From: Arenibacter sp. F26102
Lineage (GTDB): Bacteria; Bacteroidota; Bacteroidia; Flavobacteriales; Flavobacteriaceae
DNA: 64,000 nucleotides
NCBI RefSeq assembly: GCF_023015865.1
Contig: NZ_JALKBC010000007.1
Span: 124,001 to 188,000, forward strand
Reading direction: 5' to 3'
The position numbers were made by a program, and so were the translations under genes. Of the stretch, positions 1-64,000 are shown piece after piece; positions within the stretch are counted from its first letter, which is position 1; every line of letters begins with the position of its first letter. The notes beneath the pieces were generated by a model. That model saw only the letters and a list, made by a program, of their open reading frames with translations. It searched no databases and was not told the DNA's origin.

Positions 1-108
1 CTCTGCCAATTTACCTAAACCGGTTCCTAATACTATTCCAATTTCAGGGGCTTCAAAACCCTTTCCTATTAAATAGTCCGTAGATTCCTTTAGTAATTTA
101 CTAGTCAT
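1..108 (-). CDS. Purine nucleoside phosphorylase, N-terminal fragment (cut by window edge)
   Basis: Only the first 36 residues lie in the window; the rest is off the left edge. The fragment begins MTSKLLKESTDYLIGKG and reaches the motif LGTGLG, which matches the phosphate-binding loop at the start of trimeric purine nucleoside phosphorylases. These enzymes cleave purine nucleosides with phosphate to base and ribose 1-phosphate. The ATG lies only six bases after the stop of the upstream TIGR04282 gene, so the two are almost certainly co-transcribed. In arsenosugar loci a nucleoside phosphorylase could remove adenine from the arsenical-adenosine intermediate; that role is inferred from context. 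The family call is good; the substrate cannot be judged from this fragment. Confidence 0.8.
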   Translation of the reverse strand, partial: MTSKLLKESTDYLIGKGFEAPEIGIVLGTGLGKLAE

Positions 109-114
109 ATAATT

Positions 115-726
115 TCAATTTTTTAAAAAGGTGCGAAATATTTCAATATCCTTAATGTCTTCAAAATTGTCAATGTCATTTTTAGGTGCCAGCAAAACAT
201 AGTTTTCATCTTTTAGATCTTGTAAAGTAGACTCCAGCACAGTGTCCGTGCCCCAAATTTTATTTTCAAAAAGAGTAGGGTTAAAGACTTTCATTCCCAG
301 CAAATAATAACCGCCATCAATAGCGGGCCCTATTACATAATCATGATTATCCAGGGAGTAAAAAGCTTCCTTTAATTCATTCTCGGACAAGTCGTACATG
401 TCACTTCCAATAATAATAATTTTTTCATGACCTGCCTCAAATCCGTCCATAAAAGCATTGGCCATGCGCTGTCCTAATTCATCGCCATATTGCACTTTTT
501 TGTTGTAAATGGAGTTGTCCCATATATCATTTTCCCAAATATGATCGGAATAACACACCCATTTGCTGATGTTTAAGCCCTTCGTAAAATTTTTGGTGTG
601 ATTAAGCAAAAATTTATATATGTCCAAGGCAATTTCATCACCTACTGTTGCAGCCAATCTAGTTTTACACTTGCCCAGTTCAGGGTTACGGGTAAAAATT
701 AATAGTAAGTCTTTGGGGTGGATCAT
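115..726 (-). CDS. TIGR04282/DUF2064 family glycosyltransferase (arsenosugar-biosynthesis type)
   Basis: A 203-residue soluble protein. The N-terminus (LLLIFTRNPELGKCKTRLA) carries the phosphate-gripping loop of the nucleotidyltransferase/GT-A fold typical of DUF2064, followed by IIIGSDMYDL (metal site) and the conserved VIGPAIDGGYYLLGM. The family is annotated TIGR04282, named for its co-occurrence with the radical-SAM enzyme ArsS in arsenosugar synthesis. I place the start at the ATG at 726 because the family begins a few residues before LLLIFTRNPELGK; the frame stays open to an ATG at 849, but that would add 41 residues without family resemblance. It is followed after six bases by a purine nucleoside phosphorylase and preceded by a broken rhodanese gene. 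Family assignment is strong; the exact substrate is not proven. Confidence 0.87.
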   Translation of the reverse strand: MIHPKDLLLIFTRNPELGKCKTRLAATVGDEIALDIYKFLLNHTKNFTKGLNISKWVCYSDHIWENDIWDNSIYNKKVQYGDELGQRMANAFMDGFEAGHEKIIIIGSDMYDLSENELKEAFYSLDNHDYVIGPAIDGGYYLLGMKVFNPTLFENKIWGTDTVLESTLQDLKDENYVLLAPKNDIDNFEDIKDIEIFRTFLKN

Positions 727-890
727 AGTATCTCTGAAATGTGTGGCCAATTTATAGGGCTTGGTCTTAATGGTCGTTATTAGTTCGGATTCATTACTAT
801 ATGTAGTGTAGAAATGGGGGAATTTATGGGTCTTCTTTATAACCAGCATTCAACTTATAACAAATTCCTGGCTAATGGCGATATCGGCAT

Positions 891-1404
891 TTAATTCTTA
901 TGTTTTCTGGAATCGTATACTTTATTTGCATTGGTCAACATTTTGCCCCAATGTTTATTAAAGGCATGCACTCTATTCGTTTCTTGTCCAATAGAATCAT
1001 ATACTTTAAAACCTTTATTTTTCCATTCAAAAATACCCCCGTATAAATTGTAAACCTGTGCATAACCCTTTTTTTAAAAGCCTTTCTCCCACATCTTCAG
1101 ATCGCACCCCAATGGAACAATAGACAATAATGGGTGTGTTTTTATCGGGAATGCTGTCGGAAACCGTGTCCAAATCAAATTCTTTGTCACCGACCCATAC
1201 GGCATTTTTAAGATGACTTACCTCAAATTCCTCTTTTCTCCTCGTATCAAGGAGTAAGAACTGGTTGTTCTGTATTAATTCCTCCACCTTTATATAAGGC
1301 ACACTGTTATTGTTGAACTTTCGTATTGCCTTGTCAATAGCACTTTGGCCATATAGACCATAGAGGCAAAAGAGGCTTGTGATAAAATGGAGCAGAAATT
1401 TCAT
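891..1404 (-). pseudogene. Rhodanese-like sulfurtransferase with +1 frameshift
   Basis: Starting at the ATG at 1404, the product has a signal peptide (about residues 1-19, ending YGQ) and a single rhodanese domain with active-site loop YCSIGVRS, where the Cys would carry the persulfide. After RLLKKG the frame fails: a run of seven A (minus strand, 1069-1075) shifts the reading into LCTGLQFIRGYF and a stop at 1027. One base fewer restores the normal end of the domain (GYAQVYNLYGGIFEW) and a further stretch ending in KHKN at 891. The span is 514 bases, one more than a multiple of three, which fits a single inserted A. The frame-corrected protein would be about 170 residues, periplasmic. Possibilities are a true pseudogene, a sequencing error in the homopolymer, or slippage. 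It lies upstream of the TIGR04282 gene on the same strand. Confidence 0.8.
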
Positions 1405-1648
1405 TATAAGATGTAAATCGTAAAGCAAAGATAGTATATTGGCATCATAACCTTAAATGCTCAACATTAGCTTGTAAATTAATTACAATAATCATGGTAG
1501 TGGTCTCCGTTTTTAAAAATTGATTTTTTAATTTCACAACCTTGGAACTTCGCAATTTATTTTTTTATAACGTATTTAAAAATGATTAATAGGAAGTAAG
1601 ATGATAATAGGTCCTAGCTATTAATAAAACCTATTTTAATACTATAAT

Positions 1649-2584
1649 ATGCCGGAAAGAAAGAAAAAGAGTCATGACTTTAAATCCAATTTGTATTCCT
1701 ATTGGAAAAAGTCCAGAAGATTTAGGGTTGGAATTTTCGCTAATATTCACGATGCTTTGTTTATTATAGCAGGGATTTTTTCTGCCGCTTTTGGTCTGGA
1801 AAGTTTTTTATTGCCCAATAGCTTTATTGATGGTGGTGCTACGGGAATTTCACTTTTGATTTCCGAAATCACATCTACGCCATTATATATACTGATCATA
1901 CTTGTTAATATTCCCTTTATATATCTTGGTTTTAAAGTGATAGGTAAGCAATTTGCCATTAAGGCCTCCCTGGCAATTCTTGGCTTGGCCATAGTATTGG
2001 CTACGGTGCACTTTCCGGAAGTGACCGAGGACAAACTTTTGGTAGCAGTTTTTGGTGGGTTCTTTCTTGGTGCCGGTATTGGCCTTTCCATTAGAGGAGG
2101 TGGAGTGTTGGATGGCACCGAGGTGCTGGCCATTTATCTGAGTAGAAAATTAAGGACCAAGATCGGGGATAATATAATAGTAATTAATGTTATAATATTC
2201 TTGGCAGCCGCCTATTTTCTTTCTTTGGAAACGGCGCTTTATTCTATGTTGACCTATTTGTCGGCTTCAAAAACTTTGGATTTTGTGGTCGATGGGATTG
2301 AAGAGTATACCGGAGTTACCATTATATCTTCACGTAGCGAAGAGATTAGACTTATGATTACGGAAAAACTGGGCAGGGGGCTTACCATCTATAAGGGTCA
2401 TGGTGGTTACGGTAGAAGTGGTGTCCATAATGAGTATGACATTATTTATGCGGTAATCACTAGATTGGAGATCAGTAAATTAAACACGGAACTGGAAAAG
2501 ATAGACCCCGATGCCTTTGTTGTAATGAACAGTATTAACGATACTAAAGGCGGAATGATCAAAAAACGAGCCCTGAACCACTAA
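1649..2584 (+). CDS. YitT family membrane protein (DUF161 plus DUF2179)
   Basis: A 311-residue inner-membrane protein. After a basic N-terminus there are about five hydrophobic segments (roughly residues 31-52, 78-97, 104-121, 130-148, 176-195). The family signatures are GGATG near residues 62-66 and its internal repeat GGVLDGTE near 151-158. The C-terminal DUF2179 domain (about 222-305) is soluble and includes YKGHGGY. YitT proteins are widespread, but their transport substrate is not firmly established. The gene stands alone: the left neighbour is divergent and a gap with two palindromes separates it from the thioredoxin-like gene. The ATG at 1649 gives the normal family length. Confidence 0.9.
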   Translation: MPERKKKSHDFKSNLYSYWKKSRRFRVGIFANIHDALFIIAGIFSAAFGLESFLLPNSFIDGGATGISLLISEITSTPLYILIILVNIPFIYLGFKVIGKQFAIKASLAILGLAIVLATVHFPEVTEDKLLVAVFGGFFLGAGIGLSIRGGGVLDGTEVLAIYLSRKLRTKIGDNIIVINVIIFLAAAYFLSLETALYSMLTYLSASKTLDFVVDGIEEYTGVTIISSRSEEIRLMITEKLGRGLTIYKGHGGYGRSGVHNEYDIIYAVITRLEISKLNTELEKIDPDAFVVMNSINDTKGGMIKKRALNH

Positions 2585-2703
2585 TATTTCCACTTATTTA
2601 AGAGATATGTAAGTATTTAGGTAGCAATGCTACCAATGTAACTTATGTTACCAATTATTGATCTTGGCAGGGTTAATTTTGGTTAAAATATTCTGAAAAT
2701 TTT

Positions 2704-3327
2704 ATGGAACAAACAGTAAAGAGGACTAAACGGGAGGTTGTGCAAGATGGATTAAAGGGAGCTATGGCTTATGAGGATTACAGGCTTATGGTTGCCAATT
2801 TAGCTATAGCGGGAAAATCTACGGGATCAGTACAAAGCCAGGAACTTGGTAATTATACGATTCTGAATGATCAACGGATGAAACGTTTGGACAAGACAAT
2901 TAAGATCGACGCTGATTCGGAATCAAAAATTAAAGAGGTAGACCAAAAAATTACTTGGTTGGTACTTACGGAAAGTTGGTGTGGCGATGCTGCCCAAACC
3001 ATACCAGTTATGAATAAAATAGCAAGTCGGAATAAGAATATTTCCTTACGACTTGTATTGCGCGATGAAAATTTGGAATTAATGGAGCAGTTTTTGTCCA
3101 ATGGTGCTATGGCTATCCCAAAATTGATTTCTATTGATGATGCTACCGGTAAAATTATTGGTGAATGGGGTTCCCGGCCAAGTACAGCTGCCAAAATGGT
3201 TCAGGACCACAAAAAGGAGCACGGAAATTTGTCTCCAGAATTCAAACAGGATTTACAGATATGGTATAACAAGGATAAGGGTCAAAATACGGTTAGCGAC
3301 TTATTATCGTTGCTTTTCCTGGAATAA
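2704..3327 (+). CDS. Thioredoxin-like fold protein with CGDA in place of CxxC
   Basis: A 207-residue cytoplasmic protein without signal peptide. The core after residue 80 has the thioredoxin order: strand WLVLTESWCGDA (Trp92-Cys93), helix, strand LRLVLRD, then AIPKL with the usual cis-Pro. The second active-site Cys is replaced by Ala96, so it cannot do ordinary dithiol exchange alone; a one-cysteine mechanism or a binding role is possible. This form is common in Bacteroidota as the thioredoxin family protein of the PF14595 type. A box TAATTTTG at 2674-2681 is a plausible -7 element. Its last 24 bases overlap the convergent TonB-like gene. Confidence 0.85.
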   Translation: MEQTVKRTKREVVQDGLKGAMAYEDYRLMVANLAIAGKSTGSVQSQELGNYTILNDQRMKRLDKTIKIDADSESKIKEVDQKITWLVLTESWCGDAAQTIPVMNKIASRNKNISLRLVLRDENLELMEQFLSNGAMAIPKLISIDDATGKIIGEWGSRPSTAAKMVQDHKKEHGNLSPEFKQDLQIWYNKDKGQNTVSDLLSLLFLE

Positions 3328-4044
3328 ATAGGTGATAGTACCCATTTGTTCTACTTTTTCACCAGCATTGAATTTTGATTTTAAGGCATATTCGATGGCA
3401 TTGTCTACCAAGCACCCATTGAGTGTACTGGAGCTTTTTTTATTTACATCGGCCTCTATAACCTTTCCTAAGGGGTCAACTTTAATATTAATGACCACCT
3501 TACCGCCTTCAATACAAGTGTAAATGGGTATAGGAAGGCTGGTATGCCTTCTATCCACCAAAGAATAGGAAATTGAGGTCCTTCTTTTGGCCAAATTGTT
3601 GGTCATTACTTCTTTGCTCGCTTCTTTTTCCCCTAAAAGCTCTTGCTTTTCCCTTCTTCTTTTGGCCAGCTCCTTTACTCTTGCTGCGTATTCGGAGTCG
3701 GAACTTAGATAGTCCGTTGGGTCATCACTATCTGAGGACAACTCCTGTTCCTCCATTATTTCCTCGAGAGTTTTAAGCGGTTCGGGGTTGCCAAAACTAG
3801 GTTTGTTGGCTTCGTTATAGGCCATATGACTTTTAACAGGTTCGGACTTGGCCATTTCCTCCATGTCCTTTATTTCTTCCTCTAATTCCTTAACAAGGTC
3901 TTCCTCCTCCTCCAGAAGACTTAATTCAATAACATACTCCTCTTTTTCCTTTTGTCCCAAGTGGATGTTGTACAAACTTAGTACGACCAAGGACATGGAA
4001 AAGAAAGTTATTAAAAAAGAAAGTTGTTTCCGACTCAAATTCAT
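3304..4044 (-). CDS. TonB-like energy transducer with acidic linker
   Basis: A 246-residue protein starting at the ATG at 4044 (a start at 4068 would only add MIKRGYIT). It has one membrane anchor near residues 10-29, then a strongly charged coiled-coil-like linker (EEEEDLVKELEEE and similar to about 160), then a C-terminal domain with the TonB pattern GGKVVINIKVDPLGKVIEA and a final YLFQ strand. The two Cys in this domain (YTCIEGG and NGCLVDN) may form a disulfide. Unlike classical TonB the linker is acidic rather than Pro-rich, a variant seen in Flavobacteriia. No ExbB/ExbD genes are in the window. It probably links the inner membrane to an outer-membrane receptor or other envelope partner; the partner is unknown. 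Confidence 0.75.
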   Translation of the reverse strand: MNLSRKQLSFLITFFSMSLVVLSLYNIHLGQKEKEEYVIELSLLEEEEDLVKELEEEIKDMEEMAKSEPVKSHMAYNEANKPSFGNPEPLKTLEEIMEEQELSSDSDDPTDYLSSDSEYAARVKELAKRRREKQELLGEKEASKEVMTNNLAKRRTSISYSLVDRRHTSLPIPIYTCIEGGKVVINIKVDPLGKVIEADVNKKSSSTLNGCLVDNAIEYALKSKFNAGEKVEQMGTITYLFQEKQR

Positions 4045-4125
4045 AGTGATATAACCACGTTTTATCAAAAATATTTCAAATTATCGACGAACGGTTAGGT
4101 TACCACCTTAATTTTCGAAGTTTTT

Positions 4126-4821
4126 TTAACTATCGATTTGCAGTAAATTACCAAATTCCTCGGGGGTTATGGCTTTATTTACGTTGTAATCACCTATTTT
4201 GGTTCTTTTCAGGGAGGATAAATGGGCACCAGATTGGAGGGCTTTCCCAAAATCATTCGCCAATGACCTAATATAGGTGCCTTTACTGCACACCACTCTA
4301 AAATGAACTTTTGGCAATTCTATCTGCGTTATTTCGAATTCGGTAACAGTGACCGCTCTTTTTTTAATTTCCACCTCTTTGCCCTCCCTTGCGTATTCAT
4401 ACAGTCTTTTCCCGTCTTTTTTCAATGCCGAGAACACTGGTGGAACTTGTTCAATATCGCCGATAAATTGTGTGGTAGTGGCGTGTATCATTTCGTCCGT
4501 AATATGATCTACGGGGAAATTTTCGTTTATTTCCGTTTCCAGGTCAAAGGATGGGGTTGTTCCACCTAAAGTAATAGTGCCGGTATATTCCTTTTCCTGA
4601 CCTTGGAGTTCGTTTATAGTCTTGGTAAATTTTCCAGTACAGATGAGCAATAATCCAGTGGCTAATGGATCAAGGGTCCCAGCGTGGCCGATCTTAATTT
4701 TTTTTAACTCAAATTTCTTTCTAATATTCCATTTTAAGGAATTCACTGCCTGAAAAGACGTCCAGCCCAAAGGTTTGTTTATAAGTAATACCTGTCCTTC
4801 CAAAAAGTCTTCCTTCGTCAT
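4126..4821 (-). CDS. truB: tRNA pseudouridine(55) synthase TruB
   Basis: A 231-residue enzyme that converts U55 in the T-loop of tRNAs to pseudouridine. The catalytic block GHAGTLDPLATG holds Asp51, and VCSKGTYIRSLANDFG is the second conserved TruB motif. The N-terminus LLINKPLGWTSF is also family-typical. I choose the ATG at 4821 because it overlaps the uppP stop codon as TAATG, a classic coupling arrangement; an ATG at 4842 would add seven residues inside uppP. It is the last gene of the leftward ftsX-DUF3098-uppP-truB operon. Confidence 0.96.
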   Translation of the reverse strand: MTKEDFLEGQVLLINKPLGWTSFQAVNSLKWNIRKKFELKKIKIGHAGTLDPLATGLLLICTGKFTKTINELQGQEKEYTGTITLGGTTPSFDLETEINENFPVDHITDEMIHATTTQFIGDIEQVPPVFSALKKDGKRLYEYAREGKEVEIKKRAVTVTEFEITQIELPKVHFRVVCSKGTYIRSLANDFGKALQSGAHLSSLKRTKIGDYNVNKAITPEEFGNLLQIDS

Positions 4822-5606
4822 TATATTACGGTTAGTGGCCAAATAAAATAATGAATTACAATAATGGCAATTCCGACTACGATCCTGTAGTAACCAAAGA
4901 CTTTAAAACCATGTTTGCTTAAATATCCAATAAAGGTTTTTATAGCGAATAAGGCCACTACAAATCCAACAATATTGCCTATTATCAATAAATTTATCTG
5001 GTCGGAAGTAAGGGTGAAACCTGAGTTGTAATAGTCATAACTCTTTTTTAGGGTAGCTCCCAACATGGTGGGCACGGCCAGAAAAAATGAAAATTCGGCG
5101 GCCGCGGTCCGAGATAACTTTTGGGTCATGCCTCCAACAATACTGGCGCCACTTCTGGATACCCCCGGGATCATGGCCAGACACTGGAAAAGTCCAATTT
5201 TAAAGGCAGTGCTGTATGAAATATCCGTATTGTCCGAATTTCCGAATAAATCGTCAACCTTTAGTAGGATCAATCCGCCTATCACCAAAGAAAAAGCTAC
5301 CACAAGTGGGCTTTCTAATAGCGAATCTATAACATCACTTAGAAGCAGGCCAAAAACAACGGCTGGAATAAAAGCAATCAAGAGTTTAAAATAAAAATCG
5401 ATAGTTTGGAAAAATCGTTTGAAATATAGTACAACCACCGAAAGTATGGTTCCCAATTGTATTACAATAGTGAATAACTTGGTAAAATCTTCCTGAGCAA
5501 TTCCAAAAAAGGAAGATACAATGATCATGTGTCCTGTTGAAGAAACCGGTAAATATTCGGTTATACCTTCAATAATGGCAAGAATAATAGCCTCTAATAT
5601 GTCCAA
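4821..5606 (-). CDS. uppP: Undecaprenyl-diphosphatase (bacitracin-resistance type)
   Basis: A 261-residue polytopic inner-membrane phosphatase that recycles undecaprenyl diphosphate to the monophosphate carrier used for peptidoglycan and O-antigen. The two BacA/UppP active-site loops are intact: [14 protein letters not shown] (residues 13-26) and [14 protein letters not shown] (from residue 147). About seven or eight hydrophobic segments span the length. The gene starts two bases after the DUF3098 stop and ends in a one-base overlap with truB, so translation is probably coupled through the operon. Confidence 0.97.
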
Positions 5607-5608
5607 AT

Positions 5609-5875
5609 TTATTTCTTCTTATGCGGATTCAACAGAATGGCGTAGACTTCTATCCCAAGACCTATCAATACTAATGTAGGCGCTAAGCGAATTCTTCTGA
5701 AATTATAAATCTCTGGGTTGAATACATTGGGGTCGTCACTTCCGCCACCGCTCATAAGGATAAAACCTAAGCTTATGAGGGCTAGGCCAATAAACATAAA
5801 CATGTAGTTCCTTTTCTGAAAGATAAATTCTTGCCTAGGCTTTTGCTGTTGATTAATATTTTGTTTTTTACTCAT
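5609..5875 (-). CDS. DUF3098 small membrane protein
   Basis: An 88-residue protein with a Gln/Lys-rich N-terminus, two hydrophobic segments (about 24-42 and 66-82) joined by a loop containing [17 protein letters not shown], and a basic tail (NPHKKK). This pattern is DUF3098, found between ftsX and uppP in many Bacteroidota. Function is unknown. Nine bases separate it from ftsX and two from uppP, so it travels in the same transcript. The placement suggests a role in cell division or envelope synthesis, but nothing in the sequence proves it. Confidence 0.9.
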
Positions 5876-5884
5876 GCCGCAAAT

Positions 5885-6763
5885 TTAATAATATAAATCG
5901 TCCGTCCTAAGATTTAAGAAACGTTGTGTTGCGAAAAAAGTGCTTATGTATGAAATTAGGACCCCTAACCCGAAGACACTTGCAAAAAGAAATACCAAAA
6001 CCGTAGGGTCTTGAAAAAGGTTTAGCTCGGGAAAATTAATGTTTACATAGTAAACAACAAAGCCAAGGGCAATTAAGGCCAATATAGCCCCTAGAACGCC
6101 CAACTTAATATTGGTCCAAATAAATGGCCTCCGGATAAATGTTTTGGTGGCACCTACCATCTGCATAGTCTTTATTATAAAACGTTTGGAGTAAATGGAA
6201 AGACGGATGGAGCTATTGATCAATAATACCGCGATAAATGTAAAAATACCACTGGCCACTAAAATCCAAAAACTTAGTTTCTTTACATTATCGTTTAAGA
6301 GGGTAATCAAAGGTTTGTCATAGCTTACTTCTTCTATATAATCCTTGGTAGCAATTTCTTCTGCGATCTCAGCGATTTTATCTGTGGAAACATAATCTGC
6401 CTTTAATTGTACATCAATGGAATTTTTAAGGGGGTTGTATCCAAGGAAATCCAAAAAATTCTCCCCTATCTCAACACTGTGTTGTTCAGCAGCCTGTTCT
6501 TTGGAAACATAGGTGGCCTTTTTGGTATATTCTGCCATGGCCAGACTTTTTTGCAATTGGTCTACTTCCACTTCTTTGGCATTATCCTTAAGAAAAACGG
6601 ATATGGTAATTTGCTCCTTAAAATGATCGGCCAACTTTTTTGTGTTCAATACCAGAAGCCCCAAAATTCCCAATAAAAAAAGTACTAGTCCAATACTTAG
6701 GACTACTGAAAAATAGGAGGAAATCAGTTTTCTTTTTTGAAAACGTTCAAACGATGTGCTCAT
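5885..6763 (-). CDS. ftsX: Cell division protein FtsX
   Basis: A 292-residue ABC-transporter-like permease. It has a first membrane segment near residues 19-39, a periplasmic domain to about 165, and three further segments to the C-terminus, with the FtsX-typical cytoplasmic stretch IIKTMQMVGATKTFIRRPF. FtsX works with the ATPase FtsE to activate peptidoglycan hydrolases at the septum. No ftsE is next to it, which is usual in Bacteroidota. It is the first gene of the leftward operon with DUF3098, uppP and truB. I saw no convincing promoter box upstream. Confidence 0.93.
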   Translation of the reverse strand: MSTSFERFQKRKLISSYFSVVLSIGLVLFLLGILGLLVLNTKKLADHFKEQITISVFLKDNAKEVEVDQLQKSLAMAEYTKKATYVSKEQAAEQHSVEIGENFLDFLGYNPLKNSIDVQLKADYVSTDKIAEIAEEIATKDYIEEVSYDKPLITLLNDNVKKLSFWILVASGIFTFIAVLLINSSIRLSIYSKRFIIKTMQMVGATKTFIRRPFIWTNIKLGVLGAILALIALGFVVYYVNINFPELNLFQDPTVLVFLFASVFGLGVLISYISTFFATQRFLNLRTDDLYY

Positions 6764-7163
6764 AGTACAAAATCAATATGTAAAAATAGGAAAGTAAATT
6801 GAATTAAAAATAATTGTGACATTTTTCAGCCTTAATTAAAGTAATGCAGTGTAGTAAGCAGATCTTTGGGTTTATTTTTTGGTAAAAATCATCCTTATTA
6901 GTACAAAATGACCATTTCGGATTATGGTGTAAAGCATATTTAATAAAAGTACCGATATTAAAGCAGGTCCAAGAAGATTGATGTAATTTGGGAGAATATG
7001 ACATATTGGATTATGGCTATGTGGTCCTATGAATGTAGTTTTCAACCTTTGGCAGGTAAGTAGATAATATCTTTTCGCTTTCACAGATTAAACTTATTTT
7101 TGCCCTGCATTGGAAAATAAGGGGTGTGCTGTAGGTGCACTGGATTTAAATACAATAGATTAG
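6764..7163. other. Intergenic region between divergent ftsX and leuS
   Basis: About 400 AT-rich bases without a credible gene. Short open frames on the minus strand between 6804 and 7084 have no family resemblance and an unnatural composition. The only signal I can support is the leuS promoter at 7072-7102. The ftsX promoter must also lie here, but no clear TAnnTTTG box was found on that strand. Confidence 0.6.
7072..7102 (+). promoter_or_regulatory. Putative leuS promoter (Bacteroidota type)
   Basis: The -7 box TATTTTTG at 7095-7102 matches TAnnTTTG exactly. Nineteen bases upstream is TTTT (7072-7075), one mismatch from the -33 TTTG. The start codon follows about 60 bases later. Confidence 0.5.
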
Positions 7164-9989
7164 ATGACTTACGATTTCAGGAAGATAGAAGAAAAGTGGC
7201 AGAAATTTTGGGCGGAAAAACAAACCTTTAAGGCAGAAAATGATTCTCCAAAGGAAAAGTTTTATGTGTTGGACATGTTTCCGTATCCTTCCGGTGCCGG
7301 TTTGCACGTAGGGCATCCACTAGGGTATATAGCTAGTGATATTTATGCTCGTTATAAAAGACAAAAAGGATTTAACGTACTGCATCCAATGGGGTACGAT
7401 TCTTTTGGACTTCCTGCAGAACAATACGCAATTCAGACTGGACAACATCCTGCGATAACAACCGAGACCAACATTGGTAGATATCGGGAGCAATTGGACA
7501 AAATTGGTTTTTCTTTTGATTGGAGCAGGGAGGTACGTACCTCTGATCCCAACTATTACAAATGGACCCAATGGATCTTTATCCAACTCTTTAATTCTTG
7601 GTACAATAAGCAGGCCAATAAGGCTGAAGATATTTCTAATCTGATTGCCACTTTTGAAAAAGAAGGTAACCAAAATGTTAATGCGGTATGTGATGAGGAA
7701 GTGGTGGAATTCTCCGCAACCGAATGGCAGGCATTTACGCCAAAACAACAGCAAGAGATTTTATTACAATATAGATTGACATATTTGGCGGAAACCGAAG
7801 TCAATTGGTGTCCAGCATTAGGGACCGTTTTGGCTAATGATGAGATTGTTAACGGGGTTTCGGAGCGTGGTGGACACCCTGTGATCCGTAAAAAAATGAC
7901 GCAATGGAGTATGCGAATATCCGCCTATGCTCAGCGATTGCTGGATGATTTGGCAACGGTAGATTGGCCGCAACCGTTAAAGGATTCCCAGACCAACTGG
8001 ATCGGTAGGTCCGAGGGTGCAGAAGTAACATTTAAGGTGAAAGGAAATGAAGAGGTCATTGATGTTTTCACCACCCGTCCAGACACTATTTTTGGCGTGA
8101 GTTTTATGACTTTGGCTCCAGAGCATGAATTGGTAGCTAAAATAACTTCCCCTGAGCAGGAGGCTGAAGTAGCCGCATATATTGAGGCCACGGCCAAACG
8201 CAGTGAGCGCGATCGTATGGCAGATGTAAAGACCATTACTGGGGCATTTACCGGTGCTTATGCAGAACATCCATTTAGCAAGGAACCTATTCCGATTTGG
8301 ATAGGCGACTATGTTTTGGCAGGCTACGGTACCGGGGCGGTAATGTCCGTTCCCTGTGGTGATCAGCGCGATTATGACTTTGCAAAACATTTTAATATAT
8401 CTATCCCCAATATTTTTGAGGGTGTGGATATTTCCGAAGAGGCCTTTGCCGATAAGGAAAAGACGCTAATAACCAATTCAGATTTTTTAAATGGACTTCC
8501 ATATAAAAAAGCAGTTAAACGCGTCATTTTTGAATTGGAAAAATTAGGTCAAGGGGAAGGTAAAATAAACTACCGGTTGCGCGATGCCGTTTTTAGTCGC
8601 CAGCGCTATTGGGGAGAACCTTTTCCGGTCTACTACGTAGATGGAATGCCTCAAATGATCGATCAGGAGCATCTACCCATTGTACTTCCAGAGGTAGAGA
8701 AATACCTACCTACGGAAACTGGTGAGCCACCGTTGGGCAATGCCACTATTTGGGCATGGGATGTAAATAATTCGACAGTTGTCAGTAATAAATTAATAGA
8801 TCATAAATCCGTGTTTCCATTGGAGTTGAACACCATGCCAGGGTGGGCAGGAAGTTCGTACTACTTTAACCGCTATATGGATCCGAATAATGAGGACGAA
8901 ATATTTTCGCAGAAGGCCATAAATTATTGGCAGGATGTGGACCTTTATATTGGTGGTAGCGAGCATGCTACCGGACACTTACTATACTCCCGTTTCTGGC
9001 AAAAGTTTTTGTTCGACAAAGGGGTGGTGCCCAAACCCGAGTTTGCCAAAAAATTGATCAACCAAGGGATGATTACGGGGACCAGTGCTTTTGTTTATAG
9101 AATTGAAGGCGAAAACACCTTGGTTTCAAAAAACTTAATAGGTGATAGATCGGTACAGCCTCTTCATGTAGATGTGGCATTGGTAAACCCATCTGATGAA
9201 TTGGATGTGAAAAAATTCAAGGAAAATCCTCTTTATTCTGATTTGAAGGATGCCGAATTTCTGTTGGAGGAAGGGAAGTATATCGTAGGCCGCGAGGTAG
9301 AAAAAATGTCCAAATCCAAATACAATGTGGTGAGTCCGGATAGTATTTGTGAGGAGTATGGTGCAGATTCCCTGCGTTTGTACGAGATGTTCCTAGGTCC
9401 GTTGGAGCAGTCCAAGCCTTGGAATACAGCAGGAATCAGTGGGGTCTATAGTTTCCTAAAAAAAATGTGGCGTTTATACCACGGCGGGACAGAAGGTGCT
9501 TTTATGGTTACAGGTGCTGAACCATCGGCAGATAATTTAAAGACCCTGCATAAGACTATCAAGAAAGTGGAGGAGGACATAGAGAATTTCTCCTTTAACA
9601 CCTCGGTTGCTACCTTTATGATCTGTGTAAACGAGTTGGCAGCACAAAAATGTAGTAGCAAGGAAATATTGGAACCTTTGGTTGTCTTGGTCTCGTCTTA
9701 TGCCCCCCATATAGCGGAGGAGCTGTGGTCCAAGTTAGGACATAACACCTCTATTGCAACTTCTCCCTTTCCTAAATTTGAAGGCAAGTATTTGGTAGAA
9801 AGCAGTAAGGAATACCCCATTTCGTTCAACGGAAAAATGCGTTTCAAAATAGAGTTGCCGGTAGATCTTTCCAAAGAGGAAATTGAAGCTGCCGTCATGG
9901 CCCATGTTAAAACCCAGGAGCAGTTGCAGGGACGTGCCCCTAAAAAGGTAATTATTGTTCCAGGGAAGATCGTTAACATTGTAGGTTAA
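7164..9989 (+). CDS. leuS: Leucyl-tRNA synthetase
   Basis: A 941-residue class I aminoacyl-tRNA synthetase that charges tRNA-Leu. The ATP-binding HIGH motif is present as HVGHP (residues 48-52) in PYPSGAGLHVGHPLGY, and the second signature is KMSKS (714-718). The editing domain (CP1) lies between, with TTRPDTIFGVSF, GTGAVMSVPCGDQRDYDF and other conserved pieces. The C-terminus carries the tRNA-binding extension ending VIIVPGKIVNIVG. Length and the inserts after residue 150 fit the Bacteroidota form. The gene appears monocistronic. Confidence 0.98.
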   Translation: MTYDFRKIEEKWQKFWAEKQTFKAENDSPKEKFYVLDMFPYPSGAGLHVGHPLGYIASDIYARYKRQKGFNVLHPMGYDSFGLPAEQYAIQTGQHPAITTETNIGRYREQLDKIGFSFDWSREVRTSDPNYYKWTQWIFIQLFNSWYNKQANKAEDISNLIATFEKEGNQNVNAVCDEEVVEFSATEWQAFTPKQQQEILLQYRLTYLAETEVNWCPALGTVLANDEIVNGVSERGGHPVIRKKMTQWSMRISAYAQRLLDDLATVDWPQPLKDSQTNWIGRSEGAEVTFKVKGNEEVIDVFTTRPDTIFGVSFMTLAPEHELVAKITSPEQEAEVAAYIEATAKRSERDRMADVKTITGAFTGAYAEHPFSKEPIPIWIGDYVLAGYGTGAVMSVPCGDQRDYDFAKHFNISIPNIFEGVDISEEAFADKEKTLITNSDFLNGLPYKKAVKRVIFELEKLGQGEGKINYRLRDAVFSRQRYWGEPFPVYYVDGMPQMIDQEHLPIVLPEVEKYLPTETGEPPLGNATIWAWDVNNSTVVSNKLIDHKSVFPLELNTMPGWAGSSYYFNRYMDPNNEDEIFSQKAINYWQDVDLYIGGSEHATGHLLYSRFWQKFLFDKGVVPKPEFAKKLINQGMITGTSAFVYRIEGENTLVSKNLIGDRSVQPLHVDVALVNPSDELDVKKFKENPLYSDLKDAEFLLEEGKYIVGREVEKMSKSKYNVVSPDSICEEYGADSLRLYEMFLGPLEQSKPWNTAGISGVYSFLKKMWRLYHGGTEGAFMVTGAEPSADNLKTLHKTIKKVEEDIENFSFNTSVATFMICVNELAAQKCSSKEILEPLVVLVSSYAPHIAEELWSKLGHNTSIATSPFPKFEGKYLVESSKEYPISFNGKMRFKIELPVDLSKEEIEAAVMAHVKTQEQLQGRAPKKVIIVPGKIVNIVG

Positions 9990-10111
9990 ATATGGCACTG
10001 GGAAAGGCTAAGTTTTTTGACTAATTGTAATAGTATTTGATGTGGGCTAAATTGACTGGGTAGATTTAAATAGGTATTGGAACAAAGAATTAATAGACGG
10101 TATTCGAGGTT

Positions 10112-10366
10112 ATGGAAAACATAGAGATCATGGGCTTGGTAGCAGCCGTACTTACTACTTCTTCATTAGTGCCACAGGTACATAAAACCTGGAGCAATAG
10201 GTCCACCAAGGATATTTCATTGACCATGTATTTGGCCATGTTTCTAGGAGTTGTCCTATGGTTGATCTACGGAATTTATCATGAAAGTGTGCCCATGATT
10301 TTGGCCAATTTTATAACTTCAGTGTTAATTTTCATTATGATCGTGCTTAAGTTAAAGTATAAGTAG
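10112..10366 (+). CDS. SemiSWEET family transporter
   Basis: An 84-residue protein with three membrane helices (about 7-24, 38-57, 61-80) and a PQ-loop motif SSLVPQ at residues 17-22. This is the size and pattern of bacterial SemiSWEETs, which dimerise to form a sugar facilitator in the inner membrane; family members carry mono- or disaccharides. It lies alone between leuS and a zinc peptidase on the same strand, with gaps over 120 bases on both sides. Substrate unknown. Confidence 0.88.
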   Translation: MENIEIMGLVAAVLTTSSLVPQVHKTWSNRSTKDISLTMYLAMFLGVVLWLIYGIYHESVPMILANFITSVLIFIMIVLKLKYK

Positions 10367-10508
10367 GAAGGGACAAATTGTCAGATAATTATCCTTTTTT
10401 ACTGTCCTGTTTAATTATGGATAATTTGGCGAGCTTTTTGCTGTATTTAGTTCAGATTGAATAAAGGAATCTTTAGTATATTCGATAAATTTTAAAAATG
10501 AAATCGTT

Positions 10509-11204
10509 ATGATGATGTATTATATATTACTGGGTGCAATTGCTTTGGTAAGTTGGTTGGTTAGTAATAAGCTTAAAAGTAAATTTAAGTTCTATTCCAA
10601 AGTGCATTTGCGCAATGGTATGAGTGGTGCCGAGATTGCCGAGAAAATGTTGGCCGATCATGGAATTAGGGATGTAAAGGTTATTTCCACACCAGGAATG
10701 CTAACGGATCATTACAATCCTGTAAACAAAACGGTAAATTTAAGTGAAGGTGTCTATAACCAAAGAAATGCTTCGGCGGCTGCGGTTGCGGCCCACGAAT
10801 GTGGACATGCCGTGCAGCATGCTACGGCCTATGAATGGTTGACCTTGCGTTCCAAATTGGTACCTGTGGTAAGTGTTACTTCTGGAATGTCCATGTGGGT
10901 AGTTTTTGGCGGAATTATGCTGGGAGCTGCAGCAGGTGTTGGCCTGGGATATTGGGTGGCTGTAGCAGGTCTAATAATGATGGGTCTTGCTACCTTGTTT
11001 AGCTTTGTCACTTTACCTGTGGAATATGATGCCAGTAATAGAGCCTTGGCTTGGTTAAAGAATAAGAATATGGTGACCCCAGAGGAATATAAAGGTTCTG
11101 AGGATGCTTTAAAATGGGCGGCCAGAACGTATTTGGTGGCAGCAATTGGCTCATTGGCAACCTTAGTCTACTGGGCTATGCAGGTCTTGGGCGGAAGGGA
11201 TTAA
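10509..11204 (+). CDS. Membrane zinc metallopeptidase (YugP / PF04298 type)
   Basis: A 231-residue inner-membrane protein. A first helix covers residues 3-19. The zinc-binding motif HECGH (96-100) in AAVAAHECGHAVQH is followed by two or three hydrophobic segments (about 120-165 and 207-226) and by FVTLPVEYDASNRAL, the conserved block with the probable third ligand. This matches the YugP family of putative neutral zinc peptidases. Substrate unknown. TATATTCG at 10477-10484 resembles a -7 box. A start at the second or third Met (10512 or 10515) would be equally possible. Confidence 0.9.
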   Translation: MMMYYILLGAIALVSWLVSNKLKSKFKFYSKVHLRNGMSGAEIAEKMLADHGIRDVKVISTPGMLTDHYNPVNKTVNLSEGVYNQRNASAAAVAAHECGHAVQHATAYEWLTLRSKLVPVVSVTSGMSMWVVFGGIMLGAAAGVGLGYWVAVAGLIMMGLATLFSFVTLPVEYDASNRALAWLKNKNMVTPEEYKGSEDALKWAARTYLVAAIGSLATLVYWAMQVLGGRD

Positions 11205-11226
11205 ATAAAATCTTAAATATTTAACT

Positions 11227-11256
11227 AAAAAGGACATCTATAGGTGTCCTTTTTTT
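11227..11256. terminator. Bidirectional rho-independent terminator
   Basis: Stem AGGACA (11231-11236) / TGTCCT (11245-11250) with an 8-base loop, preceded by A5 and followed by T6, so it can stop transcription from the peptidase gene (+) and the lrp gene (-). The T-run overlaps the lrp stop codon. Confidence 0.85.
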
Positions 11257-11725
11257 ATATGGTTATTTGACGGTCTATCTGTTGGTCCAAGGAAATAAAG
11301 GTTTCGGTTCTGGATACCCCTTCTATCTGTTGTATGTCCCTATTAAGTACATGCATAAGGTGTTCGTTGTCCCTACAAAGTACCTTTATAAGAATGGACC
11401 AGTTTCCTGTAGTATAGTGGCATTCCAATACTTCAGGGATTTTTTCAAGTTCCTTAACGGCCAATGGGTTGCTCATGGCCTTATCCAAATAGATGCCAAT
11501 ATAGGCCATGGTGGTATATCCCAATACTTTTGGATTGATAATAAATTTAGACCCAGCAATTAAACCTGAAGCTTCCAATTTGCGTAACCTCTGATGAATA
11601 GCGGCACCTGAAATCCCAATTTTCCTGGCAATTTCCAAAACAGGCTTTCTGGCATCCGACATTAAAAATCTTAGGATCTTTTTGTCGATACCATCAATTT
11701 TAACGTTTTCGTTATTGGATTTCAT
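11255..11725 (-). CDS. Lrp/AsnC family transcriptional regulator
   Basis: A 156-residue DNA-binding regulator. The N-terminal winged helix-turn-helix (about 8-65) contains LDIARKIGIS-like ILEIARKIGISGAAIHQRL and the C-terminal RAM ligand-binding domain (about 72-150) holds AYIGIYL and ECHYTTGNWSILIKV. Lrp-type proteins sense amino acids and form octamers. The gene lies 48 bases downstream of a saccharopine dehydrogenase-like gene on the same strand, so local control of amino-acid, perhaps lysine, metabolism is a reasonable inference. Its own promoter was not identified. Confidence 0.93.
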   Translation of the reverse strand: MKSNNENVKIDGIDKKILRFLMSDARKPVLEIARKIGISGAAIHQRLRKLEASGLIAGSKFIINPKVLGYTTMAYIGIYLDKAMSNPLAVKELEKIPEVLECHYTTGNWSILIKVLCRDNEHLMHVLNRDIQQIEGVSRTETFISLDQQIDRQITI

Positions 11726-11773
11726 GATTAATACTTCAATTATGATATAAAGATACCAAAATGGTTTTAAACC

Positions 11774-13147
11774 TTAACTGGCAACGGAATCGGGATTATA
11801 GCCAAGGTAGGGTACTTTATATTCTTTAAAGTGTATGCCAAAGCTTTTCAATTCCTCTAAAATGGGTTCGTATACCTCCCGCCTAATAGGCAACTGTACC
11901 CCGGGATTGGTTATTTTTTTGTTTAAGATGAGTAAGGTGGCCATGGCTACCGGTAATCCAACCGTCTTGGCCATTGCAGTGTATGTCCTGTCTTCCCCAG
12001 TGACCACCATGTTGGAGTCTATCTGTTCTTTTTTGCCATTAAGTTCGTATCCAAATTTATGGTACATGACGATCATATCCTTGTCCGTTTCGGCCAAGGT
12101 CCAGCTATCTTCCAAGATTCTCTGCAAAATTTGTGCAGGGGTAGCATTTTTTAATTCAATTTTTCTTTTGGAATCAAAAAGGTGAAGTTCCATTAATTTT
12201 TCCCACATTATATCATCCTGATCAATCTTAAGATAATGCCGCATTTTTAGTTCTACTGTGTTGGTCGGAGAATAAGGTAGATAGAGGTTTACAAATTCAC
12301 GGTAAGACATTCCCTGCGAATTCTCTATGGTATAACTGTCATCGGTCATGCCCAATTGTACAAACATATTCCATGCCTTGGAAAAACCTACCCTTCGCAT
12401 GGTTCCGCGGTATAAAGTAAGCACATTTTGCAACCCATAGGCTTCCCTGTATTTTAAGGAATCCCTGTTGGCATAAACTTCAAATTTCCCGTAGCCTTCA
12501 ACATCCAAAAATTCTGTTCTTCTAAAAAGTTTGTGGTAAGGAATGTATTTGTAAGTTCCTTCTTGTATAAATTTGGCTACACCTCCTTGGCCGGCCACAA
12601 CAACGTTTCTAGGATTCCAGGTAAATTTATAGTTCCAGAGGTTGTTGTCACTTTCGGGGGCCACTAAACCTCCGGTGAATGATTCGAATAGAATCATTTT
12701 GGCACCTTGGTCCCTAATGTTATCTATTACCTGCATGGCACTCATATGATCTATCCCTGGATCTAATCCAATTTCGTTCATAAAAACAAGACCTCTTTCT
12801 TTTGCTGGTTGGTCTAAGGCCATTATTTCATCACTAATATAGGAGGCAGTAACGAAGTGTTTCCCATATTGTATACAGTCCACGGCAACCTTGATGTGAA
12901 AATGGGCAGGGAGCATGGAGATAACAATATCAGATTCTTTGATTACCTTTCTTCTGGCCACATCATTAAAAATGTCTAATTTTATGGCAGTACATGCCGG
13001 ATGTAATTTTATTTTGTCAGGTAGGGCATCGGTATTTAAGTCACAAATAGTAAGTTGTAGATTTTCCTCTTCTGCTTTTTGCAGTAAATAATCCAACAAA
13101 TAGGAGGTGGATTTCCCTGTGCCCACAACAAGTATTTTTCGCCGCAT
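11774..13147 (-). CDS. Saccharopine dehydrogenase-like oxidoreductase
   Basis: A 457-residue protein with an N-terminal Rossmann fold (ILVVGTGKSTSYLL, glycines at 9 and 11; ICDLNTDAL as the second strand; IVISMLPAHFH) and a long C-terminal catalytic domain with NEIGLDPGIDHMSAM and ESFTGGLVAPESDNN, both typical of the saccharopine dehydrogenase (LYS9-like) family. The reaction in that family joins or splits glutamate and the lysine-derived semialdehyde; bacterial members may use related substrates. It is followed by an Lrp-type regulator. The divergent DUF423 gene starts 77 bases away. Family is clear; exact substrate is inferred. Confidence 0.88.
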   Translation of the reverse strand: MRRKILVVGTGKSTSYLLDYLLQKAEEENLQLTICDLNTDALPDKIKLHPACTAIKLDIFNDVARRKVIKESDIVISMLPAHFHIKVAVDCIQYGKHFVTASYISDEIMALDQPAKERGLVFMNEIGLDPGIDHMSAMQVIDNIRDQGAKMILFESFTGGLVAPESDNNLWNYKFTWNPRNVVVAGQGGVAKFIQEGTYKYIPYHKLFRRTEFLDVEGYGKFEVYANRDSLKYREAYGLQNVLTLYRGTMRRVGFSKAWNMFVQLGMTDDSYTIENSQGMSYREFVNLYLPYSPTNTVELKMRHYLKIDQDDIMWEKLMELHLFDSKRKIELKNATPAQILQRILEDSWTLAETDKDMIVMYHKFGYELNGKKEQIDSNMVVTGEDRTYTAMAKTVGLPVAMATLLILNKKITNPGVQLPIRREVYEPILEELKSFGIHFKEYKVPYLGYNPDSVAS

Positions 13148-13193
13148 TGGTTTTTTACTTTTCTATTTAACGGATACTAAGGTATCAAATTGT

Positions 13194-13201
13194 TATATTT
13201 G
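13194..13201 (+). promoter_or_regulatory. Putative -7 box for the DUF423 gene
   Basis: TATATTTG is an exact TAnnTTTG match 23 bases before the start codon. No good -33 TTTG is seen at the expected spacing, so confidence is limited. Confidence 0.4.
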
Positions 13202-13224
13202 TAAGGAATAAGCACCAATAAGTT

Positions 13225-13617
13225 ATGAACAAAACAATTTTTGGAACTGGGCTATTTTTTGGTCTAACGGCAGTTCTTTTAGGTGCTTTTGGGGCACACG
13301 GTCTGGAAGAAATGTTGGATGCCAAGGCTATCGGTACCTTCGAAACAGGAGTGAAATATCAGATGTACCATGCTTTGTTCCTAATGATCTTGGGAGGATT
13401 TAACTTATTGGTCGAAGAGCGAAAAAAGCTCGTTTATTATTTTATTGTTGCTGGTGTGATATGTTTTTCCTTTTCTATTTATCTTTTGGCAACCAATGAA
13501 CTATCAAGTTTTGATTTTAAGAAAATGGCATTAATCACTCCCATTGGCGGTGCTCTCCTGGTCACGGGTTGGATACTTTTAGGGATTAGGGTCTTTAATC
13601 AAAATCAATCGAATTAA
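13225..13617 (+). CDS. DUF423 membrane protein
   Basis: A 130-residue protein with four hydrophobic helices (about 5-25, 48-63, 69-90, 100-122). The family hallmark GAFGAHGLE is at residues 21-29 and QMYHALFL at about 46-53. DUF423 (YgdD-like) proteins are inner-membrane proteins of unknown function. The gene stands alone, 51 bases before pckA, with a weak hairpin (AAGCTC-TTG-GAGCTT at 13625-13639) between them. Confidence 0.9.
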   Translation: MNKTIFGTGLFFGLTAVLLGAFGAHGLEEMLDAKAIGTFETGVKYQMYHALFLMILGGFNLLVEERKKLVYYFIVAGVICFSFSIYLLATNELSSFDFKKMALITPIGGALLVTGWILLGIRVFNQNQSN

Positions 13618-13624
13618 AACTATC

Positions 13625-13650
13625 AAGCTCTTGGAGCTTTTATATTTTTC
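13625..13650 (+). terminator. Weak terminator-like hairpin before pckA
   Basis: A 6-bp stem AAGCTC/GAGCTT with a 3-base loop, followed by a T-rich stretch interrupted by A. It may attenuate read-through from the DUF423 gene into pckA; the stem is short. Confidence 0.35.
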
Positions 13651-13668
13651 TAACAAAACTCAACTATT

Positions 13669-15285
13669 ATGAATTCATCAACCCCATCAAGGCGATCGAT
13701 TTCGTTAAAAGCCTATGGCATTTCATCAAAAAAGATCCACTATCAATTATCACCTTCCAAACTACATGAAATTACAGTAGAAAAAGGCATGGGTCTAACC
13801 TCTTCAACTGGGGCGTTGGCCGTAAATACAGGTGAATTTACGGGTAGGTCACCTATGGATAGGTTTATAGTTAAGGATGATATTACAGCCGATAAGGTAT
13901 GGTGGGGAAATGTGAATATACCTTTTGAAAGCGCAAAGTTCGATGCACTTTATAACAAGGTTGTAGAATATCTTAATGAAAAGGAGCTTTATGTAAGGGA
14001 TTGTTTTGCTTGTGCCGACGACGAATATAAAATGAATATAAGGGTTATAAATGAATACCCCTGGTCCAATATGTTTGCCTATAACATGTTTTTAAGGCCT
14101 ACTGAAGACGAATTGATTGGTTTTGATCCTGAGTGGACGGTCATCAATGCTCCGGGTTTTATGGCCAAAGCGGAGCAGGATGGGACAAGGCAGCACAATT
14201 TTGCCATATTAAATTTCACCCGAAAGATTGCCTTAATAGGAGGTACGGGATATACGGGGGAAATTAAGAAGGGCATATTTTCTGCATTGAATTTTATTCT
14301 TCCAGTATATAAAAAATGTCTTCCCATGCATTGTTCTGCCAATGTGGGCGATGATGGGGACACTGCCATCTTTTTTGGTCTTTCCGGAACAGGGAAGACC
14401 ACTTTGTCAGCGGACCCACATAGAAAATTGATCGGGGATGATGAACATGGATGGACAAAAGAAAATACCGTGTTTAATTTTGAGGGAGGATGCTACGCCA
14501 AAGTCATTAATCTTTCGGCAGAAAATGAGCCTGAAATTTATGGGGCCATAAAGAAAGGGGCCCTTTTGGAAAATGTGGTTCTGGATGCAAATGGTGTGGT
14601 CGACTTTGAAAATACTTCCATTACCCAAAATACTAGAGTGAGTTATCCAATTTATAATATAGATAATATTCAAGTGCCCTCCATTGGAAAGAATCCGAAG
14701 AATATTTTCTTTCTTACAGCCGATGCTTTTGGAGTTTTACCGCCAATTTCCAAATTGACTCCTAGTCAGGCCGCCTATCATTTTATTTCGGGATACACTG
14801 CCAAGGTGGCTGGTACAGAGGCGGGGGTAGTTGAGCCCGTACCTAATTTCTCGGCCTGTTTTGGAGCACCCTTTATGCCACTGCACCCCACAAAATATGC
14901 TGAAATGCTCAGTAAAAAAATGTTGGACGCCGGGGTAAACGTCTGGTTGGTGAATACAGGATGGACCGGAGGGCCTTATGGGGTGGGTACCAGAATGAAA
15001 TTAAAATATACCCGTGCAATGATCCATGCAGCCCTCAGTGGAGAATTGGGATTGTACAGTTATGACAAATACCATATCCATTCTGTTTTTGGGGTGGCAC
15101 AACCAAGGGAGTGTCCGGGAGTCCCTACAAGTGTGCTTAGCCCCCGGGCAACTTGGAACAATGACGAGGCCTACTATAGGACCGCGTTTAAATTAACAAA
15201 TGCCTTCCGTGAAAATTTTAGAAAATTTGAAGCTTATGCCAATGAGGAAATTAGGCGGGGAGGACCACAACGATACGCTTTTTAA
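13669..15285 (+). CDS. pckA: Phosphoenolpyruvate carboxykinase (ATP)
   Basis: A 538-residue cytoplasmic enzyme that makes phosphoenolpyruvate from oxaloacetate with ATP, the entry step of gluconeogenesis (in some Bacteroidota it also runs in reverse to fix CO2). The kinase P-loop GLSGTGKTTLS spans from residue 237, followed by the metal-binding LIGDDEHGW; GRSPMDRFIV near residue 62 is the substrate-binding block, and NTGWTGGPYGVG is also conserved. Size fits the ATP-dependent family. The gene is followed immediately by a strong terminator. Confidence 0.98.
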   Translation: MNSSTPSRRSISLKAYGISSKKIHYQLSPSKLHEITVEKGMGLTSSTGALAVNTGEFTGRSPMDRFIVKDDITADKVWWGNVNIPFESAKFDALYNKVVEYLNEKELYVRDCFACADDEYKMNIRVINEYPWSNMFAYNMFLRPTEDELIGFDPEWTVINAPGFMAKAEQDGTRQHNFAILNFTRKIALIGGTGYTGEIKKGIFSALNFILPVYKKCLPMHCSANVGDDGDTAIFFGLSGTGKTTLSADPHRKLIGDDEHGWTKENTVFNFEGGCYAKVINLSAENEPEIYGAIKKGALLENVVLDANGVVDFENTSITQNTRVSYPIYNIDNIQVPSIGKNPKNIFFLTADAFGVLPPISKLTPSQAAYHFISGYTAKVAGTEAGVVEPVPNFSACFGAPFMPLHPTKYAEMLSKKMLDAGVNVWLVNTGWTGGPYGVGTRMKLKYTRAMIHAALSGELGLYSYDKYHIHSVFGVAQPRECPGVPTSVLSPRATWNNDEAYYRTAFKLTNAFRENFRKFEAYANEEIRRGGPQRYAF

Positions 15286-15288
15286 AAG

Positions 15289-15319
15289 AAAAACCCCGAG
15301 GCTTGCCTCGGGGTTTTTT
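15289..15319. terminator. Strong bidirectional terminator between pckA and hemD
   Basis: A perfect 9-bp stem CCCCGAGGC (15294-15302) / GCCTCGGGG (15305-15313) with a 2-base TT between the arms, A5 on the left and T6 on the right. It serves the convergent pckA (+) and hemD-like (-) genes. Confidence 0.93.
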
Positions 15320-15369
15320 ATGTTAATCCATCACTGAATTAAGTTTTAGAGCCATTGTCGCGACTCGAC

Positions 15370-16116
15370 TTATTTCTTATTTACCGTGGTAATGTATCTC
15401 TGCAGTGCCATGGTCATAGAAGGAGTCTCGGGGGTTGGAGCTTGAATGTCTATTCTAAGTCCCGCTTGCGTAGCTGCATTTACCGTAGAATTCCCGAAAA
15501 CCGCTATTCTGGTTTCGTTTTGTTTAAAATCAGGGAAGTTCTTTAGAAGGGATTCTATTCCAGATGGACTAAAGAATACCAAAACGTCATAGTATACGTC
15601 CCTTAAATCTGAAAGATCGCTTATAACCGTTTTGTAGAATATTCCTCTGGTCCAATTTATTCCCAAACTGTTCAATGTTTCGGGAACAATGGGTTTTAGA
15701 ACATCCGAAGACGGTAATAAAAACTTTTCGTCCTTGTATTTTTTGAACAAAGCATTTAAGTCAGGAAAATTCATTTTCCCGACGTAAATTTTACGCTTCC
15801 TATAGACTACGTACTTTTGTAAGTAGTAAGCTACTGCTTCCGACTGACAAAAATATTTCATGGAATCAGGTACCTTAAACCTCATTTCTTCCGCAATCCT
15901 GAAAAAATGATCTACTGCATTTCTACTGGTTAGAATAATTGCAGTAAAATTATTAAGATCAATTTTTTGCTGTCGGACCATTTTGGCATCAACACCTTCC
16001 ACGTGGATAAAAGGCCTAAAATCTACCTTTATTTTCTCCTTATCAATAAGTTTGGAATAGGGGGAATTTTCCATCTTTGGTTCTGGCTGTGAAACCAAAA
16101 TAGTTTTAACTTTCAT
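15370..16116 (-). CDS. hemD: Uroporphyrinogen-III synthase family protein
   Basis: A 248-residue protein with the two-lobed HemD pattern: TILVSQPEP at the start, AIILTSRNAVDHFF near residue 60, FLLPSSDVLKPIVPETL in the middle, VLVFFSPSGIESLL near 180 and IAVFGNSTVNAATQAGL near 207. HemD closes hydroxymethylbilane into uroporphyrinogen III in heme synthesis; the family diverges strongly, so it is recognised by pattern rather than by catalytic residues. It overlaps the upstream DUF4271 gene by four bases (ATGA), a pairing commonly seen in Flavobacteriia. Enzyme activity is likely but rests on family membership. Confidence 0.8.
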   Translation of the reverse strand: MKVKTILVSQPEPKMENSPYSKLIDKEKIKVDFRPFIHVEGVDAKMVRQQKIDLNNFTAIILTSRNAVDHFFRIAEEMRFKVPDSMKYFCQSEAVAYYLQKYVVYRKRKIYVGKMNFPDLNALFKKYKDEKFLLPSSDVLKPIVPETLNSLGINWTRGIFYKTVISDLSDLRDVYYDVLVFFSPSGIESLLKNFPDFKQNETRIAVFGNSTVNAATQAGLRIDIQAPTPETPSMTMALQRYITTVNKK

Positions 16117-16778
16117 AGGCTTCGGTCTATTAGATAGTTACCAACTATAATTATTGGTGCTATTTCAAGAGCGCAAAGGTACAAAATAAAATAAACAAAA
16201 TTACTGGCAAGGAAATTTTGATGATTTCTCAATGTAGTTATCCAACCAATGGCATTAATTATAAATACTAACAAAATACTTATGAAAATTACTGTTTTGG
16301 ATTCTTGTAAAACATAATTTAATATAAGATTGGCAAATAACATTACAATACCGCTGTAGTTGAGGTAGGCGAGTTTTTTAAAGACAATTTCAGAAATGAC
16401 CTTGTTGGCATTAAAGATAAAACCGTTGCCGAATTGCAAAAGTATCTTGATGACCAAAAATAAAAATAGTGAGGTAAAAATAATTAAATAGGCCCCAAAT
16501 TGATGTTCTTCAGGAAATTGAAAAAAAATCTTGTTTATAAAATAGATAAAAAGTGAAAAATTAAGTAATTGGAAAATACTGAAGAAAATACTGAACCAAT
16601 TAAAGAGCTTGTCCTTCTTTTGGTATAGGAATATATACTTGTTATTGAATGGCAGGATTATATAATTGAGAAATCGACTATAATATGTGGTTTTGGCGAG
16701 CACCATAAAAAAGATACTGGAAAATAGGATAATCGTTATCCAATCTACAACGTACTGATTTCTTAAAATAGCTTCCAT
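16113..16778 (-). CDS. DUF4271 integral membrane protein
   Basis: A 221-residue, very hydrophobic protein with six to seven predicted membrane helices (first about residues 14-29, last about 188-213) and short charged loops such as YQKKDKLFNW. This is DUF4271, restricted to Bacteroidota and usually found directly before the uroporphyrinogen-III synthase gene, as here with a 4-base ATGA overlap. Function unknown; nothing in the sequence shows catalysis. Confidence 0.85.
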   Translation of the reverse strand: MEAILRNQYVVDWITIILFSSIFFMVLAKTTYYSRFLNYIILPFNNKYIFLYQKKDKLFNWFSIFFSIFQLLNFSLFIYFINKIFFQFPEEHQFGAYLIIFTSLFLFLVIKILLQFGNGFIFNANKVISEIVFKKLAYLNYSGIVMLFANLILNYVLQESKTVIFISILLVFIINAIGWITTLRNHQNFLASNFVYFILYLCALEIAPIIIVGNYLIDRSL

Positions 16779-17342
16779 TTGTCCAGCCTATTGTTTATTC
16801 CCAGAGATATCCTCAAAATTATTCCCAGCTCCCGCTATCCATTAAGCTAATGGTTTTCTATTTCAAAATGGAAAGTGGTAATAACGTTTTCTCCATTCCA
16901 TTTAGTGTCAACCAGCGCTAATTTTAACTCGCATGTTGAATGCGGGTTTCTTTGTTATTTTTAAGGATGGTTCGGAAATCCAGTCCAAACCTAAGCTTTT
17001 TTTTGGACTAAATCCATGGAAAAAATACAAGAAGCCAAATAGGGCTGTATTTATCGTTCCTTAGAGTGCATGAAGTATATAAGGTCTAGTATTCTTCTTT
17101 TTTAAGAAGAAGGAATAGGCATCCCTATTGCCGTCTTTTCGGTAAAGTTATTTTAGGTTTTTTTGAAGTATGTTCAGCAGGATATATCTAAATATTCAAA
17201 AAGGGTAATGATGAAAACGTCCCGTTCACGGGGTGAAAAGATAACTTCCGAAGGTATTTAATCTTTAAAAAAATCATAAAACCTCCATGTTTTTTCGCTA
17301 CAGTTTTTAAAATACTACTTTTGCTAAAATTGCAATACCTAG
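16779..17342. other. Long divergent intergenic region with several hairpins
   Basis: A 564-base gap, the longest in the window, between divergent DUF4271 and mannosyltransferase genes. I see no coding frame. It contains three dyads: CTCGCAT/ATGCGGG at 16928-16946 followed by a T-rich run, TTCTTCTT/AAGAAGAA at 17092-17111, and CCCG/CGGG at 17221-17232. The only clear promoter is at 17293-17323, at the right end. Confidence 0.6.
17293..17323 (+). promoter_or_regulatory. Promoter of the mannosyltransferase-dihydroorotase operon
   Basis: TTTC (17293-17296), a 19-base spacer and TACTTTTG (17316-17323) match the Bacteroidota consensus TTTG-N19-TAnnTTTG with one mismatch. The start codon is 19 bases downstream, so the leader is short. 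Confidence 0.65.
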
Positions 17343-18071
17343 ATGGCGGATAGCTTAGTCATTATTCCTACCTTCAATGAAATTGAAAACATTGAGCTTA
17401 TTATTCATTCCGTCTTTGCTTTGGAACAGGATTTCCATGTTCTGGTTGTAGATGATAATTCTCCGGACGGCACGTCCAGTGCAGTAAAAAATTTGCAGGG
17501 ACAATTTTCAGATCGCCTATTTTTAGAGGTGAGACAGGATAAATTTGGATTGGGAACAGCCTATATTCATGGGTTTAAATGGGCAATCGAAAGAGAATAT
17601 GAATTTATCTTTGAGATGGACGCCGATTTTTCGCACGCCCCTATAGACCTTATAAAACTGCGCCAAGCTTGTGTTGATGGGGCAGATGTGGCTGTGGGGT
17701 CCCGATATAAGAAGGGTATTAATGTTGTAAATTGGCCATTGCACCGAATATTGTTGTCCTATGCTGCTTCGTTCTATGTTAAATTAATAACAGGAATGAA
17801 GGTTCATGACCCTACGGCAGGGTTTGTTTGTTATAGGAGAAAGGTTTTGGAAACGATCAATTTGGATTCCATTAAATTCATTGGATATGCCTTTCAAATA
17901 GAAATGAAGTTCAGGGCCCATTTAAAAAAGTATATTATTGAAGAAGTTCCTATTATTTTTACCGATAGAATAAGGGGTAAGTCCAAGATGAGCGCTTCCA
18001 TTATAAATGAGGCCGTGTTCGGGGTAATTCAGATGAAAGTGAGTAGTTTATTTCATAAAAATAAGTTTTAG
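17343..18071 (+). CDS. Polyprenol-phosphate mannosyltransferase (GT2, DPM1-like)
   Basis: A 242-residue GT-A glycosyltransferase without membrane helices. Family blocks are SLVIIPTFNEIENI at the start, LVVDDNSPDGT (nucleotide binding), FEMDADFSHAP (metal-binding DxD-like site) and TAGFVCYRRKVL, then the basic DRIRGKSKMS near 217. This matches dolichyl/polyprenyl-phosphate mannose synthases, which transfer mannose from GDP-mannose to a lipid phosphate at the inner membrane. One base separates its stop from the dihydroorotase ATG; the trio with pyrC and DUF4296 is a recurrent flavobacterial order. The donor sugar is assumed from family. Confidence 0.9.
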   Translation: MADSLVIIPTFNEIENIELIIHSVFALEQDFHVLVVDDNSPDGTSSAVKNLQGQFSDRLFLEVRQDKFGLGTAYIHGFKWAIEREYEFIFEMDADFSHAPIDLIKLRQACVDGADVAVGSRYKKGINVVNWPLHRILLSYAASFYVKLITGMKVHDPTAGFVCYRRKVLETINLDSIKFIGYAFQIEMKFRAHLKKYIIEEVPIIFTDRIRGKSKMSASIINEAVFGVIQMKVSSLFHKNKF

Positions 18072-18072
18072 A

Positions 18073-19410
18073 ATGGGAAGGATACTATTAAAAAACGCCA
18101 CAATTGTTAATGACAATAAAGTGTTCCCTAGTGATATATTACTGGAAGATGATATTATTGTTAAAATAGAGGCAAATATTTCTGCGGATACAGCGGCAAA
18201 TGTCATCGATGTGGGCGGGAAATATGTAATTCCCGGAGTCATAGATGATCAAGTGCATTTTAGGGAACCAGGGCTAACCCATAAGGGTACCATTGCTACG
18301 GAAAGTAGGGCAGCGGTTGCTGGCGGAATAACTTCCTTCATGGAACAGCCCAATACCAATCCCCAAACGACTACGATCGAAGCCTTGGAGTCCAAATTTG
18401 AAATGGCAAGGAATTCTGCCTTTGCCAATTATTCCTTTCTATTTGGGGGTACTAATGATAATTTGGAGGAGATAAAGAAATTGGATAAAAATGCCTGCTC
18501 CGGAGTTAAACTCTTTTTAGGGTCCTCCACGGGAAATATGTTGGTAGATAATGAGGAAGTAATCGAAAAGATATTTAGGAATACCGAGATGGTAATTTCT
18601 GCACATTGTGAGGATGAGACTACGATAAAGGCGAATTTCGCCAAATACAAGGCTCAATTCGGTGATGATATTCCCATTAAATACCATCCTATGATCAGAA
18701 GTGCAGAAGCCTGTTATCTTTCTTCTTCCAGAGCCATAGCCCTAGCAAAAAAAACAGGGGCCAGATTTCATGTTTTTCATGTTTCTACAGGAAAGGAGAC
18801 AGAGCTTTTTAGAAATGATATCCCTCTTGAGGACAAAAAGATTACTGCCGAAGTCTGTATTCATCATCTTTGGTTTTCGGAAGAGGATTACGACACCAAG
18901 GGAACTATGATAAAATGGAATCCAGCCGTAAAAACTGCGGCGGATAGGGATCAGCTTTGGGAAGCCTTATTGGACGACCGTATAGATGTGATTGCTACGG
19001 ACCATGCTCCCCATACTTTGGAGGAAAAGAAGAATGTATACACATCAGCGCCATCAGGAGGTCCTTTGGTTCAGCATGCCTTGCCTGCAATGCTGGAATA
19101 CTATCATTCAGGAAGGATAAGCTTGGAGAAAATAGTTGAAATAATGTGCCATAATCCGGCAAAATTGTTCCAAGTAAAAAATCGCGGATTTATAAAAGAA
19201 GGTTATTATGCGGATTTAGTGGTGTTGGATCTTAAGGATTCCTGGACGGTGACGAAGGAAAATATCGCATATAAATGTGGGTGGTCTCCATTTGAAGGAA
19301 ACTCGTTTAAGTCCAAGGTAACCCATACTTTTGTAAATGGTCATTTGGCTTATGAGAATGGCAATTTTTCGGAAGAGAGAAAGGCCATGAGGTTAACTTT
19401 TAATAGATAG
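18073..19410 (+). CDS. pyrC: Dihydroorotase, Bacteroidota type with Gln at the first His site
   Basis: A 445-residue amidohydrolase of the class I dihydroorotase type, which closes carbamoyl-aspartate to dihydroorotate in pyrimidine synthesis. Seen: PGVIDDQVHFREPGLTHKG (residues 54-72), AGGITSFMEQPNTNP, ISAHCEDE, FHVFHVSTGKE, and ATDHAPHTLEEK with the catalytic Asp. The usual metal motif is HxH before FREPG; here the first His is Gln60 (Gln60-Val61-His62). I recall the same substitution in other Bacteroidota dihydroorotases, so it may be a lineage trait rather than loss of function. The gene is in a tight operon (1-base gap before, 2-base gap after). Confidence 0.9.
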   Translation: MGRILLKNATIVNDNKVFPSDILLEDDIIVKIEANISADTAANVIDVGGKYVIPGVIDDQVHFREPGLTHKGTIATESRAAVAGGITSFMEQPNTNPQTTTIEALESKFEMARNSAFANYSFLFGGTNDNLEEIKKLDKNACSGVKLFLGSSTGNMLVDNEEVIEKIFRNTEMVISAHCEDETTIKANFAKYKAQFGDDIPIKYHPMIRSAEACYLSSSRAIALAKKTGARFHVFHVSTGKETELFRNDIPLEDKKITAEVCIHHLWFSEEDYDTKGTMIKWNPAVKTAADRDQLWEALLDDRIDVIATDHAPHTLEEKKNVYTSAPSGGPLVQHALPAMLEYYHSGRISLEKIVEIMCHNPAKLFQVKNRGFIKEGYYADLVVLDLKDSWTVTKENIAYKCGWSPFEGNSFKSKVTHTFVNGHLAYENGNFSEERKAMRLTFNR

Positions 19411-19412
19411 CA

Positions 19413-19841
19413 ATGGTAAAATATATCGTTCCCGTTTTTATAGGTTTGTTGTTTTCCTGTAATGAGAAAGTGGTAGAAAAACCGGAAAATCTTATTCCAG
19501 AGGATAAAATGGCCACCATATTATATGACATATCCCTATTAAATGCAGGCAAGATAATTAATGAAAGCATTTTAAATGAATATGAGATTGAACCTATGGA
19601 GTATATTTATACCAAATATGGGATCGATAGCGTGCAATTTGTAGGTAGCGATACCTATTATGCGTCTATACCTACTGTGTACGAGTCTATTTATACCGAA
19701 GTGAAGGAGAAATTGGAGGAGGATGAGAAGTTTTTTGAAGAGGAAAGGCAGCAGAAGCAGGATTCCTTAAAGGAGGCCAAAGAAAAATTGAATCCAAATT
19801 CGAAAAAAAAGCAAGTAAATACTAAGGATTCCGTTCAATAA
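19413..19841 (+). CDS. DUF4296 lipoprotein
   Basis: A 142-residue lipoprotein: hydrophobic signal MVKYIVPVFIGLLFSC with lipobox Cys at residue 16. The body includes LIPEDKMATILYDISLLNA and YTKYGIDSVQFVGSDTYYA, the DUF4296 core, followed by a highly charged, coiled-coil-like tail (about 95-142). Function unknown; anchored in the envelope. It follows dihydroorotase after two bases, and its last 20 bases overlap the convergent SDR gene, so the two transcripts are antisense at their ends. Confidence 0.88.
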   Translation: MVKYIVPVFIGLLFSCNEKVVEKPENLIPEDKMATILYDISLLNAGKIINESILNEYEIEPMEYIYTKYGIDSVQFVGSDTYYASIPTVYESIYTEVKEKLEEDEKFFEEERQQKQDSLKEAKEKLNPNSKKKQVNTKDSVQ

Positions 19842-20829
19842 ATTTGCGGCAGGACATTTCAATGGTGTCGTCCAAGTCCTCAAAGGAGTATCCTAATTGT
19901 TTTTGGATTTTGCTATTATTGAACTTTTGGTTTTTTCGTAAAGAGGATACCGAAATCTTGGTGAGTTTTCTTCCGCTATTCCAAAGGATATTTCTTAGCC
20001 AATCCAGCCGCCAAAGGATTTCCAATTCCCAAAATTTAAGTTCCCTATTGGGACTTGGTTTGCCAAAGGCCTTTGTAATTTTATGAAGAATTTCTTTATA
20101 AGAAAGTTGATCGGCCACCACGATAAATTTTTCGTTGGTTATGGTAGACTCCATTAATTGGGTCATTATTTTTACCACATCACTTACGGTAACAAAACCT
20201 GTTCCTCCAGGTGGATAGTATTTACGTGCTTTATAAGCCGTTTTAAACAAAATTCCGGTACCTGTATTCCAAAAACCAGGGCCCAAAATAACCCCAGGAT
20301 TTATAATGATAACAGGAAGACCTTCTTGGGCACCTCTCCAAACTTCCAATTCGGCATCCATCTTGGTTAAGGCATAGACATTGCTCTGCTGGGAATTCCA
20401 TTCGGTTTCCTCTGTAGCCTCTTGCTTGTCCAGAGTTCTCCCAATAGCGCCTATAGAACTTATGTGACACAATTTTTTTACACCATTGGCAATACAGAGA
20501 TTTACAATATTCTTTGTGCCTTCAATATTTACCGTGCGCAAGAGTTCGTAATCATTGGGGTCAAATGAAATTAAGGCCGCACAATGATAAACATGGGTAA
20601 CGTCTTCAAAAGCGATTTCCAGCGCCGGGAGGTCGTTGAGGTCAGCCTCTATCCATGAGATTTTTTCAAAAAGTTCTTGGGATTTGTCGGTATAATAACC
20701 GAAAACTTCTTCCACTTCCTTTAGGTTGCTCTTTTTTCTATGAATGGCTTTGACCGGGACATCCGTTTGCAATAAGTGCAAAAGAAGGTGCGCTCCTACC
20801 AAACCAGTACCGCCTGTGACTAAAATCAT
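19822..20829 (-). CDS. NAD(P)-dependent epimerase/reductase (extended SDR)
   Basis: A 335-residue Rossmann-fold protein. The cofactor motif GGTGLVG (residues 6-12) is at the very start, followed by VYHCAALISF, ISSIGAIG and the catalytic YALTK (YxxxK) after position 150, with INPGVILGPG downstream. These are extended short-chain dehydrogenases; the closest functional types are NAD-dependent epimerases, dihydroflavonol reductases and 3-beta-hydroxysteroid-like reductases, and I cannot choose among them. No signal peptide. Its start codon lies only four bases after a TAAATTTG box (20834-20841), which suggests a leaderless mRNA. Confidence 0.88.
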   Translation of the reverse strand: MILVTGGTGLVGAHLLLHLLQTDVPVKAIHRKKSNLKEVEEVFGYYTDKSQELFEKISWIEADLNDLPALEIAFEDVTHVYHCAALISFDPNDYELLRTVNIEGTKNIVNLCIANGVKKLCHISSIGAIGRTLDKQEATEETEWNSQQSNVYALTKMDAELEVWRGAQEGLPVIIINPGVILGPGFWNTGTGILFKTAYKARKYYPPGGTGFVTVSDVVKIMTQLMESTITNEKFIVVADQLSYKEILHKITKAFGKPSPNRELKFWELEILWRLDWLRNILWNSGRKLTKISVSSLRKNQKFNNSKIQKQLGYSFEDLDDTIEMSCRKFIERNP

Positions 20830-20833
20830 GGCG

Positions 20834-20841
20834 CAAATTTA
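20834..20841 (-). promoter_or_regulatory. -7 box four bases before the SDR start codon
   Basis: On the minus strand TAAATTTG is an exact TAnnTTTG match; CGCC then the ATG follow. A transcript beginning 5-7 bases after the box would start at or next to the start codon. No TTTG is seen at 19 bases upstream. Confidence 0.4.
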
Positions 20842-20897
20842 CTCAATTGACTCCAATTTATTCCGTTTTCATCAGGACTTAAGCTACCTATTTATTT

Positions 20898-20905
20898 TAT
20901 ATTTG
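20898..20905 (+). promoter_or_regulatory. Putative -7 box for tyrS
   Basis: TATATTTG matches TAnnTTTG exactly and is 30 bases before the tyrS start. The -33 element is not recognisable at the normal spacing. Confidence 0.4.
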
Positions 20906-20935
20906 CAGCTATTATTGAATTAGAATATTTAAGGC

Positions 20936-22231
20936 ATGACTATAAACTTTGTAGAAGAATTAACTTGGAGAGGAATGTTGCACGATGCAATGCCCGGGAC
21001 GGAAGAACATTTGTTAAGTGGAATGCAATCCGCTTATGTTGGAATAGACCCCACAGCAGATTCTCTTCATATTGGGCATTTGGTTGGGGTTATGATGCTT
21101 CGCCATTTTCAATTGGCAGGGCACAAACCTTATGCCTTGATCGGCGGGGCAACCGGAATGATCGGTGATCCTTCAGGAAAATCTACAGAGCGTAATTTGT
21201 TGGATGAGGCTACTTTGGCTCATAATCAGGCAGCTATAAAAGCACAACTTTCCCGTTTTTTGGATTTTAACAGTGGAAAGGACAACAGTGCGGTCTTGGT
21301 AAACAACTATGATTGGATGAAGAATTTCTCCTTTTTGGAATTCATACGGGATGTTGGGAAACACATTACCGTAAATTATATGATGGCCAAGGATTCGGTT
21401 AAAAAACGCTTGTCGGCCGAAGCCAAAGAAGGGATGTCCTTTACGGAGTTCACCTATCAATTGGTGCAGGGATATGATTTTTTACATCTTTATAGGGAAT
21501 ATAACTGTACCCTTCAAATGGGTGGTAGCGATCAATGGGGGAATATTACTACCGGTACCGAACTAATTCGTAGAATAGGCAGCGGAAAGGGATTTGCCCT
21601 TACCTGTCCTTTGATTACAAAGGCCGATGGCACCAAATTTGGGAAATCCGAAGGGGGTAATATATGGTTGGATTCGGAAAGAACATCGCCCTATAAATTT
21701 TATCAATATTGGCTTAACACCTCGGATGAGGATGCGGAAAAATATATTAAGATCTTTACTTTTTTACCGAAACAGGAAATAGAAAATTTGGTAAAAACGC
21801 ATCAAGAGGCTCCACATTTAAGGGTTCTTCAGAAGCGTTTGGCAGATGAGGTCACCGTAATGGTGCACTCACAGGAAGATTTGGACAACGCTATTAAGGC
21901 CAGTGATATCCTATTTGGAAAATCGACCTCCAAGGACTTGAAAAAACTAAACGAAAAGACATTTTTAGATGTTTTTGAGGGTGTGCCACAGGCTGAGGTT
22001 TCCAAGGAAGATATAGAAGATGGACTGGATATGATTGCGGCCTTGGCTGCAAAAACCGGCTTTTTAGGGTCTAATGGGGAAGCTAGACGCGAATTGAAAC
22101 AAAATTCCATTTCCGTAAACAAGGAAAAGGTCAAGGAAGATTATATCATAACCACTGAAGACCTTATAAATAATAGATTTGTTTTGTTACAGCGTGGGAA
22201 GAAGAATTATTTTGTACTAGTGATTCAATAA
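20936..22231 (+). CDS. tyrS: Tyrosyl-tRNA synthetase
   Basis: A 431-residue class I aminoacyl-tRNA synthetase. ATP-binding HIGH is at residues 45-48 ([11 protein letters not shown]) and the KMSKS-equivalent is KFGKS (237-241). GGSDQWGNI and YDFLHLY are typical tyrosine-pocket blocks. The C-terminal S4-like RNA-binding region includes [16 protein letters not shown]. Size and the KFGKS form match the TyrS group with an S4 domain. Two terminator-like hairpins follow. Confidence 0.98.
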
Positions 22232-22249
22232 ATACTTTGGTCCATAATT

Positions 22250-22276
22250 TCCCCGAAACTAGACTTCGGGGATTTT
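22250..22276 (+). terminator. tyrS terminator
   Basis: Stem TCCCCGAA (22250-22257) / TTCGGGGA (22265-22272) with a 7-base loop, followed by TTTT. It lies 18 bases after the tyrS stop. Confidence 0.8.
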
Positions 22277-22343
22277 CCTTCTCCTCTTACTTAGAAGAGG
22301 TGAAATCTCCTGTTCATAGTAGTTTGTGTATGGTAAAATACCA

Positions 22344-22370
22344 TCCCGAAATCTTATCGGGAGGGTTTTT
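22344..22370 (+). terminator. Second terminator-like hairpin downstream of tyrS
   Basis: Stem TCCCGA (22344-22349) / TCGGGA (22357-22362), then GGG and T5. It may be a back-up terminator or end a separate short transcript. Confidence 0.5.
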
Positions 22371-22580
22371 GGTGCTAATGCCAATATCATTCCATAACTA
22401 ATGCTACTGCTACGTTTGGATGCGACTTGGATTAATTCATGGTTGGTAGGTTTCAGTACTTTTTTAATACCAAATTCAATTTTTATCAGTTCCGGATAAA
22501 AGAGTTAACATTTTTGCCGATTGCATTAAGTGCTGCTGTTAAGGCGATGTATTTTGGAGTATTCAAAAAAAAACAGGAAT

Positions 22581-22757
22581 ATGACCAGAAAACAAGGGGA
22601 AGAAAACACCCAAATCTTAAAAGACGAAAATGATCCTAGGGATAATTATATTTTTCAGGACAATAAAAAGACTAAAATAGGGGCCGCAATTATTACCGCT
22701 GTCCTGTTAATTATCCTTGCCGGACTTATTTTATCCGGGGTTATTTTTGAAAATTGA
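22581..22757 (+). CDS. Small single-span membrane protein (hypothetical)
   Basis: A 58-residue protein starting at the ATG at 22581, preceded by an AGGA ribosome-binding-like sequence six bases upstream. A longer frame from 22530 exists, but its extra N-terminus looks random. The first 30 residues are polar and acidic (ENTQILKDENDPRDNYIFQDNKK), then one hydrophobic helix (about 33-55: AAIITAVLLIILAGLILSG). I do not recognise a named family. Composition and the ribosome-binding site make it a credible small gene, likely an inner-membrane protein with cytoplasmic N-terminus. Confidence 0.6.
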   Translation: MTRKQGEENTQILKDENDPRDNYIFQDNKKTKIGAAIITAVLLIILAGLILSGVIFEN

Positions 22758-22859
22758 CCCTATAGGAAAGTTGAAGTAGCGATGTGGATTAGTGCCTAAT
22801 GGTGCATGAACCACAACCTATTAGGGGTGTTTAAACCAACTAACCTTAGCTCTTAAAAG

Positions 22860-25800
22860 ATGAATCCACAACAATACATCAAAGTAGTATATTACATATT
22901 CATTGCTTTCTTTATTAATGCATGTGCTACCTATTCCCCCCAATTTGCAGAATCGGTTCCGGTACAGTTACCCTCGTCTGACACTAAAGATATTTTGCAT
23001 ACGATTTATATTGCCGGAGGGTTCGGAAATAAAGGAAAGGGTGAATCTGGAGGAACACAGAATCTTCTTGCTTCTGCACTCGAAAGTGCACCGGAGGAAA
23101 GTACCCTATTTTTCACGGGAGATAATATATCTGAAAAGGAAGGAGCTTGGAGCACGGACAAAGACTTGTTGGATGAGCAGATTAAACTGTTGGACAATTT
23201 TATGGGGAAAACCATTTTTCTTCCGGGTAATAATGAATGGAAGGATTTCGATTCCGATAAGGTTGAAAAAATAGAGGATTATATCAAGGATTTGGAAAAG
23301 GATAAAATCAGTTTTTATCCAGAGAATGCGTGCCCATTAGAGCATATTGAGATCAATGATAAACTAGATATAATTGTGTTGGATTCCAAGTGGTTCATCT
23401 CCAATTGGTCACGTGTAAAGGACATAAATAAAAAGTGTACCGATATTAATACTAGAAGAAGGTTTCTTGAGGAATTGGAAGGTTATATCAACGATGGCCA
23501 GGATAAAAATATCGTAATTGCCATGCACCACCCTATATTTAGTAATGGTAAATATGCGGGAATGGAAAGTTTTAAAAGCCATATAACCCCTATACCAGTT
23601 CTGGGAACAGTTATGAATGGTATTGCGGATTTAGGTGCTTTTTCTCCAGAGCTTTTGAATTCGAGACGTTACAATTACCTTAGGATCCTGGTTAGCGCTT
23701 TAGCCAAAGCTTCCGATAGGATTACTATTGTTTCCGGTCATGAAGAGAGTTTGCAATATCTCACAGGTGGCGGCATACATCAGGTGATCGGTGGATCCCT
23801 TTTTCAAAAAACACCGACTAAATTGGGTGCGGATAAAATTACCACCATTGGGGGGTCGTTGGATTTTGAAGGCAAATACACCCATGGTGCAAAAGGGTTC
23901 GCTAAACTGGAATATTTCAAGGATGGCTCGTCAAAAGTCACTTTTATAAGTGAGGGAGATGATGAGAACACTATAAACATACTTCCGAAATTGGACAAAG
24001 AAAGTACGCCACATAATTTTCCTTTAATTACCGATAGAACCATGAAGGATGCAGTTACCGATGATAAGGAGGAATTGAACAGATCGGGCTTCTATAAGTT
24101 TTTATGGGGAGAACGGTATAGAAACTATTTTGGCACATCGGTGACCGCCCCTATAGCTTATTTGGATACACTTTATGGAGGGTTAAAGGTAACCAAGGAA
24201 GGTGGGGGCCATCAATCTTACTCCATTCGTTTGGAAGATAATAACGGTAAGGAATTTTCAATGCGTTCCCTTCGTAAAAATGCACTGAAGTTCCTTAAGT
24301 TTAAAGTTAAAGGAATTGCCTTCGAAGAAAATGACTATAAGGATACTTGGACAGAAGAAGTAATATCGGATTTCTTTACCACAGCGCATCCGTATATGCA
24401 ATTGGTCATAAATCCTTTGGCTCGGGCGGTAAACGTCAACCATTCCAGTCCAAGTCTTTTTTATATCCCTAAACAGGAACGTCTCGGCGACCTAAATGAG
24501 CAATTTGGGAATGAACTCTATTTTGTTGAAGAGCGCCCTTCGGACGAACAAACAAATTTTAAAGGTTATAGGCGGACTATCGATGAGTCTGGAAAAATGA
24601 AGGAGATGGAGAGTACTACGGACATATTGGAAAAAATTAGTGGTGATGAATCCTATACTATAGACCAAAGGGATTTTATAAGAGCCCGTATTTTTGATAT
24701 GCTCATAGGGGATTGGGATAGGCACCAAGATCAATGGCGTTGGGCTGAATATGAGAAAAAGGATGGCGATAAGGAATTTTTACCTATTCCTAGGGACAGG
24801 GACAACGCCTTTCCCAAATTTGACGGTTTCGCCATGAAAGCTATTAAGCTTTTTGTCCCGGATGCACGTCGCTGGCAATCATATGGTCCAGAAATTAATG
24901 ACGTAAAATGGTTGAATATAGGAGGGAACAGGTTAGATCGTGCGTTGTTGACCCAGTATGATGCCAAGGTGTGGGAGGATGAGGCCCGGTTTATTCAAGA
25001 TAAACTTTCAGAAGAGGAAATAGACGCGGCATTTATAAAATTACCCACGGAGGTGCAAGACAGTACTGCCAATGCCATCAAAGAAAATTTAAAATTGAGG
25101 CTGGCCAATCTGCCTAAATACGCAAAACAATATGCGGATTATTTGGACAATATAGTGACCCTGCACGGTACAGAAAAGGATGATCAAGTTGTAATTACCA
25201 GACTGCCGGAAGGTAAGACCAAGGTAGTTCTCAGAAGGTTGTTGAGCGATAAAACTAATGAACTGATGTTCGAACGGACATTTGAGAGTAAAAAAACCAA
25301 GGAGATATGGATTTATGGTCTTGGAGATGATGATGTATTTGAAGTTTCCGGTGAAGGAGACAACGAAATATTTATACGATTGGTTGGTGGCTACGGTAAG
25401 GAAACTTATAACATTACAAATAGTAAAAGCTTAAAAGTCTATGATTGGAAGCACGAGGAAATTAAGTTCGAAGAAAAGAAACCGAGGCATCAGCTTACCG
25501 ATGTTTATGAGACCAATACTTTTCATTGGCGCTTTTTAGAGCAGAACAGCAATGTTTTTCTTCCGGCAATAGGGTTTAGAACCGATGACGGCTTTTATAT
25601 AGGGGCTAAAAACACCTATTTAAATCGGGGATTCAACGGACATGATTTTAGACAGAAACATATCGTAGGGGCAAATTATTACTTCCTGTTTAAGGCATTG
25701 GAGCTTTCTTATCAAGGGGTTTATGCCAATATAATTCCCAAATGGAATTTTGAATTGGACGGATATTACGCTACCAATAGGTTTTCCAATAATTATTTTG

Positions 25801-26573
25801 GTATCGGAAATGAAACCTTTAATCTCGAAGATGATTTGGGTCGGGATTATTATCGTGCCAGGATGCAAAAAATCCAACTTAACGCAGGTATTGCTTATCA
25901 CACGTTGAAGATAAAGGCCTTATTTGAATCCTTTAAGTTAAAGGAGTTGGAAGATCGCTTTTTTGTTCCCTCCAATCTGAATCCACAGATTTTTGAATCC
26001 CAGAATTATGTGGGTGCGGAGACCTCCGCATATTACAAAAACGACGATGCCGATGATTTTCCTACCAAGGCACTTTATTTGGGCTTAACCGTTGGTTACA
26101 AATTAAATACTCAAATGGCGGATAATCAATTTGGATATTTCGCATTTAAAGCGGGAATGAGTCATAAGCTTATTCCGTCAGGAGACGTGGTTCTGGGTAC
26201 AACAGCCGAATATAAGACGAATATTGGCGGAGGCGATTACTTTTTTTACCATGCACCTACCCTCGGAGGAACTAACGGACTTCGTGGGTTTCGGGATGAG
26301 AGATTTGCCGGTCACTCTTATTTTTATCAGACATCAGACCTTAGATTTAGGATTAAGAAATATGCCACTGCAGTAGCACCTGTAACCTTGGGCGTTTTTG
26401 GTGGTTTTGATTATGGTAGGGTGTGGGAGCGTAACGATTCCAGTAATCGTTGGCATACATCACAAGGTGGGGGTCTGTGGATCAGTGGATTTAATTTTCT
26501 GTCTTTCAATGTAGGATACTTTAATTCCGTAGAGGGCAATATGGTACAAATAGGTTTCGGATTCGGTTTTTGA
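22860..26573 (+). CDS. Large outer-membrane protein: degenerate phosphoesterase + kinase-like centre + beta-barrel
   Basis: A 1237-residue protein with at least three parts. A lipoprotein-type signal ends in INAC (Cys22). Residues 45-380 follow the calcineurin-like phosphoesterase pattern but with altered metal sites: AGGFG (52-56) where GDxG is expected, GNNEW (123-127) for GNHDW, GHEES (293-297) for GHxH; GDN (87-89) and HHP (223-225) remain. The middle holds GDWDRHQDQWRW (from 617) and PRDRDNAF (RDRD around 645-648), spaced like the catalytic loop and metal-binding Asp of atypical kinases (HipA/CotH/FAM20-like). From about 900 the sequence alternates aromatic and polar strands, with the Omp85-type GGTNGLRGFRDERF, and ends in VQIGFGFGF, as in surface-antigen barrels. 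Similar long proteins in Bacteroidota are usually annotated metallophosphoesterase. Function unknown. Confidence 0.75.
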   Translation: MNPQQYIKVVYYIFIAFFINACATYSPQFAESVPVQLPSSDTKDILHTIYIAGGFGNKGKGESGGTQNLLASALESAPEESTLFFTGDNISEKEGAWSTDKDLLDEQIKLLDNFMGKTIFLPGNNEWKDFDSDKVEKIEDYIKDLEKDKISFYPENACPLEHIEINDKLDIIVLDSKWFISNWSRVKDINKKCTDINTRRRFLEELEGYINDGQDKNIVIAMHHPIFSNGKYAGMESFKSHITPIPVLGTVMNGIADLGAFSPELLNSRRYNYLRILVSALAKASDRITIVSGHEESLQYLTGGGIHQVIGGSLFQKTPTKLGADKITTIGGSLDFEGKYTHGAKGFAKLEYFKDGSSKVTFISEGDDENTINILPKLDKESTPHNFPLITDRTMKDAVTDDKEELNRSGFYKFLWGERYRNYFGTSVTAPIAYLDTLYGGLKVTKEGGGHQSYSIRLEDNNGKEFSMRSLRKNALKFLKFKVKGIAFEENDYKDTWTEEVISDFFTTAHPYMQLVINPLARAVNVNHSSPSLFYIPKQERLGDLNEQFGNELYFVEERPSDEQTNFKGYRRTIDESGKMKEMESTTDILEKISGDESYTIDQRDFIRARIFDMLIGDWDRHQDQWRWAEYEKKDGDKEFLPIPRDRDNAFPKFDGFAMKAIKLFVPDARRWQSYGPEINDVKWLNIGGNRLDRALLTQYDAKVWEDEARFIQDKLSEEEIDAAFIKLPTEVQDSTANAIKENLKLRLANLPKYAKQYADYLDNIVTLHGTEKDDQVVITRLPEGKTKVVLRRLLSDKTNELMFERTFESKKTKEIWIYGLGDDDVFEVSGEGDNEIFIRLVGGYGKETYNITNSKSLKVYDWKHEEIKFEEKKPRHQLTDVYETNTFHWRFLEQNSNVFLPAIGFRTDDGFYIGAKNTYLNRGFNGHDFRQKHIVGANYYFLFKALELSYQGVYANIIPKWNFELDGYYATNRFSNNYFGIGNETFNLEDDLGRDYYRARMQKIQLNAGIAYHTLKIKALFESFKLKELEDRFFVPSNLNPQIFESQNYVGAETSAYYKNDDADDFPTKALYLGLTVGYKLNTQMADNQFGYFAFKAGMSHKLIPSGDVVLGTTAEYKTNIGGGDYFFYHAPTLGGTNGLRGFRDERFAGHSYFYQTSDLRFRIKKYATAVAPVTLGVFGGFDYGRVWERNDSSNRWHTSQGGGLWISGFNFLSFNVGYFNSVEGNMVQIGFGFGF

Positions 26574-26635
26574 ACCCGAATAGTGAATTTGTGGGAGTTA
26601 CTTGTCCAATCTAAATAGCTGCCTTGGACCAGAAA

Positions 26636-27361
26636 CTACTGTAGCCTGAAAGTAATGGGAATGGTATAGGGAACCTTTACGGCCCTGCCTCGTTGTTTTC
26701 CAGGCGTCATTTGGGGTAAAGCCGCTATAATACGGTTGGCTTCTTTTTCCAATAATTTATCAGGACCCCTAGTTCTTATATTGGTAATATGGCCGGTATT
26801 ATCTATGATAAATTGCACATAAACCTTGCCTTCAATTCCCAATTCAACGGCTACATCGGGATAGGTAAACTGTTTCATGATATGTTCCTGAATTTTTTTC
26901 TGAAAGCAGGCTTTCTGGGCTTCATTGTTGGTTTCATTGCACCCGGGAAAAACAGGTACGTTTTCTATTACGGCAAAGGGGACTTCAATATCTTCCTCTT
27001 CCTCTTCCACCACGGCGATATCTTCTACTTTAAGTGTGGCCTCTTCGACTACTGTTTCCTGGTTGATTTCGGTGCTTTGAATCACCGTTTCTTCAATTTC
27101 AGCAACATCTTCAACTATTTCAATGACTTCTGGTGCCGCTGGAGGTGGAGGTGGGGGAGGTACATTTAATGCTTCAGTGACAGGCACTTTTTCCTCCAAA
27201 TAATCAGTTACCGTCAACTGCTCGATGACTGCTTTTTCTTTGGGGTACGTTTTTAACTCCAACGCCCCCCAAACAAGAAGGAGTACTAGTGTTAGGCCTA
27301 TTACAAAGAAAAGTCCACTTTGTTTGTTTAAATCTGCCCTTGGATTTTTTTTCCGTTCCAT
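26636..27361 (-). CDS. Energy transducer TonB
   Basis: A 241-residue TonB. I start at the ATG at 27361 (MERKKNPRADL), which puts a normal basic stretch before the membrane anchor (about 14-33); an ATG at 27409 would add 16 residues. The linker has a proline run (PPPPPPPAAPE near 65) and an acidic region, and the C-terminal TonB domain contains FPGCNETNNEAQKACF, GIEGKVYVQFIIDNTGHI and PYTIPITFRL. TonB transmits the proton-motive force from ExbBD to outer-membrane receptors. The PGC...C pair is common in Bacteroidota TonB proteins. No exbB/exbD or receptor gene is adjacent; it is convergent with the large outer-membrane protein. Confidence 0.93.
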   Translation of the reverse strand: MERKKNPRADLNKQSGLFFVIGLTLVLLLVWGALELKTYPKEKAVIEQLTVTDYLEEKVPVTEALNVPPPPPPPAAPEVIEIVEDVAEIEETVIQSTEINQETVVEEATLKVEDIAVVEEEEEDIEVPFAVIENVPVFPGCNETNNEAQKACFQKKIQEHIMKQFTYPDVAVELGIEGKVYVQFIIDNTGHITNIRTRGPDKLLEKEANRIIAALPQMTPGKQRGRAVKVPYTIPITFRLQ

Positions 27362-27527
27362 GACACAGTATTTTAATACATAAGTTATTAAGTATTTACA
27401 TGAATTCATATGACATAAATCAGTTTTGGCATTATTCTAACTTCGAATAGTAATGCCCATTTATTATTAGAGAAGGATATGAAACGGACTATTATTATTG
27501 AGCTCTGGGGACAAAATCGTTCAGTGA

Positions 27528-27535
27528 TATTTTTG
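27528..27535 (+). promoter_or_regulatory. Putative -7 box for the GH32 gene
   Basis: TATTTTTG is an exact TAnnTTTG match about 56 bases before the GH32 start. No consensus -33 element at the expected spacing. Confidence 0.35.
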
Positions 27536-27591
27536 GTATGGGCATTTATTCGTTATTTTTAATGAATATGAAGCTTTAAAAAAAATTCGAT

Positions 27592-29142
27592 ATGAAGTTG
27601 TTTTGGATTGTTTTGGGATTGGCACTTTTGTCGTGCAAGGAAGAGAAAAAAGTAGGGCCGGTTCAAAGTGTTGATACCGAACTTGGCCTCTATCAGGAAA
27701 CCCATCGCCCCCAATTTCATTTTACGCCACCGGAAAAATGGATGAACGACCCCAATGGATTGGTCTATCACCAGGGCGTGTACCATCTTTTTTATCAATA
27801 TTATCCAGAGGATATTGTTTGGGGGCCCATGCATTGGGGTCACGCAATAAGTAAGAATATGGTGTATTGGGAAAATAAACCCATAGCGTTATTTCCTGAT
27901 GAACACGGCTATATTTTTTCGGGAAGTGCCGTTGTGGATACTAATAATTCCTCGGGATTTGGAACTGTGGATAACCCGCCGTTGGTGGCTATTTTCACTT
28001 ATCACGATGTGGTAGGTGAAAAAGCGGGAAAAGATGACTTCCAGACCCAAGGGATTGCCTATAGTTTGGACAATGGGGTTACTTGGGTTAAATATGAAGG
28101 CAATCCCGTTGTAAAAAACGAAGGAATAAGGGATTTTAGAGATCCCAAAGTCTTTTGGAATGATAAAACCAATAGTTGGACAATGTTATTGGTTGCGGGG
28201 GACCATCTTCAAATATGGCAATCCCCAGACCTGAAAGACTGGGATAAGGTAAGCGAGTTTGGAAAGAATCAGGGGGCACACGGTGGTGTTTGGGAATGTC
28301 CGGATATGTTTCCGTTAAAAGTGGAAGGTACGGACATGGAAAAATGGGTGCTTTTGATAAGTATCAACCCAGGGGCGCCCAATGGAGGCAGTGGTACCCA
28401 ATATTTTGTAGGTGATTTTGATGGCACAACCTTTAAAAGCGATCAAAAGGAGCATAAATGGATTGATTGGGGCACCGATAACTATGCCGGGGTAACCTAT
28501 AACAATGTGCCCAATAATGAAAGAGTATTTATTGGTTGGATGAGTAATTGGGCCTATGCCCAGGAAACACCCACCGAAAAATGGCGTAGTGCAATGACGC
28601 TGCCCAGAAAACTTTCCCTACATCGGATAAATGACAAGTTTGAATTGGTTAATTACCCGTTGGAAAGTTTGGAGGAGATTAGGGTTCCTGGTTCTTCAGA
28701 AGACATCACCTTAGGTCCAGAATTGGATAAATCATTGACTTTTGATCATTTTAATCGGTCTGAATTGAAATTTAAAACTAGCTCACAGCAATTCAAACTG
28801 GATTTCAATAACAGTTTGGGAGAGCATTTAAATTTGATTTTGGACGGTGAGGCCCAACAATTTATTTTGGATAGGTCCAATTCTGGAAAAACAACCTTTG
28901 ATGAGGATTTTGCTAAAAATGTTCAGACCATGCCGATCCCTGATTTGCCTAATGGGGAATATGAAGTAAGAATCCTGATGGATTGGTCTTCTGTAGAGAT
29001 TTTTATAAACCATGGTCAATATGTGATGACCGCCCAGATCTTTCCCAACGAATTTTACCGGAATTTGATGATTTCCAATCCCGGTGATGTGGAATTGAAA
29101 TTGGATACATTTACAATACGCCCCATAAAATCCATCTGGTAA
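27592..29142 (+). CDS. GH32 fructan hydrolase (levanase/inulinase type) lipoprotein
   Basis: A 516-residue secreted lipoprotein (signal with LLSC, Cys15). The GH32 catalytic set is complete: nucleophile in WMNDPNG (Asp53), stabiliser in RDP (183-185), acid/base in WECPD (Glu235). The five-bladed propeller occupies about 35-345 and a C-terminal beta-sandwich follows (DWSSVEIFINHGQYVMTAQIFP). It should cut fructose from sucrose, levan or inulin; the exact linkage cannot be read from sequence. There is no SusC/SusD, fructokinase or other sugar gene next to it, which is unusual for a Bacteroidota polysaccharide enzyme. Confidence 0.94.
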   Translation: MKLFWIVLGLALLSCKEEKKVGPVQSVDTELGLYQETHRPQFHFTPPEKWMNDPNGLVYHQGVYHLFYQYYPEDIVWGPMHWGHAISKNMVYWENKPIALFPDEHGYIFSGSAVVDTNNSSGFGTVDNPPLVAIFTYHDVVGEKAGKDDFQTQGIAYSLDNGVTWVKYEGNPVVKNEGIRDFRDPKVFWNDKTNSWTMLLVAGDHLQIWQSPDLKDWDKVSEFGKNQGAHGGVWECPDMFPLKVEGTDMEKWVLLISINPGAPNGGSGTQYFVGDFDGTTFKSDQKEHKWIDWGTDNYAGVTYNNVPNNERVFIGWMSNWAYAQETPTEKWRSAMTLPRKLSLHRINDKFELVNYPLESLEEIRVPGSSEDITLGPELDKSLTFDHFNRSELKFKTSSQQFKLDFNNSLGEHLNLILDGEAQQFILDRSNSGKTTFDEDFAKNVQTMPIPDLPNGEYEVRILMDWSSVEIFINHGQYVMTAQIFPNEFYRNLMISNPGDVELKLDTFTIRPIKSIW

Positions 29143-29465
29143 CTATAATATTAGGGTTAGACTTCACTAAGTACCTAGGAATAATCAAGATTTGTACAAC
29201 TGTAATTCTTGGCAGGATCAATTAAATTATTTCCTTCCAAACCTTTATATGGCTTTTTATATTTTAAATTGGAGATAAATTTGACTAAAAATCTTCAAGA
29301 AACCTTGTGTTTTTTTGGTTTTATCTTAATCATACGGGGTAAATATTTGGTTTTATGTTAATCACTGTTAAATAAAGTTTAACTATTCTTAAAAATAGGT
29401 CATAAGAATTAGATTTGTTAGAGTCTTGTTAATGTTTTTATTATTGGTTGCTATCTCCAAAAATT
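29143..29465. other. Intergenic region upstream of the RND operon
   Basis: About 320 AT-rich bases without a gene. Two exact TAnnTTTG boxes are present on the plus strand: TAAATTTG at 29276-29283, with TTTT 18 bases upstream, and TAGATTTG at 29410-29417, closer to the adaptor start. Either could drive the efflux operon. No repressor gene is adjacent. Confidence 0.5.
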
Positions 29466-30548
29466 ATGAAAATAAAATACATCGTTTATACTTTATTACT
29501 AATTGGATTGGGAGGCTTGATAACCTATCGTATTTTGCAAAATAGTGAAGCGGGTAAATCAGGAAGTTCTGCAAACACCAGTAAAGTCCCAATTGTTTCT
29601 GGCATGATTCTTCGTCCACAGGAATTTAATGATAATATTTCCCTTTCAGGTACCTTGGAAGCAAACGAGCAAATAGAAATACGAAGTGAGGTATCTGGTG
29701 TGGTTGAAAGTATAAATTTCATGGAGGGTAGTAAGGTCGCCCAAGGCCAGGTTTTGTTCAGGGTGAACGATATTGAATTGCAGGCGCAATTGTCAAAAGT
29801 AAGGACCGCCCAGAAGCTGGCTGCCGAAAATGAAAGAAGGGCAAAACTTCTATTGGAAAAGCAGGCCATCAGTCAAGAGGAATATGACATTGCTAGTGCC
29901 GATTTTCAATCGGCCAGTGCAGAATCGGAATTAATAGCCGCCCAATTATCAAAGGCAACTGTCCGTGCCCCATTTTCTGGTATTATTGGGCTTCGTTCCA
30001 TTTCAAAAGGGACCTATGTTAGTCCGGCTACGGCCGTGGCTAAGTTGGTGAATACAGATCAACTAAAGATTACTTTTTCAATTCCAGAGAAATATGCCGC
30101 CCAGATTAAAGTAGGTACATCCTTTACCTTTACCACGGCCGATTCCAAGGAGGAATACAGAGCAAAAATATATGCAATTGAACCAGAAGTGGAGGTTGCC
30201 ACTAGGACCTTGAAAATGAGGGCAACGGCCGAAAACCCCGGGGGTAGGCTTTTCCCTGGTGCTTTTGCCAATGTAATATTACCTCTGGAAACGGTCAACG
30301 ACGCCTTATTGGTGCCCAGTGAATCTTTGATTCCTGTTCAGAATGGTAAAAAAATCTTTATCGTTGAGAATGGCAAGGCCAAGGAGATAGATGTAGAAAT
30401 TGGTGCTCGTACAGGAAGTTCCGTGCGGGTCGTTTCTGGATTAAAGGTTGGGGATACTGTACTTACCTATGGGGTTATGGCTTTAAAGGATGGTACTCCG
30501 GTAAAGGTGTTATTAAAGGAAACTGAATCTCTTACTGCGGAACAATGA
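29466..30548 (+). CDS. RND efflux periplasmic adaptor (HlyD/MFP family)
   Basis: A 360-residue membrane-fusion protein. I start at the ATG at 29466; the frame is open back to a TTG at 29448. A single N-terminal membrane anchor (about 4-25) is followed by the lipoyl/barrel-sandwich halves (IEIRSEVSGVVESINFMEGSKVAQGQVLFRV and RAPFSGIIGLRSISKGTYV), an alpha-helical hairpin between them, then beta-barrel and membrane-proximal domains (VPSESLIPVQNGKKIFIVENGKAKE). It bridges the RND pump and the TolC channel. The stop overlaps the pump start by four bases (ATGA). Confidence 0.94.
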   Translation: MKIKYIVYTLLLIGLGGLITYRILQNSEAGKSGSSANTSKVPIVSGMILRPQEFNDNISLSGTLEANEQIEIRSEVSGVVESINFMEGSKVAQGQVLFRVNDIELQAQLSKVRTAQKLAAENERRAKLLLEKQAISQEEYDIASADFQSASAESELIAAQLSKATVRAPFSGIIGLRSISKGTYVSPATAVAKLVNTDQLKITFSIPEKYAAQIKVGTSFTFTTADSKEEYRAKIYAIEPEVEVATRTLKMRATAENPGGRLFPGAFANVILPLETVNDALLVPSESLIPVQNGKKIFIVENGKAKEIDVEIGARTGSSVRVVSGLKVGDTVLTYGVMALKDGTPVKVLLKETESLTAEQ

Positions 30549-33500
30549 GTTTATCAACATTAAGTATTAAGCGACCTGTACTTACCATTGTAATGAATTT
30601 GGCCATAATTTTATTTGGAATTATTGGCTTTACCTATTTGGGAGTTCGTGAATTTCCGTCCATAGATCCGGCCCAAGTTTCTGTACGTACTAATTATTCG
30701 GGGGCCAATGCCGATATTATTGAATCCCAGATTACAGAACCCTTGGAGAAGGCTATAAATTCCATTGATGGAATTAGGAACATAACTTCTTCCAGTATTC
30801 AGGGATCTAGTTCCATAAGTATAGAGTTTAATCTTGATAAAAATTTAGAAGACGCAGCCAACGATGTTCGTGATAAGGTATCACAGGCGGTAAGAAGTTT
30901 GCCAGATGATCTAGATGCCCCTCCGGTAGTTTCAAAATCCGATGCCGACGCGGATAGGATACTTTCCATGACCATTCAGAGCGATAGTAAAAATATACTG
31001 GAGCTTTCGGATTATGCCGAAAATGTGATATCCCAAAGGATAGAGACCATACCTGGGGTAAGTAGTGTTCAGATATGGGGTCAACGAAGGTATGCTATGC
31101 GCTTGTGGATAGACCCTTTTAAATTGGCATCCTATGGATTGACCGTGGCGGAAGTACGTAGTGCAATGTTGGCGCAGAATGTGGAGTTGCCTTCGGGGAA
31201 ATTAACGGGTGATAATACCGAAATAACGGTTAAGACCATTGGTAACCTTGATTCGGAGGAAGGTTTCAACAATATTATAATCAGGGCCGATGGCGAAAAA
31301 TTGGTACGCCTAAGCGATATTGGCAAGGCTTCTTTGGAAGGGGAGAATATGGAGACCAAGATGAGCGATTCTGGTCAGCCTATGGTCGCCATTGCCGTTA
31401 TACCGCAACCAGGTACCAATTATCTTGAAATTGCCGATAGATTCTATCTGGAATATGAAAAGCTGAAAAAGGATCTGCCCGAAGGGTTTAAATTAAACAT
31501 TGTAATAGATGATACCGTTTTTGTAAGAAAGGCGGTTACGGAAGTAGCGGAAACCTTATTGATATCTATTATCCTGGTAATATTGGTCATATATCTATTT
31601 TTTAGAAACTGGTCAATGGCCATGCGTCCGTTGATAGATATACCGGTATCATTGATAGCCACATTCTTTGTTATGTGGTTGTTCGGGTTTTCTATCAATG
31701 TCCTTACCCTTTTGGCCATCGTTCTGGCAACGGGTCTTGTTGTGGATGACGGAATTGTGGTCACCGAAAATATCTATAGGAAGGTGGAGGCCGGGATGAG
31801 CCCGATCGAGGCCGCCATAAAGGGTTCCAACGAGATTTTCTTTGCAGTGATATCCATATCCATTACCCTTGCGGCGGTTTTTCTCCCAGTAATATTCCTA
31901 GAGGGTTTTGTGGGCCGTTTGTTCAGGGAATTTGGAGTCGTCCTGGGTTCGGCGGTGCTGGTGTCCGCTTTTGTCTCGCTCACCTTGACCCCAATGCTTA
32001 ACGCTTATCTAATTAAGCCAGGAAAGCAGAGCCATTCCAAATTTTATAATTTCACGGAGCGCTATTTTGTGAAAATGAATGAATCCTATGCCAGTGCATT
32101 AGGTGTTTTTATGAAAAGGAAATGGATGAGTTTCCCAATATTACTGGCATGTATAGGGCTTATTGTCCTTTTCTACGGTCTGCTTCAAAAAGAAACGGCA
32201 CCCTATGACGATCGTAGTTTTATACGCTTGAGCGTTACAGCACCGGAGGGTTCTTCCTACGAATATATGGATCGTTTAATGGATGATATTACAAACCTGA
32301 TCAACGATTCTATCCCGGAAAAAAAGGTAAGTTTGGTACTTACCTCCCCGGGCTTCGGTACCACTTCTTCGGTGAATAGTGGTCGTGCAAATGTTGCGCT
32401 GGTAGAACCAAATGAGAGGGAGCGGTCACAAAAGGAAATTGCAGACGATCTTGGGAGATGGGCAAAATCTTATGTTGGTGGTAAATCCAATGTATCGGAG
32501 AGGCCAACTATCGCGGTAAATCGCCGTGGAGGAGCGCCAATACAATATATTATACAAGCTCAGAATTTTCAAAAGCTGAAGGAAAAAATTCCTGAATTTA
32601 TGCAGGAAGCCGAAAAAAATGAAACTTTCTCCTTTACCGATGTAAACCTGAAATTTGATAAACCCGAACTCTATGTAACCATAAATAGGGAAAAAGCCGA
32701 AAGTTTGGGGGTTTCTGTATTGGACGTGGCCCAAACCTTGCAATTATCCCTGAGTGGGCAACGTTTTGGGTATTTCTTAAGGAACGGTAGGCAATATCAG
32801 GTTATTGGCCAATTTGATAAAAAGGACCGTGACGCGCCTTTAGATCTTACTTCCATATTTGTAAAGAATAAAGATGGTCTCCTAATTCAATTGGATAATC
32901 TCGTTTCTACATCGGAACATAGTAGCCCACCACAATTATTTCACAACAATAGATATACCTCGGCAACGGTTTTTGCAAATCTGGCTCCAGGGAAGAGCCT
33001 TAGCGACGGGATAGCTGCTATGGAAGAAATTAAGGAAAAAGTACTTGATGAAAGCTTTACTACGGATTTAGGAGGGGAATCCCGGGATTTTGTGGAGAGT
33101 AGTTCCAATACCCTGTTTGCTTTTGGTCTTGCCCTGCTTCTTATATTTCTGATATTGGCAGCCCAATTTGAAAGTTTTATAGACCCATTAATTATAATTT
33201 TAACAGTACCCATGGCCGTGGCCGGGGCAATGTTTTCCCTATGGCTTTTTGGCCAGACCTGGAATATCTTTAGCCAAATAGGTACCATAATGCTCATTGG
33301 ACTGGTAACCAAGAATGGTATTTTAATAGTGGAATTTGCCAATCAACTTAGGGAGGAAGGAATGTCTAAATTGGAGGCCGTATTAAAAGCATCTGAATCC
33401 AGATTAAGACCCATTTTAATGACCAGTCTAACCATAGCCTTGGGAGCCTTGCCAATAGCCTTGTCCTTAGGTGCGGCCTCAACAAGCCGTATAGGTATGG

Positions 33501-33628
33501 GAGTCGTAATTATTGGGGGGACCATGTTCTCATTGGTACTTACATTATTTGTTATCCCTGCATTGTATTTCTTATGGTCCAGGGAGAAAAAACATCATCC
33601 TGAGTTTAAAGCCCTAGAATCCTATTAA
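30545..33628 (+). CDS. RND efflux pump (AcrB-type inner-membrane transporter)
   Basis: A 1027-residue proton-driven transporter. It shows the twofold repeat of RND proteins: a first helix (about 10-30), a large periplasmic domain, and groups of helices around 335-500 and 850-1010. The proton-relay Asp pair is Asp401-Asp402 in GLVVDDGIVVTENI, with the second-half counterpart GLVTKNGILIVEF near 920, as in HAE-type pumps. REFPSIDPAQVSV and the GxSS blocks fit the multidrug (HAE1/HAE2-like) branch rather than metal exporters. The operon order is adaptor-pump-TolC. Substrate unknown. Confidence 0.95.
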   Translation: MSLSTLSIKRPVLTIVMNLAIILFGIIGFTYLGVREFPSIDPAQVSVRTNYSGANADIIESQITEPLEKAINSIDGIRNITSSSIQGSSSISIEFNLDKNLEDAANDVRDKVSQAVRSLPDDLDAPPVVSKSDADADRILSMTIQSDSKNILELSDYAENVISQRIETIPGVSSVQIWGQRRYAMRLWIDPFKLASYGLTVAEVRSAMLAQNVELPSGKLTGDNTEITVKTIGNLDSEEGFNNIIIRADGEKLVRLSDIGKASLEGENMETKMSDSGQPMVAIAVIPQPGTNYLEIADRFYLEYEKLKKDLPEGFKLNIVIDDTVFVRKAVTEVAETLLISIILVILVIYLFFRNWSMAMRPLIDIPVSLIATFFVMWLFGFSINVLTLLAIVLATGLVVDDGIVVTENIYRKVEAGMSPIEAAIKGSNEIFFAVISISITLAAVFLPVIFLEGFVGRLFREFGVVLGSAVLVSAFVSLTLTPMLNAYLIKPGKQSHSKFYNFTERYFVKMNESYASALGVFMKRKWMSFPILLACIGLIVLFYGLLQKETAPYDDRSFIRLSVTAPEGSSYEYMDRLMDDITNLINDSIPEKKVSLVLTSPGFGTTSSVNSGRANVALVEPNERERSQKEIADDLGRWAKSYVGGKSNVSERPTIAVNRRGGAPIQYIIQAQNFQKLKEKIPEFMQEAEKNETFSFTDVNLKFDKPELYVTINREKAESLGVSVLDVAQTLQLSLSGQRFGYFLRNGRQYQVIGQFDKKDRDAPLDLTSIFVKNKDGLLIQLDNLVSTSEHSSPPQLFHNNRYTSATVFANLAPGKSLSDGIAAMEEIKEKVLDESFTTDLGGESRDFVESSSNTLFAFGLALLLIFLILAAQFESFIDPLIIILTVPMAVAGAMFSLWLFGQTWNIFSQIGTIMLIGLVTKNGILIVEFANQLREEGMSKLEAVLKASESRLRPILMTSLTIALGALPIALSLGAASTSRIGMGVVIIGGTMFSLVLTLFVIPALYFLWSREKKHHPEFKALESY

Positions 33629-33630
33629 AA

Positions 33631-34941
33631 ATGAACAACTATAATTGCGCCGCCATACTATTTGTTTTCTTTGCCTTAACCAACCTCCTTATTGGACAGG
33701 AAATTCTTAAGGTAGAAGAAGCGGTCCAAATTGCCTTGGAGAACAACTATCAGATAAAGATTGCTGCCAATGAGCTGCAAATAGATGAGGTTTCAGTAAG
33801 TATGGGCAATGCAGGGATGCTTCCTCAAGTAGGGCTTGGCCTTACCGATAATAATAGCATTCAAAATTTAAGTCAGACCCGATCGGATGGAAGTAATGTG
33901 GAAAGGGACAATGCCAAGAACAATAGTCTCAACTACGGAATTGCCATGGATTGGACCTTGTTTGATGGTTTAAAAATGTTTGCCGATTATGAGCAGCTTA
34001 AAGAATCCCAGAAATTGGGAGAGGCCCAATTAAAACAAGTAATCCTTAACACGGTAGGGGAGGTTATGATTACCTATTTTGATCTTGTGCAGCAGAAACA
34101 GCAACTCACGGCTTTGGACAGTACCATTATTATCTCGGAACAAAGGGTTGACCTGGCCTATAACCGTTTTACCATTGGAAAGGCCTCAAAATTGGAGGTA
34201 CTTAACGCCCAGGTGGACCTAAATACTGATGAAACCTTGATGCAGCGGCAAAAGGAGTTGTATGTTAATACCAAGGTTCAATTGAACGAGTATCTGGCAC
34301 GTGATTTAAAAATCGATTTTGAGGTAGTGCCAGAAATTTTTGTGGATCAAGCACTGCAATTGCCCGAACTTGAGACTCTGGTGGCTAAAGAAAACCCGAC
34401 CCTTCAGGCGGAACAGATCAACAAAAAGATCAGTGAACTGGAATTGAAACAAACTAGGGCATTGCGTTACCCAACAATTTTTGCCAATACAGGCTATAAC
34501 TTTGGGCGCACCGAATCCAGTTTGGGTTTTACTACCAATTCAAATTCTAGAGGATGGACCTATGGTTTTGGTGCGAGTCTAAATGTTTTTGACGGGTTTA
34601 ATCAAAATCGAAATGAGAAAATAGCGAAGATTGAGATTGAAAACTCGGAAGTGGCCATTGCCCAACGTACACAGGAACTAATGTCCTTGTTGAATACTAC
34701 CTATCAAACTTACCTCACCAATATAAGTCTTATTGAATTGGAAGGTAAAAATGAGGCTATTGCACAGGAGAATTTGGAGATTACTGTTGAAAAATATAGA
34801 ATTGGAATAATCCCTACCATTGAATTTAGGACGGCCCAATTGAATTATATCAATTCAAAGGTGCGTCATAGCAATGCCAAATTTCAAGCAAAGTTGTCAG
34901 AGATTATCCTTAAGCAGCTCGCAGGGAACTTAGTTTTATGA
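33631..34941 (+). CDS. TolC family outer-membrane efflux channel
   Basis: A 436-residue protein with a signal peptide (cleavage after about residue 22, before QEILKVEEAV). Two related halves (about 30-225 and 240-430) contain the long amphipathic helices and short barrel strands of TolC, with typical sequences VQIALENNYQIK, LDLVQQKQQL-like DLVQQKQQLTAL and VEKYRIGIIPTIEFRTAQLNYI. It starts two bases after the pump stop and completes a full tripartite efflux system. Confidence 0.94.
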   Translation: MNNYNCAAILFVFFALTNLLIGQEILKVEEAVQIALENNYQIKIAANELQIDEVSVSMGNAGMLPQVGLGLTDNNSIQNLSQTRSDGSNVERDNAKNNSLNYGIAMDWTLFDGLKMFADYEQLKESQKLGEAQLKQVILNTVGEVMITYFDLVQQKQQLTALDSTIIISEQRVDLAYNRFTIGKASKLEVLNAQVDLNTDETLMQRQKELYVNTKVQLNEYLARDLKIDFEVVPEIFVDQALQLPELETLVAKENPTLQAEQINKKISELELKQTRALRYPTIFANTGYNFGRTESSLGFTTNSNSRGWTYGFGASLNVFDGFNQNRNEKIAKIEIENSEVAIAQRTQELMSLLNTTYQTYLTNISLIELEGKNEAIAQENLEITVEKYRIGIIPTIEFRTAQLNYINSKVRHSNAKFQAKLSEIILKQLAGNLVL

Positions 34942-35051
34942 TCTTTTAAAATTTGGGGGTATTGTTATTTGTGTTATTTTAACCATAAAATACGGGTTGT
35001 GGCAATTGCAATTGCTTTTCCTGGATGGTAAAAAAATAACATTTCAAAAAA

Positions 35052-36077
35052 ATGAAACGTCGATTATTTTTTAAAAATGCCGCCTCGGCATCACTCGGAC
35101 TGGGACTAACCAAGTTTTCAACAATTGAAACTGCTTCAAATACCTCCGAAAAGGAAATTCAATTTTGTGTTACTATAGAGGAAAACAAGCTACAATTTTT
35201 TTCGGATGTCATTAAGGAGCCAATAAAGATTGTTCATATCGCCGATACCCATATGTTTAGGGACGATGATCGGGGTGTTCCGTATAAAAAATATAGTGGG
35301 CGTATGGCCAAGGCCTATAATCAGACCAAACACTTTAAAACGGATGAAGTAACCAATCCTGAATTGGCATTTGAAGCTGCTTTAAATTTTGCTAAGGAGT
35401 CACAGGCCGACTTAATTACCCTAATCGGGGATATTTTTAGTTTTCCATCCGAAGCTGCCATCGAGTGGGTACAAGCCAAATTGGAAGAAGTGAATATCCC
35501 TTATATTTATGTTGCGGGCAATCATGATTGGCATTATGAGGGTATGGAGGGGCCGTTGGAAGGTTTAAGGGACAAATGGATTGTAGATAGACTGCTTCCT
35601 CTGTATCAGGGAAATCATCCATTAATGGCGGTTTATGATGTAAAGGGAATCCGATTCGTGGCCATCGACAATTCCACCTATCAAATAAATGAAGATCAAT
35701 TGGCCTTTTTTAAAAAACAAGTTTCTAGCGGTATTCCCATGGTGCTATTGGTGCACATACCCATGTACGCCCCTGGGAAGTCCATTGGTTTTGGATGTGG
35801 AAATCCGGTTTGGGGCGCTACTTCCGATAGGAATTTTGAACTGGAAGGACGATTAAAGTGGCCAGAAGAGGGACATACAAAAACTACCTTCGATTTTCAT
35901 AAGGCGGTGTTTTCCGCTCCTAATCTATTAGGAATTTTTGCGGGTCATATACACCGTTTTTCAATAGAATCGATAAAGGGAAAACCACAAATAGTAACCG
36001 ATGATAATGCCAGCGGTGGGTACTTGGATGTTAATTTTATGCCTATGGATCCCAAAGACCAATCCCTGATTTTTTAG
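35052..36077 (+). CDS. Exported calcineurin-like phosphoesterase
   Basis: A 341-residue protein with a twin-Arg-like N-terminus (MKRRLFFKNAASASLGLGL) suggesting Tat export, probably carrying its metal cofactor. All metal-site motifs are present: DTH (65-67), GDIF, GNHDW, VHIP and GHIH. This places it with binuclear-metal phosphoesterases active on phospho-mono- or diesters. It opens a rightward cluster with two FAD oxidoreductases and a sialidase. The natural substrate is unknown; removal of phosphate or a nucleotide from a glycan or its product is a speculation from context. Confidence 0.9.
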   Translation: MKRRLFFKNAASASLGLGLTKFSTIETASNTSEKEIQFCVTIEENKLQFFSDVIKEPIKIVHIADTHMFRDDDRGVPYKKYSGRMAKAYNQTKHFKTDEVTNPELAFEAALNFAKESQADLITLIGDIFSFPSEAAIEWVQAKLEEVNIPYIYVAGNHDWHYEGMEGPLEGLRDKWIVDRLLPLYQGNHPLMAVYDVKGIRFVAIDNSTYQINEDQLAFFKKQVSSGIPMVLLVHIPMYAPGKSIGFGCGNPVWGATSDRNFELEGRLKWPEEGHTKTTFDFHKAVFSAPNLLGIFAGHIHRFSIESIKGKPQIVTDDNASGGYLDVNFMPMDPKDQSLIF

Positions 36078-36131
36078 GTAGTAGAGCATTAAAAAGGAAA
36101 TTATAATTGTATAATCTATAAAAGTTAAAAT

Positions 36132-37862
36132 TTGAAAATATTTAGAGTGGATCGTTTAGGAAATGCAAAAAGTTATTTTGTAAAATTAGTCGGGTGTTTG
36201 TCGTTAGGTTTAATTACCCTTGGAGCATACGGTCAAACCAAGAAGTACGATATCGTTATCTATGGGGGCACTTCTGCTGGGGTTGCTGCGGCCCTGCAAA
36301 GCAGCAGAATGGGAAAGTCCGTTGTGCTAATAGAACCCACGAACCGAATAGGAGGATTGACAACCGGGGGTCTGGGCCAGACCGATATTGGTAACAAGCA
36401 GGCCATTGGAGGTATTTCCAGGGAGTTCTATGAGAACATCAAAAAATATTACGATGATCCCAGTAACTGGAAATGGGAGGAAAAATCGGAATATATGGAT
36501 AGTGGACAGACCCGTACGGAGGAAGGTGAGGCTACCATGTGGACTTTTGAGCCCTCCGCAGCCCTTGCTGTCTATAAGTCCATGATGGACAAGGAAAAGA
36601 TTAAAATGGTCTACAACGAAAGGCTGAACAGGGAATCCGGGGTTAAAAAAGTAGATGGCAGAATAGAGTCGATCACCATGGAAAGTGGCAGGACCTACAA
36701 GGGGAAGGTTTACCTGGATGCCACTTATGAGGGTGATCTAATGGCCTCGGCCGGCGTTTCCTATGCCATGGGCAGGGAAAGTAACGCGGAATATGGGGAG
36801 ACCTTGAACGGGGTACAGGCCAATATTATAAATACCTCCCTGACCGGATTTGTTTCCAAAAATGCCTTTAACCATAATCTTATCCCAGGGGTGGATCCCT
36901 ATGTTAAAAAGGGTGATCCATCATCTGGCCTATTGCCAAATGTTAATGAAAAACCTGGACTCGAAGGGGAAGGCGATAAAAAGATACAGGCCTATTGTTT
37001 TAGAATGTGTTTAACTGACCATCCAGATAATCGTATTCCATTTAAGAAACCTGCAAATTATGACGAATTGGATTATGAACTTTTATTTAGAAATTATGAA
37101 GCTCGCAAAGGGTCGGTACTTGACATGTATAATTATAGTGGTTATATACTACCATTAATAAATTCCAGTATGCCTAATCGCAAAACTGATTCAAATAATA
37201 AAAATGGGTTCTCCACAGATTATATAGGCAAAAATTATAATTATCCAGAAGCATCTTATGATGAGAGGAAGCAAATTATAGAAGATCATAGGGATTATCA
37301 AATGGGTTTAATGTGGACTTTGGCAAATCATCCTAGAATTCCAAGTGAGGTAAGAGATGAGGCTTCCAGATGGGGCACTTCCAAGGATGAATTTGAAAGG
37401 GCCGATGGGTGGCAGCAACAGCTTTATATCCGCGAGGCGAGGAGAATGATCAGCGATTATGTAATGACCCAAAAAAATTGTGAGGCATTGATAGTGGCGG
37501 AGGATGCCATTGGGTTGGCGGCCTATGGCATGGATTCCCATAATGTACAGCGATATGTGGATGCCAATGGGTATGTGCAGAACGAGGGCAATGTAGAGGC
37601 CCATGGCTTTAAGCCCTACCCCATTAGCTACAGGTCCTTGGTGCCCAAAAAGGAGGAATGCAACAATCTTATTGTTCCAATCTGTGTAAGTTCAACCCAC
37701 ATCGCCTTTGGTTCCATACGGATGGAGCCGGTATTTATGGTCCTGGGACAATCAGCGGCCACGGCAGCAGCACTTGCCATAGATGCCAATACCAATGTTC
37801 AGGATGTGCCTTACCCCAATTTAAGGGATCAACTTCTAAAAGATAGTCAAAGGCTAAAATAA
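36132..37862 (+). CDS. Exported FAD-dependent oxidoreductase (PF12831 type), TTG start
   Basis: A 576-residue protein with signal peptide (about 16-35, ending GAYGQ). The dinucleotide-binding loop YGGTSAGVAAA (44-54) and the strand VVLIEP are at the mature N-terminus; GGLTTGGLGQTD and DATYEGDLMASAGV fit the FAD_oxidored family. No ATG exists between the upstream stop at 36126 and the signal peptide, so the start must be TTG (36132) or GTG (36147). A segment at about 37021-37320 has markedly lower GC than the rest, as if of different origin. The next gene is a clear paralogue. Reaction unknown; members are found in polysaccharide-degradation loci. Confidence 0.87.
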   Translation: MKIFRVDRLGNAKSYFVKLVGCLSLGLITLGAYGQTKKYDIVIYGGTSAGVAAALQSSRMGKSVVLIEPTNRIGGLTTGGLGQTDIGNKQAIGGISREFYENIKKYYDDPSNWKWEEKSEYMDSGQTRTEEGEATMWTFEPSAALAVYKSMMDKEKIKMVYNERLNRESGVKKVDGRIESITMESGRTYKGKVYLDATYEGDLMASAGVSYAMGRESNAEYGETLNGVQANIINTSLTGFVSKNAFNHNLIPGVDPYVKKGDPSSGLLPNVNEKPGLEGEGDKKIQAYCFRMCLTDHPDNRIPFKKPANYDELDYELLFRNYEARKGSVLDMYNYSGYILPLINSSMPNRKTDSNNKNGFSTDYIGKNYNYPEASYDERKQIIEDHRDYQMGLMWTLANHPRIPSEVRDEASRWGTSKDEFERADGWQQQLYIREARRMISDYVMTQKNCEALIVAEDAIGLAAYGMDSHNVQRYVDANGYVQNEGNVEAHGFKPYPISYRSLVPKKEECNNLIVPICVSSTHIAFGSIRMEPVFMVLGQSAATAAALAIDANTNVQDVPYPNLRDQLLKDSQRLK

Positions 37863-37903
37863 ATTACAATTTTCATAGAGATCAATTTCAACCACCAAAC
37901 AAA

Positions 37904-39574
37904 ATGAAGCTAAAAAGAAGGACTATTAATTTAATCCTTATCCTGGTTATAACTGGAATGATGGGACTAACAGGTTGCAAGCAGACCGAAGAAAAAAGTA
38001 ACTCGGTAGCTTCTGCCGATATCATTGTTTACGGAGGCACTTCCGCTGCCATTTCGGCTGCGGTGGAGGCAAAACGTTCCGGAAAATCGGTCATTGTGGT
38101 ATCGCCCGACATTCATCTGGGAGGATTGTCATCAGGAGGCTTGGGCTTTACCGATACAGGGGACAAGAGTGTAATTGGTGGGCTGGCCAGGGAATTTTAC
38201 CACAGAGTTTGGCAACATTACAATACGGAAGAGGCCTGGATCTGGCAAAAAAAAGAGGAATATGGGAACCAAGGCCAGGGTACCCCTGCCATGGATGGTG
38301 AAAATAGGACCATGTGGATATTTGAGCCCCATGTGGCGGAAAAGGTATTCGAGGACTTGGTTAAGGAAGAGCAGATTCGGATAGATCGCGATGAATGGTT
38401 GGATAGGGAAAATGGCGTACTGATTAAAGATGGCGATATTGTTTCCATTACCACTTTATCGGGAAAGACATATTCTGGTAAAATGTTTTTGGATGCCACT
38501 TATGAAGGAGACCTTATGGCTTCAGCGGGCGTAAACTATCATGTGGGTAGAGAGGGCAAGGAAGTATACGGCGAAGAATGGAATGGGGTGCAGACAGGGA
38601 TCTTGCATCATAAACACTGGTTTCAATCGGATATTTCCCCATATATAGTACCTGGAGATCCCTCCAGTGGTCTTTTGCCCAAGATATCGGAGGAAGATCC
38701 TGGGGATAGACACAGCGGTGACAATAAGATCCAAGCCTATTGTTTTAGGTTGTGTATGAGCAATTTTCCGGAAAATAGAATTCCCTTTCCCAAACCAGAG
38801 GATTATGTCCCCCTGAACTACGAGTTATTGGCGAGGTCCTTAGAAAGTGGAAGGAAGGATTGGTTCGAAAAGTTCGATCCCGTACCAAACTACAAAACCG
38901 ACACCAACAACCACGGTCCCCTGAGTAGTGATAATATTGGTATGAATTACGATTATCCGGAGGCCACCTATGAAAGAAGAAAAGAGATTATTAAGGAACA
39001 TGAGAATTATCAAAAGGGATTGCTCTGGTTTGTAGCCAATGATCCTAGGGTTCCGCAAGATATACAGTCGGAAATGCAAAAATGGGGCCTGGCCAAGGAT
39101 GAATTTACGGACAATGGAAACTGGCCACACCAAATCTATGTAAGGGAGGCCCGGAGGATGATTGGGGAGTTCGTGATGACCGAAAATGAGCTTTTGAAAA
39201 AAAGGGCTACCCCTAAACCAATAGGTATGGGTTCATATACAATGGATTCCCATAATGTTCAACGCTATGTGAAACCAGATGGATTTGTGCAAAATGAAGG
39301 AGATATTGGGGTTAGCACCAATGGCCCATATACCATTTCCTATGGATCTTTGGTGCCCAAGAAGAAAGAGTGCAAAAACCTGTTGGTGCCAGTCTGTGTT
39401 TCTTCCAGTCATATTGCGTTTGGTTCTATTAGAATGGAACCTGTATTTATGATATTGGGACAATCTGCGGCTGCTGCGGCTGTTCTGGCAATCGATGAAG
39501 AAACTGCCGTTCAGGAAGTGGATTACGATAAATTAAAAAACGTTTTGTTGTCTAAAGGGCAAATTGTAGAATGA
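37904..39574 (+). CDS. FAD-dependent oxidoreductase lipoprotein, paralogue of the previous gene
   Basis: A 556-residue protein with a lipoprotein signal (GLTGC, Cys25). FAD-binding loop IIVYGGTSAAISAA (from about 40), GGLSSGGLGFTDTGDKSVIGG, DATYEGDLMASAGVNY and the C-terminal SYGSLVPKK...VSSSHIAFGSIRMEPVFMILGQSAA match the upstream gene block for block, so the pair arose by duplication. The lipid anchor keeps this copy at the membrane, while the first copy has a plain signal peptide; two related enzymes in different places may act in sequence. GC content is even along this gene. Confidence 0.88.
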   Translation: MKLKRRTINLILILVITGMMGLTGCKQTEEKSNSVASADIIVYGGTSAAISAAVEAKRSGKSVIVVSPDIHLGGLSSGGLGFTDTGDKSVIGGLAREFYHRVWQHYNTEEAWIWQKKEEYGNQGQGTPAMDGENRTMWIFEPHVAEKVFEDLVKEEQIRIDRDEWLDRENGVLIKDGDIVSITTLSGKTYSGKMFLDATYEGDLMASAGVNYHVGREGKEVYGEEWNGVQTGILHHKHWFQSDISPYIVPGDPSSGLLPKISEEDPGDRHSGDNKIQAYCFRLCMSNFPENRIPFPKPEDYVPLNYELLARSLESGRKDWFEKFDPVPNYKTDTNNHGPLSSDNIGMNYDYPEATYERRKEIIKEHENYQKGLLWFVANDPRVPQDIQSEMQKWGLAKDEFTDNGNWPHQIYVREARRMIGEFVMTENELLKKRATPKPIGMGSYTMDSHNVQRYVKPDGFVQNEGDIGVSTNGPYTISYGSLVPKKKECKNLLVPVCVSSSHIAFGSIRMEPVFMILGQSAAAAAVLAIDEETAVQEVDYDKLKNVLLSKGQIVE

Positions 39575-39643
39575 TGATAGTTCTTACTTTTGTTTATGAT
39601 CCAATATATTAGTGGTAAATTTTCCAATCCTAAGAATTAATAA

Positions 39644-40804
39644 ATGTTTTTTTTCAAAATATTTTTGAAGCGAATTTTCGTTTTTGTCATTTTAGGCTTG
39701 CTGGCATATTCACTTGCTTCCCAAGCCTCAAAAGGGGAAAAGGAGCAAGAAAAAAGTTTGAATTATATTTTTGAAGGTGGCAATGAGGGTTATCAATGTT
39801 TTCGGATTCCCGCTGTAGTTACAACAAAAAAAGGTGATTTATTGGCTTTTGCCGAGGGAAGGAAGAATGGCTGTAGCGATACAGGAAGCATCGACTTGGT
39901 GATGAAGCGGTCAGAAGATGGTGGTAAAACTTGGGGTAAATTGGAAGTACTGTGGCACGATGAAGGAAATACCTGTGGAAATCCTTCACCTGTAGTTGAT
40001 CGTGTAACGGGGGTTGTTTTTTTATTGTCCACCTGGAATTTAGGGGGAGACCATGAATCGGAAATAATAGCCCAAAAGAGCAAGGACACACGCAGGGTGT
40101 TTGTGTTAAAGTCCGAAAATGAGGGTGAAAGTTGGAGTGTACCTAAAGAAATTACTTCAGAGGTGAAATTGTCCAATTGGACATGGTATGCCACAGGGCC
40201 AGGGTCGGGAATTCAAATTCTTGGAGGCAAGTATAAAGACAGGTTGGTAATCGCAAGTGATCATATTGAGGCGGTAACCAAAAAGTATTATTCGCATACC
40301 ATTTATTCCGACGATCATGGAGAAACATGGGAGTTGGGAGGAAGCACTCCTCTTGATCAGGTAAATGAATGTGAGGTGGTAGAACTTTCCGATCATAGAC
40401 TTATGCTGAACATGCGCAATTATAATAGGCAGATGAGTAGCAGGCAACTTGCCTATAGCGATGACGGAGGGGAATCTTGGAAGAACATGCACCATCATGA
40501 GTCCTTGATAGAAGCAATTTGCCAGGCCAGTACCTTGCGATTTGATTATGAAGGTCGGGTATATGTTCTTTTTGCAAACCCGGCAGATACCAAAAGTAGA
40601 GTGAATATGACAATCAGGGCAAGTTCGGATGATGGAGAGTCATGGCCAATGGTAAAACAAATTTTTAGAGGTCCTTCTGCTTATTCCGATTTGACACTTA
40701 TTGATCGGAAAAATATTGGTATATTATATGAAGGTGGATATAGAAGTGCCTATCAGGGAATAATTTGGGAGTCGGTAAGCATAACGGAATTGTTGGGAAT
40801 GTAA
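39644..40804 (+). CDS. Sialidase (GH33)
   Basis: A 386-residue exported neuraminidase. After a signal region (about 1-30) comes the FRIP motif (53-56), whose Arg binds the sialic acid carboxylate. Five Asp boxes (SxDxGxxW-like) mark the six-bladed propeller: SEDGGKTW (90-97), SENEGESW, SDDHGETW, SDDGGESW and SSDDGESW. Glu in NECEVVEL and Tyr in YSDLTLI are in positions for the catalytic base pair. It removes terminal sialic acids from glycans. No NanA-like lyase, epimerase or sialic-acid transporter is in the window, so downstream use is not shown here. Confidence 0.92.
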   Translation: MFFFKIFLKRIFVFVILGLLAYSLASQASKGEKEQEKSLNYIFEGGNEGYQCFRIPAVVTTKKGDLLAFAEGRKNGCSDTGSIDLVMKRSEDGGKTWGKLEVLWHDEGNTCGNPSPVVDRVTGVVFLLSTWNLGGDHESEIIAQKSKDTRRVFVLKSENEGESWSVPKEITSEVKLSNWTWYATGPGSGIQILGGKYKDRLVIASDHIEAVTKKYYSHTIYSDDHGETWELGGSTPLDQVNECEVVELSDHRLMLNMRNYNRQMSSRQLAYSDDGGESWKNMHHHESLIEAICQASTLRFDYEGRVYVLFANPADTKSRVNMTIRASSDDGESWPMVKQIFRGPSAYSDLTLIDRKNIGILYEGGYRSAYQGIIWESVSITELLGM

Positions 40805-40900
40805 AAAATCTTTAGGTTATGATTTAGTATAATCACTAAAATTTCTCGGAAGTGCGGCGGTTTGCTGAAAAAGAGATGCTAAAAAGGGCTATAAAAATAA

Positions 40901-40927
40901 AAAAGCCCTTGAAAATCAAGGGCTTTT
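40901..40927 (-). terminator. Terminator of tRNA-Phe (also faces the sialidase gene)
   Basis: A perfect 12-bp stem AAAAGCCCTTGA (40901-40912) / TCAAGGGCTTTT (40916-40927) with a 3-base loop. Reading leftward it is followed by a long T-rich run, ideal for stopping the minus-strand tRNA transcript. A third copy of AAGGGCT at 40884-40890 can pair with the left arm instead. Confidence 0.9.
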
Positions 40928-40931
40928 GAGG

Positions 40932-41004
40932 TGGTGCCTCCAGGAATCGAACCAGGGACACATGGATTTTCAGTCCATTGCTCTACCAACTGAGCTAAGG
41001 CACC
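40932..41004 (-). tRNA. tRNA-Phe (GAA)
   Basis: A 73-base cloverleaf on the minus strand. The acceptor stem GGTGCCT/AGGCACC pairs perfectly, D-arm GCTC...GAGC, anticodon stem ATGGA/TCCAT around CTGAAAA with anticodon GAA, and T-arm CCTGG-TTCGATT-CCTGG. The discriminator is A and the terminal CCA is not encoded (ACC then T follows). Confidence 0.97.
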
Positions 41005-41022
41005 AAACGCTGTAAGCGGGTG

Positions 41023-41053
41023 CAAATATAATTTCAATTTTATGATATACAAA
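41023..41053 (-). promoter_or_regulatory. Promoter of tRNA-Phe, perfect Bacteroidota consensus
   Basis: On the minus strand: TTTG (41053-41050), 19-base spacer, TATATTTG (41030-41023). Both elements and the spacing match TTTG-N19-TAnnTTTG without mismatch. The tRNA 5' end is 18 bases further on. Confidence 0.85.
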
Positions 41054-41105
41054 CAAAAATGAAAAAAAAGGCATTTGTTTTTTCATCTTTTTTGATCTTT
41101 GCAGT

Positions 41106-41834
41106 ATGAACTTGATCATAGATGTGGGTAATACCCTAGTGAAAATGGCGATTTTCGATAATGAAAAAATAATTTTTTATCGAAAAATTCCGAATGCAGA
41201 TTTTGCAAAAAATGTAAAAACCGTATTTGCGGAGTACGTTCACATTCAAAATGCCATTGTTTCCAATGTTGGAGGAATGAGTAATGAAGAAATTGCCATG
41301 TTATGTGTGTTTTGCAAAGTCCATGTGTTAAGTCATGCTTCCAAAACACCCTTCAAAAACTCTTATGCAACCCCCCAGACCTTGGGTGTAGATCGCATTG
41401 CCCTGGCAACAGCGGCTTTTTATCATAATCCAAATGGAAACACCTTGGTCATAGACGCCGGTACCTGTGTCACCTATGATGCCATTAACGATTATGGGGA
41501 ATATTTGGGTGGGGCAATTTCCCCTGGAATTAACATGAGGTATAGGGCCTTGCACGAACAAACTTCCAAATTGCCTTTGTTGGAAAAAAAACCTATTATC
41601 GATTATATAGGAAATACTACCGAAACTTGTATACACAGCGGTGTGGTAAATGGCATTTGTAGTGAAATAGACGGAATAATTGATCAGTATAAAAGTAGAT
41701 TTGTCGATTTAACAGTTATTTTAACAGGTGGTGATGCTCAATTTTTGTCAAAACGATTAAAAAATACCATATTTGCGCATTCTAAATTTCTCCTGTTGGG
41801 GTTATATCATTTGTTAGAATACAACAAGCGCTAG
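41106..41834 (+). CDS. coaX: Type III pantothenate kinase
   Basis: A 242-residue kinase of the ASKHA fold, catalysing the first step of coenzyme A synthesis. Phosphate motif 1 is LIIDVGNT (residues 3-10); GVDRIALATAA and VIDAGTCVTYD are the family's conserved pantothenate/ATP blocks, and ILTGGDAQFL is the adenosine motif. It opens a long rightward gene series; the following outer-membrane protein starts immediately after its stop. A near-consensus GATCTTTG box lies four bases before the ATG. Confidence 0.95.
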   Translation: MNLIIDVGNTLVKMAIFDNEKIIFYRKIPNADFAKNVKTVFAEYVHIQNAIVSNVGGMSNEEIAMLCVFCKVHVLSHASKTPFKNSYATPQTLGVDRIALATAAFYHNPNGNTLVIDAGTCVTYDAINDYGEYLGGAISPGINMRYRALHEQTSKLPLLEKKPIIDYIGNTTETCIHSGVVNGICSEIDGIIDQYKSRFVDLTVILTGGDAQFLSKRLKNTIFAHSKFLLLGLYHLLEYNKR

Positions 41835-43100
41835 ATGATCAAAAATTTTATAATTGCAATATTATGCGTAACTTCGGTAAGCATATATGCACAGAATAAT
41901 ACTGCTTCTCCTTATTCCTATTTTGGTGTTGGCGATTTAAGGGCTACCGGAACAGTGGAGAATCAAATGATGGGTGGATTAAGTGTTTATACGGATAGTA
42001 TTCACATTAATCTGAGTAACCCCGCAGCTTATAGCAAGTTGGGTTTAACAACTTACACAGCTGGGCTTTCACGAAAAGAGTACCGGTTTGAAAGTAATGT
42101 TGCTAAAGAAAGCGCATCAATTTCAAATTTGGACTATTTATCGTTAGGTTTTAACTTGGGCAAAGGTTTTGGTGTGGGTTTTGGAATTATGCCCTATTCT
42201 TCCGTAGGTTACAGTTTTCAATCTGAAAGAACTTCTTCAAGTCAGGGAGCAATACTGGAATCGTTTAATGGTGAAGGGGGATTGAACCGAGTGTATTTCT
42301 CCGTGGGCTATGAACTATTGAAAAACCTAAGTTTAGGAGTTACCAGTAATTTTAATTTTGGAAACCAGAAGACCAGTAGTTTTCAGACCATTGAAGATGT
42401 ACAATTGGGGTCATTCAATAGGATAGAATCTAGGATCAAAGGTTTTGATTTTAATTTTGGAGCAAGTTTTACACCGTCCCTCACCGAAAAACACACTCTT
42501 TTTACCAGTATAGTGGTTAATACACAAGCCAATTTGGTGTCTGAGAACACAAGGACCATTGGTTCTTTTTCTACTGTCAATGGTAGGGATATAGAGGTGC
42601 TGGAGGTAGATTTGGAAGCTCAAGGTTTGGCGCGCACCGGAGTGCAGATTCCGACCACGGCCACTTTAGGCGTTGGCTATGGAATAGATAAAAAATGGTT
42701 TTTGGGGGCAGAGTACAGCTTTCAGGGACTAAGTAGTTTTGAGAACGAACTTACTCCTGCCAGTAATTTGGAATATCAGAATGCCGAGACCTTTAGGCTT
42801 GGTGGGTATTATATCCCAGATTACACATCTTTTACAAGTTATTTGAAAAGGGCAACGTATAGGGCCGGGGCAAGGGTCTCTAAATCGGGAATAGTAGTAG
42901 ATAATAAGGAGATAAATGATTTTGGCATAACTTTTGGAATAGGTTTACCACTGGGACGTAATCTTTCCAATATTAACCTTGGTTTTGAACTTGGTAAAAG
43001 AGGAACAAAATATGGAGATTTAGTTGAAGAAAGTTATTTCAAAGTTAATCTGGGCCTATCATTAAACGATAAATGGTTCATACCAAGAAAAATTAATTAA
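41835..43100 (+). CDS. Putative outer-membrane beta-barrel protein
   Basis: A 421-residue exported protein (signal MIKNFIIAILCVTSVSIYAQ). After cleavage the sequence has NTASPYSYFGVGDLRATGTVENQMMGGLS and then many amphipathic strands ending in an aromatic-rich C-terminus (KVNLGLSLNDKWFIPRK), a pattern like FadL/OMPP1-type flavobacterial outer-membrane proteins. The ATG directly follows the coaX stop. Substrate or partner unknown. The same neighbourhood (coaX, this protein, TPR protein, LptC-like) recurs in Flavobacteriia, hinting at an envelope role. Confidence 0.75.
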   Translation: MIKNFIIAILCVTSVSIYAQNNTASPYSYFGVGDLRATGTVENQMMGGLSVYTDSIHINLSNPAAYSKLGLTTYTAGLSRKEYRFESNVAKESASISNLDYLSLGFNLGKGFGVGFGIMPYSSVGYSFQSERTSSSQGAILESFNGEGGLNRVYFSVGYELLKNLSLGVTSNFNFGNQKTSSFQTIEDVQLGSFNRIESRIKGFDFNFGASFTPSLTEKHTLFTSIVVNTQANLVSENTRTIGSFSTVNGRDIEVLEVDLEAQGLARTGVQIPTTATLGVGYGIDKKWFLGAEYSFQGLSSFENELTPASNLEYQNAETFRLGGYYIPDYTSFTSYLKRATYRAGARVSKSGIVVDNKEINDFGITFGIGLPLGRNLSNINLGFELGKRGTKYGDLVEESYFKVNLGLSLNDKWFIPRKIN

Positions 43101-43137
43101 AAATTATTACTTTAACCACCTTAAAATAAACAGACAG

Positions 43138-44508
43138 ATGAAAAAGAAACTCTACATCACTGCGATAGCCGCCATGGGATTTGTGGGTTTAGGGCATTCT
43201 CAAGCTCAAAATCCGGAGTGTATGACCAATCTTTCCATTTACACTGAGCATGTAAAAGTTAAGAATTATGAGGCTGCCTATACGCCATGGAAGATGGTAT
43301 ATGAAAATTGTCCTACCTTAAATTGGGCCAATATTTTATATGGTGAACGAATATTAAAGGATAGGTTGGGTAAATCTACAGGAGCAGATAAGACTGCCAA
43401 TATAAATGCCTTAATTGAATTATATGATAATAGGGCAAAGTACTTCCCTGCCAAGACAGACTTAGCTGAGACTATTATAGATAAGGTGTTGTTAAAGTAT
43501 GATGAGAAAATGATTACCGATGAGGAAATCTACTCTCAACTTGACAAAGCTTTTACAGAGGATAAGGCAAATTTTAAAAATCCTAAGGCATTGTATTTAT
43601 ATTTCTCCAGTTTGGTGGATCTGAATAGTGCAGGTAAAAAGGATTTAGAGGAAGTATTTGAAAAATACGACAACGTTACTGAAAAGATAGATGAAGAAAA
43701 CGATAAGCTTACAGAGGTTATCACTAAACTCCTTCCAAAGGAAGATGCCGGTACATTGACTTCCAAAGAGAAAAAACAATTGAGTTCTTATAATAGTTAT
43801 TCTGAAAGCTATGGTAAGATAGCTGAAAGTATTGACAGCAAATTGGGTGCCTTGGCCAATTGTGAAAACTTAATTCCATTGTACGAAAAGAACTTTGAAT
43901 CTAAAAAGGGAGATATAACCTGGATCAAGCGAGCAGTAGGGAGAATGTATAGTAAGGAATGTACTGAAGATCCAATGTTCAAAAAGCTTTTTGAAGTACA
44001 GTTGGCCATGGAGCCTTCCGCCAGTGCTTATATGTACGGTGGTGCCCTTAAAAACAATGCTGGGGATACCAAAGGAGCACTTGAAGATTTCAACAAGGCA
44101 CTTGAATTGGAAAAAGATGCCAAAAAGAAATCCAATATTGCATATAAAATCGCAACTAGCTATAGAAGAGGTAGTAGGTCTACCGCTAGGAGTTATGCCC
44201 AAAAGGCAATAGATGCAAATCCTTCCAACGGTAAGGCTTATTTGTTGATAGCTAGTTTGTATGCAGGAAGTGCCAACGAATGTGGTAGTACTCCTTTCGA
44301 GAAAAGAGCTATATACTGGAAAGCCGAAGACTTGGCTCGCCAGGCAGGTCGTGTGGATCCCGCGTTAAGTGGTAGGGCTGGTCAAGCAGCTGCCAGTTAT
44401 AGAGCTAAAGCGCCATCCAAAACTGATATATTTAATTCAGGTATGGCCGGTAAAACAGTAAGTTTCTCATGTTGGGTAGGTGGTAGTGTTAAAGTGCCCA
44501 GCCTATAG
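43138..44508 (+). CDS. Exported TPR-repeat protein
   Basis: A 456-residue protein with signal peptide (cleavage near GLGHSQAQ, about residue 23). Helical throughout; recognisable tetratricopeptide units include KNYEAAYTPWKMVYENCPTL near 43, AGDTKGALEDFNKALEL near 310 and RSTARSYAQKAIDANPSNGKAYLLIASLY near 350. Several Cys residues (ENCP, LANCENL, SKECTED, NECGSTP) could form disulfides. It probably serves as a periplasmic scaffold for envelope assembly. It lies in the series between the outer-membrane protein and the LptC-like gene, one base before the latter. Confidence 0.85.
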   Translation: MKKKLYITAIAAMGFVGLGHSQAQNPECMTNLSIYTEHVKVKNYEAAYTPWKMVYENCPTLNWANILYGERILKDRLGKSTGADKTANINALIELYDNRAKYFPAKTDLAETIIDKVLLKYDEKMITDEEIYSQLDKAFTEDKANFKNPKALYLYFSSLVDLNSAGKKDLEEVFEKYDNVTEKIDEENDKLTEVITKLLPKEDAGTLTSKEKKQLSSYNSYSESYGKIAESIDSKLGALANCENLIPLYEKNFESKKGDITWIKRAVGRMYSKECTEDPMFKKLFEVQLAMEPSASAYMYGGALKNNAGDTKGALEDFNKALELEKDAKKKSNIAYKIATSYRRGSRSTARSYAQKAIDANPSNGKAYLLIASLYAGSANECGSTPFEKRAIYWKAEDLARQAGRVDPALSGRAGQAAASYRAKAPSKTDIFNSGMAGKTVSFSCWVGGSVKVPSL

Positions 44509-44509
44509 G

Positions 44510-45121
44510 ATGAAAAAAAAAGGATTATATTATTTTAGGAGCATTGCCATAGTTATAACTATGGCAATGCTTTTTTATTCCTGTGCAGATAGTTATGAGA
44601 GAGTTGGGGATGAAGCTATAAAAAAAATATTTCCAAGTGCAGTGGCCGAGGATTTTACACTGACCCTTACCGAGACGGTTGAGCTTGAGAAAAATGAAGG
44701 AGTTGTCCCCTCCCATGTGGTGGCGGTATTAAAGGGTCCAATTTGCGACGACTATAACAATCTGGCTTTTCCTTATTATACCTTTCCCGATGGAGTTATG
44801 GTGGAGTTTTTTGATGAAAAGGGAGAAAAGAGCACGGTTACAGCAGATTACGGAATTATTTATTCCAGTACTAATTTAATAGATTTGCAAGGTAATGTGG
44901 TTATTGAAACCAGCGACGGTAAAAAGTTGGAGGCTCCACAATTATATTGGGATAGAACCAATGATTGGATTTTTACCCAAGAGAAATTCAAATATACCAA
45001 TCCAGAGGAGGGAACTATAATGGATGGGGAAGGAATGGACTTTAATAGGGATTTTAGTTTTTTTAATGCTAATAAGACCTACGGCTATATGAGTATAAAA
45101 GAAAAGAAGATAGAAGAATGA
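44510..45121 (+). CDS. lptC: LPS export protein LptC-like lipoprotein
   Basis: A 203-residue lipoprotein (MKKKGLYYFRS...LFYSC, Cys about 24) starting at the ATG at 44510, one base after the TPR gene stop. The body is a beta-jellyroll with GVMVEFFDEKGEKSTVTADYGIIYSSTNLIDLQGNVVIETSDGKKLEAPQ-like LptC signature, read in short pieces as ADYGIIY, LQGNVVIE and LEAPQLYWD. LptC links the LptBFG extractor to LptA on the path of lipopolysaccharide to the outer membrane. The lipid anchor replaces the usual single helix. It overlaps the next small gene by four bases. Confidence 0.85.
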   Translation: MKKKGLYYFRSIAIVITMAMLFYSCADSYERVGDEAIKKIFPSAVAEDFTLTLTETVELEKNEGVVPSHVVAVLKGPICDDYNNLAFPYYTFPDGVMVEFFDEKGEKSTVTADYGIIYSSTNLIDLQGNVVIETSDGKKLEAPQLYWDRTNDWIFTQEKFKYTNPEEGTIMDGEGMDFNRDFSFFNANKTYGYMSIKEKKIEE

Positions 45122-45321
45122 TTAAGATTTTAAGATATACAGAATACCTATATTTGGCAGTGGCCGTAGTGTCTGCTTTTGAGATATACGAGCAATGGAA
45201 CATAGATAGACAGCGAGCCTACTTGTTTGTCTTTTTTGGGATAGTTTCTATAGGAATGTTCATTTTTAAAAAAACCTATAGGAAAAGGTTCGAAGAACGT
45301 CAGAAAAATAATAAACAATAA
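45118..45321 (+). CDS. Small membrane protein downstream of lptC
   Basis: A 67-residue protein with two hydrophobic stretches (about 9-24 and 35-50) and a strongly basic tail (KKTYRKRFEERQKNNKQ). It overlaps the LptC-like gene by ATGA and is followed two bases later by the CBS/CorC gene, so it is part of the same transcript. The family has no named function that I know; the fixed position suggests a role near LPS export or the following membrane protein. Confidence 0.75.
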   Translation: MIKILRYTEYLYLAVAVVSAFEIYEQWNIDRQRAYLFVFFGIVSIGMFIFKKTYRKRFEERQKNNKQ

Positions 45322-45323
45322 TC

Positions 45324-46610
45324 TTGGAGGCATATATTGTCATTGTTATTTCATTACTATTTTCGGCCTTTTTTTCGGGAATGGAAATAGCCTTTATTTC
45401 TGCGAATAAAATTCACATAGAAATTGAGAAAAAGCAGGATGGTTTTTTGCCCAAAGTCTTGGCTCGCCTAACTAAAAAACCTTCTAAGTTTATTGCAACC
45501 ATGCTTATTGGGAACAATATAGCCTTGGTGGTTTATGGTCTTTTTATGGGCGACATGCTAATGGGGCTCTTTGCCGGTATGGAGTCCTCCACAGGTAGTG
45601 TTTTAGCTTTATTGATAACCGATTTCAGCCTAGTTACCCAAACGGTTATCTCTACTTTGGTAATACTTTTGACTGCCGAATTTTTGCCTAAAGTATTGTT
45701 TCAGATTTATAGCAATACCTTATTAAGACTGTTGGCAATACCTGCTTATGTATTTTATGTATTGTTTTCTGTGATATCGGATTTTATTATTTGGATATCC
45801 GATATCATACTAAAAGTGCTCTTTAAAACAGATGGCGATGAGGTGCAATTGGCATTTAGTAAAATAGAATTGGGAGATTATATTACCGAGCAGATGGAAG
45901 CTGTGGAGAAGGAAGATGAGGTGGATTCGGAAATACAAATTTTTCAAAATGCTTTGGAGTTTTCAGGGGTTAAGGCAAGGGAGGTGATGGTGCCCAGAAC
46001 AGAGATTGCAGCAGTGGAACTTCATGAGACCCCTAAAAATTTGGCAAAACTTTTTACGGAAACTGGGTATTCCAAAATATTGGTATTCAAGGATACAATA
46101 GACAATATTATTGGATACGTACATTCCTATGAGCTTTTTAAAAAGCCCAAAACGATAAAAAGTATCCTGCTTCCAGTAGAATTTGTTCCCGAAACGATGC
46201 TAATCAATGATATACTTAATATTTTGACCAAAAAAAGGAAAAGTATTGCAGTTGTTTTGGACGAGTATGGGGGTACCTCCGGGGTCATGACGGTGGAGGA
46301 TATTGTGGAGGTGCTGTTCGGTGATATCGAGGATGAACATGATTCCACTGATTTGCACGAGGAGCAGATAAATCAAAACTCTTATAAGTTCTCCGGTAGA
46401 TTGGAAGTGGATTATGTCAATGAACAATATAAATTGCACCTTCCTGAAAGCGATGAGTATGAAACACTGGGAGGTTTGATCATTAACGTTACTGGTGAAA
46501 TTCCGGAAAAAGACTCCGAAATTAAAATAGATAATTTTCTTTTTGTGGTTTTAGAGGTTTCAAGTAATAAAATAGATATGGTTTCCTTGGTTGTGCTTGA
46601 TGATGAATAG
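45324..46610 (+). CDS. CNNM/CBS/CorC-type membrane protein (hemolysin family), TTG start
   Basis: A 428-residue protein: DUF21/CNNM membrane domain (about 1-165, with FFSGMEIAFISANKIHIE), two CBS domains (about 205-330, with VMVPRTEIAAVEL and ILTKKRKSIAVVLDEYGGTSGVMTVEDIVEVLFGDI in pieces), and a CorC_HlyC domain (about 345-428). Such proteins are linked to magnesium or cobalt balance; the hemolysin name is historical. The frame begins with TTG, two bases after the previous stop; the first ATG would remove the first membrane helix, so TTG is preferred. Confidence 0.9.
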   Translation: MEAYIVIVISLLFSAFFSGMEIAFISANKIHIEIEKKQDGFLPKVLARLTKKPSKFIATMLIGNNIALVVYGLFMGDMLMGLFAGMESSTGSVLALLITDFSLVTQTVISTLVILLTAEFLPKVLFQIYSNTLLRLLAIPAYVFYVLFSVISDFIIWISDIILKVLFKTDGDEVQLAFSKIELGDYITEQMEAVEKEDEVDSEIQIFQNALEFSGVKAREVMVPRTEIAAVELHETPKNLAKLFTETGYSKILVFKDTIDNIIGYVHSYELFKKPKTIKSILLPVEFVPETMLINDILNILTKKRKSIAVVLDEYGGTSGVMTVEDIVEVLFGDIEDEHDSTDLHEEQINQNSYKFSGRLEVDYVNEQYKLHLPESDEYETLGGLIINVTGEIPEKDSEIKIDNFLFVVLEVSSNKIDMVSLVVLDDE

Positions 46611-46644
46611 GCATTTCAGGGATATTTTTTGATTTTTTTTAGTT

Positions 46645-46675
46645 TTTATTATTTCAAAAGAAAGTAGTAATTTCG
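46645..46675 (+). promoter_or_regulatory. Possible promoter of the PpiD-like gene
   Basis: TTTA (46645-46648), 19-base spacer, TAATTTCG (46668-46675): each element has one mismatch to TTTG-N19-TAnnTTTG. About 40 bases before the start codon. Confidence 0.4.
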
Positions 46676-46715
46676 CCTCCCGATAGTAACGGGATAAATT
46701 TAAACAGTTTACATA

Positions 46716-48833
46716 ATGGCAATTTTAGAGAATATAAGGAAACGAACTACCGTTTTAATTTTAATCATTGGTCTGGCTTTGTTTGCATTCGTAATTTCAG
46801 GAGTGTTCAGCAGCAATGAATTGGGTGGTGGAAAGGTTGGTTCTTCCGTGGCGGAGATTAATGGGGATGAAATTTCCATTGATCAATTTAGAAGGAATGT
46901 TGAGGCATATTCTAGAATGGCCGGTCCTACGGCTTCTTCCATGCAATTGGTTAATCAAGTATGGGATAGGGAAGTTAGAAATACAATCCTAAATCAGCAG
47001 TTCGAGGAGTTGGGTATTGAAATAGAACAGGATCAGATAATAAACTACATAAAAACTATTCCTTCCTATGTTCAAAATCCGGAATTTCAAAATGCCAGTG
47101 GAGTTTTTGACGATAATAAGTTTAGAGAAGCTGTGGCCGATTGGAAAGCAAATAATCCTAGTCGTTATGCTCTATGGTTGCAGGACGAACAGGCCATAAT
47201 TCAAAACGCCAAGGAGCAAACCTATTTTAATCTTATCAGGGCTGGTGTGGTTTCTACCTTAAAGGAAGGCGAATTGGATTATAAATTGGCCAATGATAAA
47301 GTCGATATCAAATATGTAAGGGTACCTTTCTCTTCAATACCAGATTCAACTATAGCGGTTTCAAAAAATGAAATTGAGGCTTATATTAATGACCATAAAA
47401 AAGATTATAAGCAAGATAAGTCTAGGGATATACAGTTTGTCTATTTCGAGGAAAAAGCTTCTTTGGAAGATGAAAATGCCGTAAAGGAAGAAATCTCAAA
47501 ACTTTTGGAGGATCGTGTGGAGTACAATTCACAGAAAGATACCAATGACACCATTAAAGGGTTTGGTCATACAAATGATATGGCTGCCTTTTTGGATAGA
47601 AATTCAGATATTAAATTCGATACTATTTATAAGGCTAAAAAAGATCTGCCAGTTAAGTTTGCAGATACGCTTATGGCCTTAGAAAAAGGAAGTATCTATG
47701 GTCCGTATCGTGATGGGGACTTCTTCAAGGTTTCCAAAATGATGGATAGAAAGGCTAACGGTACCGTAAAATCCAGTCATATTTTAATTTCTTATGAAGG
47801 AGCTCAACGCGCCAATCCAGAAGTTACCCGTACTAAGGAGGAAGCCGAGAAAAAAGCTAAGGAATTGTTGGTCGAGGCAAAGCAAAAAGCAACTGTTTTT
47901 GCTGAATTGGCCAGAGATAATTCAGACGGACCTTCTGCCCCAAAAGGTGGTGACCTTGGATATAATCAAGAAGGGGTAATGGTGGCGCCGTTTAACGACT
48001 TTACTTTTAGTAATGCTGTTGGGGCCATTGGATTGGTTGAGACAGATTTTGGTTTTCACATTGTTAAGATAGATGATAAGCAGGATATTGTTCAGTTGGC
48101 CACATTGGCAAGAGAAATAGAGCCTTCTGAGGAGACTATCAATACTTTGTTTACGGAGGCTACCAAATTTGAAATGGAAACTACTTCGGATAAAGACTTT
48201 ACTGCGGCGGCCAAAGAAAGTAATTATTTGGTTAGACCTGTAAACAAAATTAAGGAGATGGACGAAAATCTTCCAGGTCTTTCTGCCCAACGTTCCATTG
48301 TTCAATGGGCTTTTAACGAAGATACCAAATTGGGAGAGGTTAAAAGGTTTAATATAAACAATGGGTATGCTGTTGTTCAATTAACTGCGAAATATGCAGA
48401 AGGACTTATGAGTGTTGAGGATGCTTCGGCTATAGTTCTTCCAAAATTAAGAAAGGAAAGAAAAGCGGCTAAGATCATAGAAGCCAATAAAGGTAAATCT
48501 ATGGAAAATTTTGCCAAGGATAATAATGTTATAGCCACTACGGCTTCTGCATTGACCATGAAATCTCCTATTATCCCAGGTGCTGGGTCGGAGGCTTTCG
48601 TTGTTGGTACTGCGTTTGCCATGGAGCAAGGGGCTACCTCAGATTTGATTTCTGGTGAAAGTGGTGTGTATATGTTAAATGTAACAAAAAAAGATGACGC
48701 TCCAAAACTGGATAACTATAGTACCTATGCCAGTAGCTTACAGGCTTCGGCAGCAGGTAGGGTAAACTATTCTGTATACAATGCCTTAAAGGAGGCTTCT
48801 ACAATAGAGGACAAAAGATCTATATTTTATTAG
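46716..48833 (+). CDS. PpiD-like periplasmic peptidyl-prolyl isomerase
   Basis: A 705-residue protein anchored by one N-terminal helix (about 12-32) after MAILENIRKRTTVL, as in PpiD. SurA-type N-terminal chaperone helices follow (EINGDEISIDQFRRNVEAY), then a parvulin/rotamase domain at about 351-450 (VKSSHILISYEG, KGGDLGYNQEG, FGFHIVKI), and a second, degenerate C-terminal part. It helps fold outer-membrane and secreted proteins emerging from Sec. Transcription ends at the strong hairpin at 48850-48890. Confidence 0.93.
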   Translation: MAILENIRKRTTVLILIIGLALFAFVISGVFSSNELGGGKVGSSVAEINGDEISIDQFRRNVEAYSRMAGPTASSMQLVNQVWDREVRNTILNQQFEELGIEIEQDQIINYIKTIPSYVQNPEFQNASGVFDDNKFREAVADWKANNPSRYALWLQDEQAIIQNAKEQTYFNLIRAGVVSTLKEGELDYKLANDKVDIKYVRVPFSSIPDSTIAVSKNEIEAYINDHKKDYKQDKSRDIQFVYFEEKASLEDENAVKEEISKLLEDRVEYNSQKDTNDTIKGFGHTNDMAAFLDRNSDIKFDTIYKAKKDLPVKFADTLMALEKGSIYGPYRDGDFFKVSKMMDRKANGTVKSSHILISYEGAQRANPEVTRTKEEAEKKAKELLVEAKQKATVFAELARDNSDGPSAPKGGDLGYNQEGVMVAPFNDFTFSNAVGAIGLVETDFGFHIVKIDDKQDIVQLATLAREIEPSEETINTLFTEATKFEMETTSDKDFTAAAKESNYLVRPVNKIKEMDENLPGLSAQRSIVQWAFNEDTKLGEVKRFNINNGYAVVQLTAKYAEGLMSVEDASAIVLPKLRKERKAAKIIEANKGKSMENFAKDNNVIATTASALTMKSPIIPGAGSEAFVVGTAFAMEQGATSDLISGESGVYMLNVTKKDDAPKLDNYSTYASSLQASAAGRVNYSVYNALKEASTIEDKRSIFY

Positions 48834-48849
48834 TAAATAGAAGATTACA

Positions 48850-48890
48850 AAACAATAAAACCTCCCAATCGGGAGGTTTTATTGTTTTTG
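48850..48890. terminator. Strong bidirectional terminator
   Basis: A 16-bp perfect stem between 48850-48865 and 48870-48885 with the loop AATC; the GC core is CCTCCC/GGGAGG and both flanks are A/T-rich. It separates the convergent PpiD-like (+) and GHMP kinase (-) genes. Confidence 0.93.
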
Positions 48891-48940
48891 GTAAAATTGT
48901 TTCATATTAAGGTATATAAATACAATCTGAGCGGGTGTGG

Positions 48941-49864
48941 TTATCTAACCATTTTTGAAAAGGGAATGACAGTAGCATAACCTTTTTCCTTAAAGTAATC
49001 GGGCGTGGTTTTGTTACCAGTGACCAGGATAAAATCGCCTCCCCAGGCTCCCAAGCTTTTAATTGCTCCCTTGAAGTCAGGAAATAACCTTTCTTTAACC
49101 GTTTGTACCTCAAGGACATCACTCAGGATCGCTTCGTGTTTTTTCAGCAGCTTTTCAAATTGGGACAAACGCGTACAGGTCAATATTCGTTGAGTAATAC
49201 TACTAATTTGGGATAGGGTGGTAAAAGAGTTGAAATCCTTTTCTCGATAATGGGCAATGCCTTCCCGGCTGTTTTGCTTTTGATTTAGATAAACAAAGTA
49301 CAGATCATTCTTAAAGGATGGATTAAAGGCTACTGGTTGTGCAATTGGTTTGGAGTTTTTTAACTGGTAGGTGATAGGGCTGTTATGTTGTGCACAAGCA
49401 ATGTCGTACCCACTTCCCGAAAAAGTATTCCATAACAGCTCATAGGCATCGATATTCGCCCATTGTGCTATATTGTTGATTAGGGTAGACGAGGATCCCA
49501 AACCCCATTCCCTAGGAAAGTTCAATGCCGTGGATATTTCTATACCATGGGCTGAAGCTAAAAAATTTGGATTTAATTTCTTGGCTTCCAAAAGAAGTTT
49601 TATGAGCCTGTCCGAGATGGGTTTTGATTCGGGAGAATGTGCATTTTTGGAAACTTCGGAAAAATTGTCCAATTCATAAACACCTTCAAACCAAGTTCTT
49701 CCTTTGTCGTCCAAACTTTTCCAAACCAGAAGATTATCCTTGATTTCTTTTACGGCTAAGGATTGGCCATATAAAGTAGGAACGGCCAAGCTTAGTGCAC
49801 CGTCCAGTACTAGATATTCTCCTGTTATCAACAGTTTACCGTTACTGTAGTATTGTTTTGTCAT
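48941..49864 (-). CDS. GYDIA family GHMP kinase (mevalonate-pathway type)
   Basis: A 307-residue kinase. N-terminal KLLITGEYLVLDGALSLAVPT is the start of the mevalonate/phosphomevalonate kinase group; the ATP loop is PREWGLGSSSTLI (GLGSSS), and GSGYDIACA gives the family its name. The last motif is SLGAWGGDFILVTG. It sits directly behind HMG-CoA reductase with a four-base ATGA overlap, so it very likely phosphorylates mevalonate or its phosphate. Which step is not decided by sequence alone. Confidence 0.9.
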   Translation of the reverse strand: MTKQYYSNGKLLITGEYLVLDGALSLAVPTLYGQSLAVKEIKDNLLVWKSLDDKGRTWFEGVYELDNFSEVSKNAHSPESKPISDRLIKLLLEAKKLNPNFLASAHGIEISTALNFPREWGLGSSSTLINNIAQWANIDAYELLWNTFSGSGYDIACAQHNSPITYQLKNSKPIAQPVAFNPSFKNDLYFVYLNQKQNSREGIAHYREKDFNSFTTLSQISSITQRILTCTRLSQFEKLLKKHEAILSDVLEVQTVKERLFPDFKGAIKSLGAWGGDFILVTGNKTTPDYFKEKGYATVIPFSKMVR

Positions 49865-51183
49865 TTCTTATTCCTCAATTCTTCAAAGGCTACCACCACT
49901 GCACTATGTGATGCAGTATGTTTTTTGAAATAATCCACCAAGCTAAGTTTTTCTGCTTCGGTAGCGCCCAATTGGTTTAAAATATTTAATAAATGCATCT
50001 TCATATGTCCTTGTTGGATGCCAGTGGTTACCAGGGAACGTAAAGCTCCAAAATTTTGTGCCAGTCCGGCCACTGCTACTATTTGCATAAGTTCCTTTGC
50101 GGTAGGATTCTGTAATATTTCCAAAGCAAGTTTTACCAACGGATGTATGCTTGTTAACCCACCAACCGTTCCTAGAGCCAAAGGAATCTCTATCCAAAAT
50201 CTAAAAACCCCTTTTTCTATACTGGCATGTGTTAGGCTGGTGTATTGCCCGTCCTTGGCGGCATAAGCATGTGCTCCGGCTTCTATGGCCCTAAAATCGT
50301 TGCCAGTAGCCAAGACTACGGCGTCAATACCATTCATAATGCCCTTGTTATGGGTAACCGCCCTATAGGGTTCCACTTTTGCAATATTTACGGCGCGGAC
50401 CATCTTTTTTGCAAAATCCTCGGCCGTTATACCGTGGTGGGCCTTTAAATCGGATACAGGGCAACTAACCTCGGCCTTTACGACACAATTGGGGATGTAA
50501 TTGGAGAGAATGCTCATGACTATTTCAATATCCTTCTCCCGGTCTGTAAATCCATTGTAATTCTGTACCTCGTCTTTAAGGCATTGGGAGAACCCTTCTA
50601 GGCAAGAGTTTATGAAATTGGCTCCCATGGCATCCAATGTTTCAAAGGTACAATGTAATTGGAAATAGTTTTGCAAATCTGAGGTTTTGTCCCTTAGTTC
50701 TATACTCGTTATACCGCCACCGCGTTTTTCCATATTTTTAATTATGGGAGCAACACTAGCTATTAATTTTGGCTTTACAATATGGAAAAATTTGGTCAGT
50801 TTTTCCGTATCACCTTGGTATATAAAGTGCACCTGTCCTACCTTTTCCGTTCCCAAAATACTGGTCTTAAATCCACCACGGGTCTGCCAAAATTTTGCTG
50901 CCTTACTGGCGGCAGCCACTACTGAACTTTCTTCAATTGCCATTGGGATGGCATATAGTTTGTTGTTGATTAAAAAATTGGGAGCAATGCCCAAAGGCAA
51001 ATAGAAGTTGGTAACCGTGTTTTCTATAAATTCATCATGTAAACTTTGCAATTTTGCATCATTGTTCCAATACTGTTTTAAGATAGCAACAGTTTCCTCA
51101 CTATATTTGGTATAATGTTGGGCAATCCAGTTAATTTTATCCTCTTTTGTCAGTTTGGAAAATCCTTCTATCGGAGTGGTCAT
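49861..51183 (-). CDS. Hydroxymethylglutaryl-CoA reductase, class II
   Basis: A 440-residue class II HMG-CoA reductase. Seen: IPMAIEESSVVAAASKAA (catalytic Glu), AVTHNKGIMNGIDAVVLATGNDFRAIEAGAHA in pieces (catalytic Lys in NKGI, Asp in GND) and the C-terminal region with a histidine-containing flap (KKHTASHSAV). It reduces HMG-CoA to mevalonate for isoprenoid synthesis; the group is often called degradative, but in Flavobacteriia it serves synthesis. It is first in the leftward pair with the GHMP kinase. Confidence 0.94.
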   Translation of the reverse strand: MTTPIEGFSKLTKEDKINWIAQHYTKYSEETVAILKQYWNNDAKLQSLHDEFIENTVTNFYLPLGIAPNFLINNKLYAIPMAIEESSVVAAASKAAKFWQTRGGFKTSILGTEKVGQVHFIYQGDTEKLTKFFHIVKPKLIASVAPIIKNMEKRGGGITSIELRDKTSDLQNYFQLHCTFETLDAMGANFINSCLEGFSQCLKDEVQNYNGFTDREKDIEIVMSILSNYIPNCVVKAEVSCPVSDLKAHHGITAEDFAKKMVRAVNIAKVEPYRAVTHNKGIMNGIDAVVLATGNDFRAIEAGAHAYAAKDGQYTSLTHASIEKGVFRFWIEIPLALGTVGGLTSIHPLVKLALEILQNPTAKELMQIVAVAGLAQNFGALRSLVTTGIQQGHMKMHLLNILNQLGATEAEKLSLVDYFKKHTASHSAVVVAFEELRNKK

Positions 51184-51403
51184 GGAGCTTTCGGTTTCTT
51201 TGGGTAAAGATAGTAATAAGGTGTCAAAACATTGAATATCTTAAAACGGGTTAATTGTAATTACGGATTGTTATTTTTTAGGTATAAGGCACCTGTTTTT
51301 GTTATTTTTTTAGTAAACTTGGAGATTAGAATCAATCTTCGAAAATACTGAAATAGTCTTAATAGTTTTTCAGTAATAATAGAACTTTTAAACCTATGTT
51401 TTT

Positions 51404-53569
51404 GTGATAAAGTCCCCCTTGCTTTTGTTATTCCTATTTATTCTATGCAATTTTTCAGTTCTTATTGCCCAAAATAAGGATATCTCCCTAGAAGAAATAT
51501 ATCAAGGAGCCTTTATGGTTAAGGGTTTGGATATATTGCATTCCATGAAAAATGGAAAGCAATATACCATTTTAAATATTGACCAGGCCTCGGGAATATC
51601 GTCTATTGGGAAATATGATTACAAAACCCAAAAAAAACTGGAAACAATAGTTTCTTCGTCAAATTCGGTACCGTATTTTACCTCCTATGAATTTAGTGAA
51701 GACGAATCCAAAATATTGTTGGCAACGGAAATCCAATCTATTTTCAGAAGGTCTACACTAGGTGTGTTCTTTGTGTACGACCTTAATTCCAAATCAATTA
51801 TAAAAATTTCGGATTCCAGGATTCAAGAGCCAATCTTATCACCCAACGGTAGCAAGGTTGCTTATGTGTATAACAATAATATCTATGTTTTTGATATTGC
51901 TAGCGAGCTTACGAGACAATTGACTTTTGATGGAGAGAAGAATAAGATAATCAATGGGGTAACGGATTGGGTGTACGAAGAGGAATTTGCCTTTGTAAGG
52001 GCTTTTGAGTGGAATAGCGATGGGTCTAAACTAGCATTTATACGGTTCGATGAAACCAATGTACCGGATTTTTCCATGGATGTCTACAGTTCCAGTCTAT
52101 ACCAGACCCAAACCGTGTTTAAATATCCTAAAGCCGGAGAAAATAATGCTGTGGTTTCTCTCCATATTGTTGATATGGATTCTCTCCTAATAACGGAGGT
52201 GGGTCTTAAGGATCCCTATTATATTCCTAGGATAAAGTGGATGCACCATCCCAATTACCTTAGTGTTCAGACCTTGAACAGGCATCAGAACAGGTTAAAT
52301 TTATTTGAGGTAAACGCTACCGATCATAACACCCGAATTCTATTGGAGGAAACAGATGCAGCCTATGTGAATGTTAAGGATGATCTTACTTTTTTAGAGG
52401 ATGACAGCTTTATTTGGACCAGTGAGAAAGATGGATTTAACCATATTTACCTGTACAATGCCGATGGGGATCTGCTGAACCAAGTGACCAAAGGTCCTTG
52501 GGAGATAACCAAATTCTACGGTTACGATCAAAAGGAAGATCTTATTTATTACCAATCTACCGAAAACGGATCAATCAATCGAGATGTTTACAGGGTGAGG
52601 AGCAATGGGAAGTATAAAAAAAGATTAACAATGAGAGTGGGGAAAAATGATGCCGATTTTAGCGCTGATTTCGCCTATTTCATAAATACCTTTTCAAGCG
52701 CAACTACCCCTCCGGAATATACCCTACATAACTCCTTGACTGGAAAAAAAGTAAAGGACATTTTAGATAACCGGGAAGTATTGTCTAAATTGGGCAATTA
52801 CAGGATAAGTCCCAAGGAATTTTCCACAATCCCCATTAATGTTAATGAGTTGAATATGTGGATGATTAAGCCAAGAGATTTTGACCCAACGAAAAAATAC
52901 CCGCTGTTTATGACCCAATACAGTGGTCCTGGATCACAAAGAGTGTCCAATGCCTGGATGGGCACCAACGATTACTGGTTTCAAATGTTGGCCAATGAAG
53001 GTTATATTGTTGCTTGCGTAGATGGTAGGGGTACAGGTTATAAGGGATCTGAATTTAAAAAGGTAACCTATATGGAGTTGGGTAAATATGAAGTTGAGGA
53101 TCAGATCGCCGCAGCCAAAAAACTAAGTGAATTACCTTTTGTAGACGAAACAAGGACAGGTATTTGGGGATGGAGCTATGGAGGGTTTATGTCTACCAAT
53201 TGTTTATTAAAAGGGAATGATACCTTTGAAATGGCAATTGCGGTGGCTCCTGTGACCTCTTGGCGATTTTACGACTCTATTTATACAGAACGATTTATGC
53301 GTACACCCCAAGAAAACCCAAGCGGTTATGATGAAAACTCACCATTTAATTACCCTGAACTTCTCAAGGGAAAGTATTTGTTGGTTCATGGGTCTGCAGA
53401 TGACAACGTGCACTTACAGAATACGATGCGCATGGTGGAAGCATTGGTACAGGCCAATAAACAATTCGACTGGGCCATTTATCCCGATAAGAATCACCGT
53501 ATCAATGGCGGGAATACCCGCCTACATCTGTTCACAAAAATAACCAATTTCATAAAAGAAAATCTATAA
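51404..53569 (+). CDS. S9 family peptidase, dipeptidyl-peptidase IV type, GTG start
   Basis: A 721-residue exported serine peptidase (signal about 1-22, LIAQNKDISLEEIY after it). The N-terminal eight-bladed propeller (about 40-480) has DPP-IV-like pieces such as WVYEEEFAFVRAFEWNSDGSKLAFIRFDE, with the Glu pair EE that binds the substrate N-terminus. The alpha/beta-hydrolase domain has GWSYGG (Ser591), GSADDNVH (663-670) and DKNHRI (His about 698). It releases X-Pro dipeptides in the periplasm. No ATG precedes the signal peptide, so GTG at 51404 is the likely start. Two dipeptide transporters follow; the first begins nine bases later. Confidence 0.93.
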   Translation: MIKSPLLLLFLFILCNFSVLIAQNKDISLEEIYQGAFMVKGLDILHSMKNGKQYTILNIDQASGISSIGKYDYKTQKKLETIVSSSNSVPYFTSYEFSEDESKILLATEIQSIFRRSTLGVFFVYDLNSKSIIKISDSRIQEPILSPNGSKVAYVYNNNIYVFDIASELTRQLTFDGEKNKIINGVTDWVYEEEFAFVRAFEWNSDGSKLAFIRFDETNVPDFSMDVYSSSLYQTQTVFKYPKAGENNAVVSLHIVDMDSLLITEVGLKDPYYIPRIKWMHHPNYLSVQTLNRHQNRLNLFEVNATDHNTRILLEETDAAYVNVKDDLTFLEDDSFIWTSEKDGFNHIYLYNADGDLLNQVTKGPWEITKFYGYDQKEDLIYYQSTENGSINRDVYRVRSNGKYKKRLTMRVGKNDADFSADFAYFINTFSSATTPPEYTLHNSLTGKKVKDILDNREVLSKLGNYRISPKEFSTIPINVNELNMWMIKPRDFDPTKKYPLFMTQYSGPGSQRVSNAWMGTNDYWFQMLANEGYIVACVDGRGTGYKGSEFKKVTYMELGKYEVEDQIAAAKKLSELPFVDETRTGIWGWSYGGFMSTNCLLKGNDTFEMAIAVAPVTSWRFYDSIYTERFMRTPQENPSGYDENSPFNYPELLKGKYLLVHGSADDNVHLQNTMRMVEALVQANKQFDWAIYPDKNHRINGGNTRLHLFTKITNFIKENL

Positions 53570-53578
53570 TTCATAATT

Positions 53579-54937
53579 ATGCAGACAACCGTTAAAGAAG
53601 CACATCAAAAGGAATTATTTGGCCATCCGGTAGGACTTTATATCCTATTCTTCACTGAAATGTGGGAACGATTTTCCTATTATGGGATGAGGGCTATTTT
53701 GGTATTATATTTAATTACCGAAACTAGTGATAGGAATCCAGGTTTGGGCTGGACCAATATTGAGGCTCTGGCACTTTATGGTTGGTATACCATGCTGGTT
53801 TATGTGGCTTCTATTCCCGGTGGGATCATCGCAGATAGAATTCTTGGACAGAAAAAGGCAGTGATTGTTGGAGCCGTACTTTTGGTAATAGGCCACAGTA
53901 TACTGGCTATAGAACAGATGTGGGCATTTTATACAGGTCTCGGTTTTATTATTGCCGGTGTTGGTATGTTAAAACCTAATATCTCTACCATGGTGGGTGG
54001 ACTTTACCCTAAGGGTGATATTAGAAGGGATAAGGGATTTACCATATTTTATATAGGTATAAATATTGGCGCATTTCTTTCCAGTTTAATTGTAGGGTAT
54101 GTAGGAGAGGTTTACGGCTGGCATTATGGATTTGGATTGGCTGGTGTCTGTATGCTTTTGGGTCTTATACAATTTGTTCTTGGTCAGAAATATCTTGTGG
54201 GTGTGGGCGACTTTCTTGGAAAATCCGTGAATATTGAAGATCAAGATGCCTTAAAGAGACCACTTAGTAAAATTGAAAAGGATAGGGTTATTGTTTTAAT
54301 TCTCTCTTTTCTAATGGTAATCGTTTTCTTCGGTGCATTTGAACAAGCTGGGGGATTAATGAATATTTATGCTTCCGAAAAAACGAATAGAATGTTAATG
54401 GGTTGGGAGGTTCCAGCATCTTGGTTCCAATCCTTGAATGCATTTTTTATTATTGTCCTAGGGGCTGTGGTAGCCAACTTCTGGGCCAGTCGCAAGCTTA
54501 AGGGTAAGGAAGCTTCCTCTCTTTTTAAAATGATCGTGGGACTAATTATCATGGGAACTGGATTTTTATTTATGACAGCTGCGACTGCTCAATTTGAAAG
54601 CTCGGGATCGTCTGCCATGTATTGGTTGGTGTTGGCATATATGTTCCATACTGTGGGCGAGTTAAGTCTTTCTCCTGTGTCCTTATCCTTTGTTACCAAA
54701 TTAGCTCCTGCCAAATACGCCTCCCTAATGATGGGCTTATATTTTGCAACAACAGGTTTGGGAAATAAAGTGGCAGGATTATTAGGGGAATCCGCTTCTC
54801 ATCTCGGGGAGTACACGGTATTTACAGGAATTGCCATATTCTGTATTCTCTTTGGATTACTCATTGGAGTCTTCTTGAAGAAGTTAAAAACATTGACCCA
54901 TGGTGCCGAAGATAATGAACGCAAAATTACACATTAA
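53579..54937 (+). CDS. POT family proton-coupled oligopeptide transporter (first copy)
   Basis: A 452-residue MFS protein with about twelve membrane helices. The PTR2 signature FFTEMWERFSYYGMRAILVLYL is near residues 22-43 (ExxERFxYYG), and FTIFYIGINIGAFLSSLIVGYVGE near 150 is the second signature, read in parts. It imports di- and tripeptides with protons. It follows the S9 peptidase by nine bases, so the enzyme and carrier are co-expressed. A second, longer POT gene follows. Confidence 0.95.
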   Translation: MQTTVKEAHQKELFGHPVGLYILFFTEMWERFSYYGMRAILVLYLITETSDRNPGLGWTNIEALALYGWYTMLVYVASIPGGIIADRILGQKKAVIVGAVLLVIGHSILAIEQMWAFYTGLGFIIAGVGMLKPNISTMVGGLYPKGDIRRDKGFTIFYIGINIGAFLSSLIVGYVGEVYGWHYGFGLAGVCMLLGLIQFVLGQKYLVGVGDFLGKSVNIEDQDALKRPLSKIEKDRVIVLILSFLMVIVFFGAFEQAGGLMNIYASEKTNRMLMGWEVPASWFQSLNAFFIIVLGAVVANFWASRKLKGKEASSLFKMIVGLIIMGTGFLFMTAATAQFESSGSSAMYWLVLAYMFHTVGELSLSPVSLSFVTKLAPAKYASLMMGLYFATTGLGNKVAGLLGESASHLGEYTVFTGIAIFCILFGLLIGVFLKKLKTLTHGAEDNERKITH

Positions 54938-55071
54938 TCCCTTTGGTCGGTAATTTGTATTTTAACGTATTTTGCAGATGAATATACCTATAGTAATGAT
55001 AGTTAAGTTCAGTGTCAGGGGCAATAGGCCTCTGGTGATTCTGAAATAAATAATAAGTAAACTGTCTTGAT

Positions 55072-56829
55072 ATGAATACCGATATTGAAAATCTTTTTAA
55101 GGACAAGGTCCTTGGTCATCCTGCGGGACTATTTGTTTTATTTTTCACGGAAATGTGGGAAAGATTCTCGTTTTACGGGATGCGTATCCTATTGGTGTTG
55201 TTCTTAACAGCGCCTATTATAAGCGACAATCCAGGTTGGGAGTGGCCCAGGGAAAATGCACTGGCCTTAATCGGAACCTATGCTTCCCTTTTGTATTTAA
55301 CCCCAATAGTGGGTGGCTGGATTGCCGATAAAATAACAGGTTATAGGGTGGCTGTAGTAATAGGTTGTTTAATAATGACTTTGGGCCATGCCGCTATGGC
55401 ATTGGAAACGACGGCCACTTTTTATCTTGGTCTAGCCCTCTTAATCATTGGTACTGGTTTCTTTAAGCCCAATATTACTTCCATAATCTCCGAGATGTAT
55501 CACGGCAAAGAATCCAAAAAGGACGGAGCTTATACCATATTTTATATGGGCGTAAATGCAGGTGCCTTTTTTGGTATGATGCTTTGCGGATATTTGGCAG
55601 AAAATTACGGTTGGTCATGGGGCTTTGGTTTAGCGGGTATTTTTATGCTTCTAGGCATGCTACAGTTTTGGTTGGCAAAGGACCTGTTTGGAGATATTGG
55701 TGGTAAGCCATTAAAACTGGGGGAAGTCAAAGTCGTGATAGGAGAGGACCAAGATGTTGAAACCAAATTGAATCCTTTTAGTCTTTTAGATAAAATTTTG
55801 ATTGTTTTGTCTTCGATTGGCGGGCTACTTTATCTCTTTAATGATCCCTTGGAAAAAATTCAGGGAACAAGTTTGGCGCCCTTTAGCCTTGGCGGCCTCA
55901 GTGGCACCAATGTAGTTATCTTATGCTCGTTGGTCTTATTTTTAATTTTATTGGTTACCAGAATTGCCAGATACCTACCTGTGGTAAGGGACCGAATTAT
56001 AGCCGTATCGATCTTTGGGTTTTTTACAGTCTTCTTTTTCGCTTTTTTTGAACAATCCTTGGGGTCTATGACCATATTTGCAAGGGATTATACGAATAGG
56101 GAGCTCGTGGGTCAGTCCGCCATGATCTTTAAGATAATGGATGCTTTGCTGACAACTGTTCCGTTGTTAATTATTAGTTGGGTTCTGGTGCTACTGGCAA
56201 AAAAGACCTATAAGCGTATAGGTTTTTCCAATATTATATTGGCTATCGCTTTTATCGGACTTTGGATTTTGGTGATCTTTAGATTAATGGATAAGTTTTC
56301 CCAAGAGGGTAATCAGGTAGATGCAACTTGGTTCGGCATTCTTAATTCATTTTTTATCATTACACTGGCACCTTTTTTTTCCAGATGGTGGGAAAGCAAA
56401 TATAACCCCAGTGCCGCCATGAAATACGGTATTGGTCTTATTTTGTTAGGATTGGGTTTCGCTGTCCTGTCCTTTGGTGCATCGGGAATACCCTCAGGGG
56501 CACAGACTGCTTCCGTGAGTATGGTGTTTTTAATTTTAGCTTATTTGTTGCATACCATGGGAGAGTTGTGCATCTCACCAGTTGGACTTTCTTACCTGAG
56601 TAAACTTGTTCCGGCGCGGATGATCGGTTTCATGTTCGGGGTATGGTACTTGGCTATAGCCATTGGCCAAAAGGCAGCAGGAACTATGGGCGGAATGATT
56701 GATAGGATTTCCGAGCAATATTCTATGGGAACGTTTTTTCTGATTTTTACCCTCGTGCCTGTAGGTGTTGGATTTATATCGATCGTTTTAAATCCACTTC
56801 TTAAAAAACTTATGCACGGGGTTAGGTAA
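55072..56829 (+). CDS. POT family proton-coupled oligopeptide transporter (second, longer copy)
   Basis: A 585-residue MFS transporter with the same ExxERFxFYG signature (FFTEMWERFSFYGMR) and YTIFYMGVNAGAFFGMMLCGYLAE in pieces, but with an insertion of two or more extra helices in the middle (about 235-310), as in 14-helix POTs. It lies 134 bases after the first copy. Its stop (56827-56829) directly abuts the convergent comEC stop. A terminator for this transcript appears to be inside comEC. Confidence 0.94.
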   Translation: MNTDIENLFKDKVLGHPAGLFVLFFTEMWERFSFYGMRILLVLFLTAPIISDNPGWEWPRENALALIGTYASLLYLTPIVGGWIADKITGYRVAVVIGCLIMTLGHAAMALETTATFYLGLALLIIGTGFFKPNITSIISEMYHGKESKKDGAYTIFYMGVNAGAFFGMMLCGYLAENYGWSWGFGLAGIFMLLGMLQFWLAKDLFGDIGGKPLKLGEVKVVIGEDQDVETKLNPFSLLDKILIVLSSIGGLLYLFNDPLEKIQGTSLAPFSLGGLSGTNVVILCSLVLFLILLVTRIARYLPVVRDRIIAVSIFGFFTVFFFAFFEQSLGSMTIFARDYTNRELVGQSAMIFKIMDALLTTVPLLIISWVLVLLAKKTYKRIGFSNIILAIAFIGLWILVIFRLMDKFSQEGNQVDATWFGILNSFFIITLAPFFSRWWESKYNPSAAMKYGIGLILLGLGFAVLSFGASGIPSGAQTASVSMVFLILAYLLHTMGELCISPVGLSYLSKLVPARMIGFMFGVWYLAIAIGQKAAGTMGGMIDRISEQYSMGTFFLIFTLVPVGVGFISIVLNPLLKKLMHGVR

Positions 56830-58854
56830 TTATCGTAAATTATATATCAAAGCTCCCTTCTCGCCAGTTGAATGAAAGGGGAGCTTTTTTCTCCTACAAG
56901 TAGCCCTCCATCGTTCTATATAACTTCTAAAATTGCTACCGTCGGCGATAACAATTTTTGGTTGTGCCGAATCCAAAAGCCTTTCCAGATTAATCTTCGG
57001 GGATTGAGTCAGTAATAGGGTTGAGATAGCATTTTCCTTAGGAAGTTGAACAATGGAACTGTCTAGGATGAGCAGTCTGTCATCGCCTATTAGAAAACTA
57101 TTTTTTATTGGTTGATGTTCCACTTTTGTGATGTTCTGGGCAATGGTGTAATCATTGGTCATTCTATCCGAGGCCATTGGATTGTTGGTAAATACAGTAG
57201 CTTTTTGTCCCGTTTGATGGATCAAGATTGTATTTCTGGTAATATGCCCTATTACTAGGGTTTCCTTCTGTTTTGTAAGCTGCCTATTCCCTAAAATATA
57301 CGATTGAAAGCATAAGATCAATATTAGAAATACCATGACCCTTTTATAGGATACTTTGGTAAATGCAATAACCATGGAGATGATAATGCCATAACTGAGA
57401 ATTAATTGAATGGCATCAAAAGAAATATTTCGGAAAAGAAAATTTTCCTGCTGGGCTACAGTTCCAATAACGGTATTCATCCAACGGATTACAGTGTCGT
57501 ACACTGTAACTAGAATTGGAGGTAAACTGTTTGCCAAGGACAGTGTGATAACGAGAATTCCAAACCCTAAAATAAAGGTTAAAAAGGGAAGAATCAGCAG
57601 GCTTGATACCAAAAACAACCCAGGGAATTGATGAAAATAAAATAAACTTATGGGCAGTACCCCCAACTGAGCTGCAATACTCACCGAAACCAATTCCCAA
57701 GCTTTCCTAAGGAACCAATATTTTGGAACCCAGAGTTTTTGTAATAGAGGGAATATCCAAACAATGGAAAAAACAGCGGCATAACTTAGTTGAAACCCAA
57801 CTTGGAACAATAATAGTGGGTCCAATAATAATAGAATGAAAAACAGGGACAATGCAAGTATATTAAAATTACTTGTGGGCCTATTCAAGTACAGGGCATA
57901 GGCAACGAAACTAAACATGGCCACGGCCCTAAGTATAGAAGCAGAAAGACCGGCCAGGAGGGCAAAGCACCATAACAGCAATACAATAACAACCAGCTTT
58001 ATACTTCTCCCTTTTGGAAGAAGCTCCAAGGGCATCAATAAAAAATGGAGCAGGCCCAAAAGAATTCCAATATGCAAACCGGACAATGCCAAGATATGAT
58101 AGGCGCCTGCGTTTTTGTAATCTGAATCTATTTCTGATGTAATTTCATTTCGTTGGCCAAGGAGGAGGGCTTGGATTACACCCAATTCTTCGGTGCCAAA
58201 ATTCTCTTTTCTTAGTTTTTCAATGATTTGGTTCCTTATTTTGGAAGCCAAACCAAAGATGGTCTTATAAGGGAGGGGATTTGCTATGTAATTATTCTGT
58301 GTTAGCCGAACCTGGTGCTTTATTCCTATATTCTCAAGGTATTTTCTGTAGTTGAATTGATGTGGGTTTAAGGGGGGTGTAATGGGTTGGAATGTAGTGA
58401 AGACCATTATTTCATCATCCACAAGCAGAGTTCCCTTTGTTGAATCTACTGTTATATTAATAAGTACTTTTCCAGCAACCCTTAAACTATCCATGTATTT
58501 AACATGCGCCACATATCGATCCGAAAAATCGTTGGATTTTAATACTTCGCGGATTTTTAAAGTATAGGCCCTTTTCCCGTTCATGGAATGATGGGTGTAA
58601 TGTGAGCCAATATTTTTGGATTCACTTAGGGTAAGGCTCAATATACCAATGGCCACCGTCAAAAGTCCGGTCAGAAATCCGAAAAGCGTAGAGGGTGCTT
58701 TGTGGTTAAATGCAAATACAACTCCTAGGGCAATTAATAAAATAAGGGTTAAACTAAAGGAAAATGCAAGTGATGGATTAAATGAATATCCAATTAAAAT
58801 TCCACAAATAAGTAATAAGGTAAGTTTTATGGTTGTAAACCTTAGCAACCGCAT
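56830..58854 (-). CDS. comEC: ComEC/Rec2-type DNA-uptake channel protein
   Basis: A 674-residue inner-membrane protein. The order is two or three N-terminal helices, an OB-like domain (DUF4131, about 95-200, with GKVLINI and NPHQFNYRKYLENIGI), then the Competence domain (about 225-490) with GQRNEITSEIDSDYKNAGAYHILALSGLHIGI in pieces. The C-terminus after 530 resembles a metallo-beta-lactamase module in outline but lacks the HxHxDH metal motif, as in other Bacteroidota. It translocates single-stranded DNA. The start is one base after the upstream C40 peptidase stop. Confidence 0.92.
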   Translation of the reverse strand: MRLLRFTTIKLTLLLICGILIGYSFNPSLAFSFSLTLILLIALGVVFAFNHKAPSTLFGFLTGLLTVAIGILSLTLSESKNIGSHYTHHSMNGKRAYTLKIREVLKSNDFSDRYVAHVKYMDSLRVAGKVLINITVDSTKGTLLVDDEIMVFTTFQPITPPLNPHQFNYRKYLENIGIKHQVRLTQNNYIANPLPYKTIFGLASKIRNQIIEKLRKENFGTEELGVIQALLLGQRNEITSEIDSDYKNAGAYHILALSGLHIGILLGLLHFLLMPLELLPKGRSIKLVVIVLLLWCFALLAGLSASILRAVAMFSFVAYALYLNRPTSNFNILALSLFFILLLLDPLLLFQVGFQLSYAAVFSIVWIFPLLQKLWVPKYWFLRKAWELVSVSIAAQLGVLPISLFYFHQFPGLFLVSSLLILPFLTFILGFGILVITLSLANSLPPILVTVYDTVIRWMNTVIGTVAQQENFLFRNISFDAIQLILSYGIIISMVIAFTKVSYKRVMVFLILILCFQSYILGNRQLTKQKETLVIGHITRNTILIHQTGQKATVFTNNPMASDRMTNDYTIAQNITKVEHQPIKNSFLIGDDRLLILDSSIVQLPKENAISTLLLTQSPKINLERLLDSAQPKIVIADGSNFRSYIERWRATCRRKKLPFHSTGEKGALIYNLR
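56849..56890 (+). terminator. Terminator of the POT operon located inside the 3' end of comEC
   Basis: Stem AAAGCTCCC (56849-56857) / GGGAGCTTT (56879-56887) with an imperfectly paired 21-base middle, followed by a T-run to 56890. It lies wholly in the comEC coding sequence on the other strand, 20 bases past the POT stop. Confidence 0.7.
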
Positions 58855-58855
58855 G

Positions 58856-59416
58856 CTAGAGGATCCGTGTAGCCTTTATAAAGGCGTAATTCCAATAACC
58901 CTCCCGCAGGGAGGAAACAATAACTCCCCTAGATGAGGTGGAGTGGATGAATTTTATTTCATCGCCGTCAACTTGGACCACTAAACCAACGTGGTTTATA
59001 TTGTTTTTTCTTCTAGAGGTCCCAAAGAAAAGAAGGTCACCCTTGCTAATGTTCTTTAAATTTATTTTTTCTCCTTCCTCTGCCATTTGGTAGGAGGCTC
59101 TTGGCAGTTGAACATCGTGTTCCCCAAAGGCTACATATAGCAACCCTGAACAATCCATACCCCTATCGGTTGTGCCGCCAAATTTATAACGGACCCCTGA
59201 AAATGTCAGGGCGGTATGCACGATTTGCTCAGTTATTTTGGCGGCTGGTTTACTAATGGTCTCAACGCCTATAGGGGTCCCGGCCTTTACTTCAGTAGGT
59301 ATTTCCGAGGCTTCAACTGTTATTTTTCTGTCCTCGCGATGGACTGTTTTTTTCTTGGCTGCACCGCAGCCGATCAGGGAAAGAATTAGGAATAAAGAAA
59401 AAAATCTTTGTATCAT
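58856..59416 (-). CDS. NlpC/P60 (C40) peptidoglycan hydrolase, lipoprotein
   Basis: A 186-residue lipoprotein (LSLIGC, Cys17). The NlpC/P60 domain covers about 62-186: catalytic Cys89 in MDCSGL, His142 in NHVGLV and His158 in FIHST as the third residue. Members cut peptide bonds in the peptidoglycan stem, usually D-Glu to diaminopimelate. It is anchored facing the periplasm. A -7 box TAAATTTG (minus, 59445-59452) lies 28 bases before the start, and comEC follows one base after its stop. Confidence 0.93.
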   Translation of the reverse strand: MIQRFFSLFLILSLIGCGAAKKKTVHREDRKITVEASEIPTEVKAGTPIGVETISKPAAKITEQIVHTALTFSGVRYKFGGTTDRGMDCSGLLYVAFGEHDVQLPRASYQMAEEGEKINLKNISKGDLLFFGTSRRKNNINHVGLVVQVDGDEIKFIHSTSSRGVIVSSLREGYWNYAFIKATRIL

Positions 59417-59444
59417 CCAAGTAAAAGTTAGTGCTCTTGGATAT

Positions 59445-59452
59445 CAAATTTA
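59445..59452 (-). promoter_or_regulatory. Putative -7 box for the C40 peptidase-comEC pair
   Basis: TAAATTTG on the minus strand matches TAnnTTTG exactly, 28 bases before the start codon; no TTTG at the standard spacing. Confidence 0.35.
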
Positions 59453-59662
59453 AATAATTAATTTAAAATCCGTTATTTTTTTGGGAAAACCCTTGCGAAT
59501 GTTTCAGGATAAATCGCCAATAATGTCTTTATTCCAACAACGTATTGGTGCTGTAGTTATTGTTTAAACGGGGCTCGAAAAGTGATTTAATTTATGGATT
59601 TCCAGTTAGAATTATTTGCATAAGTTATGCAATACGCGCCAAAATTGAGATTCATGAAATTA

Positions 59663-60787
59663 TTATTGTGCAGTTTTGGCACTCTCCACAATCAGGGACG
59701 CCGCTTTTTCACTAGCGCCTTTGCCTCCTAGTTTTTTTTCCAATTCGTAGTATGCTTCAAACTGTCTTTTTCTCTCAGGTCCGTCCAAAATCTTGGTGAG
59801 TTCTGTAGTAATGTTTTTGGTATTTAAATCGTTTTGAATTAGTTCTTTAACAACCTCTTTGTCCATTATTAAATTTACCAAGGAAATAAATTTAAGGGTA
59901 ATGATCCGTTTTGCAATTTGATAGGATATCCAATTGGCACGGTAACATACCACTTGTGGAATCTTAAAAAGCGCTGTCTCCAAAGTAGCGGTTCCGCTAG
60001 TTACCAAGGCGGCATAGGACAGACTTAATAAATCGTAGGTCTTATTGGAAATTAGGCTTACTTGGGAAGATTTTAAAAAAGGCTGGTAGAATTCCAAATC
60101 CAAACTGGGCGCCCCGGCAATCACAAATTGATATTTTGGAAAGGACTTTGTTACCGACAACATTAAGGTGAGCATTTTTTGAACCTCTTGTTTTCTACTT
60201 CCCGGTAATAGTGCAATAATGGGCTTTTTTAAATCTAAATTATGTTCTTCCCTAAATTTTTTATCGGAGGTTCTTGGAATATCCCCAATAGCATCAATAA
60301 GAGGATGGCCCACGAAATTAACGGGAAAGTGGTGCTTTTTTTCATAAAATTCCTTTTCAAAAGGAAGAATTACGTGCATGGCATCAATATCTCTTTTTAT
60401 TTTATGGATCCGTCCTTCTCTAGATGCCCATATTTGGGGGGAAATATAGTAATTTGTCCTAAAATGGTTTTTTTTTGCCCATGAGGCAATTCTAAGATTA
60501 AAGCCGGAATAATCGATAAATACAATTACATCAGGATTAAAATTGACGATATCCTCTTTACAGAAGTCAATATTTTTAAAGATCTGGTTAATGTTCGTCA
60601 TAACTTCAAGGAAACCCATAAACGCCATTTCCTTGTAATGTTTTGCCAAGGTACCACCGGCAGCCTTCATTAAATCGCCTCCCCAACAACGAACGTCGGC
60701 TTCCGAATCCTTTAATTTAAGGGCTTTAATCAAGTTTGAACCATGAAGGTCGCCAGAGGCCTCACCAGCGATGATGTAATATTTCAT
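59663..60787 (-). CDS. lpxB: Lipid-A-disaccharide synthase
   Basis: A 374-residue GT19 glycosyltransferase. It begins MKYYIIAGEASGDLHGSNLI, the LpxB hallmark, and contains FIDYSGFNLRIASWAKK, YYISPQIWAS and ALLPGSRKQEV, with TSGTATLETALF near 265. It joins UDP-diacylglucosamine and lipid X to form the lipid A disaccharide at the inner membrane face. It is third in a leftward set after surE and a small membrane protein, as in other Bacteroidota. Confidence 0.97.
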   Translation of the reverse strand: MKYYIIAGEASGDLHGSNLIKALKLKDSEADVRCWGGDLMKAAGGTLAKHYKEMAFMGFLEVMTNINQIFKNIDFCKEDIVNFNPDVIVFIDYSGFNLRIASWAKKNHFRTNYYISPQIWASREGRIHKIKRDIDAMHVILPFEKEFYEKKHHFPVNFVGHPLIDAIGDIPRTSDKKFREEHNLDLKKPIIALLPGSRKQEVQKMLTLMLSVTKSFPKYQFVIAGAPSLDLEFYQPFLKSSQVSLISNKTYDLLSLSYAALVTSGTATLETALFKIPQVVCYRANWISYQIAKRIITLKFISLVNLIMDKEVVKELIQNDLNTKNITTELTKILDGPERKRQFEAYYELEKKLGGKGASEKAASLIVESAKTAQ

Positions 60788-60854
60788 CCGTTTAGTTTGT
60801 GTGGTTTATTACCAGTTCTCCAATTTAATATATTGAATAATCCATATCCTGAAT

Positions 60855-61136
60855 CTAAAAAACCTTGTAATACAGTATTAGCATAGCCGTCACTAGGGTG
60901 GCAATCATTACACCCCTTGCCCTATAATCTCTACGTATTTTTAAAAAACCAAAAAAGGCAAACAGGTTTAAAATGGCTCCAAGCGCCAATAAACTACCAA
61001 TATGCCCTTGTTGAACAGCTGCATTATATGTTTCTACAATACCAAAATCGGAGAAGATAAGAATATATAATAAAGTTCCAACCGTGTTGGCAATGATACC
61101 TACTATAAATCCTATGCGTATTTCCTTTTTAATCAT
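60855..61136 (-). CDS. Small three-helix membrane protein between surE and lpxB
   Basis: A 93-residue protein with three hydrophobic segments (about 9-28, 45-64, 73-91) and short basic loops (KIRRDYRARG). It overlaps the surE end by eight bases and precedes lpxB by 67. No named function; its conserved seat before lpxB suggests a link to envelope lipids, but that is only from context. Confidence 0.8.
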   Translation of the reverse strand: MIKKEIRIGFIVGIIANTVGTLLYILIFSDFGIVETYNAAVQQGHIGSLLALGAILNLFAFFGFLKIRRDYRARGVMIATLVTAMLILYYKVF

Positions 61137-61908
61137 TTAGTTTCCAGTTGTTAATGTTTTGAATGGAGTGGTGTGCGGTTAAATCAAATTGGGTTGGGAC
61201 TACAGAGACATAGTCTTGGGACAGGGCATATTCATCCGTATCTTCTCCCTTGTCCAGCAGTTCAAACTCTCCAGTTAGCCAATAGTATTCCTTGCCATTT
61301 GGACTAGTTCTTTTGTCGAATTTTTCTTTCCAATTGGCCCGTGCCTGTCTACAAATTTTTATGCCTTTGGGAGGTTTGTTATCGGTTTTGGGAATATTCA
61401 CATTGAGTACAACCCCATTCGGGATGCCATTTTTTAATGCCTCTTTGACTATTTTTTGAATGGCCTCCTTGGAAGCCTCAAAGTTGGCATTCCAAGAATA
61501 GTCACAAAGCGAAAATCCAATAGCCGGAATTCCTTCAATCCCAGCTTCTATTGCTGCACTCATGGTTCCCGAGTAAATAACATTGATAGACGAATTGGAT
61601 CCATGGTTTATTCCACTTACACAGAGGTCTGGTCTTCTATCCAAAAGTTCCTGTAGACCAAGCTTAACACAGTCTGCGGGAGTTCCGCTGCAACTGTATT
61701 CTTCTTTTGCTCCACTTTCCAAATCTACGGTAAGCTTTTTTATATACAGGGTGTTGTCTATGGTTATCGCATGGCCCATTCCAGATTGCGGACTGTCCGG
61801 AGCCACTACAACCACTTCCCCAATATCCTTTATGAATCGTATTAAAGCCCTTAGGCCAGGAGCTGTAATGCCATCGTCGTTTGTGACTAGGATCAAAGGT
61901 TTCGCCAT
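61129..61908 (-). CDS. surE: 5'/3'-nucleotidase SurE
   Basis: A 259-residue metal-dependent phosphatase, using the ATG at 61908 (the frame extends seven codons further, without family support). The SurE metal site is ILVTNDDGITAPG (Asp pair at about 9-10), with APDSPQSGMGHAIT and SGINHGSNSSINVIYSGT completing the active site. It removes phosphate from nucleoside monophosphates and similar compounds. It is first in the surE-small protein-lpxB set. TATTTTTG (minus, 61927-61934) is a plausible -7 box 18 bases ahead. Confidence 0.95.
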   Translation of the reverse strand: MAKPLILVTNDDGITAPGLRALIRFIKDIGEVVVVAPDSPQSGMGHAITIDNTLYIKKLTVDLESGAKEEYSCSGTPADCVKLGLQELLDRRPDLCVSGINHGSNSSINVIYSGTMSAAIEAGIEGIPAIGFSLCDYSWNANFEASKEAIQKIVKEALKNGIPNGVVLNVNIPKTDNKPPKGIKICRQARANWKEKFDKRTSPNGKEYYWLTGEFELLDKGEDTDEYALSQDYVSVVPTQFDLTAHHSIQNINNWKLND

Positions 61909-62261
61909 GGTATATAATTTATGCTGCAAAAATACGTTTTTAATCTATTATCGGATTTCCTAATATGAAGAGTACACGATGAAATTATGTCTGGAATTTA
62001 TAGAATTCCATAACAGGTCCAACCGTTGTCAGTGTCCAATGCGATTGAGATATTAACAAAAGATTAATGTCATATTGGTATAATATGGCACGATTTTTTC
62101 GTTATCTTAGAGTAATTGCCGTTAAAGGTCATAATTAAATGGCAAAACTTGGATTGCACTCATCGTTTGATTAATTTTAGATGTTTGCTTTAATACATTC
62201 AGGGAGGGGTTGTTTTATACTTTAAAATTAACTCCAAATGTGGAATAATAAAATAAAATAA
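61909..62261. other. Divergent intergenic region between surE and the tail-specific protease
   Basis: About 350 AT-rich bases. The surE -7 box TATTTTTG (minus strand) is at 61927-61934. An inverted repeat TGGAATT (61992-61998) / AATTCCA (62004-62010) with a 5-base spacer could be an operator. No gene and no clear box for the rightward protease gene are visible. Confidence 0.5.
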
Positions 62262-64000
62262 ATGAAAAGAAATTTAGCCTACGCCTTAATAGTAATGCTT
62301 GTTGCGGTAGCTTCATGCAGTTTTACGAACAAATCATTTGAAACTGATGATAAGGACAAGTTATTATTAGACCTTATTACATATGTTTTAGAACGTGGTC
62401 ATTATCAGCCGAAGGCTATTAACGATGATTTCTCCGTTAATGTTTTCGAAGGTTTTTTAGATATTTTAGATCCTACCAAGCGATATTTTCTTGAAAGTGA
62501 TATCCAGGAATTCGAAAAATATAAGTTTCAGATAGATGATCAGATCAAGAATACCGACATTTCTTTTTTTGATATGGTATATCAACGCTTATTGAAGCGA
62601 ATGGATGATGCCAAAGAGATTTATAAAGAAGTTTTAGAGGAACCATTTGATTACAATGTAGATGAAACCATTGAAATTAATTATGACGGGCAGGGGTATG
62701 TAGACTCCCGGAAGGAATTAAAAGAGCGATGGAGAAAACAGCTAAAGTATGCAACTCTGGGTACTTACGATTCCAAATTGGAGGTCAACAAAGAATCTTC
62801 AGTCACAAATAGTGGTGAGGCATCCAATAGTGTAGATAATTCCAAACCCATTGCTGATGAAAATGTTTCTTCCAAGCCATTGACTTCAGCTGAAGCCGAA
62901 AAGGCCGCTAGGGATTTAACAAAAAGTACCTTGGATGATTATTTTGATTTCGTGGATGATTTGGAACGTAAAGATTGGTTTGTACAATATTTAAATACCA
63001 TAGTTGAAGTCTTCGATCCACATACTTTTTATTTTGCACCGGATGATAAGGAAAAATTCGATACCAGTATGTCAGGTAAATTTGAAGGTATTGGTGCCCG
63101 ATTACAAAAGAAGAAAGATCAAACTAAAATAGTAGAGATTATTTCAGGAGGTCCAGTTTGGAGAGACCAACAGTTGGAAGTTGGCGACGAGATTTTAAAA
63201 GTAGGACAAAATGGGGAAACACCTGTTGATATTGTTGGTATGCGTTTAGATGACGCCATCAAATTTATTAAAGGCCCTAAAGGTACAAGGGTGGATCTAA
63301 CCGTTAAAAAAGTGGACGGTTCCATGGTAGTTATTTCCCTGACCAGGGATGTGGTTGAATTGGAAGAATCTTACGCGAAATCCGCATCCATAATTAAGGG
63401 TAATCAAAAATATGGCCTCATTAATTTGCCAAAATTTTATGTAGATTTTGAGGACTATAATGAAAGGAACGCGGCTACGGACGTGGCCCAAGAAGTGGAA
63501 AGATTAAAAGAAGCTGGAGCCGAAGGCTTAATTTTGGATCTTCGTGATAATGGCGGTGGATCTCTTAAAACAGTGGTTGAAATGGCTGGACTATTTATTA
63601 AGGACGGCCCAATTGTTCAGGTAAGGTCTACCGATAAAAAACCGGAGGTTTATAACGATAAGGATGAGCGCATTCAGTGGGACGGACCTTTGGTGATTTT
63701 GGTAAATGAACTATCGGCCTCTGCTTCCGAGATATTGGCTGCAGCTATACAAGATTATAAGAGAGGGGTGGTTATTGGTAGTAAACAAACCTTTGGAAAG
63801 GGTACGGTTCAAAATGTAATCCCCTTAGAGAATATAGTAAGAAGCAATGAGCATGGAGATTTGGGCGCTATAAAGCTTACGACTCAAAAATTCTATAGAA
63901 TTAATGGCGGGTCTACCCAGTTGGAAGGTGTTAAAAGTGATGTAGTTGTGCCAGATCGTTATAGTTATATCGACCTAGGGGAAAGGGATCAAGAAAATCC
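62262..64000 (+). CDS. prc: Tail-specific (C-terminal processing) protease, S41, truncated by window edge
   Basis: The frame is open from the ATG at 62262 to the right edge, 579 codons, with no stop. A lipoprotein signal (VAVASC, Cys about 19) is followed by the Prc N-terminal helical domain (about 30-250), a PDZ domain (about 265-355, with GKFEGIGARLQ, GGPVWRDQQLEVGDEIL) and the S41 catalytic core. The catalytic Ser is in SASASE (likely Ser487) and Lys513 is in TFGKGTVQ, a Ser-Lys dyad. Prc degrades or trims periplasmic proteins by their C-termini. E. coli Prc is close to 680 residues, so perhaps 100 or more residues lie off the edge. Confidence 0.95.
   Translation, partial: MKRNLAYALIVMLVAVASCSFTNKSFETDDKDKLLLDLITYVLERGHYQPKAINDDFSVNVFEGFLDILDPTKRYFLESDIQEFEKYKFQIDDQIKNTDISFFDMVYQRLLKRMDDAKEIYKEVLEEPFDYNVDETIEINYDGQGYVDSRKELKERWRKQLKYATLGTYDSKLEVNKESSVTNSGEASNSVDNSKPIADENVSSKPLTSAEAEKAARDLTKSTLDDYFDFVDDLERKDWFVQYLNTIVEVFDPHTFYFAPDDKEKFDTSMSGKFEGIGARLQKKKDQTKIVEIISGGPVWRDQQLEVGDEILKVGQNGETPVDIVGMRLDDAIKFIKGPKGTRVDLTVKKVDGSMVVISLTRDVVELEESYAKSASIIKGNQKYGLINLPKFYVDFEDYNERNAATDVAQEVERLKEAGAEGLILDLRDNGGGSLKTVVEMAGLFIKDGPIVQVRSTDKKPEVYNDKDERIQWDGPLVILVNELSASASEILAAAIQDYKRGVVIGSKQTFGKGTVQNVIPLENIVRSNEHGDLGAIKLTTQKFYRINGGSTQLEGVKSDVVVPDRYSYIDLGERDQEN

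Follow-up and report, generated by a model that had tools for sequence, protein, structure and literature searches.

What does an outer-membrane barrel protein that is filed only as a phosphoesterase carry between its front domain and its barrel, where structural modelling predicts a kinase? The gene lies within the window (the whole stretch of 64,000 nucleotides of Arenibacter sp. F26102 analysed here), has an ATG start and encodes 1237 amino acids plus a stop (Table 1). The reading that we favor, and consider reasonably probable, is that an Omp85-type barrel holds a HipA/CtkA/FAM20/CotH-like kinase outside the cytoplasm, and that the front domain, of the purple acid phosphatase (PAP) type, lost part of its active site once and now has a binding or regulatory role.

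Table 1. Features of the gene and of the encoded protein (window positions; +, forward strand)
Feature	Residues	Window position	Strand	Basis
Whole gene: PAP-like pseudo-phosphoesterase, kinase-like domain, beta linker and Omp85 barrel		22860..26573	+	ORF call; model
Lipoprotein-like signal (Cys22)	1-22	22860..22925	+	By eye: hydrophobic core, then FINAC
Purple-acid-phosphatase-type domain	about 45-385	22992..24014	+	TRAP5 profile match; alignment; PF00149 match of paralogue
Kinase-like domain (predicted)	about 400-764	24057..25151	+	AlphaFold2 model; CtkA/HipA by Foldseek
Glycine-rich loop GGGHQS	448-453	24201..24218	+	Conservation; between two predicted strands
R469-SLR-K473, third predicted N-lobe strand		24264..24278	+	Conservation
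Catalytic-loop motif GDWDRHQDQWRW	617-628	24708..24743	+	Conservation; profile alignment with CtkA
Metal-binding motif PRDRDNAF	644-651	24789..24812	+	Conservation
Beta-only linker domain	about 765-880	25152..25499	+	Predicted secondary structure: strands only
Omp85 beta-barrel	about 890-1237	25527..26573	+	NCBIfam; model; Foldseek

The two motifs from which a preliminary description had proposed a kinase are present as described, with 24 residues from D620 to P644. Across 82 sequences (the two own full-length copies and 80 loci), with identity down to 37%, D620, R621, H622, Q625, D646, R647, and D648 are invariant, so the motif is not due to chance; the catalytic-loop motif is among the most conserved stretches. 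The DRH beginning at D620 aligns with the loop of CtkA, supplying the putative catalytic Asp, and D646 and D648 are in the place of the metal-binding Asp that follows it. R469 and K473 are found in all 82 sequences (and each in 33 of 34 in a more diverse set), and G448, G449, G450, and Q452 of the glycine-rich loop in 79 of 79. Two positions depart from those of well-known kinases. In HipA and CtkA the fifth residue beyond the catalytic Asp is Asn, whereas Q625 occupies that place in 82/82 sequences here, and most kinases have Lys where R469 lies on strand beta-3 (a position judged from predicted secondary structure). PMC9758233 describes such an Arg, in place of the Lys, in a conserved kinase family, Lani_1194.

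The AlphaFold2 model of the middle domain (pLDDT 90.0, pTM 0.90) predicts a two-lobed kinase fold. Searching the PDB with this model by Foldseek gave 13 matches at E ≤ 0.001, titled CtkA, HipA, pHipA, or "MDT protein" (3dnu and 3dnt, which we take to be HipA), and weaker ones to Fam20C (4kqa, E 0.013) and PI4KII (8a5x, E 0.019). The TM-scores are modest (for CtkA, 0.37 by query and 0.50 by target, rmsd 8.4 Å). The preliminary description had named beforehand two outcomes that would speak against a kinase, a middle region without two lobes and homologues without the DRH/DxD residues; the predicted model points the other way on the first, and on the second DRH/DxD stand in 82/82 aligned homologues, and it is the residues of the phosphoesterase that vary from clade to clade.

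Among PDB sequences, a profile built from the diverse set finds CtkA first (E 0.0076), aligned over the DRH loop and pairing GDWDRHQDQWRW with GNFDRHNGNWGF of CtkA (3akj); a single-sequence search of the PDB gave no match at E ≤ 10. In Pfam, single members match Fam20C (E 7.7e-4), HipA_C (0.0068), and CotH (0.015), and the window protein matches only Fam20C among the kinase families, at 11.5 bits against a cut-off of 26.8. None of these three families reaches its cut-off, judged by bits for the window protein and by E-value only for the other members, and the unrelated-looking families EnY2 (3.8e-4) and DUF1598 (0.0014) match equally well or better. When 198 genomes were searched with Fam20C, none had a match above the cut-off and 32 had matches at E ≤ 1, mostly to short or stop-containing ORFs; the best of the 34 listed (E 4.8e-4) belongs to the kinase family of the window protein, and the window gene itself is at 0.064. 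PADLOC PDC-M03A matches over 603-675 (E 2.8e-5), and a viral library gave seven matches at E ≤ 1e-3: three named kinases, a transferase, an ADP-ribosyltransferase, and two uncharacterized proteins. Comparison with local alignments by hhalign gave P = 0.0029 for CotH and P = 0.22 for HipA; the controls stood at 0.03 for the phosphoesterase, 0.45 for the barrel, and 0.44 and 0.59 for the reversed ones. HipA thus scores worse than the phosphoesterase control; since CotH alone falls below all controls, we do not rely on hhalign.

The DRH is lost in some distant relatives (D620 or H622, in four of 34 members of the diverse set and four of 28 in a second set), which makes these putative pseudokinases. 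Such losses, together with the two altered positions R469 and Q625 and the lack, to our knowledge, of any extracytoplasmic ATP supply, would suit a kinase-fold relative that does not phosphorylate (of the nucleotide sensor, AMPylator, or glutamylase type) but binds a nucleotide or sugar and controls the barrel. We regard this as rather unlikely: D620, H622, D646, and D648 do not vary among the closer relatives, the Lani_1194 family offers a precedent for Arg in place of Lys, and at five loci (L118, L119, L133, L218, and L221) an intact copy adjoins one that has lost the site.

Of 395 genomes sampled from the phylum, 143 carry the kinase-like domain, which comes in four architectures; an N-terminus of the export type is seen in 22 of the 23 ORFs that were inspected. 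Since neither the phosphoesterase nor the barrel always accompanies the domain, it is not special to the phosphoesterase-barrel fusion. The relatives that lack a barrel resemble anchored lipoproteins or inner-membrane proteins; the kinase therefore needs no barrel to leave the cytoplasm.

A family profile of the front domain matches TRAP5, a purple acid phosphatase (2bq8, E 2.6e-4, over its positions 252-328). This domain had been described as a decayed phosphoesterase with three changed positions (G54, N125, and E296) and with GDN (87-89) and HHP (223-225) retained. Comparison with the paralogue in the same genome (L002), which matches PF00149 at 1.7e-11, bears out each of these observations, G54, N125, and E296 corresponding to D, H, and H, and adds Y91 to S and D126 to E. 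The window copy thus has G54, S91, N125, and E296 in place of the D, Y, H, and H of the paralogue and other intact copies, and retains D88, N124, H223, H224, and H294; the full set of PAP/PF00149 metal ligands and catalytic His is kept by the paralogue and not by the window copy.

The loss of D54, Y91, H125, and H296 stands, but "decayed" is too simple a term, because the residues were lost only once, in one clade, and purifying selection still acts on the domain. In this clade of 49 rows (support 100/100) the loss is stereotyped: one metal site lacks its D, Y, and H, the catalytic His is gone as well, and the other metal site is mostly retained; loss on this one branch leads us to reject repeated losses. 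In 31 other rows, including the paralogue, all the site residues are intact, and the branch that would set this intact group apart has a support of only 67/49. Among 34 pairs of the pseudo-clade that are >80% identical, 13 were saturated and 21 gave a value; dN/dS is 0.046-0.104 in 20 of these 21, so that a neutral relic is also rejected. The sole exception is a near-identical pair (0.73, with dS 0.01). In most of the other valued pairs dS is above 1; it is under 1 in six pairs, five of which have dN/dS of 0.07-0.10. The intact clade keeps the D, D/Y, N-H, H, and H-H motifs of purple acid phosphatases, unlike the clade of the window protein.

The Omp85-type barrel suggested for the last third of the protein is upheld. 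NCBIfam Omp85_fam matches the C-terminal part at E 2.1e-12 (47 bits, short of the cut-off of 200 bits), and the full-length model (residues 40-1237; pLDDT 86.7, pTM 0.81) matches BamA at E 6.7e-10. All 50 PDB matches listed for this model are Omp85-type or mitochondrial SAM barrels, none of them to the phosphoesterase part. The predicted barrel has, by our count, 16 strands of at least eight residues, like BamA and TamA, and by eye contains LRGF, which we take to be a VRGF-type signature. The linker lies where Omp85 proteins usually carry POTRA domains; its predicted secondary structure has strands only, and no POTRA was seen there. Omp85 subfamilies without POTRA are described in PMC4104836. 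At the other end of the protein, the sequence FFINAC(22)ATYSP is compatible by eye with the lipoprotein signal of the preliminary description, and a loose lipobox pattern fits 57 of 79 relatives, but the Pfam lipobox model reported no match in the window protein and only E 0.24 in the paralogue.

The fusion of PF00149 to an Omp85 barrel has been published as the "Metallo" subfamily (Heinz and Lithgow 2014, PMC4104836), which, compared by architecture, is possibly the same protein group; however, the paper names PF00149 a metalloprotease, and its main text uses the word kinase 0 times. Its passages on PlpD, a patatin-Omp85 fusion (type Vd secretion), describe the same order of an enzyme ahead of the barrel; the window protein differs in its enzyme, in its lipoprotein-like start, and in that no POTRA was seen. 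This order would suit self-export, in which the phosphoesterase-kinase part would be a passenger brought to the cell surface through its own barrel and the kinase would work extracellularly. We think this unlikely: there is no POTRA in the predicted secondary structure, a lipidated N-terminus would tether the passenger to the membrane, and the barrel-less relatives appear to be membrane-anchored. Less likely still is that the protein is mainly a factor for outer-membrane assembly or translocation with an enzyme-like front as scaffolding, which would draw on the general Omp85 role proposed for undescribed subfamilies (in parts of PMC4104836); the conservation of residues 617-628 and the existence of the domain without any barrel argue against it.

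For the favored reading, an exported kinase on an Omp85-type barrel, we infer a periplasmic rather than surface exposure. The kinase would bind nucleotide through its glycine-rich loop and R469/K473; D620 would act as the catalytic base, and D646, together with D648, would hold the metal. The group transferred would be a phosphate or, possibly, a nucleotidyl, and the acceptor a substrate that is secreted or part of the cell envelope. The PAP-type domain would ancestrally have been an active phosphoesterase, making writer and eraser one chain; in the clade of the window protein, where a metal site and the catalytic His disappeared in a single event, it may now act in binding or regulation. The best structural matches, HipA and CtkA (the latter of Helicobacter pylori), are cytoplasmic or effector kinases, whereas the window protein appears to be exported and is fused to two further domains. 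Secreted FAM20 and CotH kinases share the extracytoplasmic placement and weak profile matches, but the window family is below their cut-offs and has no member-level match to either. The pairing of intact and site-lost neighbors recalls Fam20C and its pseudokinase partner Fam20A, as described in part of PMC7948968.

Among the best matches listed in our literature search, which covered only a minority of subscription journals, none reports that such proteins contain a kinase domain, and we found no description of a HipA/CtkA/FAM20/CotH-like family of Bacteroidota; "kinase" and "phosphoesterase" each occur 0 times in passages of PMC12611786 and PMC12045153. Bacteria with this barrel-kinase protein may phosphorylate molecules outside the cytoplasm. 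If the kinase is active, envelope proteins, glycans, or lipids of Bacteroidota would be phosphorylated after export, which raises the question of the donor in the periplasm, where we know of no ATP pool. Many "metallophosphoesterases" would then become testable as writers, erasers, or pseudo-versions of both, and Omp85 biology would gain a further enzyme-fused branch. More tentatively, and with some doubt, Bacteroidota may possess their own phosphorylation system outside the cytoplasm, made up of a widespread family of exported kinases (on an outer-membrane barrel, as lipoproteins, or in the inner membrane), a PAP eraser that was ancestrally part of the same chain, pseudokinase partners, and a genetic link to HD-PycTM, a nucleotide-handling membrane protein that could connect the system to the cytoplasm. 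In a neighborhood count of 100 loci, an HD-PycTM gene often adjoins the relatives with the kinase-like domain.

Every residue named in the preliminary description of the window protein lies where it had been placed. The middle region occurs three times in the source genome: in the window gene, in a full-length paralog (L002) with 39% identity to the window protein, and in L003, a protein of 429 residues in which the middle domain is preceded by an N-terminal membrane segment and nothing else is present. In L002 the phosphoesterase motifs are intact, and Pfam recognizes that part as PF00149 (E = 1.7e-11). The nearest named relative (93% identity) comes from Arenibacter arenosicollis.

A kinase-like center had been proposed from a motif pattern, and the structure predicted for this region by AlphaFold2 with 80 homologs (residues 395-790; pLDDT 90.0, pTM 0.90) supports it. 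The N-terminal part of the model has three strands, with a glycine-rich turn between strands 1 and 2, and then a helix; the C-terminal part is mostly helical. Foldseek returned 365 PDB matches at E ≤ 10, and all 13 at E ≤ 0.001 are CtkA or HipA, if we include two entries titled "MDT protein," which we take to be HipA. Among the best 50 of the 365, Fam20C and PI4KII come next (E 0.01-0.02), amid other kinases. The TM-scores are modest (CtkA: 0.37 by query, 0.50 by target).

CtkA also ranks first (E = 0.0076) when a profile of 34 diverse members is compared with PDB sequences, and the GDWDRHxxQW loop is aligned opposite GNFDRHNGNWGF of CtkA. Pfam Fam20C is weakly matched by 29 of 81 single members (best E = 7.7e-4), HipA_C by three of 81 (best E = 0.0068), and CotH by one of 34 (E = 0.015); the unrelated families EnY2 (nine of 81, best E = 3.8e-4) and DUF1598 (four of 34, best E = 0.0014) score equally well. 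Taken alone, the sequence evidence for a kinase is weak, and it is the predicted fold and the loop alignment that jointly carry the assignment. The middle domain very probably has a kinase fold. The PADLOC candidate-defense family PDC-M03A, probably another kinase-like family, matches the catalytic-loop region (E = 2.8e-5; window 24666-24884, residues 603-675).

We aligned the window copy, L002, and 80 homologous loci (82 sequences, L030 lacking part of the barrel). The two motifs singled out earlier, D620-R-H622 (DRH) and D646-R-D648 (DRD), are invariant, as are Q625, R469, and K473 (each 82/82). In the diverse 34-row alignment, D646 is kept in all rows, Q625, D648, R469, and K473 in 33, and D620 and H622 in 30. 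Kinases usually have Asn in the catalytic loop and Lys on beta-3, whereas here Q625 and R469, respectively, take their places. PMC9758233 reports Arg in the beta-3 position of a conserved kinase family, Lani_1194. We consider catalytic activity somewhat probable.

The domain is spread across sampled Bacteroidota (143 of 395 genomes, 74 of 171 genera) in exported proteins. There are at least 150 matches; among the 150 listed, 98 ORFs have at least 1100 codons, 37 have 800-1000, nine have 500-640, and six have 420-440. The ORFs inspected comprise phosphoesterase-kinase-barrel proteins, kinase-barrel proteins with a cleavable-looking signal, lipoprotein kinases, and membrane-anchored kinases. A hydrophobic N-terminal segment is present in 22 of 23, the exception (L129) starting near a contig end; in the L119 copy at 6439-8151 it lies 48 residues in, the start probably having been called too early.

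The model of residues 40-1237 (pLDDT 86.7, pTM 0.81) has 16 C-terminal strands of at least eight residues by our own count, and in a structural search the full-length model matches BamA (E = 6.7e-10) and TamA. No POTRA domain is seen at residues 765-880, since strands alone are predicted there. An Omp85 "Metallo" subfamily with PF00149 has been described, and PF00149 was termed a metalloprotease there (Heinz and Lithgow 2014, PMC4104836), whereas Pfam names it calcineurin-like phosphoesterase; the word "kinase" is absent from the main text of that article. The literature searched yielded no description of a kinase domain in these proteins; the conserved kinase-like domain in an Omp85 fusion is apparently undescribed there.

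The family profile finds tartrate-resistant (purple) acid phosphatase in PDB (E = 2.6e-4). Among 79 of the 82 sequences (L015 and L027, trimmed N-terminally by the chosen start, and L030, cut by its contig, were dropped), 31 keep all metal ligands and 48 do not. The changes in the 48 are D54 to G (47), Y91 to S/T (45), H125 to N (44), and H296 to E (41); D88 (44), H223 (45), H224 (47), H294 (48), and N124 (34) are retained. Under the ligand scheme of purple acid phosphatases, the losses fall on one metal site and the catalytic His, and the retained residues belong mostly to the other metal, N124 being the weak point of this reading. In a tree of the kinase part alone (95 rows, with a long-branch warning for distant rows), all 49 altered rows fall on one side of a single branch (support 100/100), the state changing once compared with 31.9 times in shuffles; the intact group as one branch side has support of just 67/49. 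Of 34 altered-clade pairs, 13 were saturated, and 20 of the 21 yielding a value have a phosphoesterase dN/dS of 0.046-0.104, with dS >1 in many. The well-supported branch and low dN/dS indicate that the site most likely changed in a single event and that the altered domain is most likely still needed. We moderately favor an extracytoplasmic HipA/CtkA/FAM20/CotH-like kinase (nucleotidyl transfer included) held by an Omp85 barrel, its once active phosphoesterase domain now serving as a binding or regulatory module.

Altered kinase copies also occur. Three genomes from a single genus carry divergent neighbors of which one has DRH and the other reads SRR, likely a kinase/pseudokinase pair judging by these residues. 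Among 28 matches in 25 loci centered on 800-1000-codon (barrel-class) members, 24 keep DRH and DRD and four do not. Such intact/altered neighbors resemble Fam20C and its pseudokinase partner Fam20A (PMC7948968).

Coordinates of the window gene and of selected relatives and neighbors (within each locus, except for the window gene)
Feature	Locus	Coordinates	Strand	Remark
Window gene	window	22860-26573	+	ORF, 1237 aa
Lipoprotein-like pair, DRH/SRR	L118	5498-7108 and 7226-8854		divergent members
Lipoprotein-like pair, DRH/SRR	L133	4433-6055 and 6192-7778		divergent members
Lipoprotein-like pair, DRH/SRR	L119	4756-6378 and 6439-8151		divergent members
Barrel-class member	L132	4558-7131		catalytic residues lost
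Barrel-class member	L228	4805-7372		catalytic residues lost
Barrel-class tandem	L218	5609-10822		altered copy 8237-10822, plus intact copy
Barrel-class tandem	L221	2476-7690		altered copy 2476-5115, plus intact copy
PycTM gene	L128	10691-11881		Pycsar effector TM, usually with HD domain
PycTM gene	L127	10002-11219
PycTM gene	L018	9754-10965
CotH-type protein	L214	3499-4629
CotH-type protein	L215	8590-9708
CotH-type protein	L216	2332-3462
CotH-type proteins	L221	45-707 and 7724-9085
DUF2652 gene	L006	2492-3097

Of 100 loci, 45 have a PycTM gene (PF18967) close to a kinase-family gene, with the two arranged in several ways; this count and the PycTM counts that follow are raw lower bounds, as flank lengths vary. 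At loci with an altered phosphoesterase, PycTM lies within 400 bp in 22 of 50, 21 times downstream on the same strand (gaps of 11-55 bp) and once, in L042, adjoining a second copy. At intact loci it does so in 10 of 31, nine of them divergent, with five more divergent within 2 kb. The stand-alone L003 gene is followed by PycTM 88 bp away, and eight of the 25 barrel-class loci have one. Within the available flanks, none was found beside 25 of 50 altered, 13 of 31 intact, and 16 of 18 other loci, nor beside the window gene. An HD domain was detected in two of three PycTM representatives scanned, the one beside L003 being the exception. Because the arrangement differs between lines, these data would argue for a functional tie between PycTM and the kinase rather than inherited gene order.

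CotH-type proteins occur near kinase-barrel genes in four of the 25 barrel-class loci, a count biased by L214 and L215, which were chosen after an earlier hint of such proximity; two kinds of exported atypical kinase are thereby brought close together. A DUF2652 gene, whose start resembles a class III cyclase by eye, lies near kinase-family genes in 29 of 100 loci.
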